64,000 bases of DNA from Campylobacterales bacterium (GCA_016930915.1 JAFGFU010000025.1:62001-126000); one strand, 5' to 3'; shown: positions 1 to 64,000, counted from the first letter of the stretch. The notes: generated by a model not told the origin, from the letters alone. A program made the numbers and translations.

Positions 1-1
1 T

Positions 2-667
2 ATTCCCAACCAAACGAGAATTGCCATTATTGAACTCTTAAAAGCCGCCAATGAAAAAGATTATGAGCTTTACATCAGTGCAAGCAAACGATTAGGAACC
101 ATTGCGTATGAAGCGCCCGTGGGAGAGTTAGCCCTTTTAAGTGAGCGTATGTTTGACATCTTTGGCAATGAAAATTTAAGCTCAGAGAACATGCAAAAAC
201 TCGCCTTTGATGTTTTAAATTCTACCCGTGATTTACCGTTTAAACTCCCACAAGAAGCGATTTATATTTTGCGTGTGAGTGCAATTATTGAGGGATTAGG
301 CACAACGTATATTGAAAATTTTAATGGTATAAAAGATATTTTGCCCATTTTACAAGAGAATATTCCCAAAGCCTTAGGTGCAGATGAGGGTATTTTGGAG
401 AGTTTAATCAAAGAGTTCAAATCACTTCCCTTAACCATTCACCACGTCAAATCTTCACTCCAACAAATCAGCGATGGCGAGCTTAAAGTCGAACTCTCAC
501 TCTCCCAACTAGAGTGGCTCAAAAAAGAGTTAAAAAGCTATCTCAAACCTTTTATGTTTGGTATAGTACTCCTTTTAAGTGCGCTTTTTACACTCATGTA
601 CGACCCCTCACAAAAAGAGGTCGCATTGGTTTTATTTACGCTTGGGCTAGCACGTATTATTTTTTAA
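2..667 (+). CDS. AarF/UbiB-like kinase family protein, C-terminal part (truncated by window start)
   Basis: Frame is open from base 2 into the 119..667 ORF; C-terminal region and membrane segments resemble AarF/UbiB-type proteins. Confidence 0.5.
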   Translation: MPNQTRIAIIELLKAANEKDYELYISASKRLGTIAYEAPVGELALLSERMFDIFGNENLSSENMQKLAFDVLNSTRDLPFKLPQEAIYILRVSAIIEGLGTTYIENFNGIKDILPILQENIPKALGADEGILESLIKEFKSLPLTIHHVKSSLQQISDGELKVELSLSQLEWLKKELKSYLKPFMFGIVLLLSALFTLMYDPSQKEVALVLFTLGLARIIF

Positions 668-784
668 GCTTATGTTACGCAGTTTGCGTAACGGTATCTT
701 AAACAATGAGTAAAACTCATTGCTTAAGGTCAGGGATAAATCCCCGACACCCCCTAAAGCTTCATAAAACAAGTTTTATGAGAA

Positions 785-1411
785 TTATTTTTTAAACTCT
801 ACAACCTCGTCAAAACTCAAGCGGTGTTTGCTTCTTTGCTCATTTTGTCGGTATCCAAAAGGAATTACGAGCGCACTTTGGTACACGCTTGTATCAATTC
901 CTAAAAGTGCATCAACTTTTTCAAACTCAAATCCCTCAATCGGACACGAATCAATCCCAATAAACGCCGCTGCACTCATCATGTTTCCAGCTGCAATATA
1001 ACACTGTTTTTCACTCCACATCTCAATAGTATGGTCATCTCTGCCATCAACCCATCCCTGATAGACGCCCAAAAATCCCTGATACGCCTCAGGTGCTAAA
1101 CCCCAACGGCTCAGTTGTTTTTGGGTATACGCATCACTACTTCTAACATCTTTTCTGGCTAAAATAACCAGCAAACCACTGCATGTTGAAATCTGTTTTT
1201 GATTCCATGCAACCTTTTCAATCGCCTCTTTTAAGCCTTGATTTTGCACCACCACAAATTTCCATTGCTCAACGCCAAAAGAACTAGGGCTTAGGCGACC
1301 TGCCTCTAAAATAAAGTTCAAATCATCTTCTGAAATCTTTTTTGTTGTATCAAATAATTTACACGCATGGCGATAATTCATCGCATCTAAAAATAATTTT
1401 TTCTTATCCAT
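785..1411 (-). CDS. NAD(P)H-dependent nitroreductase family protein
   Basis: Nitroreductase features: N-terminal YRHACKLFD, LSPSSFGVEQWKFVVV, IDSCPIEGFE, VIPFGYR. Confidence 0.85.
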   Translation of the reverse strand: MDKKKLFLDAMNYRHACKLFDTTKKISEDDLNFILEAGRLSPSSFGVEQWKFVVVQNQGLKEAIEKVAWNQKQISTCSGLLVILARKDVRSSDAYTQKQLSRWGLAPEAYQGFLGVYQGWVDGRDDHTIEMWSEKQCYIAAGNMMSAAAFIGIDSCPIEGFEFEKVDALLGIDTSVYQSALVIPFGYRQNEQRSKHRLSFDEVVEFKK

Positions 1412-1539
1412 AATGGCTCCTTAAACTGTTTTCAAAATTATAACCCAATTTTTGTCTTATTTAATTAAATTTGGAGATTAACACATTTCATTTTGAAATA
1501 TTTTAGTCTTTACATGTAAAAACAAAGTATGCTTTTTGC

Positions 1540-2772
1540 ATGAAAATGACAGTGACCGACAAACTCACCCTTTTAGCCGACAGCGCCAAATACGATGTTT
1601 CCTGCTCTTCCAGTGGCAGTGAGAACAACTATAAAACAGGCGAGCTTGGGTGTACGCATAACAGCGGGATTTGCCACAGTTTCACCAGCGATGGAAGGTG
1701 CATCTCACTCTTGAAAGTGCTACTTTCTAACATCTGCATTTACGACTGTGCGTATTGCATCAATCGTGTGAGCAACGACACACCTCGCACCGCCTTTAGT
1801 CCACGAGAATTGGCTGAGCTTACCATCAACTTTTACAAACGCAACTACATTGAGGGGCTTTTTTTAAGTTCAGGCATCATCAAAAACGAAGACCATACGA
1901 TGAGTCTGCTATTACAAACCTTGCGTATTTTGCGTCACGAGTACCGCTTTAACGGCTACATTCATGTCAAACTCATCCCTGGAAGCTCCAAAGAGCTGAT
2001 TCACGAAGCCACCCTTTTAGCCAACCGTGTGAGCTCCAACATCGAACTTCCCAGTGCTAAAAGTCTTGCCCTCTTAGCCCCCGATAAAAGCAAAGAGAAG
2101 CTTCTCTCACCCCTCAAACACGCTCGTGACATTAGCCTAGAGCGTCATAATAAGCCTATTTCGATGAGCACACAAATGATTGTGGGAGCAAGCAGTGAGA
2201 GCGATTTTGACATTTTAAAACTCTCCTCCTCCTTGTACCAAAAAGCACTTTTAAAGCGGGTCTATTACTCAGCGTACATTGCGGTCAACCACCACAAACA
2301 CTTACCCGTTCCAGAGCTTTGCAAACCGCCACTGCTTCGTGAACACAGGCTCTATCAAGCCGATTGGTTGCTTCGCTTTTACGGCTTTTCCTACGATGAA
2401 ATTTTAAATGAAAATGAAAACCTCGATATGCAGTTTGATCCCAAAACCTTCTGGGCACTGCGCCATTTAGACTTTTTTCCCATCGACATTAACACCGCAC
2501 CCAAAGAGGTGATGATTCGCATCCCTGGGCTTGGCATTCGAAGTATTCTCAAAATTTTACAAGCCAGACGGTTTAAAACACTTAGCTTTGAAGACCTGAC
2601 GCAGCTTAAAATTTCGCTCAAAAAAGCACGCTATTTCATCGTTGCGGGAAGTGATTATTACAGAGCTTCTCATCTCTATGAAGAGCGACTCAAACTTGCC
2701 CTCATTCATCAAGGAGGTGACATCATCCAACCTACCCTGTTTGATACCTCTATCTATACGGGAGAGCTGTGA
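1540..2772 (+). CDS. Putative DNA modification/repair radical SAM protein
   Basis: CIYDCAYC radical-SAM CxxxCxxC motif; C-terminal helix-hairpin-helix-like NTAPKEVMIRIPGLGIRSILKIL; coupled to DUF4130-like ORF. Confidence 0.8.
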   Translation: MKMTVTDKLTLLADSAKYDVSCSSSGSENNYKTGELGCTHNSGICHSFTSDGRCISLLKVLLSNICIYDCAYCINRVSNDTPRTAFSPRELAELTINFYKRNYIEGLFLSSGIIKNEDHTMSLLLQTLRILRHEYRFNGYIHVKLIPGSSKELIHEATLLANRVSSNIELPSAKSLALLAPDKSKEKLLSPLKHARDISLERHNKPISMSTQMIVGASSESDFDILKLSSSLYQKALLKRVYYSAYIAVNHHKHLPVPELCKPPLLREHRLYQADWLLRFYGFSYDEILNENENLDMQFDPKTFWALRHLDFFPIDINTAPKEVMIRIPGLGIRSILKILQARRFKTLSFEDLTQLKISLKKARYFIVAGSDYYRASHLYEERLKLALIHQGGDIIQPTLFDTSIYTGEL

Positions 2773-3503
2773 TGATGGTGCTGTACGATGGGAGTTTTGA
2801 GGGGTTTTTAACGCTGGTGTATGAAGTGTACTATGCAAAGTTACATGTAAGCGCTATTGTTAAGAAAATGCCTGAGCGTTTGGTTTTTGAAAGAGTCTAT
2901 GAAATCCTAAGTGATGAAACAAAAGCAACCAAAGTTTTACATGCTCTGCAAAAGCACTTCACTAAAGAGAGACAACGCACCATTTTTAATATCTTTTTAT
3001 GCGACACTAAAACACATGAACATTCCCTTTTAGAGTACATTCGTATCGGTTTTAAAAATCCTAAGCTGCTTGGAAACATCACCAACCCTCATCTTTTTTA
3101 CATTCAAACCCTTGAAAAAGAGCTCCTCTCTTTGGTACATAAAATGTACGGTTTCACCCGTTTTGAAGAGCTAGAAGATGGCACACTCTACGCAAAAATC
3201 GAGACGAAATTTAACATTTTGCCTTTTTTGGGAGAGCATTTTTCCAAACGCTTAGGCAAAATCCCTTTTATTATTCACGATATGACACGCTCTCTGGCTT
3301 TTGTGAAAGATGAAAGTTCTACACAGATTCACTCCATTGCCTCTTTTGATGCACCTATCTACTCCCAAAACGAAGCCCATATCAAAGAGCTATGGCAACG
3401 CTTTTTTAAAGCCACAGCTATTCAAAGCAGGCACAATCCCAAACTGCAAAAAAACTTAGTGCCTCTTTTGTACCGTACGTATATGAGCGAATTTCAGGCG
3501 TAA
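2769..3503 (+). CDS. DUF4130-type probable DNA metabolism protein (partner of the radical SAM protein)
   Basis: Overlaps the preceding stop (TGATG); N-terminal YDGSFEGFLTLVYEVYYAK and C-terminal DMTRSLAFV region typical of the family. Confidence 0.75.
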   Translation: MMMVLYDGSFEGFLTLVYEVYYAKLHVSAIVKKMPERLVFERVYEILSDETKATKVLHALQKHFTKERQRTIFNIFLCDTKTHEHSLLEYIRIGFKNPKLLGNITNPHLFYIQTLEKELLSLVHKMYGFTRFEELEDGTLYAKIETKFNILPFLGEHFSKRLGKIPFIIHDMTRSLAFVKDESSTQIHSIASFDAPIYSQNEAHIKELWQRFFKATAIQSRHNPKLQKNLVPLLYRTYMSEFQA

Positions 3504-3616
3504 ACTCTTTACATGTAACATCGTTTTGGAGAATTAGGCAAATTTTACAGATAATTGGTCTAGGGCTTTATCCTCTTTTCATTCTATAATACTCCAAACA
3601 CATTGAAGGAAAAAAC

Positions 3617-4765
3617 ATGGAAAATTTCACCTTTTGGAACCCAACCAAAGTTGAATTTGGAAGAGATAAAGAAAAAGAGATAGGTAAGCACCTAGAAGAA
3701 AATGGCATTAAAAAAGTGTTACTGACTTATGGGAGCGAGCGCATTAAAAAAGATGGACTGTTTGACTCGGTTGCAGCGAGTCTTAAGGCACACAACATTC
3801 ACGTTGTCACATTAGGTGGTATCGTGAGCAATCCTCTGCTCTCGAAAGTCTATGAAGGTATCAACGTCGCTAAAGCTCAGAATGTCGATGCCATTTTAGC
3901 AGTGGGTGGCGGTTCTGTGTTGGATAGTTCCAAAGCCATTGCCGCTGGGACACTCTATGCGGGCGATGTTTGGGATTTTTTCTTAGGTAAAGCAAAAATT
4001 GAAAAGGCATTGCCGATTTTTGATATTATCACGCTTGCCGCAACGGGCAGTGAGATGAACCATGGAGCGGTTATTACCAACGACGCAACGCATCAAAAGT
4101 ATTTTATTCAAGCACCCGCACTCTTCCCAAAAGTCTCTATCATCAACCCTCAACTTCAAAGCAGTGTGAGCAAAGAGTATTTGGTCTATTCGGCTTCTGA
4201 TGTGATTGCACACTGTATTGAGGGTTATTTTACCGCTACAACACATCCTGTATTTGTCAGTAAGCAGATTGAAGCGATTATTACAACCGTGATGGAAACC
4301 ACAGAGAAACTTCTAAAAAATCCAAACGATGATGAGGCAAGAGGCGAATTTGCATGGGCGGCTACGTGTGCTTTAAACGGCTTAACGCATGTGGGTGTTG
4401 CGGGCATTGGTTTTCCAAATCACATGATAGAACATGCCATCTCCGCTATGTGCAATATTCCTCATGGTGCTGGGCTTTCGATTGTGATGCCTGCGTGGAT
4501 GAAGTGGTATCGCCAATACAATGAAGCGCAATTTACTCGTTTTGCCAAAACCATTTTTGGACTGGATAATGCACAAGCAGGCATTGACGCTTTGCAAGCA
4601 TGGTTTAGAAAAATTGGTACACCAACGAGCTTTTCAGCGTATGGAATCGAAGAGAAAAGAGTTCCTGAAATTATTGATAACGCCGTGGATAATGCGCACT
4701 ATTTTGGATTGGGAGATATGTATACCAAAGAGGTCATTGGAGAAATTCTTAAAAAGGCTCTATAA
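3617..4765 (+). CDS. Iron-containing alcohol dehydrogenase (YqhD/BdhA-like)
   Basis: NPTKVEFGRDKE, AVGGGSVLDSSKAIAAG, HAISAMCNIPHGAGLSIVMPAWMKW. Confidence 0.9.
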   Translation: MENFTFWNPTKVEFGRDKEKEIGKHLEENGIKKVLLTYGSERIKKDGLFDSVAASLKAHNIHVVTLGGIVSNPLLSKVYEGINVAKAQNVDAILAVGGGSVLDSSKAIAAGTLYAGDVWDFFLGKAKIEKALPIFDIITLAATGSEMNHGAVITNDATHQKYFIQAPALFPKVSIINPQLQSSVSKEYLVYSASDVIAHCIEGYFTATTHPVFVSKQIEAIITTVMETTEKLLKNPNDDEARGEFAWAATCALNGLTHVGVAGIGFPNHMIEHAISAMCNIPHGAGLSIVMPAWMKWYRQYNEAQFTRFAKTIFGLDNAQAGIDALQAWFRKIGTPTSFSAYGIEEKRVPEIIDNAVDNAHYFGLGDMYTKEVIGEILKKAL

Positions 4766-4772
4766 GCTTTAA

Positions 4773-4798
4773 GACGGTGGTGTTTGAAACCCACCGTC
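4773..4798. terminator. Hairpin downstream of the alcohol dehydrogenase gene
   Basis: GACGGTGG (4773-4780) pairs with CCACCGTC (4791-4798). Confidence 0.55.
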
Positions 4799-4817
4799 AC
4801 ACTTACACCCAAACTTC

Positions 4818-5024
4818 TTAGGAGTTTACAACAAGTGTAGAAGAAGTATGTGAGCGAAGAATCTCTTGCGCTTGAGCTTTGGCAATTTCATGGTACCTAT
4901 GGTCTTGTCCATTAAAAATCAAATTGACACCCAAAGCCCAAACAAATAAAAGACAAAAACTAAAGACTTTAAACTTCATTTTTTCCACCTTTTTTGAATT
5001 ATGATAAGAATTGTAATGAACCAA
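4818..5024 (-). CDS. Small hypothetical protein with N-terminal signal/TM segment (likely start at internal MKFKVFSF)
   Basis: ORF track; hydrophobic FKVFSFCLLFVWALGVNLIF. Confidence 0.4.
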   Translation of the reverse strand: MVHYNSYHNSKKVEKMKFKVFSFCLLFVWALGVNLIFNGQDHRYHEIAKAQAQEILRSHTSSTLVVNS

Positions 5025-5054
5025 AGGTCTTTCAAAGAGTCTTTTTTAACTCTT

Positions 5055-6260
5055 TTATGCTTTTACATGTAAAGATTTTTGTAAAGCAATCATAAAAGCC
5101 ATCAGCATAGAACACGCAAGAGATACACTTGAAAATACAAACGTGGCTTCATAACCCAATGTATCAAAGAAAAGCCCACCCATGGAAGCACCCATCGTAA
5201 TAGCAAATTGAATAATCGCCACCATTAGCACGCCTCCTGCTTCTGCTTCATGAGGAAATGTCTGACTAAGCCACGTCCACCATGCCACAGGAATGGATGT
5301 TCCTAAAAATCCCCAAATACTCAGAAGCACGAAAACGGCACTCAGCGACGAGCCAACATAAATAAGTGAAAGGGCTATGACCATCATCAAAAGAGGTGTG
5401 CCAATCAAGAGACGATACAAGCTTGTTTTCAAAACACTTCCCATTGCAAATGTTCCAACTAAGCCTGAAAATCCCATCGCCAATAATATCAATGACAAGA
5501 CTTCTACGCCAACCCCTGTAACACTCTCTAAAAAGGGACGAAGATAGGTAAAAAGTGCAAATTGCCCCATAAAAAGAAACATCGCTCCTAACATTCCAAA
5601 ACACACATCCGTTCGTTTTAACAATTTTAGGACATGTTTAACAGACGTTTTTTTACCATCATCTCTTTTTTTAGCAGGCAAAGAAGGCAGTGAGCGCCAT
5701 TGCCACACCAAAGCAAGGAGCGCTAAAGGGACGATAGTAAAAAATGCGCCTCTCCAACCAATCAATCCTCCTAAAAAACTTCCCAAAGGTGCAGCAACCG
5801 TCGTCGAGAGTGCATTTCCACCATTGAGTAATGCTAACGCTTTAGGAATCTCTTTTTGGGGAACCAATCGCATCACAACGGCTGCGGACATCGACCAAAA
5901 TCCACCCACACAAACTCCTAACAACGCTCGTCCTATCATTAAAACAGTCGCATTGGAAGTAAACGTGACCACGATGCCTGATATGCCCATTAAGAGCGTA
6001 AAAAAAAGTAGCACATTACGACGATTGCTATGCCCTATCCATGAAGTCAGCCATAAACTTGTTACCAATGCAAAAAAACCTGAAATGGCAATAGACTGCC
6101 CCGTATAACCTTCGCTCATGTGTAACTCACTCGCAATGGGTGTTAAAAGACTGCCTGGCATAAATTCAGATGCGACTAAGACCATTGCGCACATAGACAT
6201 TGCCCAAACTGCACTCCAAAGAGGCGTAGATGTATGTGCATGCGTATGGGTATATTTCAT
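5055..6260 (-). CDS. MFS transporter (AraJ/sugar-efflux-like)
   Basis: Twelve-TM-like MFS sequence; SIAISGFFALVTSLWLTSWIGHSNRRNVLLF, GRALLGVCVGGFWSMSAA. Confidence 0.8.
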   Translation of the reverse strand: MKYTHTHAHTSTPLWSAVWAMSMCAMVLVASEFMPGSLLTPIASELHMSEGYTGQSIAISGFFALVTSLWLTSWIGHSNRRNVLLFFTLLMGISGIVVTFTSNATVLMIGRALLGVCVGGFWSMSAAVVMRLVPQKEIPKALALLNGGNALSTTVAAPLGSFLGGLIGWRGAFFTIVPLALLALVWQWRSLPSLPAKKRDDGKKTSVKHVLKLLKRTDVCFGMLGAMFLFMGQFALFTYLRPFLESVTGVGVEVLSLILLAMGFSGLVGTFAMGSVLKTSLYRLLIGTPLLMMVIALSLIYVGSSLSAVFVLLSIWGFLGTSIPVAWWTWLSQTFPHEAEAGGVLMVAIIQFAITMGASMGGLFFDTLGYEATFVFSSVSLACSMLMAFMIALQKSLHVKA

Positions 6261-6331
6261 AAAAAACCTTTGATGTGTATTGTAGAAGAAAAAAGAGTGA
6301 TTAGGGTGCTAAAAAAACCCTAATCTTTAGG

Positions 6332-7429
6332 CTATTTCAAATGCGTTTGAAAGAAATTTTCCATCTTATCAAATGGGATTTTGTCCATTTTGTCATATAA
6401 GTCTACATGAACCGTATTGGGAATAATCATCAACTCTTTAGGCTCATTGGCGGCTTTGTAGGCATCTTCGCTAAAGTAACGAGAGTGTGCATTTTCGCCT
6501 GCGATGATAAGCAATGGGCGTGGCGAAATCTCTTTAATGTAACTCATCAAGGGCATATTCATAAACGACAATGCATTGGTCGCAGTCCAAGCACCATTTG
6601 AATTGAGTGAACGAGGATGAAATCCACGAGGGGTTCGGTAGTAGTCAAAATACTCTTTAACAAACTGGGGTTCATCCCCCTTTAGTTTTTCAGGCAAAAT
6701 GCGACCACCCAAAGCAGGTGTTCCCTTTTGTGCATCGACCCAGCGTTGTTCATTCATTTGCTCTAGCATTTTAGTGCGCTCGTCTAAGCTCATTTTATCA
6801 AAGTAGCCTCTTGCCATAACTCGTGACATATCATACATACTAGTCACCGCAACCGCTTTAACACGTTTGTCTATCGCTGCCGCATTAAGCCCCATACCAC
6901 CAAACCCACAAATACCGATAATTCCGATACGATTTTTATCGACAAAAGTTTGAATCCCTAAATAATCCACTGCGGCACTAAAGTCTTCGGTGTTAATCTC
7001 TGGTGAAGCGATATTGCGTGGTTCTCCACCACTTTCTCCAACATAAGAGGGGTCAAATGCGAGTGCAACAAAACCTCGCTCAGCCATCGTTTGTGCATAC
7101 AACCCAGAGGATTGCTCTTTCACCGCTCCATAAGGTCCTGAAATCGCTAGCGCAGATAAGGGTGTTTGGCGATGTTTAGGCAGATACATATCGCCCACGA
7201 GGGTAATGCCGTAGCGGTTTTTAAAACTCACTTTGTGATGTTCAACTCTTTGACTCTGGGGAAATGTTTTATCCCATACCTGTGTCATTGGTCTACCTCC
7301 TTGAGATTGTAAAGAGGCTTCTTTAGCAGGTGCCGCTAAGGCTTCAGTGCTCATAGCAACCAACCCTGCACCTACCAATGCGCTTTTCTTCATAAAATCA
7401 CGTCTGGATGCCTTAATTTCTCTCTTCAT
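6332..7429 (-). CDS. Alpha/beta hydrolase (dienelactone-hydrolase-like) with Tat signal
   Basis: SRRDFMKKSALVGAGLVA twin-arginine signal; GICGFGGMGLNAAA nucleophile elbow. Confidence 0.8.
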   Translation of the reverse strand: MKREIKASRRDFMKKSALVGAGLVAMSTEALAAPAKEASLQSQGGRPMTQVWDKTFPQSQRVEHHKVSFKNRYGITLVGDMYLPKHRQTPLSALAISGPYGAVKEQSSGLYAQTMAERGFVALAFDPSYVGESGGEPRNIASPEINTEDFSAAVDYLGIQTFVDKNRIGIIGICGFGGMGLNAAAIDKRVKAVAVTSMYDMSRVMARGYFDKMSLDERTKMLEQMNEQRWVDAQKGTPALGGRILPEKLKGDEPQFVKEYFDYYRTPRGFHPRSLNSNGAWTATNALSFMNMPLMSYIKEISPRPLLIIAGENAHSRYFSEDAYKAANEPKELMIIPNTVHVDLYDKMDKIPFDKMENFFQTHLK

Positions 7430-7537
7430 AATGAACTCCTCTTTCCTAAAATGTTTCAAAGTCATTATAAAAAAAATCTCTTTTTAGCCCTAGAACGATT
7501 CTTTAGAACACCTGCCTATTTCTCCAAAAAATAGATT

Positions 7538-8440
7538 TTAGGCATGTAACTGTTTGAGATGCTCCTTAGGAGGCATGCCAAACATACGAGCGTACTCTCT
7601 GCTAAATTGCGATGGGCTTTCGTAACCGACTAAAAATGCCACCTCAGAAATGTCAATTTTACGGACACTGAGCATCTTTTTGGCTTCTTCAAGGCGAAGT
7701 TTTTTTTGAAATTGCAGTGGAGAGAGGGAGGTGATGGTTTTAAAATTTTGATACAAATGCGACTCACTCATATCGATACGCTTGGCAAGTTCTGCCATAT
7801 TAAGCTTTTCATTAAAGTTATTTTTGATTTCTGAAATGGCTTTAACGATTTTATTGGAGGTCGTACCCTCCATCGCAAATTTATTGAGAAAATAGCCACT
7901 TTTATCGTTAATCAGCGTAAATAAAATCTCTTTAATAATCAGTGGTGAGAGAAAATCAATCTCCTCTTGCTCGCGTTCTAAGAGCTTCACAAGCCTTGCA
8001 ATAGGTTCATAAAGCTTTACATGTAAGGTATCAAAGAAGAGTCCTTTTTCGGATTTATGTTCACATTTTAGTTTATTAGGATGAACACGTTTAAGCACTT
8101 CATAAATCGCCTCTAAACTAAAGGTTAGTGTTAGCCCTCGATACGGTTTTTGCGTAGAAGCTTCCATGATTTTAACATCTGCTGGGATATGCGTTGAGGC
8201 TAAAAGATACTCGTTTTCCCGATAATGATACATCTCATGCCCAAACCCCACCGCTTTAGAACCTTGTAAAATGAGACAAAGGGAAGGTTCATACACAATG
8301 CTTTTAAACTCACTCGGAGAAGATGCTAGATAAAAACTAAGAGGTGCTATCTTGCTTTGAACAATTTCATTGCAGTCAGGATAGAGCCTATCAATGACAT
8401 CAATCACCTCTAAACGACACTTTTCAATCGCTTCATCCAT
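7538..8440 (-). CDS. AraC family transcriptional regulator
   Basis: Two HTH C-terminus (MAELAKRIDMSESHLYQNFK; ISEVAFLVGYESPSQFSREYARMFGMPPKEH); N-terminal AraC_N-like. Confidence 0.88.
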   Translation of the reverse strand: MDEAIEKCRLEVIDVIDRLYPDCNEIVQSKIAPLSFYLASSPSEFKSIVYEPSLCLILQGSKAVGFGHEMYHYRENEYLLASTHIPADVKIMEASTQKPYRGLTLTFSLEAIYEVLKRVHPNKLKCEHKSEKGLFFDTLHVKLYEPIARLVKLLEREQEEIDFLSPLIIKEILFTLINDKSGYFLNKFAMEGTTSNKIVKAISEIKNNFNEKLNMAELAKRIDMSESHLYQNFKTITSLSPLQFQKKLRLEEAKKMLSVRKIDISEVAFLVGYESPSQFSREYARMFGMPPKEHLKQLHA

Positions 8441-8601
8441 CGTGTGACTCCTTTTTACATGTAAGCTTTTATTATAGAGATAAATGCGCATGAACGCTAG
8501 ATATATTCTCCAAAATAGTTGCCTAATTCTACACTGTTATGATAGAAAATGAAGGAGTAAAACCTCTGACACAAATGTGCAAGAGGTTTTACATGTAAAG
8601 A

Positions 8602-10029
8602 TTAAAGCGCAGACGTTTCTTCTTTAAAATGCTCTTTATCAAAGCCGCCACCTAAGGCTTTATACAAAGAGACACCTGAGCTTAAGAGCTCTTGTTTGAC
8701 TTGAATGAGTGCAAGTTGAGCAGAAAGGTAGTTACGTTTAGCATCTAAAAGCGCTAAATAATCCCCATATCCCGCCTCATACTGACGCTTACTCAATACA
8801 AAGACTTGTGCCATACTATCAAGATACGCTTTTTGGTGTTCAAGCTTGGTGATGAGAATATGACGGGTATTGAGCGCATCATAACTCTCTTGAAACGCTT
8901 TTTGTACCGTTTGCGCATAGCTAATCTCTGCTATCTCTTTGTTCGCTTTGGCACTCTCAACACTGGAGCTGGTTTTTCCCATGTTAAACAAAGGAGATGC
9001 CACGCTTCCACCAACGTTGTGCATGGCAGAACGTGAACTCACCAGATTGGAGAGCTGTGTGCTCTCATACCCTAAGACTCCAGAGAGGCTAATGCTGGGG
9101 AAATACGCAGAGCGTGCCACCCCAATATTGGCATTGGCTGCTTTGAGGTTCTCCTCAGCCTGTTTAATGTCAGGACGGTTGTTTAAAAGTTCTGATGGTA
9201 AATTTGATGGCACAACAATGTCGTTTGGAAGCACTCTAGGCAGACTTGTTTTAGCAAACGCTGCAATCTCTTTAGGTGATTTTCCAACTAAGACAGCCAG
9301 CGCACTTTGCTGTGTCACAATAGACTGCTCTAGGCTATCTTTATTGATTTGCGCGCTACGAAGCTCCGCTTCTTCTTGTAAAAGCGTTGCTTTGGTGATA
9401 GAGCCTGCTTTGTACTGCACAGCGTAACGCTTCAAGCCCTCTTCTCGTGCCACAATGGTTTCTTTAACAACATCAAGCTGTTCATTGAGGCTAATGAGCG
9501 TAAAGTATCCCTCCGCTACACTCGCAATTAACGCAATTTTAACCGTCTCTTTTGCCGCATATGTTGCGATTAAAGAGGATTTTGCAGAGGCTTCTGCTTC
9601 TTTGTATTTTCCCCACAAATCAAGCTCATAACTCAGCACCGCACTCAGCCCAAAATTATTATAGGTATTGTGACTTGTTGAGTTAAACGTATCCGCACTG
9701 CTACGATACTTTCTACCGCTTCCCTCCGCATCAAGACTTGGGTAGCGATTTGATGTAGCGCTTGAGAGCGTAGCACGAGCTAGTGAGATGTTTGCCATTG
9801 AGCTTTGAAGGTCATAGTTATTCGCCAATGCCTCCTCAATCAATGCACTCAGTTTTTCATCCCCATACGCCTTCCACCACTGCATCAACGAAGCGCTTGT
9901 TGACACTTCTTTTGATGCTAAATAGTGTGCAGGAAACTCACTTTTAGGAATGCTAAGTTCAGGAGAGAGTGAACATCCTCCCATCAAAAGGGCAACGATT
10001 GAGAGTGTAAGTATTTGCTTAGGCATCAT
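8602..10029 (-). CDS. Outer membrane efflux lipoprotein (NodT/CmeC-like)
   Basis: Lipobox LMGGCSLSPE; OEP repeats (NRPDIKQAEENLKAANANIGVARSAYFPSISLSG). Confidence 0.9.
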   Translation of the reverse strand: MMPKQILTLSIVALLMGGCSLSPELSIPKSEFPAHYLASKEVSTSASLMQWWKAYGDEKLSALIEEALANNYDLQSSMANISLARATLSSATSNRYPSLDAEGSGRKYRSSADTFNSTSHNTYNNFGLSAVLSYELDLWGKYKEAEASAKSSLIATYAAKETVKIALIASVAEGYFTLISLNEQLDVVKETIVAREEGLKRYAVQYKAGSITKATLLQEEAELRSAQINKDSLEQSIVTQQSALAVLVGKSPKEIAAFAKTSLPRVLPNDIVVPSNLPSELLNNRPDIKQAEENLKAANANIGVARSAYFPSISLSGVLGYESTQLSNLVSSRSAMHNVGGSVASPLFNMGKTSSSVESAKANKEIAEISYAQTVQKAFQESYDALNTRHILITKLEHQKAYLDSMAQVFVLSKRQYEAGYGDYLALLDAKRNYLSAQLALIQVKQELLSSGVSLYKALGGGFDKEHFKEETSAL

Positions 10030-13000
10030 GACGCTCTCCTTTTTTTGAAAATTTTGCATTAAGTTGTGCTAACCAGTTGTAAAAGAGTGGAATAAAGAAA
10101 ATCGCAATAGTCGTTGCCGCAATCATTCCACCAATAACACCCGTACCAATCGCATGACGGCTTCCTGCGCCCGCACCAGAGCTTAAAGCCAAAGGTAAAA
10201 CACCAATGGTAAAGGCAAGAGATGTCATAACGATGGGGCGAAAACGCAATCGTGCCGCTTCTAGGGTTGCATCAAAAATCGACTTGCCTCTCTCTTGCGC
10301 TTGCATCGCAAACTCCACAATTAAGATGGCATTTTTAGCTGAAAGACCAATCAAGACTAAAAGACCAATTTGGAAATAGATGTCATTGCTAAGCCCTCGT
10401 AAATAGACCGCCATAATCGCTCCAAACACCGCAAAAGGTACTGCGGTGACAACGGCGAGTGGCATAAGCCATCTCTCATACTGTGCTGCAAGAATTAAGA
10501 AGATAAAGACAATACCAAAAAGGAAGGCTTGGGAGCCACTGCCTGACATCGCTTTTTCTTGATAAGAAGTTCCCGCCCACGCTGTAGCATAGCCCTCAGG
10601 TGCGATTTCTTTCACCACTTCTTCAATGGCTCTAAGTGCATCACCTGAGGTATACCCCGGTTTTGGCTCACCCTCGATTTTCGCTGCTGCAAAGACGTTA
10701 AAACGCTCAATGACATCGCCACCCACGCTTCGCTCATAACTGACCAATGAACTTAAAGGAATGAGTTTACCTGTGCTTGATTTGACAAAGACATGTTTTA
10801 AATCCTCAGGTTTCTCTCTAAAATCAGCCTCAGACTGCACGTTGACCTGATAGGTTCTACCAAAAAGGTTAAAGTCATTGACATAGTAAGCCCCGAAGGT
10901 TGCTTGCATCGTTTTAAACGCTTCATCGATGGAAACACCCAAAGCTTTCGCTTTTTCTCTATCCAGATTCACTTTATACTGAGGAATTTTCATATTGAGT
11001 GAATTTCGCACCATAGAGAGTTCAGGTCTTTGGTTCGCTTTAGCAACAATTTGATCAGCAATAGCACCTAGAGCCTCAAGGGAACCGCCTGTTCTATCTT
11101 GCAAATACATCTCAAAACCGCCTGAGATACTAAGACCCATAATCGGTGGTGGATTGAGTGCAAAAATCGTCGCATCAGAAACACCAAACAACGCACCATT
11201 GAGTGCGCCACTAATGGCTTCTGAATGCTGATTGGGAGCTTTACGCTCACTCCAATCTTTAAGTGGCAAAAAGGTTGTTGCTGCATTGGTTTTTGCCGCA
11301 CCGCTTAAAAGGTCAAAACCTGAGATAGAGATATTATAAGCGATTTCTGGCATTTTGTTGGTAATATCACTAACCTGTGCACTCACCGCTTGGGTACGAT
11401 GCAATGAAGAAGCAGGAGGCAGAGCCGTGACTGCGATTAGGTAGCCTTTATCTTCCATAGGAACAAGAGAACTTGGCACTTTTTGAAAAAGCCCATAGGT
11501 CATTCCCATCAATGCCGCAAAAACAATGAGGCTAATGACTCCATGACGCACCACTAAACTTACCCCACTCGTGAACCAGTTGGTTGAGGCATCAAAAAAT
11601 TCATTAAATTTTCTAACAAACCAAAACGGTTTTGGCTCTTTTTTCGTGAGGAAAATCGCACACAAAGCAGGAGTCAGTGTTAAAGCCACCATACCTGAGA
11701 TAATAACCGAGATAACAATGGTAATGGCAAATTGTTGATACATTTGCCCCGTAAAGCCACCCATAAAAGAGACAGGAATAAACACCGCACACAACACTAA
11801 AACAATCGCCACAACAGGACCTGTAACCTCTTGCATCGCTTTAATGGTCGCATCTTTAACACTGATCTCTTTTTCAGAGTGTAAAATCCTCTCAACGTTC
11901 TCAATAACAATAATCGCATCATCTACGACGATACCAATCGCAAGAACAAGTCCAAAAAGGGTGAGAAGGTTAATCGAAAAGCCTAAGGCATACATTCCCG
12001 CAAAGGTTCCAATGATGGAGACAGGAATCGCCAAAACGGGGATAATGGTCGCTCGCATATTTTGCAAAAACAGATAAACAATGGCAATAACGAGTAAAAG
12101 TGCTTCAATGAAAGTTTTTACCACTTCATTCACCGAAATCTGAATAAATTTTGTCGTATCGTAAGGGGTGCGATACTCCATATTTTCAGGGAAGGATTTA
12201 GAGAGTTTTTCCATCGCCTCATCAACACGTTTTGCCGTATCTAATGCATTCGCACCTGATTGGAGATAAATACCAATCGGCACCATCGTTTGACCGTTCA
12301 AGGTTGAAGTGATATCGTAGGATTCTGCTCCTAATTCAAGTCGTGCCACATCCTTTAAGCGAAGGGTCGAGCCATCTTTGTTTGATTTTAAAATAATCTT
12401 TTCAAACTCTTCAACCTTATCAAAACGTCCTTGTGTGGTCACGGTGAAAGTGTACGCTTGAGACGTTTTAGAAGGCGACTGGTTAAACCTGCCCGTTGCA
12501 AACTGCGCATTTTGCTCAGAAATGGCATCAATGACATCGGTAGGGGTAAGATTGTATTTTGCCAGCTGATCGGGTTTCATCCAAACACGCATAGAGTAGT
12601 TTTGATTGCCAAATAACGAGGCATTTCCCACACCCTCAACCCTTTTTAACTCATCAATAACGTTAATAAGGGCATAGTTTGCCATATAAATTTCATCATA
12701 ACTGTTGTTGGGTGAAATAATCGAGATAACTTTTAAAATGGTCGAAGACTGCTTGGTCACCGTAACACCTTGCGCTTGCACTTCAGAAGGAAGTTTATTA
12801 AGCGCTGCTTGGACACGGTTATTGACGTTAATCGTCGCTTGGTCTGGGTCGGTTCCAATTTTAAAGTAAACATTGATGCTTAATGAGCCTGTTGAAGAAG
12901 CGGTTGAAGACATATAAATCATATCTTCCACACCGTTTATTTGTTGCTCTAAAGGGGCTGCAACGGTTTTAGAAATCGTCTCAGCACTCGCACCCGCATA

Positions 13001-13147
13001 GGTCGCCTCAACGCTGACTTGAGGAGGAGTCACCTCAGGATACTCCTCAATGGGTAGTGCTCTAATACTCATCAAACCCGCAATAATCACAACAATCGAA
13101 AGGACGGTCGCAAAAATGGGTCGATTGATAAAGAATTTTGAAAACAT
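10019..13147 (-). CDS. RND efflux pump inner membrane transporter (AcrB/CmeB-like)
   Basis: 1042 aa; FFINRPIFATVLSIVVIIAGLMSIRALPIEEYPEVTPPQV and GLVLAIGIVVDDAIIVIENVER. Confidence 0.95.
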   Translation of the reverse strand: MFSKFFINRPIFATVLSIVVIIAGLMSIRALPIEEYPEVTPPQVSVEATYAGASAETISKTVAAPLEQQINGVEDMIYMSSTASSTGSLSINVYFKIGTDPDQATINVNNRVQAALNKLPSEVQAQGVTVTKQSSTILKVISIISPNNSYDEIYMANYALINVIDELKRVEGVGNASLFGNQNYSMRVWMKPDQLAKYNLTPTDVIDAISEQNAQFATGRFNQSPSKTSQAYTFTVTTQGRFDKVEEFEKIILKSNKDGSTLRLKDVARLELGAESYDITSTLNGQTMVPIGIYLQSGANALDTAKRVDEAMEKLSKSFPENMEYRTPYDTTKFIQISVNEVVKTFIEALLLVIAIVYLFLQNMRATIIPVLAIPVSIIGTFAGMYALGFSINLLTLFGLVLAIGIVVDDAIIVIENVERILHSEKEISVKDATIKAMQEVTGPVVAIVLVLCAVFIPVSFMGGFTGQMYQQFAITIVISVIISGMVALTLTPALCAIFLTKKEPKPFWFVRKFNEFFDASTNWFTSGVSLVVRHGVISLIVFAALMGMTYGLFQKVPSSLVPMEDKGYLIAVTALPPASSLHRTQAVSAQVSDITNKMPEIAYNISISGFDLLSGAAKTNAATTFLPLKDWSERKAPNQHSEAISGALNGALFGVSDATIFALNPPPIMGLSISGGFEMYLQDRTGGSLEALGAIADQIVAKANQRPELSMVRNSLNMKIPQYKVNLDREKAKALGVSIDEAFKTMQATFGAYYVNDFNLFGRTYQVNVQSEADFREKPEDLKHVFVKSSTGKLIPLSSLVSYERSVGGDVIERFNVFAAAKIEGEPKPGYTSGDALRAIEEVVKEIAPEGYATAWAGTSYQEKAMSGSGSQAFLFGIVFIFLILAAQYERWLMPLAVVTAVPFAVFGAIMAVYLRGLSNDIYFQIGLLVLIGLSAKNAILIVEFAMQAQERGKSIFDATLEAARLRFRPIVMTSLAFTIGVLPLALSSGAGAGSRHAIGTGVIGGMIAATTIAIFFIPLFYNWLAQLNAKFSKKGERHDA

Positions 13148-13150
13148 ACG

Positions 13151-14302
13151 TTATTCCTTTGTTTGGGCAAGAACGATGGCAGAACCAGGGCGAAGTTTGG
13201 TGAGATTGTTGGTAATGACCACATCATTTACATGTAAACCATTTTCAATGATATAGCTCTCATTATGCACAGACCCTGCTCTTACAGGTACTTTGGTTGC
13301 TTTTCCCTCTTTAGCAACATAAACATACGCACCCGTAGCATCTTGTAAAAGTGCCTTTTGCGGGATACTCAGTGCATCTTTATAAACTAAACCACCCACA
13401 TTGACACGCACAAAAAGTCCAGGAATCAACAGGTGATTTGGATTGGCAAATGTTGCTCTGGCCTTAATGGTTGAAGTCTCAGCATCAACATAACTGTCTA
13501 AAAAGTCTAGAGTTCCTGCTTTTTCATACAAAGTTCCATCTGGCGTGCTAATCTGTACAGGTAACTTCGCCTTAGCGATGCTGTTCCACTGCCCTTCATT
13601 CATGGTGTAACGTTTTTTCAAGAGTTCAATGTCTGGCAAAGAAAACTCAACATAAATAGGGTCCATTTGGGTAATGGTCGTTAGGTTTAGATTCTCACTG
13701 CTTGAACCCACATAACTTCCTATATCTTGGGTATTAAGGCTGGTTAAACCTGAAATAGGAGCTTTGACCGCCGTATATCCCAAATCAATCTGTGCTTTTT
13801 TCAACGTAGCTTGTGAAGCTTTTAAAGATGCCTGAGCGGATTCGTACGCAGAGAGTGCGCTGTCTCGCTCTTTTTGGCTGATAGCATCTTGTTCAAACAA
13901 AACTTTAATGCGCTCCCAATCACGTGTTGCTTGTTTGAGTGTTGCTTCTTTCACGCCAACATCTGCAAGGGCTTCTTGCACTAAAGCCTCGTAGCGATTA
14001 GAGTCAATCTGATACAAACTCTCCCCAGCCTTTACAAAGTTGCCCTCCACAAATGACTTCTTCTCCAAAATCCCACTCACCCGTGCAACTACATTAACCT
14101 GTTGCATACTTTTTACTTTTGCAGGATACTCTAAACTCACAGGAATATTTTCTGCTTTTACCGTGTAGGTTGTTACATGTAAAGGAGGCATTGCTCCCAT
14201 TCCTCCTGCATGTACATCTTTTTTTTCACCACTGCACCCTAGCAAAACAAAAGCCCCTAAACTCAGAGCTAATGCGTAGTGTAACGCTTCTTTTTTATTC
14301 AT
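13151..14302 (-). CDS. RND efflux periplasmic adaptor subunit (AcrA/CmeA-like)
   Basis: Lipobox LLGCSGEK; VNVVARVSGILEKKSFVEGNFVKAGESLYQID. Confidence 0.93.
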   Translation of the reverse strand: MNKKEALHYALALSLGAFVLLGCSGEKKDVHAGGMGAMPPLHVTTYTVKAENIPVSLEYPAKVKSMQQVNVVARVSGILEKKSFVEGNFVKAGESLYQIDSNRYEALVQEALADVGVKEATLKQATRDWERIKVLFEQDAISQKERDSALSAYESAQASLKASQATLKKAQIDLGYTAVKAPISGLTSLNTQDIGSYVGSSSENLNLTTITQMDPIYVEFSLPDIELLKKRYTMNEGQWNSIAKAKLPVQISTPDGTLYEKAGTLDFLDSYVDAETSTIKARATFANPNHLLIPGLFVRVNVGGLVYKDALSIPQKALLQDATGAYVYVAKEGKATKVPVRAGSVHNESYIIENGLHVNDVVITNNLTKLRPGSAIVLAQTKE

Positions 14303-14323
14303 CTATTTACTCCATTTAAATTG

Positions 14324-14339
14324 TGTAATGTACATTACA
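14324..14339. promoter_or_regulatory. Perfect 16-bp palindrome, probable TetR-family operator upstream of the efflux operon
   Basis: TGTAATGTACATTACA lies between the adaptor start (14302) and the tetR 3' end (14390). Confidence 0.6.
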
Positions 14340-14389
14340 TTACATATTTTGGGCGAATTATAATCCCAAAATGTAAATAAGTCAAGCAT

Positions 14390-15052
14390 TTACGCCTCTT
14401 TTGAAACGCCAAGCCCACGACAAAAAATGGTGACAATCTGTTTCAAAGCCTTTATGCGGAGCTCTTCAGAAATGTCCGTTTCCACACCTAAAATACGAGG
14501 AAACATAAAAGGCTCTTCCAGTGAGCTTAAAAATTGATGCGCACAAAGCGTTGTATCTTCTACCTCGATTCTACCACACCTCTTTTCATGCTCCAAATAT
14601 TCAGCGACCATCGTGACAGGACGCATCATAACATGCAAAAACTTTTCATTAATAGACTTCGTCTCTTCAAGATACCCTAAAGAAGCTGCTAGTCGATTAA
14701 ATAAAATAGCATCATCTTCCACTAAGATATCCAAATACGATTTGCCAATCATCATTAAAAACGCTTCCAAACGCCCTTCATAGTTTGCACTTTGTCTGCC
14801 CCACTCACCAAAAAGCTCTTCAGATTTTTGCTCTAAAACATAAATCAGCAGTTGCGATTTATTGCCAAAATGCTTATACAAGGTCGACAAAGAACCACCT
14901 GATTCTTTGACAATATCGTTCATACTGACATTTTCATAGCCTTTATCTAAAAAAAGTCTATGTGCTACATCAACAATTTTTGCACACCGTGATTCAGCTT
15001 TACCACTGAGATGTTTAAAAAAGTTACTGATGCAACAGTTATGGTCTTTCAT
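14390..15052 (-). CDS. TetR/AcrR family transcriptional regulator
   Basis: VAHRLFLDKGYENVSMNDIVKESGGSLSTLYKHFGNKSQLL HTH. Confidence 0.88.
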   Translation of the reverse strand: MKDHNCCISNFFKHLSGKAESRCAKIVDVAHRLFLDKGYENVSMNDIVKESGGSLSTLYKHFGNKSQLLIYVLEQKSEELFGEWGRQSANYEGRLEAFLMMIGKSYLDILVEDDAILFNRLAASLGYLEETKSINEKFLHVMMRPVTMVAEYLEHEKRCGRIEVEDTTLCAHQFLSSLEEPFMFPRILGVETDISEELRIKALKQIVTIFCRGLGVSKEA

Positions 15053-15232
15053 AGCAATGCACCTCCTACAATTTTTTTGCCATTATACAACAAATCCATT
15101 TTTACACTTTTTGCTTCTTAAAAACTGTTTTTACTAAGGATTTTTGTTATATGATTACCTTACATGTAAACTTTTTTACATTTTAACCGATAGTGCTTGA
15201 AACTGTTTAAATATTATTTTGGAGCTACCTTT

Positions 15233-16009
15233 ATGGACTTAACTGTCATCTTAGGCATGGTCATTTCAATTACATCCATTGCCATTGGCGATATTATGGA
15301 GGGTGGCAATCCTCTGCATGTTCTTCATATTACTTCTTTTATTATTGTTGTCCCCACAGCGATGGCTTCAGCCATGACAGGTACACACCCTGAGTATGTT
15401 CGTGCCGCATTTAAAGAGATTAAATTGGTTTTCAAAAAATCCCCCGTTGATTTACACGCACGTATTAAACAGATCATTGATCTAGCGGTTATCGCACGTC
15501 GTGATGGCATTTTGGCACTTGAAACCCATGCAAACGCTATGGACGACGAGTTCTTTAAAAAAGGACTTAGTATGGCGGTTGATGGCACAGAAGCCCATGA
15601 AATTGAAGAGACCTTAGAGATCATGCTCGAAGAGACAGAAGAGTATTACCATGGTGCGGCGCACTATTGGCTACTGGCTGGTGAATCATGTCCTGTTATC
15701 GGTTTAATTGGTGCGGTTTTAGGTCTGATTCTTGCCCTTCAAAAACTCGATAACCCAGCAGAGATGGCAGCAGGTATTGCGGGTGCGTTTACGGCAACCG
15801 TTACAGGTATTGCGGGGGCGTATATTTTTATGGGACCTTGGGGAAATAAACTCAAAGCAAAATCTCATGATTTTATTAAAGAGAAAAAAGTTATTTTGGC
15901 AGGTATTTTAGGTATTTCACATGGTGATAATCCTCGTATGTTGGAGACAAAACTTCTAAACTACCTCTCTCCACTTGAAGAGAAGAAAAGCCAATTCGAT
16001 AAAGCCTAA
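15233..16009 (+). CDS. motA: Flagellar motor stator protein MotA
   Basis: MDLTVILGMVISITSIAIGDIMEGGNP; ESCPVIGLIGAVLGLILALQKL; followed by motB. Confidence 0.92.
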   Translation: MDLTVILGMVISITSIAIGDIMEGGNPLHVLHITSFIIVVPTAMASAMTGTHPEYVRAAFKEIKLVFKKSPVDLHARIKQIIDLAVIARRDGILALETHANAMDDEFFKKGLSMAVDGTEAHEIEETLEIMLEETEEYYHGAAHYWLLAGESCPVIGLIGAVLGLILALQKLDNPAEMAAGIAGAFTATVTGIAGAYIFMGPWGNKLKAKSHDFIKEKKVILAGILGISHGDNPRMLETKLLNYLSPLEEKKSQFDKA

Positions 16010-16018
16010 GGAACATTT

Positions 16019-16819
16019 GTGGGTAAAAAAAAGTGTAAAAAAACAGAGTGCCCAGCAGGTGAAAAATGGGCAGTACCTTATGCTGACTTCCTAAGCCTCC
16101 TTCTGGCTCTTTTTATTGCACTTTACGCACTTGCATCGGTCAATACAGAGAAAATGAAAGCACTCAAAGAAGAGTTTGTTAAAATTTATGATTACAGTGC
16201 TAAACCTGAAGAAGCTACTCCTGTTATGAATCTCAATGTTAAATCAGGCGACGCGGGAAAAGAAAAAGATAAAGAAAAAGGTAATGTAGGTGGTATGACT
16301 GCGCAACTTGAAGAGATTGCAAGAATGGCGCAAATGATTGAAAAAATGAATATGGGAGAAGGATCTCTTGATCAAAAAATTGATGGAGCAATCTTTAAAC
16401 TCCCCACAAAAATGCTTTTTGCGCCAGGTTCTGCGGAGATTACCAACAGTGATTCGATGCTCTTTTTAAAGCGCATTTCCGATATTATTACCATGCTTCC
16501 TCAAAATGTAGATGTTGTCGTTAAAGGCTTTACTGACACCACACCTCCACCTCGTGGCTCAAGATATCAAGACAACTTAGAGCTTTCAAGTGCTCGTGCG
16601 AATGCGGTCATTCGTGTTTTAATTCGTAATGGCATTGCTAAAGAGCGTTTAAGTTCAGCAGGATATGGCGATACCAAAGCGATTGCAAGTAACGACACCG
16701 ATGAAGGACGTGAAAAAAACAGCCGTGTCGAATTTACCATGCGTATTTCAGGGCCAAGCAATGCCGCTAAAAAATCTATCTTAGATACCCTCAACACCTT
16801 AAATAAACAGGGTGAATGA
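16019..16819 (+). CDS. motB: Flagellar motor stator protein MotB (GTG start)
   Basis: WAVPYADFLSLLLALFIALYALASVN plug/TM; OmpA-like VKGFTDTTPP...LSSARANAVIRVL. Confidence 0.92.
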   Translation: MGKKKCKKTECPAGEKWAVPYADFLSLLLALFIALYALASVNTEKMKALKEEFVKIYDYSAKPEEATPVMNLNVKSGDAGKEKDKEKGNVGGMTAQLEEIARMAQMIEKMNMGEGSLDQKIDGAIFKLPTKMLFAPGSAEITNSDSMLFLKRISDIITMLPQNVDVVVKGFTDTTPPPRGSRYQDNLELSSARANAVIRVLIRNGIAKERLSSAGYGDTKAIASNDTDEGREKNSRVEFTMRISGPSNAAKKSILDTLNTLNKQGE

Positions 16820-16825
16820 GTCTAT

Positions 16826-16848
16826 TTTAGGCTTCAACGAAGCCTAAA
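16826..16848 (+). terminator. Hairpin downstream of motB
   Basis: TTTAGGCTTC-AAC-GAAGCCTAAA, 10-bp perfect stem; a TTACATGTAA copy follows at 16855. Confidence 0.65.
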
Positions 16849-16876
16849 TCACTTTTACATGTAAAGAGCTTTTTGT

Positions 16877-18703
16877 ATGATTCAAGTTACCAACCTCTCT
16901 AAACATTTTGGAGAACAAACCCTTTTTGAAAACATCAGTTTTACGCTCAACCGAGGCAATAAAATAGGCCTTGTTGGACGTAATGGTTCAGGGAAATCCA
17001 CCCTGTTTAAAATCCTTTTAGGTGAGGAAGAAGCTGATAGTGGCGAGGTTTTTATTCCTAAAAACTACACCATTGGCACCCTACGTCAGCATCTTCACTT
17101 CACCCATAAAACCGTCCGTGAAGAGTGTGCTTCAGCCTTGCATGGTGATGAAGCGTTTAATGTCTATATCATTGAAAAAATGCTTTTTGGACTGGGTTTT
17201 AGCCACGAAGATTTAGACAAAGACCCCCTGAGTTTTTCAGGTGGGTATCAAATCAGACTCAACCTTGTAAAACTCCTAGCCACCAACCCTTCCATGCTTC
17301 TTTTGGATGAGCCCACCAACTATCTGGATATTGTCTCCATGCGTTGGTTGAAACAGTTCCTTAAAGAATTTAAGGGTGAGCTCATTCTTATCACCCACGA
17401 TAGAGATTTTATGGATGCGGTCACTACGCACACGATGGGACTTAGACGCAAAAGCCTACTCCTCATTGAAGGAAACAGTAGCAAATACTACGCCAAACTT
17501 GAAGAAGACGATGAGCGCTATCTTAAAACCAAAGCCAATTTGGATAAAAAGCGTGCTGAGCTAGAAGATTTTATTACCCGTCAAAAAGCCAAAGCTTCCA
17601 AAGCGGTGATGGCACAAAGTAAAGCCAAACAGCTTGAGAAAATGGGCGAGATGGATGAATTAGAAGAAGAAAGCAGTCTCTCTTTTGCTTTTAATTACAA
17701 AAAGACCCCCGCGAAAATCATTTTAGATGCACAAAACATTGGCTTTGGATACGATGCCACTAAGCCTCTCTTTCAAAATCTCTCATTCAAGCTTGAAAAA
17801 GGCAAATGCCTTGCGATTATTGGAAAAAATGGTAAAGGGAAGTCAACCCTGTTAAATGTTTTAGCAGGCGAACTACCTCTACAGCAAGGCAATATTGCCT
17901 TTCATCCTGAAACAGCCATTGCCCATTTTGGACAAACCAACATTCAAAGACTCAACCTGAAACATACCATCATTGATGAAATTTATGAAGTTGACCCACT
18001 CTTAGGCATTACCAAAGTGCGCTCCATTTGTGGGGGAATGATGTTTTCAGGCAAAAGTGCGGAAAAAGAGATTTCTGTTCTCTCTGGTGGCGAGAGAAGC
18101 CGTGTTATGCTAGGTAAAATCATTGCCACACCTGCCAATCTTCTCTTTTTGGATGAACCAACGAACCACCTTGATATGTACTCCATTGATGCGCTTACAC
18201 AGGCGATTCAAAGTTTTGAGGGCTCTACCATTTTAGTCACTCACTCAGAGATGATGCTTAAAAACTTAGCCGATGCACTTATTATTTTTCACCACGATAA
18301 AGCAGAATTCTTTGATGGCACCTACGAAGCATTTTTAGAAAAAATTGGCTGGGAGGAAGAGAGTGATACACCTTCTAAAAAAGTGGCACAAAGTGACTAC
18401 AACGAAAGTAAAAAACTACGCACAAAACTGATTCAAGAACGCAGTGCCAAACTCTCTCCACTTAAAAAAGAGATAGACAAATGTGAAGCAAAGATTATGC
18501 ATCTTGAAGAGACAATCAAAACAAAAAATGAAACCTTAATACAGATTGCTTCGGGTAATGATCTTGGCGAATTGCAAAGACTCTCTAAAGAACTAAAAAG
18601 TGATGAAGAGACTTTAAATGGGCTCTATGAGCAGTTTGAATCTTTACATGTAAAACACGATGAGCTTTTTGAAAGCTATGAAATACAATTGAAAAACATC
18701 TAA
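16877..18703 (+). CDS. ABC-F family ATP-binding cassette protein
   Basis: Two ATPase domains (GRNGSGKSTLFK, GKNGKGKSTLLN), LSGGERSRVMLGK, LFLDEPTNHLDM. Confidence 0.93.
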   Translation: MIQVTNLSKHFGEQTLFENISFTLNRGNKIGLVGRNGSGKSTLFKILLGEEEADSGEVFIPKNYTIGTLRQHLHFTHKTVREECASALHGDEAFNVYIIEKMLFGLGFSHEDLDKDPLSFSGGYQIRLNLVKLLATNPSMLLLDEPTNYLDIVSMRWLKQFLKEFKGELILITHDRDFMDAVTTHTMGLRRKSLLLIEGNSSKYYAKLEEDDERYLKTKANLDKKRAELEDFITRQKAKASKAVMAQSKAKQLEKMGEMDELEEESSLSFAFNYKKTPAKIILDAQNIGFGYDATKPLFQNLSFKLEKGKCLAIIGKNGKGKSTLLNVLAGELPLQQGNIAFHPETAIAHFGQTNIQRLNLKHTIIDEIYEVDPLLGITKVRSICGGMMFSGKSAEKEISVLSGGERSRVMLGKIIATPANLLFLDEPTNHLDMYSIDALTQAIQSFEGSTILVTHSEMMLKNLADALIIFHHDKAEFFDGTYEAFLEKIGWEEESDTPSKKVAQSDYNESKKLRTKLIQERSAKLSPLKKEIDKCEAKIMHLEETIKTKNETLIQIASGNDLGELQRLSKELKSDEETLNGLYEQFESLHVKHDELFESYEIQLKNI

Positions 18704-18739
18704 AATTAGTGTAAAATTCGAAAAAAACAAAGGTAGGTT

Positions 18740-19039
18740 ATGGCTGATTTAAAAGAACTTCTTTTAGAAAGTGGGTGTTCAAGTGAATTTATTTTGGATG
18801 CAATGCGCTATGAAAAACTCTTTAACGGCGATATTGATGCGTTTATGGACAAAGTTGAAGAGATTTTAATGAATGAAGATGATTACGAAGAAGAACTCGA
18901 TGAAGAGGATGAGTTTGATGATGAAGAAGATGACCCTATTTATCGAAGCGATTATAACTACGATGGCAATGAAGATGACATCTACTTTGAAGATGAAGAT
19001 GGTGAAGAAGCGTACGAAGAAGATGAGGATGAAGAATAA
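18740..19039 (+). CDS. Small protein with extremely acidic C-terminal half
   Basis: ORF with Asp/Glu-rich tail EDDYEEELDEEDEFDDEEDDPIYRSDYNYDGNEDDIYFEDEDGEEAYEEDEDEE. Confidence 0.65.
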   Translation: MADLKELLLESGCSSEFILDAMRYEKLFNGDIDAFMDKVEEILMNEDDYEEELDEEDEFDDEEDDPIYRSDYNYDGNEDDIYFEDEDGEEAYEEDEDEE

Positions 19040-19670
19040 CTTCACCCCTCACCTCTTTTTCTCTCATGCATGGCATGTTCTTCTTTCACTTTTTTTCTCT
19101 TTTACTCTGTTTAATGTTTCACTACACGCAAAGGATAACGCTATGAAGCAAGAGGTAGCAACCCTAGGGGGCGGATGTTTTTGGTGTTTAGAAGCGGTCT
19201 TTGAAGAGACACGAGGTGTGATAGATGTCATCAGTGGTTATGCAGGTGGCAAACTTCCAAATCCAACCTATGAGGCGGTCAGTTCTGGGAGAACAGAACA
19301 TGCTGAAGTGGTACAAATCACCTATGATGCTTCCATTATTTCCTATGAAGAGATTTTAAAAATTTTCTGGCTTATTCATGACCCAACTAGCCTCAATGCG
19401 CAAGGAAACGATGTGGGTACGCAATACCGCTCGGTTATTTTCTACCACGATGAAACGCAAAAAGCAAAGGCGCAAAATTCGCTTAAAACGTTTAGCTCCA
19501 AATTTACTAAACCCATTGTTACAGAAATTAAGCCTTTAGAAGACTTTTACAAAGCAGAATCCTACCATCAAGACTACTTTAAAAACAACCCCAATCAAGG
19601 CTATTGTATGTTTGTAGTCTCTCCAAAAGTGGAACATTTTAAGCATGAATTGAAAGATTTAGCAAAGTAG
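19023..19670 (+). CDS. msrA: Peptide-methionine (S)-S-oxide reductase MsrA, probable export signal
   Basis: GGGCFWCLEAVFEETRGVIDVISGYAGG; hydrophobic N-terminal LLSLFFSFTLFNVSLHA. Confidence 0.9.
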   Translation: MRMKNNFTPHLFFSHAWHVLLSLFFSFTLFNVSLHAKDNAMKQEVATLGGGCFWCLEAVFEETRGVIDVISGYAGGKLPNPTYEAVSSGRTEHAEVVQITYDASIISYEEILKIFWLIHDPTSLNAQGNDVGTQYRSVIFYHDETQKAKAQNSLKTFSSKFTKPIVTEIKPLEDFYKAESYHQDYFKNNPNQGYCMFVVSPKVEHFKHELKDLAK

Positions 19671-20411
19671 TTAAAGCTCTATGCTAAATCCTTGCTCGAT
19701 GTAAGGGTACTTTAAGCTCACACCTTTTTTTAAAACGCCTAAAAGGGTGTGGCAACTGGCATGAATTAAGTAGCCCTCTTTAGGTGCGATACGCTCAATC
19801 AATGTGTGTGCACTCTCCCAATTAAGATGTTTATTGGAATCAAATGAAGGCGTATACGCAGCGTCCAAAAAGAGATAATCCAGTTTTTGCGCTTTCAAAA
19901 AGAGAAGGCTCTCCTCGCTCATACCTCCACAATCGGTCAAATACGCCACCCGTTTGTTACATATAAAGAGCACAAAACCGTGTGTCGCTTTGGAATGAAG
20001 CAAAGGTGTCGCCACAATTTCAACACCCTCAAGACATACTTTTTCAAATGGAGCTAAAATGCGGTATTCGATGTTATTTTTATGCACTAATAAATCCCCA
20101 AATCCTTCCGTATCATTGGGCGTGTAGCAAATCACTTTTTGTGCAGATTTGCGTAAACGAATCAATCCCAAAGCATGGTCGGCATGAAAATGGGTTAAAA
20201 AAACCGCTCGAATAGGTGTTGTGTTAAAGCGATCCATTAAGGTATCACACCCTGCATCAAATAAAATGACACTGCCATCTTCTAACTCCAAAAAGGCACT
20301 GGTGGAGCGATTGGTTGTTTTTTCTAAACGTGCCTTTTCGCACACCTCACACGAACACAAATGCAGAGGAATCCCACCCGTATCAGCAGTTCCTAAAAAT
20401 TCAAATTTCAC
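19671..20411 (-). CDS. MBL-fold metallohydrolase (PhnP-like)
   Basis: HLCSCEVCEKAR, FLTHFHADHALGL, YLTDCGG. Confidence 0.85.
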   Translation of the reverse strand: MKFEFLGTADTGGIPLHLCSCEVCEKARLEKTTNRSTSAFLELEDGSVILFDAGCDTLMDRFNTTPIRAVFLTHFHADHALGLIRLRKSAQKVICYTPNDTEGFGDLLVHKNNIEYRILAPFEKVCLEGVEIVATPLLHSKATHGFVLFICNKRVAYLTDCGGMSEESLLFLKAQKLDYLFLDAAYTPSFDSNKHLNWESAHTLIERIAPKEGYLIHASCHTLLGVLKKGVSLKYPYIEQGFSIEL

Positions 20412-20432
20412 AGACGCTCATTTCCTTACCGA

Positions 20433-21278
20433 TTAGACTAATTTAAACGCAACCAAACTTATTGCCATCACCAACATCCCCAAAACAATCCCTAAAATAG
20501 TCGTATGCGCATTGCCATACATGCGTGCAGAGGGCAAAAGCTCATCAAAGGAGATGTATACCATGATGCCTGCAACCATTCCAAAGGTAATGCCAAGGGT
20601 CAGCTCACCCATAATAGGTAAAAGTAAGAAAAAGCCAACAATGGCTCCCACAGGCTCAGCCAATCCTGAGATAAAGGCATACCAAAAAGCACTTTTTCGA
20701 TTACCCGTCGCATGATAGATAGGCAAAGAAACCGCCATACCTTCTGGAATATTGTGAATCGCAATCGCCAAGGCAATGCTCACACCTAAGCTTAAATCAT
20801 CTAAGGCTGAAATAAAGGTTGCAAAACCCTCTGGAAAGTTATGAATGCCAATGGCAAGTGCTGTAAAAATTCCTGTTCGCTTTAGGGCTGAATTTTTAAG
20901 CACAGAGTGTTTATTGCCCTCTTTAAGCACACTGAGTTCCTTATCGCTTTTGAGTTCGTGGGGATTGACATCTTCAGGAATAAATTTATCAATTAAAGCA
21001 CTCAAACCAATGCCACCAAAAAAACAGACTAAGGCTAAGGATTCTCCTAAAACGTCACTGCCATAAATCGTAATAAACGATGTTTTAGACTTATCTAAAA
21101 TCTCAACAAAAGAGACATATACCATCACACCTGCTGAAAATCCCATACCAATCGATAAAAAAGTATGGTCTTTTGCTTTTGAAAAAAATGCTAACAAGGC
21201 ACCAAAGCCTGTACTAAGACCTGCTAAAAGTGTCAATAAAAAAGCAGGTGCAAATTGTGCCCACGTTACATCCATCAT
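20433..21278 (-). CDS. zupT: ZIP family metal transporter (ZupT-like)
   Basis: AIGIHNFPEGFATF and IAIHNIPEGMAVSLP motifs. Confidence 0.9.
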   Translation of the reverse strand: MMDVTWAQFAPAFLLTLLAGLSTGFGALLAFFSKAKDHTFLSIGMGFSAGVMVYVSFVEILDKSKTSFITIYGSDVLGESLALVCFFGGIGLSALIDKFIPEDVNPHELKSDKELSVLKEGNKHSVLKNSALKRTGIFTALAIGIHNFPEGFATFISALDDLSLGVSIALAIAIHNIPEGMAVSLPIYHATGNRKSAFWYAFISGLAEPVGAIVGFFLLLPIMGELTLGITFGMVAGIMVYISFDELLPSARMYGNAHTTILGIVLGMLVMAISLVAFKLV

Positions 21279-21281
21279 TCT

Positions 21282-22085
21282 TTAACCTTTCAAATAAAGA
21301 CGCATTTTTTCAAGCATCAAGGAAGCATTCATGTTGCTTATCACATCAAGTAAAGAGATACGAAAGGTTCCCATACCTTTACTTTTATCTGCCAATTCAC
21401 CCGCAAGAGACATAGTAGAAATTCCTAAAATAGCACTGAGCAAAGGATTTTTTGTTGCCCCTAAAAAACTGCCAATCAAGGAGCTACTCATACACCCTGT
21501 TCCTGTCACACTTCTTAGCGCTTCATCACCATTGCAAAGCGTATACGCATGTGTGCCATCACACACAACATCCTCTTTTCCTGTAATGGCAATCACACAC
21601 GCTAAGGTTTTCGCTAAATGCCGTGCAATGCTGAGTGCATCACTTTCATCTTCAAGCGAATCCACCCCAGAGCTTTTGGTTTCCAATCCCGCTAAGGTTT
21701 TCATCTCCGCCATATTGCCACGAATCACACTAAAGCGAATCTGCTCTAGTAACCGTGCCACGCTTTGGCGACGAAAGGTTGTTGCACCAACACCTACAGG
21801 ATCTAAAACCACAGGAATATTATGAGCATTCGCTGCACGTCCAGCTTCCAGCATTGCTTCAATACTTTGGGTATTAGCGGTACCAATATTTAAGACCAAC
21901 GCCTGAGCAAATCCTACCATTTGAGCTACTTCACTGATTTCACTTGCCATAATAGGTGAAGCGCCAATGGCTAACACCACATTGGCACACTCATTAACCG
22001 TGACATAATTGGTAATATGATGAATCAGAGGTGTGGTGTTTTCTAGAGCAGCAAAAGCCTCGTGTATGTGTGTTTTTATATCCAT
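21282..22085 (-). CDS. thiM: Hydroxyethylthiazole kinase
   Basis: PLIHHITNYVTVNECANVVLAIGASPIM; VLDPVGVGATTFR; adjacent to thiD. Confidence 0.93.
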   Translation of the reverse strand: MDIKTHIHEAFAALENTTPLIHHITNYVTVNECANVVLAIGASPIMASEISEVAQMVGFAQALVLNIGTANTQSIEAMLEAGRAANAHNIPVVLDPVGVGATTFRRQSVARLLEQIRFSVIRGNMAEMKTLAGLETKSSGVDSLEDESDALSIARHLAKTLACVIAITGKEDVVCDGTHAYTLCNGDEALRSVTGTGCMSSSLIGSFLGATKNPLLSAILGISTMSLAGELADKSKGMGTFRISLLDVISNMNASLMLEKMRLYLKG

Positions 22086-22089
22086 AAGC

Positions 22090-22893
22090 CTACTCCTTTA
22101 TGCCCGCTTTTTTATATAAAGCGTAAAAATGGTGCACAGGTCCAACCCCTTTTCCAAGGGCAAATCCATGTGTTATGGCTTCAGTGATGTATGCTTTTGC
22201 CTCTTCAACAGCCTCTTTTACATGTAAGCCTTTTGCTAAATTTGCAGCAATGGCGGAGGAGAGTGTACACCCTGTACCATGCGTATTTTTGGTCTCTAAA
22301 CGCTTTACATGTAAACAATAAAACGATTTGCCATCAAATAAAACATCCGTGGCATCTTCGTCTAAATGCCCCCCTTTCACCAAAACATACGTGCATCCAA
22401 GTTTGTGCAAATCCTCTGCGGCTCGTTTCATGAGCGCTAGCGTGTCAATTTTGTAACCTACCATCACTTCGGCTTCGGGAAGATTGGGAGTCAGCAGTGT
22501 TGCCATCGGCACCAAAATCTCAATCAGCGCTTTTTGAGCTTGGGGGGCTAAAAGGTTGTATCCACTTTTTGAAACCATAACAGGGTCTATGACAAGGGGT
22601 GGGAGTGAGTATTTTTTGAGTGTTTTTGCAATGATTTCAATCGTTTCAAGGCGTGAGACCATTCCGATTTTGATGGCATCAACTCGAATGTCATCAAAAA
22701 TAGCTTCGATTTGATGGGCTATCATGGAAGAGCTCACATCTTGCACATCAAAAACACCTTGCGTATTTTGTGCAGTAATAGCCGTAATCACACTCATTCC
22801 AAAAACACCATTGGCACTAAAGGCTTTTAAATCAGCTTGAATTCCAGCCCCTCCGCTACTATCTGAACCTGCGATTGTTAAACAATGTTTCAT
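22090..22893 (-). CDS. thiD: Bifunctional hydroxymethylpyrimidine kinase/phosphomethylpyrimidine kinase
   Basis: MKHCLTIAGSDSSGGAGIQADLKAFSANGVFGMSVITAITAQNT; THGTGCTLSSAIAA. Confidence 0.93.
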   Translation of the reverse strand: MKHCLTIAGSDSSGGAGIQADLKAFSANGVFGMSVITAITAQNTQGVFDVQDVSSSMIAHQIEAIFDDIRVDAIKIGMVSRLETIEIIAKTLKKYSLPPLVIDPVMVSKSGYNLLAPQAQKALIEILVPMATLLTPNLPEAEVMVGYKIDTLALMKRAAEDLHKLGCTYVLVKGGHLDEDATDVLFDGKSFYCLHVKRLETKNTHGTGCTLSSAIAANLAKGLHVKEAVEEAKAYITEAITHGFALGKGVGPVHHFYALYKKAGIKE

Positions 22894-22930
22894 TTTATCC
22901 TCATCAAAATAGTTTACATGTAAAGATGTA

Positions 22931-24931
22931 CTAAAAATAGCGTATCGTTTGATACGCTTCCAATGGCTGTGGGGCACTAAAATAGTACCCTTGAGAATAA
23001 TCGACACCTAAAGCACGTAAAATATTAAAAATTGTCTCATTTTCCACAAACTCCGCTACCGTCTTGATATGATGCTCTTTCGCAAAACTAACAATGGTTT
23101 TTACAATAGAAAGGGAATAGGTATCTGTTTCAATATTTTGCACTAAACTGCCATCAATTTTAATAATATCAGGTTCATAATCAAGTAAACGCCCAAAATT
23201 GGAATACCCTCTACCAAAATCATCAATAGCAATACGCACACCTAATTCTTTTACCGTTTTAATAAACGTTTTAATCGTTTCAAACTCTTTGACATTAACA
23301 TCTTCAAGCAACTCAAAAGTGATACGATGCGCCTCCGCTTTATGGCGTTCTAAAAGCGAGAGAATTTTTTCCCGTGTCGCTTTCTCTTCAATATCAACAG
23401 CAGATAAATTAATGCTAATCCCTGCATACGTTTTCGATAATGCCTCAAAAGAGTTCTCTAAAACCCTTTTGGTAATTTGGGTATAGTAACGCCCTTTTTT
23501 TGAAACATCTAAAAAATCAGAAGGAAATCGAAGCGTTGCATCTTGATTCACCAAACGTACAAGCGATTCAAACTTGACAATCTCTTTGGTTTGGTTATCG
23601 ACAATGGGTTGAAAATGGGAGATAATGTTGGAACTATTCAGCGCTTTTTTAATCGCCATAATAATCCCTATATTGACCTCCGCTTGCTTTTGCATCTCTA
23701 AAAATAGATTGGTGGCAACAATAAAATTGGTGCGTTTCTTCTCAAGTTTTTTAATACCAAAATGAGCACTTTGAAAAGGTTCTTGCCCACCGTATGCCAC
23801 ACTAGCAAGCAATGAGACACTGTACTCAATCTCATTAAGATGAATGCTTGAAGATTCAATACGTTTTAAAAGCGCTTTAATCCCTTGATTCAGCTCTTCC
23901 TCGCTCAAAGAGCACTGCGTTTTATCAATCGCAACCGCATACTCACCAAACCCTAGCGTGTAAATTTTATTTAATGCACACACATCCACCATATTTGATA
24001 AAAGCTTTTGAGCTAAACTTTTCTCTAACAGTTCTATCACTTTATTCCCATAGAACTCTTCTAGCGTGCCAAAATCTTCTATTTTAAATAAAATAACCAC
24101 GACATCTAAGACAACACTCAAATAATCAAAAAGTTGCTTTCGAGGATTCATAATCTCGGTAATGTCATTGTACAAGGCGATGTACTCAACGATGTCACCT
24201 TCAACACTGAGAATAGGTTTAATCGCACTCTTCACATAATAGCTATTGCCTGTTTTACTACGATTTTTAATAATCCCTTGCCATACATTCCCAGCACTAA
24301 TCGTCTCACACAGCTCTTTTAAAAACGTGCTTGGCATATCAGGATGATGCAAAATGTTATGAGGTTTTCCTATGATTTCTTCTCTAGAATAGCCTGAAAT
24401 AGCGCAAAAAGCATCATTAACATAGGTAATGAGACCATGGATATCCGTTTTCGTCACAATGGCACTTTTATCGGTTACTTCAACGTATTGTGTTAGGAGC
24501 ATCTCGATTTTTTCATTTTCCGCTTGCAGATGAATTTTCTCAATCACCCGCCCCAGAACTTCCATAAACTGCCCAATTTCAACAGGTTTGAGCAAATACC
24601 CCTCCACCCCCAAACGAATACTTTCAACAAAATAAGGTGTGTCATTGTATGCAGAAAGAATCAAAATAGGCGTTCTAGGACTCATCTTGCGCATGATTTC
24701 TGCCATTTCCAAACCGCTCATTTTAGGCATGTTAATATCAGTAATGACCAAATCAACAGGGTTGCTTTTAAATTTTTCGATGGCATCTTCCGCATCAACT
24801 GCTTCAATCACAGAACCAAAAAACTCTTCAAAAATCAACATAGAACCTAGACGAACACTCGCATTGTCCTCAACATATAAGAGTGTTAAACTTTTTGCAT
24901 TTTTAATGCACTTCTGAAACTTTGACTCCAT
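22931..24931 (-). CDS. Response regulator with PAS, degenerate GGDEF and EAL domains
   Basis: Receiver VDLVITDINMPKMSG; PAS ITYVNDAFCAISGYSREEIIGKPHNILHHPDMP; EAL-type IAIDDFGRGYSNFGRL. Confidence 0.88.
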   Translation of the reverse strand: MESKFQKCIKNAKSLTLLYVEDNASVRLGSMLIFEEFFGSVIEAVDAEDAIEKFKSNPVDLVITDINMPKMSGLEMAEIMRKMSPRTPILILSAYNDTPYFVESIRLGVEGYLLKPVEIGQFMEVLGRVIEKIHLQAENEKIEMLLTQYVEVTDKSAIVTKTDIHGLITYVNDAFCAISGYSREEIIGKPHNILHHPDMPSTFLKELCETISAGNVWQGIIKNRSKTGNSYYVKSAIKPILSVEGDIVEYIALYNDITEIMNPRKQLFDYLSVVLDVVVILFKIEDFGTLEEFYGNKVIELLEKSLAQKLLSNMVDVCALNKIYTLGFGEYAVAIDKTQCSLSEEELNQGIKALLKRIESSSIHLNEIEYSVSLLASVAYGGQEPFQSAHFGIKKLEKKRTNFIVATNLFLEMQKQAEVNIGIIMAIKKALNSSNIISHFQPIVDNQTKEIVKFESLVRLVNQDATLRFPSDFLDVSKKGRYYTQITKRVLENSFEALSKTYAGISINLSAVDIEEKATREKILSLLERHKAEAHRITFELLEDVNVKEFETIKTFIKTVKELGVRIAIDDFGRGYSNFGRLLDYEPDIIKIDGSLVQNIETDTYSLSIVKTIVSFAKEHHIKTVAEFVENETIFNILRALGVDYSQGYYFSAPQPLEAYQTIRYF

Positions 24932-24953
24932 ATTCTGTTCCCCTTTTGCCCAT

Positions 24954-26417
24954 TTAACGGGAAAATAATAACGTAAAAACGGCACCTTGCGTGCTATTTG
25001 AAACCAATAATCTTCCCCCACAATGCTCTTCAATCATTTTTTTGCTCATATAAAGCCCCAATCCTGTACCATCTTTCATCTCTTTGGTACTAAAATAAGG
25101 CTCAAAAATACGCTCCATCACTTCTGGTTGAATACCGCCACCGTTATCGCTCACTTCCAACACCAACTCGATTGCATTCGCATAGGTTGCTATTTTAATC
25201 CATGGAGAGACAACCTCATTATCCATTAATACATCTTCGGAATTTTTAATTAAATTGAGTAAAACATGCATCAGCTCATTGGAATAGGTCATAAACGCCA
25301 CATGTGCTTGCAAATCCAGCACAACATCAATCTGCTTATGATGAAGCGAATCATGCACAATCCCTAAAACTCGCTCGACAATACGCTCTAACGTCACGCT
25401 GTTCTTTACTTTACTCTCTTTAAAAAACTGCCTAAAATCATCAATGGTTTGACTTAAATGCTGAACATAGCCATTGACATCACACAATTTGTCTTCAAAA
25501 AGCGTTGCATCAAACTTCTTTAACGCCAATTTCAAACGTAAGCCTTCCACAGAAGAGCTAATGGCACTAAGAGGCTGTCTCCACTGATGCGCAATCATAC
25601 TAATCATCTCTCCCATCGAAGCAAGACGGGATTGTTGAATGAGTTTTCTATCTTTTTGTCTATTTTTTTCTACTTCATCACGAATGCGCTCTTCTAGTGT
25701 CAGGTTGAGTTGTTCAAGTGCCTTTTGCGCATCCATTTTTTGTTGCTCACGCTTAATGTCCATGCGTATGACCACAATTAAAATACCAAAAATTAACAGT
25801 AAAAAAAGGACCATACGTTGAAGAAATACTTCAAGTCCCAACAGGGATGAAAGTACCTTTTGGTAATGCTCTTTGGAAAAATCCAATGCTAAGATTGCAA
25901 CACTACCATCGTTTTGAATCATGGGATACAACAATGTTGCCCAAAGCGCTTCAATGTTATCTTTTTGATAGATGACCTTTGGCTCACGTGTCAAAAGCAC
26001 TTCATGCCAGAGCCTATTTTCAGGCTCAAAAAGCTCCTCAAAATGAAATTTATCCCCCTTCTCTTTTCCACCATCGAGCAACACACGAAACAAAACAGCA
26101 TCGTGTTTAGGGTTATCTACTACAAAAATATTTTTAATCTTATGCGTTTGAAACGTAGAGAGAAACTCTTCTAATGCCGCTTGATGCTTCTTATCTTCAT
26201 ACAAAACATGATGTAAATTCACCTCATCTTGCATCCTTAAGAGATAGCTTGTAATATTTTTTGATACCTCTTTAACCTCTTCTAAGCCTGTCTGCTCAAA
26301 ATTAGTGATAATATGACGTTTTGTCTGAGAAAAGAAAAGATAAAAGAGTAAGGTTGTTGCGACAAGCAGTGCAGTGAGAAAGGTTAAAAAACGAGAAAAT
26401 GTTATTTTACTGAGCAT
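24954..26417 (-). CDS. Sensor histidine kinase
   Basis: GEMISMIAHQWRQPLSAISSSVEGLR H-box; LEVSDNGGGIQPEVMERIFEPYFSTKEMKDGTGLGLYMSKKMIEEH. Confidence 0.9.
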   Translation of the reverse strand: MLSKITFSRFLTFLTALLVATTLLFYLFFSQTKRHIITNFEQTGLEEVKEVSKNITSYLLRMQDEVNLHHVLYEDKKHQAALEEFLSTFQTHKIKNIFVVDNPKHDAVLFRVLLDGGKEKGDKFHFEELFEPENRLWHEVLLTREPKVIYQKDNIEALWATLLYPMIQNDGSVAILALDFSKEHYQKVLSSLLGLEVFLQRMVLFLLLIFGILIVVIRMDIKREQQKMDAQKALEQLNLTLEERIRDEVEKNRQKDRKLIQQSRLASMGEMISMIAHQWRQPLSAISSSVEGLRLKLALKKFDATLFEDKLCDVNGYVQHLSQTIDDFRQFFKESKVKNSVTLERIVERVLGIVHDSLHHKQIDVVLDLQAHVAFMTYSNELMHVLLNLIKNSEDVLMDNEVVSPWIKIATYANAIELVLEVSDNGGGIQPEVMERIFEPYFSTKEMKDGTGLGLYMSKKMIEEHCGGRLLVSNSTQGAVFTLLFSR

Positions 26418-26820
26418 AGTGTTGTAGCTCCACAGGTAAAGTAATACCAAAACGTTCACACGCTTCTTGATAAAACCGTAATTGAGGACGACCTTTTCGC
26501 CAATAAAACGCCCCTATGCTATTTCGTGTTGTTTTAAAATCATCATAATCGGTACTGAATCTAGGTAACTGAGCACACGAAGCAGGTAAAGTTTCAAAAG
26601 CCGAGCCATACACCACATTTGCCTCTTCGCATGTTTCAACTAAGCTGACAAAAGAGCTTCCTTTAAGTGAAATAAGAGGCATGTGTTCATATATCCTAAG
26701 AGGCTTACCCTCTATAGAAAGCAAATGAAATACTCTGGCAATAAGCTCTTGTTCAGGCGTCTGTGCAAGACTAAGTGTCGTAGATAAGAGTAGAACCAAA
26801 AAAGGTTTTAAAAGAGCCAT
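26407..26820 (-). CDS. Hypothetical secreted protein between TonB receptor and histidine kinase
   Basis: 137 aa, signal-peptide-like MALLKPFLVLLLSTTLSLAQ; overlaps both neighbours. Confidence 0.6.
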   Translation of the reverse strand: MALLKPFLVLLLSTTLSLAQTPEQELIARVFHLLSIEGKPLRIYEHMPLISLKGSSFVSLVETCEEANVVYGSAFETLPASCAQLPRFSTDYDDFKTTRNSIGAFYWRKGRPQLRFYQEACERFGITLPVELQHYAQ

Positions 26821-28693
26821 TCAAACCCTAGCATTACCTGACGTTCTTGAATAGGAACGCTCAAAGGCTCCACAAAGGATAAGGTAGAAAAATCAAACCG
26901 TGAAAGTATCTGTTTTTCCCCTTTCCCTAGAAGGTTTTGCCCTTTAAGTGTAAAGAGTAAATTATCACTAAAGTTGTAACGAACGCCTAGTGTTACATCA
27001 TACCCTCGGTTATGATAATACTCACTGTGCGTTACAAACATCTCCTCAAAAAAATCCAACTTACGGTAGCGATGTTGGTGGCGTAAAATCAACTGATGGT
27101 TTCTAAAAATGACATCATATCCTGCATGATCAATTCTCTTATAACGGTATGCCAGCATAATTTTATTAATCGCATCGTAGTGGTACGTATACTGCATGTA
27201 AGTATTTAGGTGTTCTGTCATACCTAAAGCGGTATCGACTCTAAGATTCTCATTCACATAAGGGGCATCTTCAATCCACGAATAACTCAAGAAAAATTCA
27301 TACAGTGAAGCACCGACTTCATACTTAAACTCTTGCGCTAAAGAGTCAAGTTCTTGCTTTTTGGGATAAGCCGATTTCATATAAAAAGAACCGATTAAAT
27401 AAGGTTCAACATACCCCTCTGTATGAAAGAAAAAGCTCTTAGATGTCCATGCATCATTGGTATAGGTAAGCCCCGCACGGAGCATGTGAAGGCTATCACT
27501 CTCATAACCACCATTATTTGTGACATAACTTTGTTGCGCCCCTAGTGTCCCTACAAGATTCTGTGCAAAAGCATAACTGTCTTCGACAAAAAGAGAGCTC
27601 ACTGCTTGCCTTGTATGCCCATCTTTTGGTACATCTAGCCCATTCATCTGAATCAAATCAAAATCAATCATTTTATAACGATATCTAGCACCTGTAATAA
27701 GATGATGATCCCCAATGTGCGTGTTATATTTCAACTCAGTTGAGAGTGCAGAACTCTCTGCTTTGCTCTCAATTTTATAAATAGGTGCTCCTTTGTAAAA
27801 AAATAAAGGAGTATCTTTATAGAGTGCATGGTCTTTAAGTCCATCATAGGCTACAGATAACTTCCAATTATCCCATGCTTTACTGTACCCAATATGCGCA
27901 TCTTCTGAACTCATCTTTGAATCATCTAAACTCATATCCATACTAGGGCCTATCCAAGCCCCTTTATGAGCCTTCGAAGCGTTAATTAAAAGATTTTGTG
28001 TCTCATCTTTAATGTTCGTAAACACATTGTAGCGCTTTACATCACGGTTTAATTCTTCCTTACTCGTCTCATAGGTTTTTCGTTTATCATATGACGAAGA
28101 GAAACGTGCAATATAATCTGTCTCATTTTCACGACCAATATATTGGATATTTTGGGTTGAACCTCCACGACTTGTCACCATACTCTGAAAACTACCACCA
28201 CCATCTCTGGTCGCTTTTTTCGAAAACATTGAATCAATACCGATGTAGGCTCACTCGAATAGACAAAAGAGGTAGAGAGATTGTAGACTTCAATATGATC
28301 TACAAAACCCAAATCAAGATCACCTAAAATAATCATTCCACTGCCATACATCGCTGTGGTAATCTCTTGCTCATCAATAAAAATTCGAATCAGACTCGAA
28401 GAAAACGGTACAGGTCCATAGGTAAGTGGGTCAGGCAAACCATAACGACTGAGGCGATAACCGTCCATCGTGTATTTTAAAATATCACTGAGGTATTTTA
28501 CCTGCATCATATCAAGGTCATTGCGAGTATAGATAGTTGAAAAACCACTATTTTCCAGTTTTGTTTTTTCAGAGAGGTCACTCTTCTTTTCAATAGTATT
28601 TAAGAGATTTTCAATGGAACTTTGAGCATATCCATCTAGTCCAAATACAAGTACACTAAGAGCAATACAATAGTTTCTTTTCCATCTTTGCAT
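26808..28693 (-). CDS. TonB-dependent receptor-like protein split over two frames (28175..28693 plug and 26808..28229 barrel)
   Basis: Plug-like ORF (IEKKSDLSEKTKLENSGFSTIYTRNDLDMMQVKYLSDIL...IRIFIDEQEITTAMYGSG) and barrel ORF overlap in -1 register at AAAAAAG (28214-28220, minus strand). Confidence 0.7.
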
Positions 28694-28701
28694 CCGTTCC
28701 C

Positions 28702-29883
28702 TTAGTATTTAGGTGTTTCGCTCTTTGATTCATATCGTTTAAATAGATACATCAAAAGCTGAATTAAAATCATAATTACAATACCTTCCATCAACGCTGC
28801 TACAATGAAAGAAGCGTACTCATTTTCTCCAATCGCTTCATTTTTAACAGCAATAGTGGCAATTGCAACTAAAAAGGTTAAAGGCATCGAATACGAAAGG
28901 GCAAATAAGACACTCTCTTTAATACCTAAATATTTGAAATAAGCCGTGAGTGTTGCAAGAAAACGAATTCCAACCATTGCTGTTACAATCCATAACGCAT
29001 GGGTAAAGATCTCTTTGGTAAAGACCAAATTCAAATCCAATGTCGTTCCAACAAAAATAAAAAAAAGTGGCACTAAAAAACCAAAGCCAAAGGTTGAAAG
29101 CTCATGAGAAAGCTCTTTTTTATGACCAAAAAAGTTTGTAATAAAAATCCCCGCAATCAATGCTCCTAAAACCATATCGATTTCGAGCCACTGCATGGTT
29201 GCCAAAAAGACAAAAAAGAGTGCAAAACTAATGCGGATGCTCTGATGTTTCGTATCCTGCTGAGGCATAATAATTTTTTTAAGCTCAGGATACCACCAAA
29301 AAAGAATATTTAATAGCTTAAATAAAGAATAAGATACAAAAAGAACAATACCTAAAATGAGAATATTTTGAGCAAAATGCCATCCAAATCCATGCATCAT
29401 CATTGCATCAAACATAATAAATAAACAAATACTTACAAACTCGCCCACCAAACCTACGATAAGCGCAAGTTCAAGCCATTTAGCATTTTTCCCATGCTCA
29501 CTAATAAGCGCCATCACCATACCCAATGAAGCAATAGGCAATGCAATAATATACACAGCGGGTAATTCAAACACAAAATAAAGAAGGAGTGAAAGACCAT
29601 ATAAAACAGCAAAAAAACCAATGGATTGTTTAAAAAAACGCTCTTTAAAATGGAGAAGTTCTCGTATTTCTATTTCTAAGCCAACCAAAAACATCAGATA
29701 AAAGAAACCTATTTTGGCAAGATTTTTAAAGACTTCATTGTCTACATTTAAAAAGCCAACCCAAACAGCTAAAGAACCCAACAATATTTCAACCACAGGA
29801 GTTGGAATACGAAAAAGACGAGAAATTATGGGGGAAAGCACCATCAAAAGCACCACATGCGCTAAAAAGATAAGATTTTCCAA
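28702..29883 (-). CDS. Cation:proton antiporter (CPA2/Kef-type)
   Basis: ISRLFRIPTPVVEILLGSLAVWVG; multiple TM segments; LIAGIFITNFFGHKKELSHEL. Confidence 0.88.
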   Translation of the reverse strand: MENLIFLAHVVLLMVLSPIISRLFRIPTPVVEILLGSLAVWVGFLNVDNEVFKNLAKIGFFYLMFLVGLEIEIRELLHFKERFFKQSIGFFAVLYGLSLLLYFVFELPAVYIIALPIASLGMVMALISEHGKNAKWLELALIVGLVGEFVSICLFIMFDAMMMHGFGWHFAQNILILGIVLFVSYSLFKLLNILFWWYPELKKIIMPQQDTKHQSIRISFALFFVFLATMQWLEIDMVLGALIAGIFITNFFGHKKELSHELSTFGFGFLVPLFFIFVGTTLDLNLVFTKEIFTHALWIVTAMVGIRFLATLTAYFKYLGIKESVLFALSYSMPLTFLVAIATIAVKNEAIGENEYASFIVAALMEGIVIMILIQLLMYLFKRYESKSETPKY

Positions 29884-29910
29884 ATGTATCCTTATTTTAG
29901 GCTTTGTGTC

Positions 29911-30316
29911 AAAAGGTGTAGCGATAAGCCGGGTTCTGTCGTGGGTGATTATTTATCTACGACTTACCTTACGATAAGCCTCTAGCGAAGGGTTCATAAA
30001 ACGTGAGACCAAAACCGTCCCTTCTTGCTGCAGGTTGGGTTTACATAGCTGCTCTAATTACTTAAAGCACTGGTGGGCTCTTACCCCACCGTTTCACCTT
30101 TTCCATATTAACTGTCTTCTTAGAGACAAGCAAAGCTTGTCACTAATTCCTCTCACTAAAGCTATGCTTCGCAAGAATGACAAAATGGTAGTTTACTTTC
30201 TGTTGCACTGTCCCTTAGGTTACCCTAGCCGTCCGTTAGACGGAACCATGTCTCACATGCAGCCCGGACTTTCCTCTTGAGCGTGAGTGCCCAAGCAATC
30301 ACCTACCACACCTTTT
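29911..30316 (-). ncRNA. rnpB: RNase P RNA (bacterial type A-like)
   Basis: Minus strand reads GAGGAAAGTCCGGGCT near 5' end and GACAGAACCCGGCTTATCG near 3' end; P1 helix between CAAAAGGTGT and ACACCTTTTG-type termini. Confidence 0.92.
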
Positions 30317-30516
30317 GAAGGAGAGATTATAGCGAAACTTTTATGAGTTCTTCTATAATCACTGTAGTATAAGAGCCTTTTAAAAGACAAAGACTCTGCA
30401 TAAAAAATTTTCATATAAAATCTAAAAATTCACAATAATGTAATTTTGACATTATAAACTTTACACAATTAAATACTTGTGCACAAAGCGTTTAATCCTA
30501 AAAAAATCCTATTATC

Positions 30517-31572
30517 ATGGAGAAAAAGATGTTAAGAAAAGTCGCCGTTTTAGCCGTAGTCGCTAGCTCTTTGGCATTTGCCAAACCAAACGTAGTCGTT
30601 TTAGCCACAGGTGGAACAATCGCAGGTTCTGGAGTTTCAAGTACACAATATGAAGGGTATCAAGCCGCAGTCACAGGCGTTGACAAATTATTGCAAGCCG
30701 TTCCTGAACTGAAAAATATCGCTAATCTTTCTGGAGAACAAGTTGCGCAAGTGGCAAGTCAAGACATATCGACTGATATTTGGCTAAAATTAGCAAAAAG
30801 AGTGAATAGTCTGTTAACACAAGATAATGTCGATGGCGTTGTTATCACCCATGGTACAAATACAATGGAAGAGACAGCTTATTTTCTCAATCTTGTCGTT
30901 AAAAGTAAAAAACCTGTGGTTATGGTAGGTGCTATGAGACCTGGTACTGCCATTAGCGCAGATGGTCCAATGAACCTCTATGATGCAGTTCTTACGGCTG
31001 GTTCAAAAGAGGCTGTTGGAAAGGGTGTCATGATAGTTTTAAATGATCGAATTATCGCTGCAAGAGATGTCCAAAAAACAGATTCAATTACCATTGATAC
31101 CTTTAAAGCGCCTATTTTTGGTTATCTTGGTCAAATTGTAGATGGTAAAGTTGTATTCTTTAAAAATCCTAGTAGCAAGCATACTTATGAATCAGAATTT
31201 GATATTACAAACATCAACACATTACCAAAGGTTGATATTAACTACGGTTATGCTCATGATTCAGGCACTGTCATTGATGCGTTGGTTGCAAGTGGAACAA
31301 AAGGAATCGTACACGCAGGTGCAGGTACCGCTTCTATGAGTGAGTTTATTTTACCATCTGTTGAAAAAGCGACTAAAAAAGGTGTTGCCATTGTTAGAAC
31401 GCCTAGAACATCTCTAGGTATGATTAGCCATAATATGGAAGTAGCTGATGACAAATATGGAACAATCGCAGGAGGAACACTGAGTACTCCAAAAGCAAGA
31501 GTTTTATTGATGTTAGGGCTTACCAAATCAAATGATCCTAAATATTTACAAGAATTATTCTTTAAATATTAA
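30517..31572 (+). CDS. Type II L-asparaginase (exported)
   Basis: Signal peptide; VVLATGGTIAGSG; VITHGTNTMEETAYFL. Confidence 0.93.
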   Translation: MEKKMLRKVAVLAVVASSLAFAKPNVVVLATGGTIAGSGVSSTQYEGYQAAVTGVDKLLQAVPELKNIANLSGEQVAQVASQDISTDIWLKLAKRVNSLLTQDNVDGVVITHGTNTMEETAYFLNLVVKSKKPVVMVGAMRPGTAISADGPMNLYDAVLTAGSKEAVGKGVMIVLNDRIIAARDVQKTDSITIDTFKAPIFGYLGQIVDGKVVFFKNPSSKHTYESEFDITNINTLPKVDINYGYAHDSGTVIDALVASGTKGIVHAGAGTASMSEFILPSVEKATKKGVAIVRTPRTSLGMISHNMEVADDKYGTIAGGTLSTPKARVLLMLGLTKSNDPKYLQELFFKY

Positions 31573-31578
31573 TGATAG

Positions 31579-31599
31579 ATGCGGACTTTTTGTCCGCAT
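31579..31599 (+). terminator. Hairpin downstream of asparaginase
   Basis: ATGCGGAC-TTTTT-GTCCGCAT, 8-bp perfect stem. Confidence 0.7.
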
Positions 31600-31624
31600 T
31601 CAATATATCTTATATGAGAGATGA

Positions 31625-33847
31625 ATGAACAAAATAGCTTTAGTCTTCGTTGCTTTATTTCTTTTTGTCAATACCGCATTTGCGTTAGATATAAAAAATG
31701 TTTTAATTATTAATTCTTATCATAAAGGGTATTACTGGAGTGATACCATTATTGATATTTTGCAAAAAAATCTTGAAAAAGAGAACTGCTATTTGCATGT
31801 TTTATATATGGATTCTAAACGGATTAACACTGAAAATTACTTAGATAGTTTAACCAAAAGCTATCAACTTCAGCTTGAAAAAAGAGAGTTTGACCTCATT
31901 GTGGCGGTCGATAATTTTGCCTATGATTTTGTATGCAAAAACTATGAAAAATTAAGATTAAATCAAAATATTTACTTTATTGGATTAGAAAAATCTCCAT
32001 CAGAAATAGCGCAAACGTACAATCTTATGCATAAGACTTCAGGGCTTATGGAAAAAAGACTCATTGTAGAAAATATTTTTTTTATTCAAGAAACCCTACC
32101 TCGCATTAAAAAAATATACATTGTCAATGATGAGAGTAAAAATGGCAATGACACCCATACCTTCATAGAAGAAGCTATGATGAGATTTAAAAATGAGATT
32201 GAATTTAAGTACATAAGGTCTTCTTCTTTAAGTGAACTTAAAAGCTTATTTCATACGTTTCGTGAAGATGAAGCGCTCTTTTTTGTACGATTTTATAATG
32301 ATAAAGAGGGAAACTTAGTTGACAATCTGCAATTAACCCTGTTTTTAAACGAATGCAAAATACCTGTTTTTGTCACGGATAATGAATTTATTGATTCTGT
32401 ATTTGGAGGGTACATTTTACATGTAGAGAAAATGGCGCATCAAGCGTCTATGGAAATCAACACTATCTTAAAATCGTATACGTTTCATCCACAAATCAAT
32501 ACATACACTCTTTTTGAGAAAGTCATCAATTATAAAAAACTAGAGTCCTTTCAAAAACAGTCCACCATTTTTCTCTCCACTACAACAAAACTAATCAACT
32601 CACCTGAAAATTTTTTCGACAAATACAAACTGTTCATTAACATCGTCTTTATTCTTTCGCCTTTTTTGCTCATTTTAATTATTGGACTGATTTATAATAT
32701 CTATGTTCGTATCAAAAAAACACATCTCTTAGAGCAGAGAATGGAATTTGATAAAATTTTGCTTGAATCCCTAGACCATCCCATTGTTTGGTACAATGAA
32801 AATGGTTTTATTGTGGAGAGCAATCAAAATTTTGAAAGATTTTTAGAGTTATCCTTTGAAAACGCACCCCACATCCAACTCAAAACTCTCATTGAAAATA
32901 ACACGATTAATGTTTTAATGAAACACTTATTTGAACACACCAGAAAAAACTTTTCTGCACTTGAAATTGATCTTACATGTAAAGAAAATCACAAAAAGCA
33001 TACCTTTATCATCAAAAATCCTGAATACGCACAAAATACCTATAATTTAAAAGGCAATGTTGCTATTTTTCTTGATATAACAGACATACGTCACGCTATG
33101 CAAAAACAAAGGAAACAGCAAGAGTTTATTATTCAACAATCAAAGCTTGCTGAAATAGGTGAAATCTTAAGTTCCATAGCCCACCAATGGAAAACACCCC
33201 TCATTGAAATTTCAGCGATTGTTCAAGAGTATTTTTATGTACAACACAGACTCCTAGAAGAAGAACACGCTGCGTATCAAAATGATGTGATGACTCAAAT
33301 TAAGTATATGACCGATACCATTGATGATTTTCAAACATTCCTCAAACCTTCGAATGAAAAAATTACTTTTAATATTCAAGAATCCATTGAAAAAATCCTC
33401 TCCATTGTCGATCATACCATTCGTTATAACCACATTGAAATTCATATGGATATAGAAAAAAACTCCAATTTATGTATTTACGGGTATAAAAATGAGTTTA
33501 TGCAAAGTCTTTTAAATATTATCAATAATGCGAAAGAGCAGATTTTAAAAGAAAAAGAGAACACTAAAACTTTAAAAGGGATGATTAACATAACCATTTC
33601 TAATCAAAATAACCATCTCATTCTCACTATTGAAGACAATGGAGGAGGAGTATCTCAACCTAACATTGAAGATATTTTCAACCCCTATGTCACCACAAAA
33701 TCAAACGGTTTAGGCATAGGTTTATATATGAGCAAAATGATTATAGAAGATAAGATGCATGGCAAAATAAGCGTTGAAAATTCACGCTTTGGGGCAAAAT
33801 TTACGATTCAATTAAAGGTATGTCATTATGAAAATTCTCGTGCTTGA
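31625..33847 (+). CDS. Sensor histidine kinase with periplasmic ABC-substrate-binding-like domain
   Basis: NVLIINSYHKGYYWSDTIIDIL N-terminal domain; SIAHQWKTPLIEISAIV; LTIEDNGGGVSQPNIEDIFNPYVTTKSNGLGIGLYMSKMI. Confidence 0.88.
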   Translation: MNKIALVFVALFLFVNTAFALDIKNVLIINSYHKGYYWSDTIIDILQKNLEKENCYLHVLYMDSKRINTENYLDSLTKSYQLQLEKREFDLIVAVDNFAYDFVCKNYEKLRLNQNIYFIGLEKSPSEIAQTYNLMHKTSGLMEKRLIVENIFFIQETLPRIKKIYIVNDESKNGNDTHTFIEEAMMRFKNEIEFKYIRSSSLSELKSLFHTFREDEALFFVRFYNDKEGNLVDNLQLTLFLNECKIPVFVTDNEFIDSVFGGYILHVEKMAHQASMEINTILKSYTFHPQINTYTLFEKVINYKKLESFQKQSTIFLSTTTKLINSPENFFDKYKLFINIVFILSPFLLILIIGLIYNIYVRIKKTHLLEQRMEFDKILLESLDHPIVWYNENGFIVESNQNFERFLELSFENAPHIQLKTLIENNTINVLMKHLFEHTRKNFSALEIDLTCKENHKKHTFIIKNPEYAQNTYNLKGNVAIFLDITDIRHAMQKQRKQQEFIIQQSKLAEIGEILSSIAHQWKTPLIEISAIVQEYFYVQHRLLEEEHAAYQNDVMTQIKYMTDTIDDFQTFLKPSNEKITFNIQESIEKILSIVDHTIRYNHIEIHMDIEKNSNLCIYGYKNEFMQSLLNIINNAKEQILKEKENTKTLKGMINITISNQNNHLILTIEDNGGGVSQPNIEDIFNPYVTTKSNGLGIGLYMSKMIIEDKMHGKISVENSRFGAKFTIQLKVCHYENSRA

Positions 33848-34472
33848 AGACAACGTAAGACTCTTGCGTACCATCAAAATAGGACTTGAAAATGAAAACT
33901 TCAAAGTCGATACCTTTACAGATGGCGAAGAAGCTCTTAGCGCTTTAACCAATGGGTATTCGTGTTTTATTTTTGATATTAATGTTCCCTCTTTAAGTGG
34001 TTTGGATGTTTTAGAATATTTACGCATCAACTATAAAGATACGCCAGTCATTATGATTAGTTCGGATGTTGGCTTGGAGAAAATCAAAAAATCGTATGAG
34101 TTTGGCTGTAATGACTATATCAAAAAACCATTTTTCGTATATGAATTGGTGCAAAAAATAAAAAATCTTTGTAAAAATGAAACACAAATTATTTCGCTCG
34201 GAGAAGAATTTACGTTTGATTGTCAAAACCACATTTTATTGCATCAAACGACAGAAATTAAACTATCAAAACAAGAGATACTTTTTCTTGAATTATTAAG
34301 CAAAAAACGCAACAAAACATACTCTTATTACGAGATTGAAGAGTATGTCTGGGAAGGAAAGTCAACAACAGAGGGAAATATTCGAGCTTTAGTTAAAAGA
34401 CTACGCCTTAAAATTCCTCCTAAATCTATTCAAGTGATTAAAGGTGTTGGATATTCCCTTACCTGCCTATAG
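33828..34472 (+). CDS. OmpR-type response regulator
   Basis: MKILVLEDNVRLLRTIKIGL; FIFDINVPSLSGLDVLEYLR; C-terminal winged helix. Confidence 0.9.
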   Translation: MKILVLEDNVRLLRTIKIGLENENFKVDTFTDGEEALSALTNGYSCFIFDINVPSLSGLDVLEYLRINYKDTPVIMISSDVGLEKIKKSYEFGCNDYIKKPFFVYELVQKIKNLCKNETQIISLGEEFTFDCQNHILLHQTTEIKLSKQEILFLELLSKKRNKTYSYYEIEEYVWEGKSTTEGNIRALVKRLRLKIPPKSIQVIKGVGYSLTCL

Positions 34473-34484
34473 AAGTCTATCCCC

Positions 34485-35570
34485 TTAGAGACTGTTTTTT
34501 ACCAATTCTTCGATAATAACCGTAGCATAAGAGCCTTTTGGCAGTGAAAAATGCATCTCAAACCATGCCTCTTCTTCTTTATAAACGCCTTCAACCTCTT
34601 CTGCAAAACTCCATGCAAAACGACGACTGCCATTGAGTTTTTCTAAAAAAGGCTCACACTCTTTAAACATCTCTTGCTCAATCACACCCGCTTCATACTC
34701 AGCTTTAATGTTTTTACCACCCATCAACCACCCTGCGATGCTAATGCCTCGCTCTAAAAAGCGGGGAAGTTCTTCGTCCACATTTTCACACACAAAGGCT
34801 TTTCCCGCTGGGTAGTGGTGCAAGACATCGCCATGCATCATTTTAAAGAATTGGGGTTGTTTTTTAAGATTTTCTACTATTTCTTTAGGTAAATTAGTCG
34901 AGCGTACGCCATCACTCACATTAAACTCTTCAATCAAGCGACTGATTTCAATGCGCTTAGAGAGCCAATTGTTAAACAAATAGCTTTGATACGCATTAAT
35001 AAAAAACTCTTTCATCTTAGGGTTTCGCTCTTTTCTGCTTCCCTCTAAAATGGCTTTGCCTTTAAGGTAATTATCGCCATCAATGCCAAAACGCTGGTAG
35101 CCAAAGAAGTTTGGAAAGCCCTCTTTGGCAATTTTTTTAAGCCCATCTTGAAGTTTTTTCGCATCAATGTGGCTGACTTTTTTAAGGCGTACAAAAAAGC
35201 GGTTGCCTTTTAAGTGCCCTGTACGAATTTTATTGTTATGGTACGTGGTATCTAAAATCTTAATTTTTTCATGGAAAAAATTCGCTAGTTTTGGCTCAAA
35301 ATTTTTATGCAATGAAATGTACTGAGTCGTCATTCCATCTTTATCTTTAAGCCCTGCATACCCAAAATCACGTACTTTACAGCCTGTCACTTCACTTAAG
35401 TATTGCAACATATCCCATGTCGTGAGGTCTTTTTTTCTTACATGTAAAACCAAATGCTCGCCCTCACCACTAAAGGGATAAAGGGGAATTTCACTCACCA
35501 CAAAGTCACTGCTGTTTTTGGTGAATGTAGCATTTATGGGTGAATGGGTGAGAAAGAATTGTCGTATCAT
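34485..35570 (-). CDS. truD: tRNA pseudouridine(13) synthase
   Basis: DFGYAGLKDKDGMTTQYISL; NFFGYQRFG; NAYQSYLFNNWLSKR. Confidence 0.92.
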   Translation of the reverse strand: MIRQFFLTHSPINATFTKNSSDFVVSEIPLYPFSGEGEHLVLHVRKKDLTTWDMLQYLSEVTGCKVRDFGYAGLKDKDGMTTQYISLHKNFEPKLANFFHEKIKILDTTYHNNKIRTGHLKGNRFFVRLKKVSHIDAKKLQDGLKKIAKEGFPNFFGYQRFGIDGDNYLKGKAILEGSRKERNPKMKEFFINAYQSYLFNNWLSKRIEISRLIEEFNVSDGVRSTNLPKEIVENLKKQPQFFKMMHGDVLHHYPAGKAFVCENVDEELPRFLERGISIAGWLMGGKNIKAEYEAGVIEQEMFKECEPFLEKLNGSRRFAWSFAEEVEGVYKEEEAWFEMHFSLPKGSYATVIIEELVKNSL

Positions 35571-35587
35571 TGTGTTCCTTAAAATGG

Positions 35588-36412
35588 TTAAAAATGGTGT
35601 TCTTTGCACACACATCGGTAGCGTTTTCGTGCTACGTTTCCGATGATGTTAATTTTCGTTCGTGTCTGCTGTGCAATGCGTAAAATGCACTGTTTATGAC
35701 GGGGATTAAAACTAAAAAGCATTTCATACTCTTCTCCGCTACACAAAAGCCGTTTGGGAAGTTTTTTCTTTACATGTAAACCCACATTGCCACTCTCTTT
35801 TAAAAGGCGTGAGAGGTCTTTGGAGAGTCCATCGGAGATGTCCATGCCTGAACTTAAGTATTTGGCACTTTTGTAAACAAAATTTGCTTTCAATGTTGGT
35901 CTTATAAACCGTGTTTTTTTTGAAAGAGAACCGCCTCGAAGCAGGCGAGTGAGTCCCTTATACGAATGCCCCAGTTTTCCCGTGTATGCTACTAAATCAC
36001 CCACTTTGGCATTTTTTCGTTCTAAAGCTTTACCTTGAAGCGTGGAGACAATTGTAATGGAAATCATCATTTTTTCGCCTGCGGTGGTATCGCCTCCAAT
36101 AATTTCAACACCGTAACGCTTTGCCATAGCTTCAAAACCACGTGCAAGCTCTGTAAGTTGTGCGTGGCTAAACTGTTTGGGAAGCACCACACCAATGAGT
36201 GCGTAGCACGGTTTTGCATTCATGGCAATGGCATCGGAGAGGTTCACTAACATACTTTTTTGTGCAATTTGCTCTAGGCTCATCCATGAGCGTTTAAAAT
36301 GAATATCCTCACAAAACAAGTCTTTTGAGTAGACATAATTTCCCACAACAGCCCCATCATCGCCAATGTGTTTGCTTCCAAAATGGGAGATAAAAAACGC
36401 CTCTTTTGACAT
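35588..36412 (-). CDS. thiL: Thiamine-phosphate kinase
   Basis: GDDGAVVG, HFKRSWMSLEQIAQKSMLVNLSDAIAMNAKP, GGDTTAGEKMMISIT, SSGMDISDGLSKDL. Confidence 0.9.
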   Translation of the reverse strand: MSKEAFFISHFGSKHIGDDGAVVGNYVYSKDLFCEDIHFKRSWMSLEQIAQKSMLVNLSDAIAMNAKPCYALIGVVLPKQFSHAQLTELARGFEAMAKRYGVEIIGGDTTAGEKMMISITIVSTLQGKALERKNAKVGDLVAYTGKLGHSYKGLTRLLRGGSLSKKTRFIRPTLKANFVYKSAKYLSSGMDISDGLSKDLSRLLKESGNVGLHVKKKLPKRLLCSGEEYEMLFSFNPRHKQCILRIAQQTRTKINIIGNVARKRYRCVCKEHHF

Positions 36413-36589
36413 TTGTCCTCTTTGATACAATGCGTATAGAATGAGCGTTGATTGTATAATGTTATGCATTAAGAAGCCATTAGACTTATTTTAAGGGAAA
36501 AATCATTCTCAAATTAGCTTTCATGTAACAGATTCTTGCAAGTAATCTTGCGCTAAGATAGATAAACACATCTAAAAGGAGTCCTAAAA

Positions 36590-37261
36590 ATGGAGTGTAA
36601 GCTCGAACTTAGCGTCTTTCGCTTTGACGCTAAAACGGATTTTTTACCCTACTATAAAAAACATTTTATCACGATAGATAAAAACCAAAACGTGCGTGAA
36701 CTCTTAGCGTTAATTCAAGAACAAGATGGTAGTTTTGACTACGCAAAAGATGAATTTTCTGCTTTAAAAATTAATGGCAAAGCGCTTTTTAGTGATGCGG
36801 TTTTGGATGGCATTGTAGAGCGTTTTGGCAAAACATTAAGCCTAGAGCCACTCAGTACCAAGCGTGTTGTAAAAGATTTAATCATTAATACCGATGATTT
36901 TTACCAAAAATTTGACCTACTTGATGCCTTCGTGGATGCAAAAGATAAACCACTTTTTCAAAGCTATATCATCTACCACTACGCTTCTAGTGTCCTTGAT
37001 TTTGTGGAAGATTTTCAAGGCGATGCCCTCTTTGCTTTTGCCTACGATATGATTCAAAAACACCCTAAACAAAAACATCACATTCTTCAAATAATTGCGC
37101 ATGAGCACACAGGTATCTTTTTACATGTAAAGCTGTGCAATAAAATTTACCCCTGTGGTGCAGAAGTGGAGCAAAAAATCATTGCACTGAAAAATGAGAT
37201 TTTAGCGCTTCGGCCTTCTGCTTTTGTTGAAAAACTTTCGCACGCTATTACTCTTTTGTAA
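36590..37261 (+). CDS. DUF5644-like Campylobacterota protein (partner of the HdrB-like ORF)
   Basis: VFRFDAKTDFLPYYKKHFITIDKNQNVRELLALIQEQDGSFDY; adjacent to HdrB-like ORF. Confidence 0.5.
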   Translation: MECKLELSVFRFDAKTDFLPYYKKHFITIDKNQNVRELLALIQEQDGSFDYAKDEFSALKINGKALFSDAVLDGIVERFGKTLSLEPLSTKRVVKDLIINTDDFYQKFDLLDAFVDAKDKPLFQSYIIYHYASSVLDFVEDFQGDALFAFAYDMIQKHPKQKHHILQIIAHEHTGIFLHVKLCNKIYPCGAEVEQKIIALKNEILALRPSAFVEKLSHAITLL

Positions 37262-37264
37262 GGA

Positions 37265-38116
37265 ATGTCTATGAAACCCTATTTTCTTTTTGAATCCCTC
37301 ATTGAACATGAAAAAACAGCCCCTATGCTTTTGGCTACTCGTAAACTTGTCGAATATTTAAACCTAGATGCCATCCCTTTTACAGATGCAAAAGCCGATG
37401 TTGGTAGTGAATTTATAGGACTTGATAAACTCAAATTTTTAGAACATTACGCTTACAATATAACACGTGCTAGCCATGAAAAGCGAGATATTCTCTGTAG
37501 TGAGCAGAGCTCTTTTATTTCCCATGCGTACACAAAAGAACTCCTCTTAAACGATGAAACCCTCTACGCAGTGATTGAGAAGCAATTGCACACAAAAAAT
37601 ATTTCACTCAATCTTGAGAGTAATGTGGTGTGCCTAGAGCAGGTTTTAGTCGAAGACGTAGGCATTGAAACACTTAAACATCACATAAAACATCCTCTAA
37701 GCAACTTCCAAACGGCTCTGTTTTTAGGAACCCATGCATGTCGTGCACGAAAATACCGCAAAGAAACGCTCCTAACCCAATTACTTACGACACTGAAACT
37801 CAAATCCGTCCCCCATGCAAGCATGTATGAAAGCGATGGGTATGAGGTATTAAAGGTATCATCGCTTCTTTCCAAACAACTCGCTTCACGAGCCATGCTT
37901 GATATGTTTGACAATGCCGCAGATTTTGTGCTCATAAACGATGCGAGAAGTTTTGTTATGTTGGATTTTTATCAGCAAGAACTTGAAAACGTTGCAGGTC
38001 GTGAGATTAATCTTCCTATTTTAAGCTTACCACAACTCCTTTTGCTGGCTTTTGGTATGCACGATAAAAAAAGTATTGGCTTAGCCCAACACAAAGTCCC
38101 CATCACCCTCATTTAG
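37265..38116 (+). CDS. HdrB/CCG-like protein with few of the expected cysteines
   Basis: Overall pattern (FLGTHACRARKYRKE, ...LPILSLPQLLLLAFGM) resembles a CCG-domain protein; family call tentative. Confidence 0.4.
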   Translation: MSMKPYFLFESLIEHEKTAPMLLATRKLVEYLNLDAIPFTDAKADVGSEFIGLDKLKFLEHYAYNITRASHEKRDILCSEQSSFISHAYTKELLLNDETLYAVIEKQLHTKNISLNLESNVVCLEQVLVEDVGIETLKHHIKHPLSNFQTALFLGTHACRARKYRKETLLTQLLTTLKLKSVPHASMYESDGYEVLKVSSLLSKQLASRAMLDMFDNAADFVLINDARSFVMLDFYQQELENVAGREINLPILSLPQLLLLAFGMHDKKSIGLAQHKVPITLI

Positions 38117-38124
38117 TTACATGT

Positions 38125-38149
38125 AAGAAGCAGAAATACGCTGCTTCTT
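38125..38149 (+). terminator. Hairpin overlapping a TTACATGTAA copy
   Basis: AAGAAGCAG-AAATACG-CTGCTTCTT, 9-bp stem followed by AAAGTTTT; overlaps motif 38117-38126. Confidence 0.65.
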
Positions 38150-38242
38150 AAAGTTTTATAAATCAGAGTGATTTCATCTTATTTTTTATCTCCTTTTGCG
38201 TGACTTTTTTGTATCATTCTAAAAATTTAAAAAGGAGTTAAA

Positions 38243-38635
38243 ATGCCAAAAATCAATCGTTATGTTGATATTGACACCGTTGAGAGAGAAGCGAAAAAGG
38301 ATTATATCGATAGACACTCTCCGTTCATCGCCTGTGAGCCCACAGCAAAGCAAAATGAGCCATTTAAAGTAACCGTTAAAGTAGGTAATGCTTATTCACA
38401 CCCTGATGATTTTGACCACTACATCGCCAATGTACAACTTTACAATGGTGAAACCTTGCTCGCTAGAGCTGATTTTGTCTCAGGAACGCTTGGCGGTCAA
38501 GATAAAAAAGGACAAGCGGAAGTTACATTTACCATCATCCCAACAGGAAAAAAACTCAACCTTGTAGCACACAGTTACTGCACCAAACACGGTGTTTGGG
38601 AAAGTGAGCCAGTTGAGGTAAGCGTAGCAGAATAA
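38243..38635 (+). CDS. Superoxide reductase-like (class II, neelaredoxin type) protein
   Basis: HPDDFDHYIANVQLY and SYCTKHGVWES resemble SOR iron-site His/Cys motifs. Confidence 0.75.
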   Translation: MPKINRYVDIDTVEREAKKDYIDRHSPFIACEPTAKQNEPFKVTVKVGNAYSHPDDFDHYIANVQLYNGETLLARADFVSGTLGGQDKKGQAEVTFTIIPTGKKLNLVAHSYCTKHGVWESEPVEVSVAE

Positions 38636-38646
38636 AAAGCATACCC

Positions 38647-39477
38647 TTAATGGGCACCTTTTAAAAAATGCTCCAAATTTGTTTCTAAATGCGTGATATG
38701 GTGTGAGAGTAAAAATTTCTCCTCTTTTTTGGTGAGTTCATTTTTATCGCCCACACTGTATCCACCACTAAGCCCCATTGTAATTTCATTGGCGACCATT
38801 CGAAACGTATCACGATCAAAATCAAGCCCTAAAAAAAGATAGGCTTTGTTTTCACGGTACGTCTTTAAAAAAACAGGAATAGCATACCCACCCATCGCTT
38901 CGGTGAGCCAATCCACAAAATCTGCATCCGAGATAATAAAATTTTTCTCAGGCACCACGCACCCTAAAGGTTTAAAAAGAATGGGTAACATAGAGTTTAA
39001 AAGCTCTTTTTCAATGCGTTCGTAACGCCTCTCCTGAGCGTGGTACATGGAAACGATAAAACGCTCATACCCACCCATAATCCGACTCACCCCTGTCACT
39101 AAAAAGTGGTCGGTATCGGCGTAGAGTTTCAACAAAGAATCATCCAAATTGACATCCACAACATAGCGAGGCATAAGGCTTTTAAGCCACACATACGCCT
39201 CTGGAACGGCATAAGGTTTGGAGGTAAAAATATGGTTTGTCATCCCTTCAATGTACGCTCGTCCTTTACGTTGTTCCAAACTCATCGCCGCACGAGAATA
39301 CTCATACATCAGCCGTGGCGACATCGCACGTCCGCCATTGAGTGCCAAAATCATGGAATCGCTATCATACGGGATTTGCATGCCCTCTTCATCTTGAGTC
39401 TGTTTAAAGACTCCCATCCCAATAAAAGGAACCAGCACGCCCTCACGTATGTGTTGCTCTAATTCAGCTCTCTTCAC
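38647..39477 (-). CDS. SIR2-like-fold hypothetical protein linked to nifA
   Basis: N-terminal LVPFIGMGVFK resembles SIR2-like start; overlaps the nifA-like ORF. Confidence 0.45.
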   Translation of the reverse strand: MKRAELEQHIREGVLVPFIGMGVFKQTQDEEGMQIPYDSDSMILALNGGRAMSPRLMYEYSRAAMSLEQRKGRAYIEGMTNHIFTSKPYAVPEAYVWLKSLMPRYVVDVNLDDSLLKLYADTDHFLVTGVSRIMGGYERFIVSMYHAQERRYERIEKELLNSMLPILFKPLGCVVPEKNFIISDADFVDWLTEAMGGYAIPVFLKTYRENKAYLFLGLDFDRDTFRMVANEITMGLSGGYSVGDKNELTKKEEKFLLSHHITHLETNLEHFLKGAH

Positions 39478-40876
39478 TGTATATCCTTCTTTGGCACATC
39501 AATTTTTGATTAAATGCTGGTAAAAGCAGTAACATTTCATCCGCACTAATGCCCTCTTCACTTCCCATCAGCACAATGCGCTCAACCGTATTTTCAAGCT
39601 CACGCACGTTTCCAGGCCATGTGTATTGGCATAAAATCTCCATCGCTTCATCGGTGATAAGCACCTTTTTTTTATGGTTACTCATAGACTTTTGCAAAAA
39701 GAAATTGACCAATAGCGCTATGTCATCGCCTCGTTCACGAAGCGGCGGCAAGTCAATGGGAATGACATTTAAACGGTAGTACAAATCCTCTCGAAAGGTG
39801 CCATTTTTAACCATCTCTTCAAGGTTGCGATTGGTGGCTGCCACCAAACGGACATTGACTTTAATGGTCTTACTTCCACCCACCCGCTCAAACTCTCGCT
39901 CTTGTAAAACACGCAAGAGTTTGACTTGCGCTGAAGCGGAGATGTCACCAATTTCATCTAAAAAAAGTGTGCCACCATCAGCAAGTTCAAAGCGCCCTTT
40001 GCGTGCCTCTTTGGCATCGGTAAAGGCTCCTTTTTCATGCCCAAAAAGCTCACTCTCAATGAGACTATCGGTAATAGCGGCACAATTGAGTTTTACAAAC
40101 GGCTCATCTTTGCGTTTGGAGCGTTTATGAATGGCAGCCGCCACCAGCTCCTTACCTGTTCCTGTTTCACCTCGTACCAAAACGCTCACATTACTGCCTG
40201 CAATGCGCTCTACCACGTTATATACCTGCTTCATTTTAGGATTCTCTCCAATGATGTCACCAAAATTGTGCACCTTAGAGTCCCACTCCATTTTGTAGTA
40301 GAGTTTGAGCTCTTTTAAACGCTCTTTTTCTTTAAGATTAATGTCGTGAGAGCGTATGGACTGCGCAAAAATAGAGCTTAAAATGGTTAACACACGCACC
40401 GTACTTTCAAAGCCAATAGCGGTGGTTTTACTCATACTTGCGCCCAAAACCCCAATGACCTCTTGGTCAACCAGCATGGGAACGGCAATGTACGAGAGTG
40501 CGTTTTTATCACGATTGCCTGATTTGTTTAAAAACAGCATGTCACTGTGCAAATTTTCAACAATCACAGGCTCTTTGCTTTGTGCCGCAAAGCCTGTAAC
40601 ACCTTCGCCTAGTGTGTATGTAGCAAGCTCTTTTTGATGTTTACTAAAGTCAATACAGGCGTATACTGTTAAAAGAGTGTCATCCTGCAACGTGTGAATG
40701 ACACATTTTTCCAACTGAAGCCTATTTTTTAAAATATGTAAGGCTTTTTCAAGCGATGCGACCAAATCTAATGAGTTTGAGACAACGGTTGCTGTTTCAT
40801 AAAGTGTCATCAGTTCTTTTGTTGTGAGGCAATCCCCACATTTGCCCTCATACGGAACCATTTTGCACTCCTTCAT
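39464..40876 (-). CDS. nifA: Sigma54-dependent NifA-type activator (GAF-AAA-HTH)
   Basis: GETGTGKELVAAAIHKRS, GAFTDAKEARKGRFELADGGTLFLDEIGD; GAF N-terminus; NifT gene directly upstream. Confidence 0.85.
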   Translation of the reverse strand: MKECKMVPYEGKCGDCLTTKELMTLYETATVVSNSLDLVASLEKALHILKNRLQLEKCVIHTLQDDTLLTVYACIDFSKHQKELATYTLGEGVTGFAAQSKEPVIVENLHSDMLFLNKSGNRDKNALSYIAVPMLVDQEVIGVLGASMSKTTAIGFESTVRVLTILSSIFAQSIRSHDINLKEKERLKELKLYYKMEWDSKVHNFGDIIGENPKMKQVYNVVERIAGSNVSVLVRGETGTGKELVAAAIHKRSKRKDEPFVKLNCAAITDSLIESELFGHEKGAFTDAKEARKGRFELADGGTLFLDEIGDISASAQVKLLRVLQEREFERVGGSKTIKVNVRLVAATNRNLEEMVKNGTFREDLYYRLNVIPIDLPPLRERGDDIALLVNFFLQKSMSNHKKKVLITDEAMEILCQYTWPGNVRELENTVERIVLMGSEEGISADEMLLLLPAFNQKLMCQRRIYSEES

Positions 40877-40939
40877 CGCTTTATGCTAAAAATTATAGTT
40901 AAAATTGAATAATTAATATACAAATTTTATGTTCACATT

Positions 40940-41149
40940 TTAATCATTTAATTTTTTGCACACCTCTTCTTTGGGCAAATTCTTTTTGCCTGGCTGAATC
41001 CACCATGTCTCACCATTGCTCAAGGTTACTTCACCACCCCATTGCTCATCACTCTCAAACTCCAAATGCGTAATCGTCTCTTCCATATCTTTTTTGGCGA
41101 TATAGAAATAAATTTCTCCATTATCTTCTCGTAACATCACTTTTGCCAT
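40940..41149 (-). CDS. nifT: NifT/FixU-like protein
   Basis: MAKVMLREDNGEIYFYIAKKDMEETI...WGGEVTLSNGETWWI. Confidence 0.8.
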   Translation of the reverse strand: MAKVMLREDNGEIYFYIAKKDMEETITHLEFESDEQWGGEVTLSNGETWWIQPGKKNLPKEEVCKKLND

Positions 41150-41158
41150 TGTTTATCC

Positions 41159-42796
41159 TTATGTTAAAATTTTTTTGAGCCATCGTGAAAAAGGGCTCTC
41201 TTCGTACTGCACTCTGAAAAATCCTTTTTGCAATTCACGGATTAAGACATGGCGATTTCCCTCTTTACATGTAAACGCATAATCCTCCCTAAAATGCGCC
41301 CCTCGGCTCTCTTTTCGATACATTGCACTTAAGATAATCGCCTCACTCAGCTCCAAAGCATTGCGTAACTCTAAAATGGAAATGAGCTCAACATTATTGT
41401 TTTTACTTTTATCGATGCAGTGCAAGGTATTGGACTCAAGACGTAGGTATTTCATGTAGTCAAAGGCTTCTTGCAGATGCGTTTCATTGCGATAAATGCC
41501 TACTTTATCAAACATAATTTTGCCCACAGAAATACGCATGGCATTAAAGTTTTTACTACAATCTCCCTCAAAAATGCGCTCAACCAATCCCATATTTTTA
41601 ATTACGACACGGTAATCAATGGGTAAAAACTCTCTATTGTAAACATACTCTCTAGCCTTTTTACCTGCTAAAACGCCAAAAACTGCCCCTTCTAATAAGG
41701 AATTGCCACCCAAACGGTTTGCTCCATGCACCCCCAAGGCTGCACACTCGCCACAGGCAAAAAGCCCTTTTATCTTCGTTGTACACATCAAAGATTCAAT
41801 GCCACCCATACTGTAATGCGCCACAGGTTTTATCTCTAAAAGTTCACAGGAGAGGTCAATGCCCGCTTGATTGTAGGCACTTTTGTAGAGTGAGGGCACA
41901 CGGCTTAGAAGCGTCTCTTTGGGAATGTGCCGCATGTCGATGTAGACCTTTTGTCCTGCTTTCATCTGCTCAAAAATAGCCCGTGATAAAACATCTCTCG
42001 TACCCAATTCATTGACAAAACGCTCCCCTTTGGAATTGATGAGATACCCACCCTCTCCTCTAGCAGCCTCAGAGACCAAATAGCCCGTTTTGGCAAATCC
42101 TGTGGGATGAAACTGAACAAACTCCATATCCTGTAGACTAAGACCTGCTCGAAGTGCGATGCTCAGCATATCGCCTGTACAATCTTGTGCGTTGGTACTA
42201 AACCCTCGATAAATCCCCGCATACCCTCCGCCTGCAAACACCACCGCTTTGGCAGGATAAACACTCACCGTAGAATCCACCTTCTTAAGTGCCACCACAC
42301 CGCTGATGTACTCCTCAATGGTGGTAATATCCATCACAAAATGGTTCACCAAAAAATCAATGCCTACCTCTTTGGCATGTTTAATTAAAACCTGAATAAT
42401 AGCAGCCCCCGTGCTATCGCCTACAAAACAGGTGCGTTTATCGCTTCCTCCACCAAAACTTCGCTGTAAAATGTTCCCCGCTTCATCCCTGTCAAAGAGA
42501 ACGCCATAGCTTTGTAATTTTTTAATCACATGCGGTGCTTGTTCGCATAAATACGCAATGGCTTTTTTATTGCCGACATCTTTAGCACTTCTGTACGTAT
42601 CGTTGATGTGCTCCATAATCAGCGCTTTATCGTTTTCATCTAAGACCGCATTGATGCCACCACTGGCTAGTGCACTGTTGGATTTGAAGATGTTCCCTTT
42701 ACACATGAGTGCTACGCTGTTTCCCTCGCCCTTTGCCTCAATAGCCGCCATCAATCCAGCAATGCCTGAGCCTATTACTATGACATCGTAACTCAT
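41159..42796 (-). CDS. FAD-dependent fumarate reductase/L-aspartate oxidase family protein
   Basis: VIGSGIAGLMAAIEAKGEGNSVALMCKG; SALASGGINAVLD; GEGGYLINSKGERFVNE; GANRLGGNSLLEGAVFG. Confidence 0.85.
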   Translation of the reverse strand: MSYDVIVIGSGIAGLMAAIEAKGEGNSVALMCKGNIFKSNSALASGGINAVLDENDKALIMEHINDTYRSAKDVGNKKAIAYLCEQAPHVIKKLQSYGVLFDRDEAGNILQRSFGGGSDKRTCFVGDSTGAAIIQVLIKHAKEVGIDFLVNHFVMDITTIEEYISGVVALKKVDSTVSVYPAKAVVFAGGGYAGIYRGFSTNAQDCTGDMLSIALRAGLSLQDMEFVQFHPTGFAKTGYLVSEAARGEGGYLINSKGERFVNELGTRDVLSRAIFEQMKAGQKVYIDMRHIPKETLLSRVPSLYKSAYNQAGIDLSCELLEIKPVAHYSMGGIESLMCTTKIKGLFACGECAALGVHGANRLGGNSLLEGAVFGVLAGKKAREYVYNREFLPIDYRVVIKNMGLVERIFEGDCSKNFNAMRISVGKIMFDKVGIYRNETHLQEAFDYMKYLRLESNTLHCIDKSKNNNVELISILELRNALELSEAIILSAMYRKESRGAHFREDYAFTCKEGNRHVLIRELQKGFFRVQYEESPFSRWLKKILT

Positions 42797-43917
42797 CTGT
42801 CTTCCACCTTATACAAAAGATTATACTTCGCCATACTCACCGCATTTATCTGCGCAATTTCCACATTCTCTTTTACATGTAAAGGAGAGTGCGAGCTAAA
42901 AAGTGCGCTTAAAAGCCCTCTGGTCGAACGGGCAAATTGAAGGGCGAGTTGCACATCGCTGTGAAGTTGCATGTTAGAATCGAGCAAATAACCCACCTCA
43001 GGCTTAAAAGGTTTTTTAAACAGATGCATCTGCAACAACGAAGCACTGCCAATCACCCCAAGCCCTAGTTTGTGCGCCACTTGCAAAGGAGTGTAAAAAC
43101 CGCCATCGCTCATTTTTTGAGAGGTGAGCGTGTAGGCATGGGTTTTTGCGATGTTAAATGGGAGTTGAATGTAGCGAAAATGATGATGTGCTCCACCTAC
43201 TTTTTGCGCAATGGCATAAAGCTTCTCAAGACTGATGTGCTCACTGTGCCCTTCATCGTAAAAAAAGGCATTCCACACAGCAACCCCATACGAAGCCATT
43301 TTCCCCTCAGCCACCCACGCTTCAAATGCCTCAAAAATCGCCTCTATTTGGGTGTAAAATGCCTCTTTGCCTAAGCGTAGCAGTTGGGTTTCAGGGTTGT
43401 GCAAAAAGTAGATGTCCAAACCCTTTACATGTAAATTTTCCAAAGAGCGATGGAGTGAATCTTTGAGAAACGCAACACTCATACAGTGCTGATCAAGCTC
43501 TATCTCCTCTTTGCTTGCTAAAGCTTTTTGAAAAATATTCTCCTCTATCCATGTGTAGGGATTTTTAGGAAAGGGAAAACACAGGGGGATAAAACCGCCT
43601 TTTGAGCAAAGGATGAGCTCTTCACGGCTTACTTCACCGCTTGCAAATAATGCTTCAAGGACTTCACCTATCTCTTTTTCACTTTGTTGGTAGCGGTAAT
43701 TAATAGCGGTGTCAATGAGGTTAATGCCACTTTTTATCGCCTCTTTGAGCGCACTTTTATAATCAAAGGTGTAATTTTCCTCTTTATAAGGCTCTTTTTT
43801 AAAGGTTCCAAAGCCCAGTTTGGAGAACAAAAGCCCATCGTGCACCATGTAAAAATCTTTATACTGCGCAAAACGCTTGGCAAAACGGTACGTGGCTTCA
43901 GGAGTGGCATAAGACAT
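42793..43917 (-). CDS. Aldo/keto reductase
   Basis: SGINLIDTAINYRYQQSEKEIGEVL; LDIYFLHNPETQ. Confidence 0.88.
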   Translation of the reverse strand: MSYATPEATYRFAKRFAQYKDFYMVHDGLLFSKLGFGTFKKEPYKEENYTFDYKSALKEAIKSGINLIDTAINYRYQQSEKEIGEVLEALFASGEVSREELILCSKGGFIPLCFPFPKNPYTWIEENIFQKALASKEEIELDQHCMSVAFLKDSLHRSLENLHVKGLDIYFLHNPETQLLRLGKEAFYTQIEAIFEAFEAWVAEGKMASYGVAVWNAFFYDEGHSEHISLEKLYAIAQKVGGAHHHFRYIQLPFNIAKTHAYTLTSQKMSDGGFYTPLQVAHKLGLGVIGSASLLQMHLFKKPFKPEVGYLLDSNMQLHSDVQLALQFARSTRGLLSALFSSHSPLHVKENVEIAQINAVSMAKYNLLYKVEDR

Positions 43918-44058
43918 CGTTCACCTCGTTTTTACGAGATGATTTGCAAGAAGTATTCCTTACATGTAAAGAATCATAAAAACATAAAACTGAACAATAT
44001 ATTTGACATTTATACATGAAAATTATAAAATGTCTAAAATATTATTCAAGGAATCATT

Positions 44059-44301
44059 ATGGACTTAAGAGAGTTTGGCACACACATGGCACACCTTCGT
44101 AAAGCCAAAAAAGTCTCGCAAGAGCAACTCTCTCGTGACCTGAGCATCTCTCGTGCTACCATCAGCTCCCTTGAAAATGGCACAAGCTCCGATGTGGGCA
44201 TCAAAAAAATACTCCAAATCCTTGACTACTTAGGGTATGAGCTTACATGTAAAGAAAAATCACCCTTTCCTACGTTTGAGGAGTTAAGAGATGAAAGATA
44301 G
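44059..44301 (+). CDS. hipB: HipB-like HTH antitoxin
   Basis: XRE HTH (QLSRDLSISRATISSLENGTSSDVGIKKILQILDYLGYEL) overlapping hipA-like ORF. Confidence 0.85.
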   Translation: MDLREFGTHMAHLRKAKKVSQEQLSRDLSISRATISSLENGTSSDVGIKKILQILDYLGYELTCKEKSPFPTFEELRDER

Positions 44302-45487
44302 TTTACATGTAAAAGTTTCCAACGAAAGAGTAGGAAGCATACTGCTTGAAAATAACGAATACATCTTTGACTACACGACTGGGAATCCAGACGCTTTTGT
44401 CTCTTTAAGTATGCCTGTGCGAGCCAAAAGTTATGCCAACCCAAAACTCCACCCCATCTTTGAAATGCACTTACCTGAGGGGTATCTTCTTTCCATCATC
44501 AAAAAACATTTTTCAAAAATCACCAAAACCGATGACTTTGGACTGCTCCAGCTTATGGCGCAGAGCATCAAAGGTAAGCTTACATATGAAGCAGATACTA
44601 CGCCCAAAGACGAAATTCTTAGCTTAGATACGCTTCTTCACCCAAAAAGTGAAACGCTTTTCGATGAACTCGTAACCCGTTTTGCCCTCAACTCACCGCT
44701 CAGTGGCGTACAGCCCAAAGTCTTAGCCAAAGTGCGTGACAAAGTCACCTTACCACTGCAAGAGTACATCGTCAAGGCATGGGGTGAGGAGTACCCGCAC
44801 TTAGCACTCAATGAATTTTACTGCATGAGCATTGTCAAACGTGCTGGCATAGAAGTACCTGAATTCTACCTATCCGATGACAACAAGCTCTTCATTATGA
44901 AGCGTTTTGACATCAAAGAGGATGGAAGCTATCTAGGATTTGAAGATATGTGTGTACTTCAAGCCCGTCAAGCCGATGAAAAATACGAAGGCTCCTACGA
45001 ACACATCGCCAAAAGTATCAAAACCTTTGTCTCGCCCAAACACAAAAAAAAGGCGTTGAGAGACTTTTTTAAGATGATGGTCATCAACACCCTCGTGCAA
45101 AATGGTGATGCCCACCTCAAAAACTTTGGCGTGCTCTATGAAAATATCCAAAACATTTGGCTTGCACCTGCGTATGATATTGTCTGCACGACACTCTACA
45201 TACAAAAAGACATCCCTGCTTTGCATCTTTTAGGAAGTAAAAAATGGTGGAGTAAAGCGTTTTTGCTCCGTTTTGGCAAAGAGAGTTGTGAACTTAGTTC
45301 TAACGACACACTCATGCTTTACGATGAATGTGTTGAAGCGATACGCGTCACTGCGAATGATGTGAAAGAGCGCATTGAGGAGGAAAGTGATTTACATGTA
45401 AAGGCATTTTTGAGCAGTTTGGTGGAAGTGTTTGAAAGGGGTATAGAAAGTGAGAAGTTTAATCCTGACTTTCTTTCGAACCTATAA
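44291..45487 (+). CDS. hipA: HipA-like serine/threonine kinase toxin
   Basis: HLPEGYLLSIIKKHF; LSGVQPKVLAKVRDK; NGDAHLKNFGVLYEN; overlaps hipB. Confidence 0.9.
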   Translation: MKDSLHVKVSNERVGSILLENNEYIFDYTTGNPDAFVSLSMPVRAKSYANPKLHPIFEMHLPEGYLLSIIKKHFSKITKTDDFGLLQLMAQSIKGKLTYEADTTPKDEILSLDTLLHPKSETLFDELVTRFALNSPLSGVQPKVLAKVRDKVTLPLQEYIVKAWGEEYPHLALNEFYCMSIVKRAGIEVPEFYLSDDNKLFIMKRFDIKEDGSYLGFEDMCVLQARQADEKYEGSYEHIAKSIKTFVSPKHKKKALRDFFKMMVINTLVQNGDAHLKNFGVLYENIQNIWLAPAYDIVCTTLYIQKDIPALHLLGSKKWWSKAFLLRFGKESCELSSNDTLMLYDECVEAIRVTANDVKERIEEESDLHVKAFLSSLVEVFERGIESEKFNPDFLSNL

Positions 45488-45512
45488 GTAACCCTTTTTT
45501 AACCTCCACAAT

Positions 45513-47243
45513 TTAAAAACCTGAAGAGATACCTGATCCAATTTTTAAAGTTTCTAAATCTATGACTTCATTATCATTATATCTTGTAGTGAGATAGATT
45601 CCTATTTCATCGTAGGAAATTTTATTTAAAATAGTTGTGATTTCATCGTAATAATTCAAATTATCAAAAATTCTTTCTTGTTTTTTACCTCTTTTTAGTG
45701 AATTCAATAATATTTGTTTTTTATAATTGAATTTTTCTATGGAAATAATGTCAATTGGAAGTATGTCGTGCAAAACTAGAGTAAGTATTGCGTCAAAAGA
45801 ATTATCAAGAATTGTTTCATCTGAAATTTGAATTATAGGTTTTTCTTTTAAATTACTTTTCCATAGTTCACAGAACGATAAAATTGTATTACCATTAAAT
45901 TTCACAAGCTCACTTACATCATTATTCAATAAAGCAATGATTAAAATTCTAATTTCTATAAATTCTTTTTCATCGGGTATTAGAAGAAGAATTTTTTCTA
46001 TTGATTCTTTCCCTGAAAAAATCAGTAACCTATTAATACAAAAACGATATTTTTGTATTAATAATCTTCGCTCGAATCCATTTAAAGTATTTATATCAGG
46101 CAATTTTTCAAGAATGCTAAAAAGTTCATGTTTTAGTTTCTCAGCGATTTCTAAAAAATTATGCGATTTGCCGAATAAATACAATAGGTATTCATAATTA
46201 TCAAAAAGTAAACTTTTGTAAAATTTTACTTGTCTTTTATATTGGCTATTAGCAAATATTTTATCAAAAGGAAGGAAAATATTTTTATCATTGAATTCTT
46301 GTTTTAACTTACCTAATTTTTTAGGGTTTAATGCAAGATAGATAGTAAGGGAAGTCATAAAATCAGAAAACTCATCATTAATTTTGTCAATATCATCAAA
46401 AGAAATTTTACTCCATTGCTCATAATTAACTAAATCTGTCTTTTTTTCATTCAATTCTAATCCAATAGGAAGTAGTTGTTTTATTTTGGCTCTGATTTCA
46501 TCTAGTTGGTTTTCTTGGTTGCTTATAACAACAAGGTCATCCACATATCTAAAATAATAATGAGTTCCAAAATGTTGTGTCATCTTTAAATCAAAATCTT
46601 CTAAATATAAATCTGCACAAAGATGCCCAAAATCTGGATTTGCAGCCACTCCTTGATTTGTAGCCTCTAACAAAGAATTTATAAATACATTTAGTTGTTT
46701 TTTTGTTTTTTTCTCACACTGCGACATTTCTATTTTGTTATTAAAAACTTCATATAATTGTTTTTGATTTACACTTGGATAAAATTTCTTCAAATCAAAA
46801 ATATACGCAAAATTACCTTCTGCCAGCGCTAATTCAATTTTTTCATTTCTTTTTTTGTATCCATGCATAAAAAAAGCAAAGTTTTGTCCTGCATTTTTAT
46901 AGAAAGGCAATCTATAACTATAAACATTTGGATTGTCATTGTATATCTTATTTTCTTGTAGTTTATCTATTAGTATAGCTTCTGCCAATAACGTTAGAGG
47001 CGATCCTATTGTTAATTCACGGTATTCTATTCCTTGTGGTTCTTTTTCTTTAAAAACTTTAAAATTTCTATAATGCCATTTATTTGTTGTTTGAAGTTGT
47101 CGTGAAATAATTGCAGATAGTAATTTGATTTGATTATCTTTGGGACATGAGTCTATAAGTGCTCTTAGTGCAATATATGTAATTGGTGAACTTCTTCTTG
47201 CCGAATTCAAAGCTTTTGTAAATAGTAATTCAAAATTATTCAT
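45513..47243 (-). CDS. Uncharacterised reverse transcriptase with ~250-aa C-terminal extension
   Basis: RT motifs: YIFDLKKFYPSVNQ (A), GVAANPDFGHLCADLYLEDFD (B region), YFRYVDDLVVIS (C), LELNEKKTDLVN (D). Confidence 0.88.
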   Translation of the reverse strand: MNNFELLFTKALNSARRSSPITYIALRALIDSCPKDNQIKLLSAIISRQLQTTNKWHYRNFKVFKEKEPQGIEYRELTIGSPLTLLAEAILIDKLQENKIYNDNPNVYSYRLPFYKNAGQNFAFFMHGYKKRNEKIELALAEGNFAYIFDLKKFYPSVNQKQLYEVFNNKIEMSQCEKKTKKQLNVFINSLLEATNQGVAANPDFGHLCADLYLEDFDLKMTQHFGTHYYFRYVDDLVVISNQENQLDEIRAKIKQLLPIGLELNEKKTDLVNYEQWSKISFDDIDKINDEFSDFMTSLTIYLALNPKKLGKLKQEFNDKNIFLPFDKIFANSQYKRQVKFYKSLLFDNYEYLLYLFGKSHNFLEIAEKLKHELFSILEKLPDINTLNGFERRLLIQKYRFCINRLLIFSGKESIEKILLLIPDEKEFIEIRILIIALLNNDVSELVKFNGNTILSFCELWKSNLKEKPIIQISDETILDNSFDAILTLVLHDILPIDIISIEKFNYKKQILLNSLKRGKKQERIFDNLNYYDEITTILNKISYDEIGIYLTTRYNDNEVIDLETLKIGSGISSGF

Positions 47244-48174
47244 TATTTCTCTTATATAGTTTTACTGTGACATTGCCTTTTTTTATAACCTCTTCTTTTA
47301 TTGGCTCCCACCAACAATATGTATTAGATGAAGTAGCATTGTTTTCAATAAATAATTGAACAAAAAAATCTTGTATATCTTCAAAAATTTTACCTAATGA
47401 TCTAAAAAAGAAATTTGCTTTTATGGAGTTAGGTTCTATCCATAAAAAAGTACTATATTTCAATCCAAGTCTTTCTGTGATATGTTGGAGAGACCTTTCA
47501 ATTTGTGAAAAATTAACCTCATTACCTGCAAAGCCACTAAAAGCTGAAGTCATGACGTAATATTCATTTATTGAAATATGTCTAGTCGTACTAAAAAAAT
47601 AATCCATTAATTGGCTGGTTTGCGTTGGAATACATGCATCCCATTCATAAGTATGATATATAACACGAATGCCCGCATTCAGTAGATATTGATCAAGATT
47701 ATTTAAAAGGCTTTGATAAATTTGTAATGCTGCTGGAGAAATATCAGCAGCTACAATATGGATATTTAATGGAAGTGTAGGAAGGAGTCTTTTTAGTCGT
47801 AATTCAACAAGAGTGGTAAGTAAAGATAAAATGTGTCCACCTGTTCCACAAGCTAAATCTAAAATAGAAATATTACCTTTTGAAAAAGTTGAAAAAATAT
47901 CTGTTTGTATATTTGAAAATTTCTTATCAGGGTCTAGTGTAATATGAATAACTCTTGTACTAGAATTTACAAATCTATAGGCAAAATGTTCTATTGCTTC
48001 AGTTGTACTTGAACCGCCTATAGGATGATTTTTACCATCAAATGTTTTGGCTAGTTTATATGCATTATATTCATGAAGATGCTCAATATATTTTGTTTCT
48101 AGTTCTGTACATAACTTTACAGCTTGTTCATTATGAAGCCATAATTCTTCGGGCAAATCGTTAGAATTTATCAC
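47236..48174 (-). CDS. SAM-dependent methyltransferase-like protein overlapping the RT start
   Basis: Motif I ILDLACGTGGHILSLL, motif II IVAADISPAALQIYQ; 8-nt overlap with RT ORF; no DPPY/NPPY-type catalytic motif seen. Confidence 0.75.
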   Translation of the reverse strand: MINSNDLPEELWLHNEQAVKLCTELETKYIEHLHEYNAYKLAKTFDGKNHPIGGSSTTEAIEHFAYRFVNSSTRVIHITLDPDKKFSNIQTDIFSTFSKGNISILDLACGTGGHILSLLTTLVELRLKRLLPTLPLNIHIVAADISPAALQIYQSLLNNLDQYLLNAGIRVIYHTYEWDACIPTQTSQLMDYFFSTTRHISINEYYVMTSAFSGFAGNEVNFSQIERSLQHITERLGLKYSTFLWIEPNSIKANFFFRSLGKIFEDIQDFFVQLFIENNATSSNTYCWWEPIKEEVIKKGNVTVKLYKRNNE

Positions 48175-48280
48175 TATGTAGCCTTAATAATTAGGAAAAA
48201 TAAATTTTTAAGTGCTATTGTATCTTGTTTATAAAATATTTATATACATAATCAAAAGCTGATGTACTCAAACAAACCCT

Positions 48281-48682
48281 TCACCTCACCCAATTCTCAA
48301 CCTCCAACCCCTCAACTCTCGCAAACTCTTTCATATTATTGCTCACAAGTACAACACCCAGTGATTTGGCGTGAGCGGCGATAAGCGTGTCTAGCGAGCC
48401 GATGGGTTGTCCTTTTTTTTCTAAATCTGCCCTTAGTTTTCCATACTCCAAAGCGGCTTTATAGTCGTAATCCGCAACATCAAAAGGAATAAGAAAATGC
48501 TCAATGGCTTTGAGATTTTTTTCAACATATTGACTTTTATGCGCTCCATAAATAAGTTCTGAAACCGTGATAGAAGAGAGGATGATGTCGCCTACATTGC
48601 ATTTTTTGAGCTCTTCTAAAACGCTTTGAGGTTTGTTTTTAATGATGTAGATGCAAATGTTGGTGTCGAGCATTTTTTTCAA
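48281..48682 (-). CDS. vapC: VapC-like PIN-domain toxin
   Basis: MLDTNICIYIIKNKP; TVSELIYGAHKS; GSLDTLIAAHAKSLGVVLVSNNMKEFARV. Confidence 0.92.
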   Translation of the reverse strand: MKKMLDTNICIYIIKNKPQSVLEELKKCNVGDIILSSITVSELIYGAHKSQYVEKNLKAIEHFLIPFDVADYDYKAALEYGKLRADLEKKGQPIGSLDTLIAAHAKSLGVVLVSNNMKEFARVEGLEVENWVR

Positions 48683-48918
48683 AACAGCTCCTCTCTCTCT
48701 TGTGTCGGCTGAACCCTTTGGGCTAAAAAATCATCGGAAAAGTTATCCAGTGTGTCAAACATTTTCTCCCAAACGCTTTTATCATTTTTAGGGAAAATCA
48801 AAATAGCCCCATCGATTTTTTTGATAATCACCTCATTTTGATGCGGAAAGCGAAACTCTTTGGGAAGGCGTATGGCTTGGCTTTGACCGTTTTGAAAGAG
48901 TTTTGCAGTAGAAGTCAT
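48679..48918 (-). CDS. vapB: VapB-like AbrB/SpoVT-fold antitoxin
   Basis: AKLFQNGQSQAIRLPKEFRF; overlaps vapC. Confidence 0.9.
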   Translation of the reverse strand: MTSTAKLFQNGQSQAIRLPKEFRFPHQNEVIIKKIDGAILIFPKNDKSVWEKMFDTLDNFSDDFLAQRVQPTQEREELF

Positions 48919-48931
48919 AGTAGCTCCTTTT

Positions 48932-48958
48932 AGTATATATTTAAAAGTATATATTTAA
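48932..48958. promoter_or_regulatory. Tandem AGTATATATTTAA repeats upstream of vapB (probable promoter/operator)
   Basis: AGTATATATTTAA at 48932-48944 and 48946-48958. Confidence 0.55.
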
Positions 48959-49047
48959 CCAATGCAAAAGTCAATGTTATTTTGTATCTCATTAAAAATC
49001 AAGCTATAATCCCATCAAAAAAAGGTCTGTGCGTGCGTTGTGAAAAA

Positions 49048-50163
49048 ATGAGCTCTTTTATTGTGATGGACATCGTAAAAGAAGCGGAGAAGTTTGAAGA
49101 TTGTATTCATTTTGAGATAGGTCAACCCGACCTTCCTCCATCGCCTAAAGTCAAAGAGGCTTTACATGTAAATATTGATGCTAATCAATTTTCCTACACA
49201 CAAAGTCATGGGCTTATTGCTCTTCGTGAAAAAATTGCACAGCATTATGCTAAGACGTACGGTGTGCATATGGATATCGAGCAGATTTTTCTCACCCCTG
49301 GAACGAGTGGCGCATTTCTTATCGCTTATGCACTCACCTTAGGCAAAGATGCCACGCTTGGATTTAGCGACCCCTCTTATCCGTGTTATAAAAACTTTGC
49401 TTATCTGTTAGACATCGAACCACTTTTTATGCCCATTGGAAAAAAGGACAATTTTAAATTACATGTAAAGCATTTAGAATCGCACACTCTGGATGCCTTG
49501 CAAATTTCCTCCCCTGCCAACCCCACGGGAAATATCTACGATAAAGAAAATCTCAAAGAGCTTGTAAGCTATTGTGAAGCCAAAAATATCGCTTTTATCT
49601 CCGATGAGTTATACCATGGGCTGACGTATGAGAAAGAAGCCAACTGTGCCTTAGAATTTGGATCAAAAAACGTCTATGTCATTAACGGTTTTTCAAAATA
49701 TTATTGTATGCCAGGTCAGCGTTTGGGCTGGGTGATTGTGCCCAAAGAAAAAATTCGCCACGCTGAAATGGTGGCACAAAACCTCTTCATCTCCGCCCCA
49801 ACCCTCTCCCAATACGGCGCACTAGAAGCCTTTGATGAGGCGTATTTAGCGGAAGTTAAAGCGGAGTTTCAAAAACGCCGAGACTATCTTTATAAAGAAC
49901 TCTCAGAGCTTTTTGACATTGATGCTAAACCTGAGGGGGCATTTTACATTTGGGCAAACATTTCACGCTACTCAAACGACAGTTTTGCTTTTGCCAAAGA
50001 GCTTTTAGAGAAGATTCACGTAGCCACCACACCAGGGGTTGATTTTGGAACAAACGGAACAAGCCATTATCTGCGTTTTGCCTACACGAGGAACATCGAA
50101 CACATGCGTGAGGGCATTCAAAGACTCAAAAACTATTTAAAGGAAAAAAATGAAAATCAGTAA
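49048..50163 (+). CDS. Class I/II pyridoxal phosphate aminotransferase
   Basis: FEIGQPDLPPSPKVKEAL; SSPANPTGNIYDKENL; SDELYHGLTY; NGFSKYYCMPGQRLGW. Confidence 0.92.
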   Translation: MSSFIVMDIVKEAEKFEDCIHFEIGQPDLPPSPKVKEALHVNIDANQFSYTQSHGLIALREKIAQHYAKTYGVHMDIEQIFLTPGTSGAFLIAYALTLGKDATLGFSDPSYPCYKNFAYLLDIEPLFMPIGKKDNFKLHVKHLESHTLDALQISSPANPTGNIYDKENLKELVSYCEAKNIAFISDELYHGLTYEKEANCALEFGSKNVYVINGFSKYYCMPGQRLGWVIVPKEKIRHAEMVAQNLFISAPTLSQYGALEAFDEAYLAEVKAEFQKRRDYLYKELSELFDIDAKPEGAFYIWANISRYSNDSFAFAKELLEKIHVATTPGVDFGTNGTSHYLRFAYTRNIEHMREGIQRLKNYLKEKNENQ

Positions 50164-50620
50164 AAACAATGTGGTAACCTTAAGTTACCGAGTGGTCGAT
50201 AAAAAAGGCAACCCCTTAGACACAGGTGATGAACCACTGGTTTATTTGCATGGCGGATACGGCGATATTTTCGCCAAAGTGGAAAAAGCGCTTGAGGGTA
50301 AAAGTGTTGGTGATGAAGTCGAAGTAACATTGCTTGCCAAAGAGTCGTTTGGTGAGTTTGATGAGAATTTGATTGTGACACAGCCTCGTAGTGAGTTTGA
50401 TGAGCACATCCATGAGGGTGAGCAATTTGAAGAAATCATCGAAGATGAGTTGAGCGGCGAAGAAGAGAGCATTATTTATCTGGTCAAAGAAGTGACTCCT
50501 GAACATGTTGTCTTAGATGGTAACCACCCCTTCGCAGGCATGGATGTTATCTTTCATGGCATTGTTGCGGATGTAAGAAAAGCCAACAAAGAAGAAATCG
50601 AGTGCCAATACGCACGTTAA
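50150..50620 (+). CDS. slyD: FKBP-type peptidyl-prolyl cis-trans isomerase SlyD-like
   Basis: VVTLSYRVVDKKGNPLDTGDEPLVYLHG; VVLDGNHPFAGMDVIFHGIV. Confidence 0.9.
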   Translation: MKISKNNVVTLSYRVVDKKGNPLDTGDEPLVYLHGGYGDIFAKVEKALEGKSVGDEVEVTLLAKESFGEFDENLIVTQPRSEFDEHIHEGEQFEEIIEDELSGEEESIIYLVKEVTPEHVVLDGNHPFAGMDVIFHGIVADVRKANKEEIECQYAR

Positions 50621-50631
50621 TGTTCTAAAAA

Positions 50632-50669
50632 AGGCTATCTTCTTCTTTACATGTAAAGAGAAGTAGCCT
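50632..50669 (+). terminator. Terminator-like hairpin whose apex is a TTACATGTAA palindrome
   Basis: AGGCTATCTTCTTCTTTACA / TGTAAAGAGAAGTAGCCT pair with two bulges; motif 50647-50656 at the centre. Confidence 0.65.
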
Positions 50670-50732
50670 CACTTCTTCTTTTGCATTTTTGCTATACTTT
50701 AGGAAATAAAATAGTAAATAAAGGAGTACCTT

Positions 50733-51023
50733 GTGGATAAAGAAACAATACTCTCTTATCTTAAAAATCACAAAGACGAGTTTACACAAAAATATCATAT
50801 TTTAGGGATGGCACTCTTCGGTTCTTTTGCACGTAATGAAAACTGTGAAGAAAGCGATATTGATATTGCTATTGATACCACTATGAGTGATTATTTTTTA
50901 CTCTATGATTTTAAGGAATCCCTAGAAAAAGCATTTCATAGAAAAGTAGATGTTGTCAGACTAAGAGAAAAAATGAACCCTTCTTTAAAAAAGAGAATTG
51001 TAAGGGATGGCATTTATGTATGA
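50733..51023 (+). CDS. MNT-type minimal nucleotidyltransferase
   Basis: GSFARNENCEESDIDIAID NTase motif (GSxARxxxxxxSDxDI); GTG start. Confidence 0.88.
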   Translation: MDKETILSYLKNHKDEFTQKYHILGMALFGSFARNENCEESDIDIAIDTTMSDYFLLYDFKESLEKAFHRKVDVVRLREKMNPSLKKRIVRDGIYV

Positions 51024-51396
51024 TAAAGAACTCGTGCTTGATATCTTAACTCAAACGATTGAGGCTGTTTTAATAGTACAAGAACGATGTGCCTCTGCAC
51101 ACTGTCAAAATGATTTTATGGATACAAAAGAAGGTCAAGAAAAACTTGATAGCATTTGTATGAAGCTTATTGCCATTGGGGAAAGTTTAAAAAATATTGA
51201 TAAAATCACCGATAAAAAACTTTTGAACTCCTACCCTAGCGTTGAATGGAAAAAGATAAAGGGGATTCGAGATTTCATATCGCATCACTATTTTGATTTG
51301 GACGCAGAAGTTATTTTTGGTATTTGTAAAAATCATATTGCTCATGTGCTCAGTATCTTACAAATTATCAAAAGAGACTTAGGAAAACAGCACTAA
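51007..51396 (+). CDS. HEPN-domain (HepT/DUF86-like) protein
   Basis: KKIKGIRDFISHHYFDLD (RxxxxHxY-type HEPN motif region); overlaps MNT ORF. Confidence 0.88.
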   Translation: MAFMYDKELVLDILTQTIEAVLIVQERCASAHCQNDFMDTKEGQEKLDSICMKLIAIGESLKNIDKITDKKLLNSYPSVEWKKIKGIRDFISHHYFDLDAEVIFGICKNHIAHVLSILQIIKRDLGKQH

Positions 51397-51425
51397 GCCT
51401 CTTTTTTGTAAAATCAGTATTGAAT

Positions 51426-52370
51426 TTAATCGTTGATTATTTTTTCAATTTTTTTATGTAATTCTTTTATATCTTTTGAAGTTAGAGTAGAATTTCCTGC
51501 TGAATCAATTTGATAAAATAAAGTTGCTGAATAATTAACTTTTGACCCATCTCTATAAGGATAAACCTCAATATGCAAAGGATAAGATTTATTAGCTACT
51601 ATCAAATTAAATGAATTTTGCTTTTTAGATTCAGTGATACTTTCATTACCACCCCAACTATACAAACCCATAAGCCTTTTAAAATTTGCATAAATAGATT
51701 TATCTGGATATTGTGTATTTATTTCTCCTTTAAACTCTACTTGTCTCTCTATAATTATGGGCTTATTTTTAAGAGAATCGAACATTTCTTTTGCATCCTT
51801 TTCAAGAATGGAAAGATTATCTAATAAAGGATGTTCTATACCAATTGCATCAGTATGGGCTTTTACAATATATTGGGTTGGAAAATCAGCTCTTATATTA
51901 AAAATATTTTTAGAATTTATTTCAACCATCATCGATGATTCAAAAATAACCTTGGTAAGGCTTTCTCCATTTTCACATTTTTGATAACAATTGTTATCGC
52001 CATTCACATAATTAATAGTTAATATATTATTATTAAAATTAATAGTTTTACCCTTAATATTACTAAATGAAACACTTTTATTTCTATAACTTTGCTTATT
52101 TTTGTAGCCACTATTATTTGACATATGATTTATAATGTTTTTTATAATATCATTTTTTGATAAAGGGTTATCATTGATATCATCATTAAATTGATATAAA
52201 ATATCAACCGTACTATTTGTTTGTGATTGTATTTGTTTGGGTGGTAATGGACTATTCAATCCTGCACATCCACTAAAACCTACGCACAATGTGATACCAA
52301 CTATTTTCATTATTTGGTGTAAATACATCTTAATATAACTCCTTTGTTTTTTTAATTTTTTTAATTTCAT
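51426..52370 (-). CDS. Uncharacterised lipoprotein
   Basis: Lipobox-like VGFSGCAGLN; AT-rich; no recognised domain. Confidence 0.6.
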   Translation of the reverse strand: MKLKKLKKQRSYIKMYLHQIMKIVGITLCVGFSGCAGLNSPLPPKQIQSQTNSTVDILYQFNDDINDNPLSKNDIIKNIINHMSNNSGYKNKQSYRNKSVSFSNIKGKTINFNNNILTINYVNGDNNCYQKCENGESLTKVIFESSMMVEINSKNIFNIRADFPTQYIVKAHTDAIGIEHPLLDNLSILEKDAKEMFDSLKNKPIIIERQVEFKGEINTQYPDKSIYANFKRLMGLYSWGGNESITESKKQNSFNLIVANKSYPLHIEVYPYRDGSKVNYSATLFYQIDSAGNSTLTSKDIKELHKKIEKIIND

Positions 52371-52415
52371 AGATAAAAAATACGAACAGAGGCAAAAATG
52401 CCTCTTTCAACACAT

Positions 52416-53690
52416 TTAACGAAGTTTAATCCCACCGCCACCATCAACAACGACGTTACTCACAGCTTCTCCTCGGCTTTGGCTTTGCGAGAGGTCATTC
52501 ATAGAGAGTTTTCTTAGAACCGCATTTTTAGGGGCATCGCCTTGAACGATTTGTGCATACGCCATTTTGGCATCCACACGCACCACTTGCACTTCACCCA
52601 CTTTATGTTCCACACTTCCCAAAGACTCTTTGGTGTAGGTGTCCTGTATGGCTTTGCCCTCTTTCATCACCTCAAACACTTCGCCCACTAAAATGCCAGC
52701 ACCGCCTTGGTTAATGACCACTTCATTGCCCATTTTCTCAGCCACACGCAAAGGGTAAATAGTGTTAATAATCTCAAAACTGAGGTGCCTTGAAACATCA
52801 TTCATCACGTGAGAGAGGACAAACTCAGGACTCTCAGCAGGGTTGTCCTCAAAAGCGTTTTGATAACGCACAGAGTTTGACCACTTCACCTGACCTGTTG
52901 CCATTAAAATCACACGGTAATCAATCACCGCCGTGATGAAAAGTTTGTAACGCTCTTCCCCAATCACTTCAATGCGCTCTTTGCTAGGAACCACAGAAAA
53001 TTCTGAAATGGTACCCACCAACACATAGTCTGCACCCAAAGCGTTGCCTAACTTTAACGCCTCATCAGGATGAGCGTTTCGACTTGCTACCAAACGTTTC
53101 TCATTTCCTATGGCTGCGTCATACTCACGATCCAGCATGGCAAAACGTCTGCTTTGGGTCATTTGAGTCATTAACGCATGGGAAAATTTATGAGAGACTT
53201 CAGCGATGCTTTTGTCTTCATTGAAAATATCAAAGGAACCTTTCGCACCATAAAAAGGATAAATCGCCATCTTACGTCTGGAATCATGCGACATACCAGG
53301 GGCTACATAGCTCTTCTTAACCGTGGTATTGGTGATTTTGACACTGGCTTTGTACTTGCCATCAAACTCACTGACATCTTCAATCACATAGCTATCCACT
53401 CGTCCTTTGGTTAAAGCGTGCAGTCGTGCCGAGTAGCCCTCTTGCATCTGCACGCCTTTTTCATCCTCAACCACAGAGCGTGCCACAATTTGCTCTTTTG
53501 CGATGCTTACACCCTTGAGTTGAGAGAGCGCTTCAATAATGGCGTTATTGACCGCTTCTACACGGCTATATCCCTCGCCAATGCCATACGCACTTTCAAC
53601 CTTCACCTCTTTGCTTACTTCTGCACAAAGTAGACTACTCAGTGCAAAAAAGAACAACGATGCCTTAAAAATCGTCTTTTTTAACGACAT
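52416..53690 (-). CDS. CsgG-like envelope protein
   Basis: Signal peptide; MAIYPFYGAKGSFDIF, LMTQMTQSRRFAMLDREYDAAI, LGNALGADYVLVGTISEF. Confidence 0.65.
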   Translation of the reverse strand: MSLKKTIFKASLFFFALSSLLCAEVSKEVKVESAYGIGEGYSRVEAVNNAIIEALSQLKGVSIAKEQIVARSVVEDEKGVQMQEGYSARLHALTKGRVDSYVIEDVSEFDGKYKASVKITNTTVKKSYVAPGMSHDSRRKMAIYPFYGAKGSFDIFNEDKSIAEVSHKFSHALMTQMTQSRRFAMLDREYDAAIGNEKRLVASRNAHPDEALKLGNALGADYVLVGTISEFSVVPSKERIEVIGEERYKLFITAVIDYRVILMATGQVKWSNSVRYQNAFEDNPAESPEFVLSHVMNDVSRHLSFEIINTIYPLRVAEKMGNEVVINQGGAGILVGEVFEVMKEGKAIQDTYTKESLGSVEHKVGEVQVVRVDAKMAYAQIVQGDAPKNAVLRKLSMNDLSQSQSRGEAVSNVVVDGGGGIKLR

Positions 53691-55062
53691 TTTTGCTTCC
53701 TTTAACACCGCTCATCTGCGTTGTTTGACCCTGTGTTGAGCCTTTGTACTCGTTGGTTTTGCCACTTTGTACCTTTTTAGCCGCACTCAAAGCCGTGTAA
53801 TCCCAAACCACAACCGAACCTACAATAATCTGTCCATTTTCGCCTTGAGCCTCCCACGTCTTAATCTCATTCATACCCGCCATATGCGCTCTTGCAGAGG
53901 ATTTGGCAGATTTAGAGGTTTTATCGACAATTTCAAGCGCTGTCTTTTCGACCACTTCAGCGCTATTACTCGCCTCGTTGAGCTGATTCGTCAAATAGGT
54001 AGTATCGTTTTCACTCTTCTCTTCACGCTCACTCGCACTCATCATCGTCCCAATAAACTCAGCAATTTGAGTCTCTGCTTGCAGGCGTGCTTTGTCCCCT
54101 GCGGCATTGAGCAGTTTTGAGCGACGAGTTACATCATCGCCTTTGTAAACAGAAGCAGCTTGCCCATACGAAATCAGGGCTGGACGACCTGTCTCATCAA
54201 AGAAGAAACGAACCCCCATCTCCGCTAAAAAGTCATCCCCTTTTTCAGGCAACAATGAAAGTGCTGGACGACCTGAATCTTTTTTAATGGAAGGCGCTCT
54301 TTGATGGGCAATGTCACTCGCAACAGCGTACGTGATAGGAGACTTCGCCGCAATAATTCCCACAGCAGGCGCACCTGATCTATCAACCCCGTAAAAGCTC
54401 TTCATCACAAAAAAGCCCTGCACAGATTGTGCGGTAAAGCTTTTAATGGTTCTTTTGGTAAACGCATCTTTAAAAAGCTCTTGCTTTTTCTTGACATCCA
54501 AACCATTGAGTTTTGCAGGCTCAACGCCCTCTTTGGCAAGCGCTTTATCTAGCTTAGCTTCTGTGAGGGTACTAAGCTTATCATAAACACGTTCTAACTG
54601 ATTTTTTACCTCGTTTTGACGGGTAATATCCGCTAAAAACTTCTCTTGAACGCCTGTGGAATCATCTTGAAAATACTCCATCGCTTTTTCCACCGCAATA
54701 CGTCCATAAACGCTCATCAACATATCTTTTTGCGCATTCATGTAGGCTTTCTCATACGCAACCATTTTTGAGAAAGTAAAACGCTCATCGCTAGGCTTTG
54801 CGTTAATCACTTGCACCTGAGTCATAATGTACTTATCACCCTCATTTAGCCCTTTTTTCAAGCCTAACTCGCCAAGATATGCCGCTATCTCTTTTTCAAT
54901 GTTGCTGTTTTTTTCAAACTTCTCTTTGCTAATATCGGCCATTTGATTTATGGAAGCTGTCTCTTCAGCCACCACCTCAGCGCTTATTTTCTTTTCCATC
55001 GCCATCAAAGGTGCGCATAAAATAATGCTAAGAAGTGAAGATACAATCTGTTTAATTATCAT
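53665..55062 (-). CDS. Uncharacterised secreted protein of the LpoB/CsgG-like operon
   Basis: Signal peptide MIIKQIVSSLLSIILCAPLMA; overlaps next ORF. Confidence 0.65.
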   Translation of the reverse strand: MIIKQIVSSLLSIILCAPLMAMEKKISAEVVAEETASINQMADISKEKFEKNSNIEKEIAAYLGELGLKKGLNEGDKYIMTQVQVINAKPSDERFTFSKMVAYEKAYMNAQKDMLMSVYGRIAVEKAMEYFQDDSTGVQEKFLADITRQNEVKNQLERVYDKLSTLTEAKLDKALAKEGVEPAKLNGLDVKKKQELFKDAFTKRTIKSFTAQSVQGFFVMKSFYGVDRSGAPAVGIIAAKSPITYAVASDIAHQRAPSIKKDSGRPALSLLPEKGDDFLAEMGVRFFFDETGRPALISYGQAASVYKGDDVTRRSKLLNAAGDKARLQAETQIAEFIGTMMSASEREEKSENDTTYLTNQLNEASNSAEVVEKTALEIVDKTSKSAKSSARAHMAGMNEIKTWEAQGENGQIIVGSVVVWDYTALSAAKKVQSGKTNEYKGSTQGQTTQMSGVKGSKNVVKKDDF

Positions 55063-55088
55063 ACAATGCCTTTACATGTAAACGTGAA

Positions 55089-55712
55089 TTACCACGATGT
55101 AGAATCATTAGAGCCTACTTTGCTCACCTTTGTCTCACCTTCCCAAAACGCTAAACCTGTTTTAATATCGGTCATAGTTAGCTGAAATGAGTAATCCACA
55201 CGTTTATCGCCAGAGCCAATTTTAGTATCTCGTTGAATCACTTTTCCTGAGAGTGAATAATCAGGCGCTATCATCTGTCCTTCTGCGGCTACCGTTTTTT
55301 GGTTAAACTCTTTGCTGTTTCTAAGCTGGCGTGCTTGATAACTCATCGCATCCTCAGGGCCACCTGCACGAACAGCGGTGGTGGTAATAAACTTACCTTT
55401 GCCATTTTGTAACAACTCGATACGAATTTTTTTAGTGAGCAAGTCCGTATCAAAGCGTTGCATCGTATCGTTAATGACCGTAGAGATAGCAACCACATAC
55501 TGTTTTCCATCGTTTTTCATCAAGTAAGGATTTTTTAGCATACTTTGAACTGCCTCAACCACCGCTTTTTCAATGTCCGCATCATCAATACCTAAAGAGA
55601 CCGCCTCATTGCTTTGCACATCGGTAGGTTTCACATAGGTCGCTTGTCTCGCACATCCGCTAAAAAGCAGTGTGCCTAAAAGTATGCCTGTAAGAGCTTT
55701 TTTAACTAACAT
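55089..55712 (-). CDS. LpoB-like lipoprotein (penicillin-binding protein activator family)
   Basis: Lipobox LLFSGCARQ; ISTVINDTMQRFDTDLLTKKIRIELLQNGKGKF; LSGKVIQRDTKIG...YSFQLTMTDIKTGLAFWEGE. Confidence 0.82.
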   Translation of the reverse strand: MLVKKALTGILLGTLLFSGCARQATYVKPTDVQSNEAVSLGIDDADIEKAVVEAVQSMLKNPYLMKNDGKQYVVAISTVINDTMQRFDTDLLTKKIRIELLQNGKGKFITTTAVRAGGPEDAMSYQARQLRNSKEFNQKTVAAEGQMIAPDYSLSGKVIQRDTKIGSGDKRVDYSFQLTMTDIKTGLAFWEGETKVSKVGSNDSTSW

Positions 55713-55724
55713 TTTTTTATCCTT

Positions 55725-56147
55725 TTAATTTGAATTTGGTGTTGTTGAGTCAGTCGTTGCTGACTCCTCTTTTTCAATGAGAAGCACATAACTGCTCACC
55801 TCAGCAATGGGGGCTACCGCATCAATCACGTGTGTGCGACCCGCTTTAAGCTCTGCTTTTTGCCAGCGATTCAAACGTGAATCAATCACAAAGCCCTGAG
55901 CATCTTTCCACTCCACTTTATAAATAAACGTTTGAGGAAAAGAAGAGACATTGCGCAGTTGAAATTGCACCTCTTTGTTCTCACTCAGCCAACGCTCATT
56001 TTTAGTAATTTCAAAGGTATCGCAAAAGTTTTGAGCGATGGAGACATTTTCAGGTAAAACACACATCTTAGGTGTACATCCGCTTATCAAGGCTGCCACA
56101 AAAGCAACGCCTAGGGTTTTAGAAAGCAACTTTGTCATAATACACAC
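55725..56147 (-). CDS. YcfL-like lipoprotein
   Basis: Lipobox LISGCTPK; VQFQLRNVSSFPQTFIYKVEWKDAQGFVID. Confidence 0.7.
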   Translation of the reverse strand: MCIMTKLLSKTLGVAFVAALISGCTPKMCVLPENVSIAQNFCDTFEITKNERWLSENKEVQFQLRNVSSFPQTFIYKVEWKDAQGFVIDSRLNRWQKAELKAGRTHVIDAVAPIAEVSSYVLLIEKEESATTDSTTPNSN

Positions 56148-57504
56148 CTCCTTGGGTATTGTAGGTTCTTACTACATAAATATAATTTTTACTCACATCC
56201 ACGCTATCAGATACTAGCAACCTGCCTTGTGCATCATAGAGTTCTAACACACCATTGCTAAGAGGTACTTTGAGCGCGCTAAAGTTTTTAGGCAAACTCT
56301 GCCAGCTTCTTACATCCGCATTATTTTTTATAACACCAACCAATCCCACCCCTACTTGGGCTAAAACGTTGCCTTTATCAGCGGCAATTTTTTGTAAAAC
56401 CAAATCGGTTGTGGTACGCATAATGGCTCTAGTTAAAATCGCAGGAAAGCGTTTTTCAAACTCACTGGCAATCACCCCATCCATTGATGCGATTTTAAAG
56501 GTAGTGCTTTTAAAATCCCCATTAACAACGTTGATGTAAGGCACTTCATCTAAAACGGGCTCTAGGGTAGGAAGCGCTAAACTTGGCATATACACTTGCC
56601 AATGGTTGTTGTGACGAATAGGAATAGGAAGGGCTATCTTCCAATCTTTCTTCTTACTTGCATACCCACTCTCATAAATAATGTGTGCGTAGGTTTTAGC
56701 ATCAATTTTACCTGAAAGAGCATTCAGACAGACGTTCAAATCATGCTCAATTAGTGGATTTTTGGTCATACCATACGCCTCTTTGAGCAGATCAACCGCT
56801 TTTTGATAATCCTTCATTTTTAAGAAATAAAGCCCTGCCATATAATTGACAAAGGGGTTATTAAAATTGGGGTACTTCTCGTACGCATCTAAAAACTTGT
56901 AGTTTTGAGCAATAATCGAATCGGCTTCTTTACTCTGCCCTACGGTAATGTTTTTTTGCTGATTTTGCGCCTTTTCGTCCGCTATTTTTTTCTCTTGAAT
57001 GGCTATCTCTTTTTCAAAATACTCTTGTGCCATTCTCTGACGTTCTAACGCTCGATTAAACTCCACTCTGGCATTTGCATGATCATTTAAGAGCATAAAA
57101 TTCATCGCTTTGTAGGTGTTCGTCATCACCTTGTCGTAGGTCATGCCTTCATAATCCATAATCGTATCATTAATCAGCACTGCACCTACATTTTGAGCCA
57201 CACTGCCGACTAAAAGCTGTTCATCATACTTTTTAAAAGCACTATCGACACTATCAAAGGTTTGAATGGAAGCGTTATACTCTTTTTGCATTTGAAGTGC
57301 CGTTGCTTCTTGCAGTGACCATAAAATGTCATTGGAAACCCCTTTGGAAACCTCTTTTGCCCCTTTAAAATCCCCTGCTCTAAACTTCGCTTCGTATTGT
57401 GGAAGCATCTGTGCTGTGGTCGCACACCCTACCATAAGCCACGAAAAAGCGACGAAGGATGTCCACCGCCCTACATTTTTACCCCATTGCATCAAGACCC
57501 CCAA
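56119..57504 (-). CDS. COG3014-like TPR lipoprotein
   Basis: Lipobox MVGCATTA; ANARVEFNRALERQRMAQEYFEKEI; NPFVNYMAGLYFLKMKDYQKAVDLLKEAY. Confidence 0.75.
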   Translation of the reverse strand: MGVLMQWGKNVGRWTSFVAFSWLMVGCATTAQMLPQYEAKFRAGDFKGAKEVSKGVSNDILWSLQEATALQMQKEYNASIQTFDSVDSAFKKYDEQLLVGSVAQNVGAVLINDTIMDYEGMTYDKVMTNTYKAMNFMLLNDHANARVEFNRALERQRMAQEYFEKEIAIQEKKIADEKAQNQQKNITVGQSKEADSIIAQNYKFLDAYEKYPNFNNPFVNYMAGLYFLKMKDYQKAVDLLKEAYGMTKNPLIEHDLNVCLNALSGKIDAKTYAHIIYESGYASKKKDWKIALPIPIRHNNHWQVYMPSLALPTLEPVLDEVPYINVVNGDFKSTTFKIASMDGVIASEFEKRFPAILTRAIMRTTTDLVLQKIAADKGNVLAQVGVGLVGVIKNNADVRSWQSLPKNFSALKVPLSNGVLELYDAQGRLLVSDSVDVSKNYIYVVRTYNTQGGVYYDKVAF

Positions 57505-57657
57505 AAACTAATTATTTTCTAAGTAAGTGCAGAACTTTATAAAATTAATGCTTAATAAATATGATTATTTATTTTTTTACATGTAAATCCTTATAATCTC
57601 ACACTTTTTTGTTACAATGCACTCTTTCAATCTTTTTCAATCCATTAAAGAGATGCT

Positions 57658-58074
57658 ATGAGCGATATGATTTATGTTTACCGAATCAACACAGGTTCGT
57701 GTAATGGGTGTGATGTTGAGATTTTAGCGAGTGTTTTAGTTCCAAAGTTTGGTTTTGATACATTAGGTTGCACCTACACAAATGACCCGACCCTTGCAAA
57801 TATTGTCCTTGTTACTGGCTCCATTACAGCTCGTTCTAAACCCTACCTTGAAAAAATACTCACCCAATTACCTCAGAAAAAAATTGTCGTAGCTTTAGGC
57901 ATTTGTCCCATTAGTGGTGGTGTGTTTCGTGATAGCTATGCTATTGCAGGACCACTGGATCGTTTTGTCGATGTCGATGTCAATATTGCAGGCTGTCCGC
58001 CTTCTCCCAAAGAGATAGCTCAAGGACTTGCGCAAGCGTGTGCGCTTTGGAGGGAGAAATGCCATGAAAATTAA
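57658..58074 (+). CDS. [NiFe]-hydrogenase group 4 small subunit-like (HycG/EchC/CooL family)
   Basis: GSCNGCDVEI, GICPISGG, AGCPPSPKEIAQ cluster-binding motifs. Confidence 0.9.
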   Translation: MSDMIYVYRINTGSCNGCDVEILASVLVPKFGFDTLGCTYTNDPTLANIVLVTGSITARSKPYLEKILTQLPQKKIVVALGICPISGGVFRDSYAIAGPLDRFVDVDVNIAGCPPSPKEIAQGLAQACALWREKCHEN

Positions 58075-58483
58075 ATTTGACAATACTTTATGTGTGCTCT
58101 GCCACACCTGTGAATTTGTCTGTCCAGCTAATGCCATTTGCATTGATTCTAGCCCTGAGCACAGTGCTTTATATACCTTCACCCTTTGGCATAATAGCTG
58201 TACGCTCTGTGGTAACTGTACCTATTATTGTCCCTCAGGCGCACTTCTAATGTCTCATGAAGAGAACGCCATCAACATGCAAGAGCATAAATACACCCAT
58301 GCTATTCATGCGAACGTTACTCTTACAACCTGCTCTTCCTGTGGAAAAGAGATGCTATCCCTGAGCGATTCATTTTTACACAAAGCCTTTGGGCACACGT
58401 CTGCCTCCTTAGAAGAACACTTTAGCCTCTGCGCAACGTGCAGACGCACCCATACCTTTTCACAGAGAGTTATAGAATCATGA
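58064..58483 (+). CDS. 4Fe-4S ferredoxin-type hydrogenase subunit (CooX/EchF/HycF-like)
   Basis: CVLCHTCEFVCPANAI and CTLCGNCTYYCPSGAL. Confidence 0.88.
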   Translation: MKIKFDNTLCVLCHTCEFVCPANAICIDSSPEHSALYTFTLWHNSCTLCGNCTYYCPSGALLMSHEENAINMQEHKYTHAIHANVTLTTCSSCGKEMLSLSDSFLHKAFGHTSASLEEHFSLCATCRRTHTFSQRVIES

Positions 58484-58974
58484 AACACCTACAATCTAAC
58501 CTCACCCACCTTGCCAACACCCTTGGTATTCCAACCTCTTTTGAAATCTCCAACGATGCCTTGTGGGCTTCCATAGAAGATACCAACGCTTTAATGGAAT
58601 TTGCCAAAGGCTTACAAAGTATGCACGCAAGGGTGTGTATGATTACCTGTGCTCGTGTGGAAAAAGGGCATGATGTGGTCTATCATTTCGATATCAAAGG
58701 GGTGCTTTTTAACTTAAAATTGCACCTCAAAACGCCCCTACTTCCCTCCATTACGCCGTTATTTGAGAGTGCAAATTGGGCGGAGAGAGAACTCTCAGAG
58801 CTTTATGGCATCACCTTAGAAAATCATCCAAATCCTTCTAAACTCTTTATTGATGAGAGCATTAAAGAGGCTATTTATGAGGCGTATGTTCCCCTCTCCT
58901 CAGCGATGAATGGTGAGGTTTCCAGCCACTTATGGGAAAAAGTAAAAATGGCACAAGGAGGAAGCAATGACTGA
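58480..58974 (+). CDS. NuoC-like hydrogenase subunit (CooU/EchD-like)
   Basis: FESANWAERELSELYGITLENHPNPSKLFID. Confidence 0.8.
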   Translation: MKHLQSNLTHLANTLGIPTSFEISNDALWASIEDTNALMEFAKGLQSMHARVCMITCARVEKGHDVVYHFDIKGVLFNLKLHLKTPLLPSITPLFESANWAERELSELYGITLENHPNPSKLFIDESIKEAIYEAYVPLSSAMNGEVSSHLWEKVKMAQGGSND

Positions 58975-60055
58975 GTCTAAATGCATTTTAGGACCGTTTG
59001 ATATTGCCCTTGAAGAGCCTGTCTATTTTAATATCACCCCCAATGAAGATAAAAAAACGATTCAAAGTGTTGAGATAATTAATGGTTTTGTGCACCGTGG
59101 CATGGAGTCGATTGTTCTTAGAAGAAACTTTTTACAAAACCTGATTATCACCGAAAAAGTGTGTGGTCTTTGCTCCAACAACCACCCGTTTACCTACTGT
59201 ATGGCGGTGGAAAAACTTGCACACATCACCCTTCCTAGACGTGCGCAGTATTTAAGGGTTATTGCTGATGAAACCAAACGTATTGCGAGCCATCTTTTCA
59301 ATGTCGCCATGCTTGCACACTTGCTTAAACGCCATACCTTAATGGGTTCATTGTTAGAGGCAAGGGAGCATTTTCAAGATATTAAAGAGCAGATTTGGGG
59401 CAATCGTATGGATTTGAGTGCCAACGTCATTGGTGGCGTGAAGTACGACTTAAACCCTGAAAAAATTGCGTTTATGAAAGAAAAAATGGCTTTAACACGC
59501 ACAGCGCTGCAAGCGATTATTCACATATTTGAAACCGATGAAAGCCTTAAAAAGCGCATTCAAGGTGTGGGTGTTTTACCGCATGAAAAAGCACTCAGCC
59601 TTGGTGTGGTAGGTCCTGTGGCACGTGCGAGTGGGGTCAATAATGACGTGCGCTTTTGCGCTCCTTATGCCGCTTATGATGCCCTATCCTTTAACGTCAT
59701 TACACGAAGTGAAGGTGACGTATACGCAAGAGCGATGGTAAGACTCTATGAAATTTTTGAATCCATGAGCCTTTTAGAACACGCTTTTGAAGCCTTGCCT
59801 GAGGGAGAAATTTCTTTACATGTAAAGAGTGTGGTGCCAAAAGGGGAAGCGACCTCACGCAGTGAAGCGCCTAGAGGAGAGCTGATGTATTACCTCAAAA
59901 GCAATGGCACTCCAAAGCCAGAGCGCATGAAGTGGCGAGTGCCTAGTTATATGAACTGGGAAGCGCTTAAAGTGATGCTCAAAGACAACGCCATCGAAGA
60001 TATTGCGCTTATTTTTAACAGCATTGACCCTTGCATTTCGTGCAGTGAGCGTTAA
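58967..60055 (+). CDS. [NiFe]-hydrogenase group 4 large subunit-like (HycE/EchE/CooH family)
   Basis: EKVCGLCSNNHPFTYC (L1) and DPCISCSER at the extreme C-terminus (L2). Confidence 0.92.
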   Translation: MTESKCILGPFDIALEEPVYFNITPNEDKKTIQSVEIINGFVHRGMESIVLRRNFLQNLIITEKVCGLCSNNHPFTYCMAVEKLAHITLPRRAQYLRVIADETKRIASHLFNVAMLAHLLKRHTLMGSLLEAREHFQDIKEQIWGNRMDLSANVIGGVKYDLNPEKIAFMKEKMALTRTALQAIIHIFETDESLKKRIQGVGVLPHEKALSLGVVGPVARASGVNNDVRFCAPYAAYDALSFNVITRSEGDVYARAMVRLYEIFESMSLLEHAFEALPEGEISLHVKSVVPKGEATSRSEAPRGELMYYLKSNGTPKPERMKWRVPSYMNWEALKVMLKDNAIEDIALIFNSIDPCISCSER

Positions 60056-60057
60056 GT

Positions 60058-60522
60058 ATGCACCATCAATTTATCATTACCCAAACCGATGCGTGTATTG
60101 GATGTTTAAGTTGTGAATTAGCCTGTGCGGCGGCACATGCCAATATCTCTTTTGAAGAGGCGTACACCACCTCACTACCACTTCTCTCACGTAACCGTGT
60201 CACGCAAAGTCATGGCAAAATGGCACCGCTTCAGTGCATGCACTGCGAAACGCCTTCATGTTTAGCCATCTGCCCTCACAGCGTTATTTCATTAGAAGAA
60301 GGCTTTGTAAAGCTTGATGAAACAGCGTGCGTAGGGTGTGGGTGCTGTGCTTTAGCCTGTCCGTATGGGGCTATTTCGATGGTCAAAGAAGAAGAGAGAA
60401 TCTATGCGCTTAAATGCAACCTCTGTTTTGAGCGAGAGAACCATCCAGCCTGTGTGGAGCATTGCCCTACCCATGCGCTTTCACTGATGGATTATGCCCA
60501 TTTTGAGGGCTTTCATGCATGA
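60058..60522 (+). CDS. 4Fe-4S polyferredoxin (CooF/HycB-like)
   Basis: CIGCLSCELAC, CMHCETPSCLAICP, CVGCGCCALACPYGAI, CNLCFERENHPACVEHCP. Confidence 0.9.
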   Translation: MHHQFIITQTDACIGCLSCELACAAAHANISFEEAYTTSLPLLSRNRVTQSHGKMAPLQCMHCETPSCLAICPHSVISLEEGFVKLDETACVGCGCCALACPYGAISMVKEEERIYALKCNLCFERENHPACVEHCPTHALSLMDYAHFEGFHA

Positions 60523-60862
60523 GTATTCCATTGTCGCATCGTTAATTGATGTGTGCGAGAAAGAGGCAAAAAAACACCATGCCAAAGCCATTGAGTGTGT
60601 TGAAATTGCACTGGGGCGCTTAAGCGGGGTTGAGCCTCATCTGTTGCAAAGCTCATTTGACACCTTTAAAGAGGAGACGCTTTGCGAAAATGCCACGCTG
60701 GTCATAGATCTGTGCGATGTGGTGCTGGAATGTGAGAAGTGTCATGCAAAAAGCGTGGTCAAAGAGAACCATTTTATCTGCCCCAAATGCCAGAGTGACT
60801 CGGTGCGTATGGTGGGTGGACAAGAGTTACATGTAAAACGTATTGTCATTAAAGAGGCGTAA
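60515..60862 (+). CDS. hypA: Hydrogenase nickel incorporation protein HypA
   Basis: MHEYSIVASLIDVCEKEA; zinc motif CEKCHAK...CPKCQSD. Confidence 0.92.
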   Translation: MHEYSIVASLIDVCEKEAKKHHAKAIECVEIALGRLSGVEPHLLQSSFDTFKEETLCENATLVIDLCDVVLECEKCHAKSVVKENHFICPKCQSDSVRMVGGQELHVKRIVIKEA

Positions 60863-60864
60863 GT

Positions 60865-62286
60865 ATGAGAAAATATCATTTAACCAAAGCATATCCCAAA
60901 AGACGTGACGCACAAAAGCGCATTTTTGATTTTCACCCTATTTATCACGATTTTGATGAAGGCGAAGCCATTGCACAAGCAAGTCGATGTATTCAGTGTC
61001 CTGTGGACATTATGCGAGGACTTCAAAGCGAGTTTCACTTTTGTCGTACGGGGTGTCCTTTAAACAATGAAATTCCAAAATGGTTGAAAAAAACCTACGA
61101 GGGAGATATTTTAGGGGCGTTTGAACTCTCCAACGCTCGCTCGCCTTTTCCAGAAATTCTAGGACGAGTCTGCCCTAAACAAGGCTTATGCGAGAGTTCG
61201 TGTACCTTAGAGAGAACACCTCATCATGCGGTGAGCATTGGAAACATTGAAGTCTATCTCAATGAAACCGCCTTTGAAAACCACGCCATTCCCACGTACG
61301 CACATCCCAATCCAACACCTTATAAAGTCGCTGTTGTCGGAGGTGGACCTGCGGGACTTAGCTGTGCGACGTTTCTCATGCGCATGGGCATAGCCGTGGA
61401 AATTTTTGAAAAAGAAGATAAACTCGGTGGTCTTTTAACCTATGGCATTCCCAACTTTAAACTCCCTAAACACACGATTTTAAGGCGTGTGGAGTGGATG
61501 AAAGAGGCAGGACTTAAAGTGCATTACCACACCGAAGTGGGCAAAGATGTCAGCTTAGAAAGCCTCAAAGAAAATTTTGATGCTATTTTTCTAGGGATGG
61601 GCACACCGCTTGGTCGTCAATCGGGCATGGAAAATGAACATGCCAAAGGGGTACATCATGTGATGGAATTTCTTATACTCACCCAAAAAAATCTCTTCAA
61701 TCACAACTTTCATGAGGCTATTTTTGAAAACAAACACGTCGTGGTCATTGGGGGAGGAAACTCTGCCATGGACGCGCTTCGTACCGCCATTCGCCATCGT
61801 GCCAAACGGGTAACGTGTGTGTATCGAAGAGAAGAAGCGCAGATGCCTAGCAGTGCCTTAGAGATTGCCTACGCCAAAGAAGAAGGGGTTGAGTTTTTGT
61901 TTAACCATGCACCCAAACGTGCCATTCTCAATGACAACCACCATGTTATAGGCGTTGATGTGGTCAAAACGTACATGAATGAAGCAGGAAAACTCTGCTA
62001 CAACGAAAGTGAGCACACCTGCCTTAAAGCCGATAGCATCATTTTAGCCTTAGGGTTTGATGCCCAAAAATATGACTTTTTCGATGCGCTTCATCTAAAT
62101 TATGGACGTTCTCACACCTTGGTGGTTGATGAAAACAAAGAGACAAACCACCCCTTCATTTTTGCAGGAGGCGACATGGTTCGAGGAGCAAACTTAGTCG
62201 TCAATGCTGCACTTGATGGAAGAACCGCTGCCCTTGGAATTGCCCAAAAGTTGGGTATTCCAAAAGAAAATTTGCTTTACATGTAA
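60865..62286 (+). CDS. GltD/NfnB-like NAD(P)-dependent oxidoreductase (glutamate synthase small-subunit family)
   Basis: CIQCPV...CRTGCPLNNEIPKWL; VVGGGPAGLSCATFLMRMG; VVIGGGNSAMDALRTA; stop codon lies within a TTACATGTAA copy. Confidence 0.9.
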   Translation: MRKYHLTKAYPKRRDAQKRIFDFHPIYHDFDEGEAIAQASRCIQCPVDIMRGLQSEFHFCRTGCPLNNEIPKWLKKTYEGDILGAFELSNARSPFPEILGRVCPKQGLCESSCTLERTPHHAVSIGNIEVYLNETAFENHAIPTYAHPNPTPYKVAVVGGGPAGLSCATFLMRMGIAVEIFEKEDKLGGLLTYGIPNFKLPKHTILRRVEWMKEAGLKVHYHTEVGKDVSLESLKENFDAIFLGMGTPLGRQSGMENEHAKGVHHVMEFLILTQKNLFNHNFHEAIFENKHVVVIGGGNSAMDALRTAIRHRAKRVTCVYRREEAQMPSSALEIAYAKEEGVEFLFNHAPKRAILNDNHHVIGVDVVKTYMNEAGKLCYNESEHTCLKADSIILALGFDAQKYDFFDALHLNYGRSHTLVVDENKETNHPFIFAGGDMVRGANLVVNAALDGRTAALGIAQKLGIPKENLLYM

Positions 62287-62341
62287 CGTGTGTTTAACAA
62301 AAAAAGATACAATAGTTCAATCTTACCGTGAGGATTTTTCT

Positions 62342-63319
62342 ATGCTTCTTTTTACTTTAGCAATTATCATGGGGCTTGCTCTGCTCATCTGGAGTGCCGA
62401 TAAATTTGTCGATGGCGCAACTGCCCTTGCCATGCATCTTGGAATGCCAACTCTATTGATTGGTATTTTAATCGTAGGCTTTGGAACCAGTGCACCTGAA
62501 ATTGCCGTCTCATCAGTTGCCGCATTCAGTGGAAATCCTGCATTAGCTATTGGCAATGCTTTAGGCTCAAATATCGCTAATATTGGTCTTATTTTAGGCA
62601 TTAGTGCCCTCATTGCCCCTATTGCTTTGCACTCCAATATTGTTAAAAAAAATATTTTACTCTCTCTTGTTATTACCCTCCTCTTAGGCTATATGCTTTT
62701 TGATGCGACTCTAAGCCTTCTTGAAGGAGTCATTTTGTTATTGGGGCTTTTTATCTTTATTGGATGGTCAGTTATGAGCAACCTTAAAAACCGAAGAGAT
62801 GCCTTAATTGATAATATTCAAGATGAAATAAAAGACATTACCCTCAGTTTTTCAAAAAGTATTCTCATTTTACTGATGGGTCTTCTTGCCCTTATTGGTA
62901 GTTCTCAACTTTTAGTTTGGGGGGCGGTGGGTATTGCTACACTTTTGGGTGTAAGTGATTTAATTATTGGTTTAACCGTTATTGCAGTTGGCACGTCACT
63001 GCCTGAATTAGCAACGTCTATTGCTGCTGTTAAAAAAGGAGAGTCTGATATTGCTATTGGAAATGTAGTGGGTTCTAACATTTTTAATATTTTAGCAGTT
63101 ATAGGTGTAGCCAGTGTCATTGCGCCTGATTATCTTATTGCCCCTGAGATTTTTTACCGTGATTGGGGTGTTGTCTTCGCCATGAGTCTTGCACTCTTTT
63201 TTATGGCATACGGAAGCAAACGTGAAAAAAATAGAATTGGCGTTGAAAAAGGGGCTGTCTTGCTTTTAGGATATAGCGTATACACCGTGTATTTAGCAAT
63301 GGGAGCGATAGCACTTTAG
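62342..63319 (+). CDS. Calcium/sodium antiporter family protein (YrbG-like)
   Basis: Two inverted repeats: GFGTSAPEIAVSSVAAFSGNPALAIGNALGSNIANIGLILG and AVGTSLPELATSIAAVKKGESDIAIGNVVGSNIFNILAVIG. Confidence 0.92.
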   Translation: MLLFTLAIIMGLALLIWSADKFVDGATALAMHLGMPTLLIGILIVGFGTSAPEIAVSSVAAFSGNPALAIGNALGSNIANIGLILGISALIAPIALHSNIVKKNILLSLVITLLLGYMLFDATLSLLEGVILLLGLFIFIGWSVMSNLKNRRDALIDNIQDEIKDITLSFSKSILILLMGLLALIGSSQLLVWGAVGIATLLGVSDLIIGLTVIAVGTSLPELATSIAAVKKGESDIAIGNVVGSNIFNILAVIGVASVIAPDYLIAPEIFYRDWGVVFAMSLALFFMAYGSKREKNRIGVEKGAVLLLGYSVYTVYLAMGAIAL

Positions 63320-63377
63320 CTTTCTTTACATGTAAAAGAGACAAAAGCGTTACTGTTGCCTCTTGGTTCACGCTCTT

Positions 63378-63887
63378 CTATTTTTCAAAAATAGCATTGG
63401 TAATTTGAACCGTTGAAATAGCATTTTGCGGAGAACCGTCTATCAGCTTATCTGAATAGGTGAGGTAAATGAGCGTGTTGCGTTTTGCATCGTAAAATCG
63501 CACCACTTGAATGTGTTTAAACAAGAGTGACGTGGATTCTTTAAAAACACGTTCTCCATCTCTTTTTTTCGACGCAACCTCTTTTGGCAGGGTAATCACA
63601 CCCGTTTGCCGACACGCAATCGAAGCATCAGACGTATCTTCTGCCACACCAAATGTTCCCTTAAGTCCTCCCGTTTTTGCACGAGAGAGATGACACGAAA
63701 CCCCTTCTATTTTGGGGTCATCAAAGGCTTCTATCACAATTTTATGATTCGCTCCAATAAGCTTAAACGCCGTATCCACAGAGCCAATTTCTTCACAAAA
63801 AAGAGGCGAAACCAAACCTATCATAAGGAAACATGTCACTTTTTTGTATGTACGAGATGTCATCATTGTGTCCCTTTTTAAAAGCAT
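63378..63887 (-). CDS. creA: CreA family protein
   Basis: EIGSVDTAFKLIGANHKIVIEAFDDPKIEGVSCHLSRAKTGG. Confidence 0.9.
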   Translation of the reverse strand: MLLKRDTMMTSRTYKKVTCFLMIGLVSPLFCEEIGSVDTAFKLIGANHKIVIEAFDDPKIEGVSCHLSRAKTGGLKGTFGVAEDTSDASIACRQTGVITLPKEVASKKRDGERVFKESTSLLFKHIQVVRFYDAKRNTLIYLTYSDKLIDGSPQNAISTVQITNAIFEK

Positions 63888-64000
63888 ATTTTTCTTTATA
63901 GCTATTTTTAGTCAAATTTAGTGCAAATGTCAAGAAAAGCATCACTACATTTTATTTTCAAACGATTTAGACTATGATTCTACTTATAAACCCTCAAAAG

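Follow-up and report, generated by a model that had tools for sequence, protein, structure and literature searches.

A conserved gene pair of a UG36 reverse transcriptase and a methyltransferase-like protein, pointing to an uncharacterised two-protein anti-phage system

The locus described here lies in a 64 kb stretch of Campylobacterales DNA, which we call the window, and consists of two minus-strand genes (Table 1). The first encodes a methyltransferase (MTase)-like protein, referred to below as the partner, and its end overlaps the start of the second, a reverse transcriptase (RT) gene, by 8 nt. A first-pass annotation had proposed both open reading frames (312 aa and 576 aa), and their coordinates and overlap were confirmed. 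The RT motifs quoted there were found in the RT, with YVDD invariant across 33 aligned relatives, and the partner contains MTase motif I (ILDLACGTGGH) and motif II (AADIS) and lacks a DPPY or NPPY motif, as had been claimed. The pair is not a chance arrangement of reading frames. The RT matches a defence RT model with 415 bits, an intact pair with 89.5% DNA identity is present in G011, a genome of another species of the genus, and pairs of the same kind are found across phyla.

Table 1. Features of the RT-partner locus in the window
Feature	Coordinates	Strand	Basis or remarks
UG36 RT gene, 576 aa, ATG start	45513..47243	(-)	ORF, motifs and PADLOC RT_UG36 match
MTase-like partner gene, 312 aa, GTG start; first of the pair	47236..48174	(-)	ORF
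Conserved 62-nt leader	48175..48236	(-)	55/62 identical in G011; further upstream 13/45
5' outer margin of the BLAST alignment	48237..48280		Adjoins the vapC stop codon; no clear conservation

The Pfam matches of the flanking genes place the pair between hipBA and vapBC. Its base composition differs from that of these neighbours, with a GC content of 26% for the RT and 30% for the partner, against 42% for hipBA, 40% for vapBC and 39% for the whole window, so that the AT-richness remarked upon in the first-pass annotation is real. The same applies to the reported lack of palindrome copies. The 64 kb window contains 36 copies of the palindrome TTACATGTAA, against 0.13 expected, and none of them lies between 45402 and 49161; those nearest to the gap are at 45392 and 49162. 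It resembles a genome-wide signature repeat, and is missing from vapBC as well. That neither the RT-MTase pair nor vapBC has a copy is consistent with recent acquisition of the insert.

The pair is located in a hotspot (43918-48981) between genes for an aldo/keto reductase and an aminotransferase. The same interval measures only 0.1-0.3 kb in four genomes (G002, G003, G018 and G021). In most remaining genomes of the genus, it holds 1.5-8 kb of cargo that differs between them. In G013 and G022, hipBA occupies this site together with other cargo, and G007 has a relative of vapBC in the interval. Conversely, the G011 copy of the pair has no toxin-antitoxin (TA) genes beside it. We therefore regard the TA modules as unrelated hotspot companions and reject them as parts of the system. 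The TA-rich setting described earlier is genuine, and the pair lives without these modules elsewhere.

Several other genes in and near the hotspot deserve mention in their own right. In G013 (L152:1718-6467) and G022 (L153:350-5095), the place of the RT-MTase pair is taken by a conserved five-gene cassette encoding a WYL/HTH regulator, a 539-aa protein of unknown function, a TerB-like protein, and two further unknowns of 188 aa and 251 aa, possibly another uncharacterised system. The G007 hotspot contains a Thg1-like gene (L154:5076-5804, minus strand) of the tRNA-His guanylyltransferase family of 3'-5' polymerases, which scores just at the Pfam cutoff and would be unusual cargo for a TA or defence locus. 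It is found next to vapBC, together with the gene for an unassigned 345-aa protein (L154:4030-5067, plus strand). In the window itself, an MNT/HepT-type nucleotidyltransferase-HEPN pair at 50733-51396 makes a third TA module within 7 kb, and an AT-rich (28-30%) ORF at 51426-52370 (minus strand) codes for a 314-aa protein that begins like a lipoprotein and matches nothing in Pfam.

Profile comparison assigns the RT over its full length to UG36, a UG/Abi group that has already been catalogued, so that the RT itself is not new. It aligns to positions 4-553 of the 557 in the PADLOC model RT_UG36 (PDLC03775) with the 415 bits given above, compared with 87 bits for the runner-up, Drt3a, and it exceeds the Pfam RVT_1 cutoff. 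Nine diverse relatives of the RT also have RT_UG36 as their top model (286-634 bits). An assignment to a group II intron maturase, retron or diversity-generating retroelement (DGR) clade would have refuted the reading of the first-pass annotation, and is not what the profiles indicate. The score against the maturase model TIGR04416 is 52 bits (cutoff 300), and the Rfam scan detected no intron RNA; for retron_St85 the score is 44 bits (cutoff 235), without an Rfam match to any ncRNA family. More generally, the RT remains far below the cutoffs of the NCBIfam models for group II introns, retrons, Drt2 and Drt3a. Phage records yielded only a distant, partial match to the RT.

The catalytic motifs are located in the N-terminal domain of the RT, with motif A around D150, YFRYVDD at 230-236, and K268. 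D150, Y155, Y230, R232-D236, K268 and W277 are invariant in the alignment of 33 RTs. Tyr23 is conserved in all but one of them, and is the sole near-invariant tyrosine that cannot be placed in a usual RT motif. It is a candidate priming residue on the basis of the alignment, protein priming itself being an inference. An AlphaFold2 model built with 31 sequences (pLDDT 89.5, pTM 0.90) predicts an entirely helical C-terminal region (residues about 283-567), which accounts for the approximately 250 residues that the first-pass annotation had left unassigned. The best Foldseek matches, with alignments over roughly the whole chain, are AbiA, DRT4, Abi-P2, AbiK, DRT6 and UG15, whereas the RT domains of DRT2, retrons and maturases align over only about 300 columns. 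As the TM scores to the Abi RTs are modest (0.3-0.44) and the rmsd exceeds 12 A, a description of the modelled C-terminus as alpha-Rep-like (HEAT-like) is suggestive rather than proven.

The partner is also modelled with high confidence (pLDDT 92.9, pTM 0.92). Foldseek relates the model to class I SAM-dependent MTases, with E values of 1e-7 to 1e-5 for METTL17, HNMT and METTL5, and further matches to cap MTases, including cap N7 enzymes, and to GRAS proteins. Since METTL17, GRAS proteins, histamine MTase, METTL5 and cap MTases all match with TM scores of 0.3-0.5, no substrate can be assigned from the fold. Among 32 aligned partners, the motif I glycines are nearly invariant (G110 in all, G112 in 31). 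Nearly every sequence has Asp or Glu at the motif II position, only one of the 32 lacks D179, and E247-P248 is invariant. One subclade, the Aliarcobacter group, reads ILYLPCGSGAG and thus lacks the usual Asp of motif I. At the motif IV position, most partners have SAFSG, SNFSG or ANF(S/N)G-like residues, and a (D/N/S)PPY motif is absent from all 32, which rules out a DNA adenine or N4-cytosine MTase of the restriction type and bears out the earlier view that the protein is not the DNA-adenine MTase of a restriction-modification (R-M) system. Matches of the partner to Pfam are all below threshold, those to NCBIfam are below the curated cutoffs, and PHROGs gave nothing significant. PADLOC has no model for the UG36 partner, which matches only the N-terminal part of RT_UG35 (31 bits) and, weakly, the generic mad2 model (15 bits). 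From the motifs and the predicted structure, we conclude that the partner is an undescribed class I SAM-MTase-like protein, enzyme-like and distinct from DNA amino-MTases. Its MTase activity is an inference from fold and motifs and has not been shown, and the same is true of its substrate.

A scan of a genome collection with five UG36 RTs as queries returned 28 full-length relatives (L024-L051) from Campylobacterota, Pseudomonadota, Verrucomicrobiota, Kiritimatiellota, Acidobacteriota, Armatimonadota, Riflebacteria, Elusimicrobiota and Bacteroidota, and from one contig binned as Paceibacterota. All 2586 bases of the latter (L027, JAGOTK010000017.1, labelled Candidatus Paceibacterota) align to Aliarcobacter faecis with 99.7% identity, and judging by this identity the contig is probably mis-binned, so that we count about nine phyla. 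One of the 28 loci (L043) was excluded as untestable, because the RT begins 8 nt from the contig end. In each of the remaining 27, a profile search identified a partner homologue directly upstream of the RT. The overlap of the two genes measures 1-43 nt in 25 of these loci, and a gap of 3 nt separates them in another; in L037, an in-frame TTG further upstream gives the appearance of a long overlap. The scan also returned more distant RT loci (L052-L103), among which the UG35 fusion discussed below is the only partner match. A loss of the MTase beside RT homologues would have spoken against a coupled system, and was seen at none of the testable loci.

The association also holds at the level of whole genomes. 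Among 398 genomes of the class to which the window belongs, five encode a full-length UG36 RT, and the partner profile finds those same five and no others (three additional weak RT hits cover the RT core only and were not counted). By simple counting, assuming independent placement, the chance of this coincidence is about 1 in 8 x 10^10. In the genomes tested, the RT is never found without the partner, and in this sense the pairing is obligate. The two proteins appear to have diverged together: their distance matrices correlate with r = 0.954 (27 pairs), and none of 10,000 label shuffles exceeded 0.48. Some loci are near-duplicates (for example L025 and G382), and the trees were based on 30 distinct pairs. 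Both trees contain the clades {window, G011, Sulfurimonas}, {G422, Sulfurovum, Methylomonas}, {Aliarcobacter/Arcobacter} and {Paraburkholderia, Polaromonas, Aquabacterium}, as well as a clade of 14 members from multiple phyla. Host phyla are mixed inside clades, which means that both genes are transferred horizontally together.

The boundaries of the unit can be estimated from copies at different genomic sites. The homology between the window and G011, where the pair occupies a different site, stops on one side at the RT stop codon (45513) and on the other just past the vapC stop codon. The leader contains a promoter-like GATACAAT about 40 nt ahead of the start codon, recognised by eye and not listed by the consensus scan, and a purine-rich AAGG just 5' of the GTG. 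Two loci of the Aliarcobacter group, L017 and L026, are 96% identical from 9 nt before the partner start to the RT stop, and have different neighbours on either side. As judged from these alignments, little beyond the two genes and about 62 nt of upstream sequence belongs to the transferable unit. Neither comparison revealed a conserved flanking ncRNA, and Rfam has no match at the pair. A segment of 283 bp downstream that is common to L017 and L018 was considered as an ncRNA and rejected, since it is missing in L026. With homology limited to the genes and at most 62 nt, there is no room outside the genes for a cis-encoded ncRNA of the DRT2, DRT3, DRT9 or DRT10 kind. Within the genes, no block of synonymous constraint was consistent between comparisons: a quiet block at RT codons 271-300 between the window and G011 was not found between L017 and L018. 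The power of this analysis is low, and an RNA inside the coding sequence is not excluded.

At some other loci, the pair has defence genes nearby. On the Aliarcobacter faecis plasmid pAFAEC (L017:3547-7298), it follows genes for a DUF4297 LmuA-like protein and LmuB (770 bits). The lmuB and MTase genes overlap by 1 nt, so that Lamassu and the MTase-RT pair may be co-translated, and type I R-M genes are located nearby. Neighbours at other loci include type I R-M genes, a GajB-like UvrD helicase, and a PADLOC "Ankyrin" protein. Five of ten individually scanned neighbours had PADLOC matches; the ten were hand-picked, and there was no matched control.

A related MTase-like domain occurs in UG35. The protein encoded at L063 in an Anaerolineae genome (989 aa) scores 982 bits against RT_UG35 (PDLC03774). 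A region close to its N-terminus, around motifs I-II (DVGCGAGAA), matches the partner family with 44 bits and is followed by the match to the RT family. UG35 thus resembles UG36 in combining an MTase-like domain with an RT, but the domain is fused N-terminally to the RT in a single polypeptide, the RT is only distantly similar (77 bits for L063 against the UG36 model), and the similarity of the MTase-like regions is confined to about 80-145 residues around motifs I-II.

Taken together, the constant association of the UG36 RT with its partner points to an uncharacterised two-protein anti-phage system, and supports the earlier reading of the locus as an RT-based system with a coupled MTase. In our preferred explanation, to which we assign a probability of about 0.6, the pair is a self-contained, horizontally moving member of the UG/Abi (DRT) systems in which synthesis by the RT is coupled to the partner. 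Its function is inferred. The anti-phage role rests on the family and on the defence genes in the neighbourhood and has not been shown; we found no phage-challenge data for UG36 in the literature examined. The RT and partner would form a complex, in which the RT would make DNA without a cis-encoded RNA template, probably primed by protein as in AbiK, DRT4 and DRT1. This synthesis would be coupled to the SAM-dependent activity of the partner, and we favour the direction in which DNA synthesis by the RT controls the MTase. Phage infection would shift the balance and phage growth would stop, probably via abortive infection. The MTase might act on the RT, on its DNA product, or on a host or phage target, and the choice between them is undetermined.

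That the RT works without a template is not certain, because the next-best matches of its domain by sequence are Drt3a and UG17, which are RNA-templated. The leading rival explanation builds on this point. As DRT3a and DRT10 do, the RT could make repeat DNA from a structured RNA, whether embedded in the genes, provided in trans or taken from the host, with the MTase modifying that RNA or maturing the complex. The studied members among these nearest non-self models (Drt3a and UG17/DRT10) use cis ncRNAs (PMC12632851, PMC13174585), and MTases that act on RNA, such as METTL5 and the cap N7 enzymes, are among the Foldseek hits of the partner. However, the comparisons with G011 and L026 leave no conserved flank of more than 62 nt upstream and none past the RT stop, Rfam gives no match, no consistent synonymous constraint was seen, and the modelled C-terminal architecture is suggestive of Class 1 RTs, so that we consider RNA templating doubtful without dismissing it. 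It is also conceivable, if rather unlikely, that the pair behaves like a TA module. A toxic RT would then be held in check by the MTase-like protein encoded upstream, serving as antitoxin or chaperone with no need for its catalysis, until phage infection frees the RT. The gene order with the restrainer first, the translational overlap in nearly all pairs, the tight co-evolution, the location among TA modules and the deviant motif I of the Aliarcobacter group could all be accommodated. A pure scaffold would not need the SAM-pocket glycines G110/G112 or residues such as D179 and E247-P248, yet these are strongly kept across phyla, and a fusion as in UG35 would be unusual for a releasable restrainer.

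Two other explanations depart further from RT-based immunity. An AT-rich unit with a patchy distribution that moves between sites and phyla might be a selfish element or a domesticated mobile retroelement without a role in defence, its MTase protecting the nucleic acid of the element. We regard this as improbable, in view of a unit that comprises only two genes and a short leader and has neither an integrase nor an intron RNA, of the several proven defence members of the UG/Abi group, and of the Lamassu and R-M neighbours. Finally, the SAM motifs and the R-M genes near some loci might suggest a restriction-type system in which the MTase supplies the modification and the RT is incidental. This is hardly tenable and already contradicted, as no partner of the 32 has the (D/N/S)PPY motif, the unit contains no nuclease, and none of the 398 genomes has the partner alone. 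Among all these readings, we retain the coupling of RT synthesis to the partner as the best explanation.

The UG36 RT group and its presumed role in defence are known and catalogued, and the new result is the obligate partner of the RT. A description of this partner, or of any MTase-coupled DRT, was not found in the literature searched; the main UG/Abi classification survey was outside the scope of the search, and we do not claim priority. The DRT systems studied so far act via unusual DNA, which may be toxic or sequestering (DRT4, DRT9), code for protein (DRT2), or control an attached enzyme (DRT1). A conserved, co-evolving MTase partner would bring a second chemistry to RT immunity, and would represent a protein family that Pfam, NCBIfam and PHROGs do not contain. 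More tentatively, and with the balance of our judgement against it at present, UG36 and UG35 may together represent an undescribed class of RT immunity. A dedicated MTase family would then be the obligate catalytic partner of a template-independent polymerase, and RT synthesis would direct or switch on a SAM-dependent modification, of nucleic acid, protein or a metabolite, that halts the phage. The cassette is only 2.8 kb long, and both active sites are open to point mutants.

Among the known systems, Class 1 UG RTs have a helical-repeat domain and synthesise protein-primed, untemplated DNA, whereas Class 2 RTs copy cis ncRNAs (PMC12632851, PMC13174585). With respect to predicted domain architecture, the modelled UG36 RT comes closest to the Class 1 systems AbiA, AbiK, Abi-P2, DRT4 and DRT6, which share the combination of an RT with a helical C-terminal domain, provide the best full-length structural matches, and, like UG36, have no cis ncRNA that could be found. 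The structural similarity is modest and the sequence identity low, and an obligate MTase partner has not been described for these systems in the literature examined. With respect to the RT domain alone, sequence profiles instead place DRT3a and DRT10/UG17 (Class 2) nearest. DRT10 also depends on an obligate second protein, a SLATT protein in that case. In contrast to UG36, which offers no space for it outside the genes, these systems have a cis-encoded ncRNA template. The catalogued UG36 model itself covers the RT only and does not include the partner. The absence of a flanking ncRNA, the helical C-terminus and the obligate, enzyme-like partner lead us to place UG36 nearest to the logic of DRT1, in which template-free, protein-primed DNA controls an attached nitrilase and causes abortive infection (PMC13275509). 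Both would couple a defence RT to an enzymatic activity, in DRT1 without an RNA template. The nitrilase of DRT1 is part of the same chain, whereas the MTase-like protein of UG36 is encoded separately.
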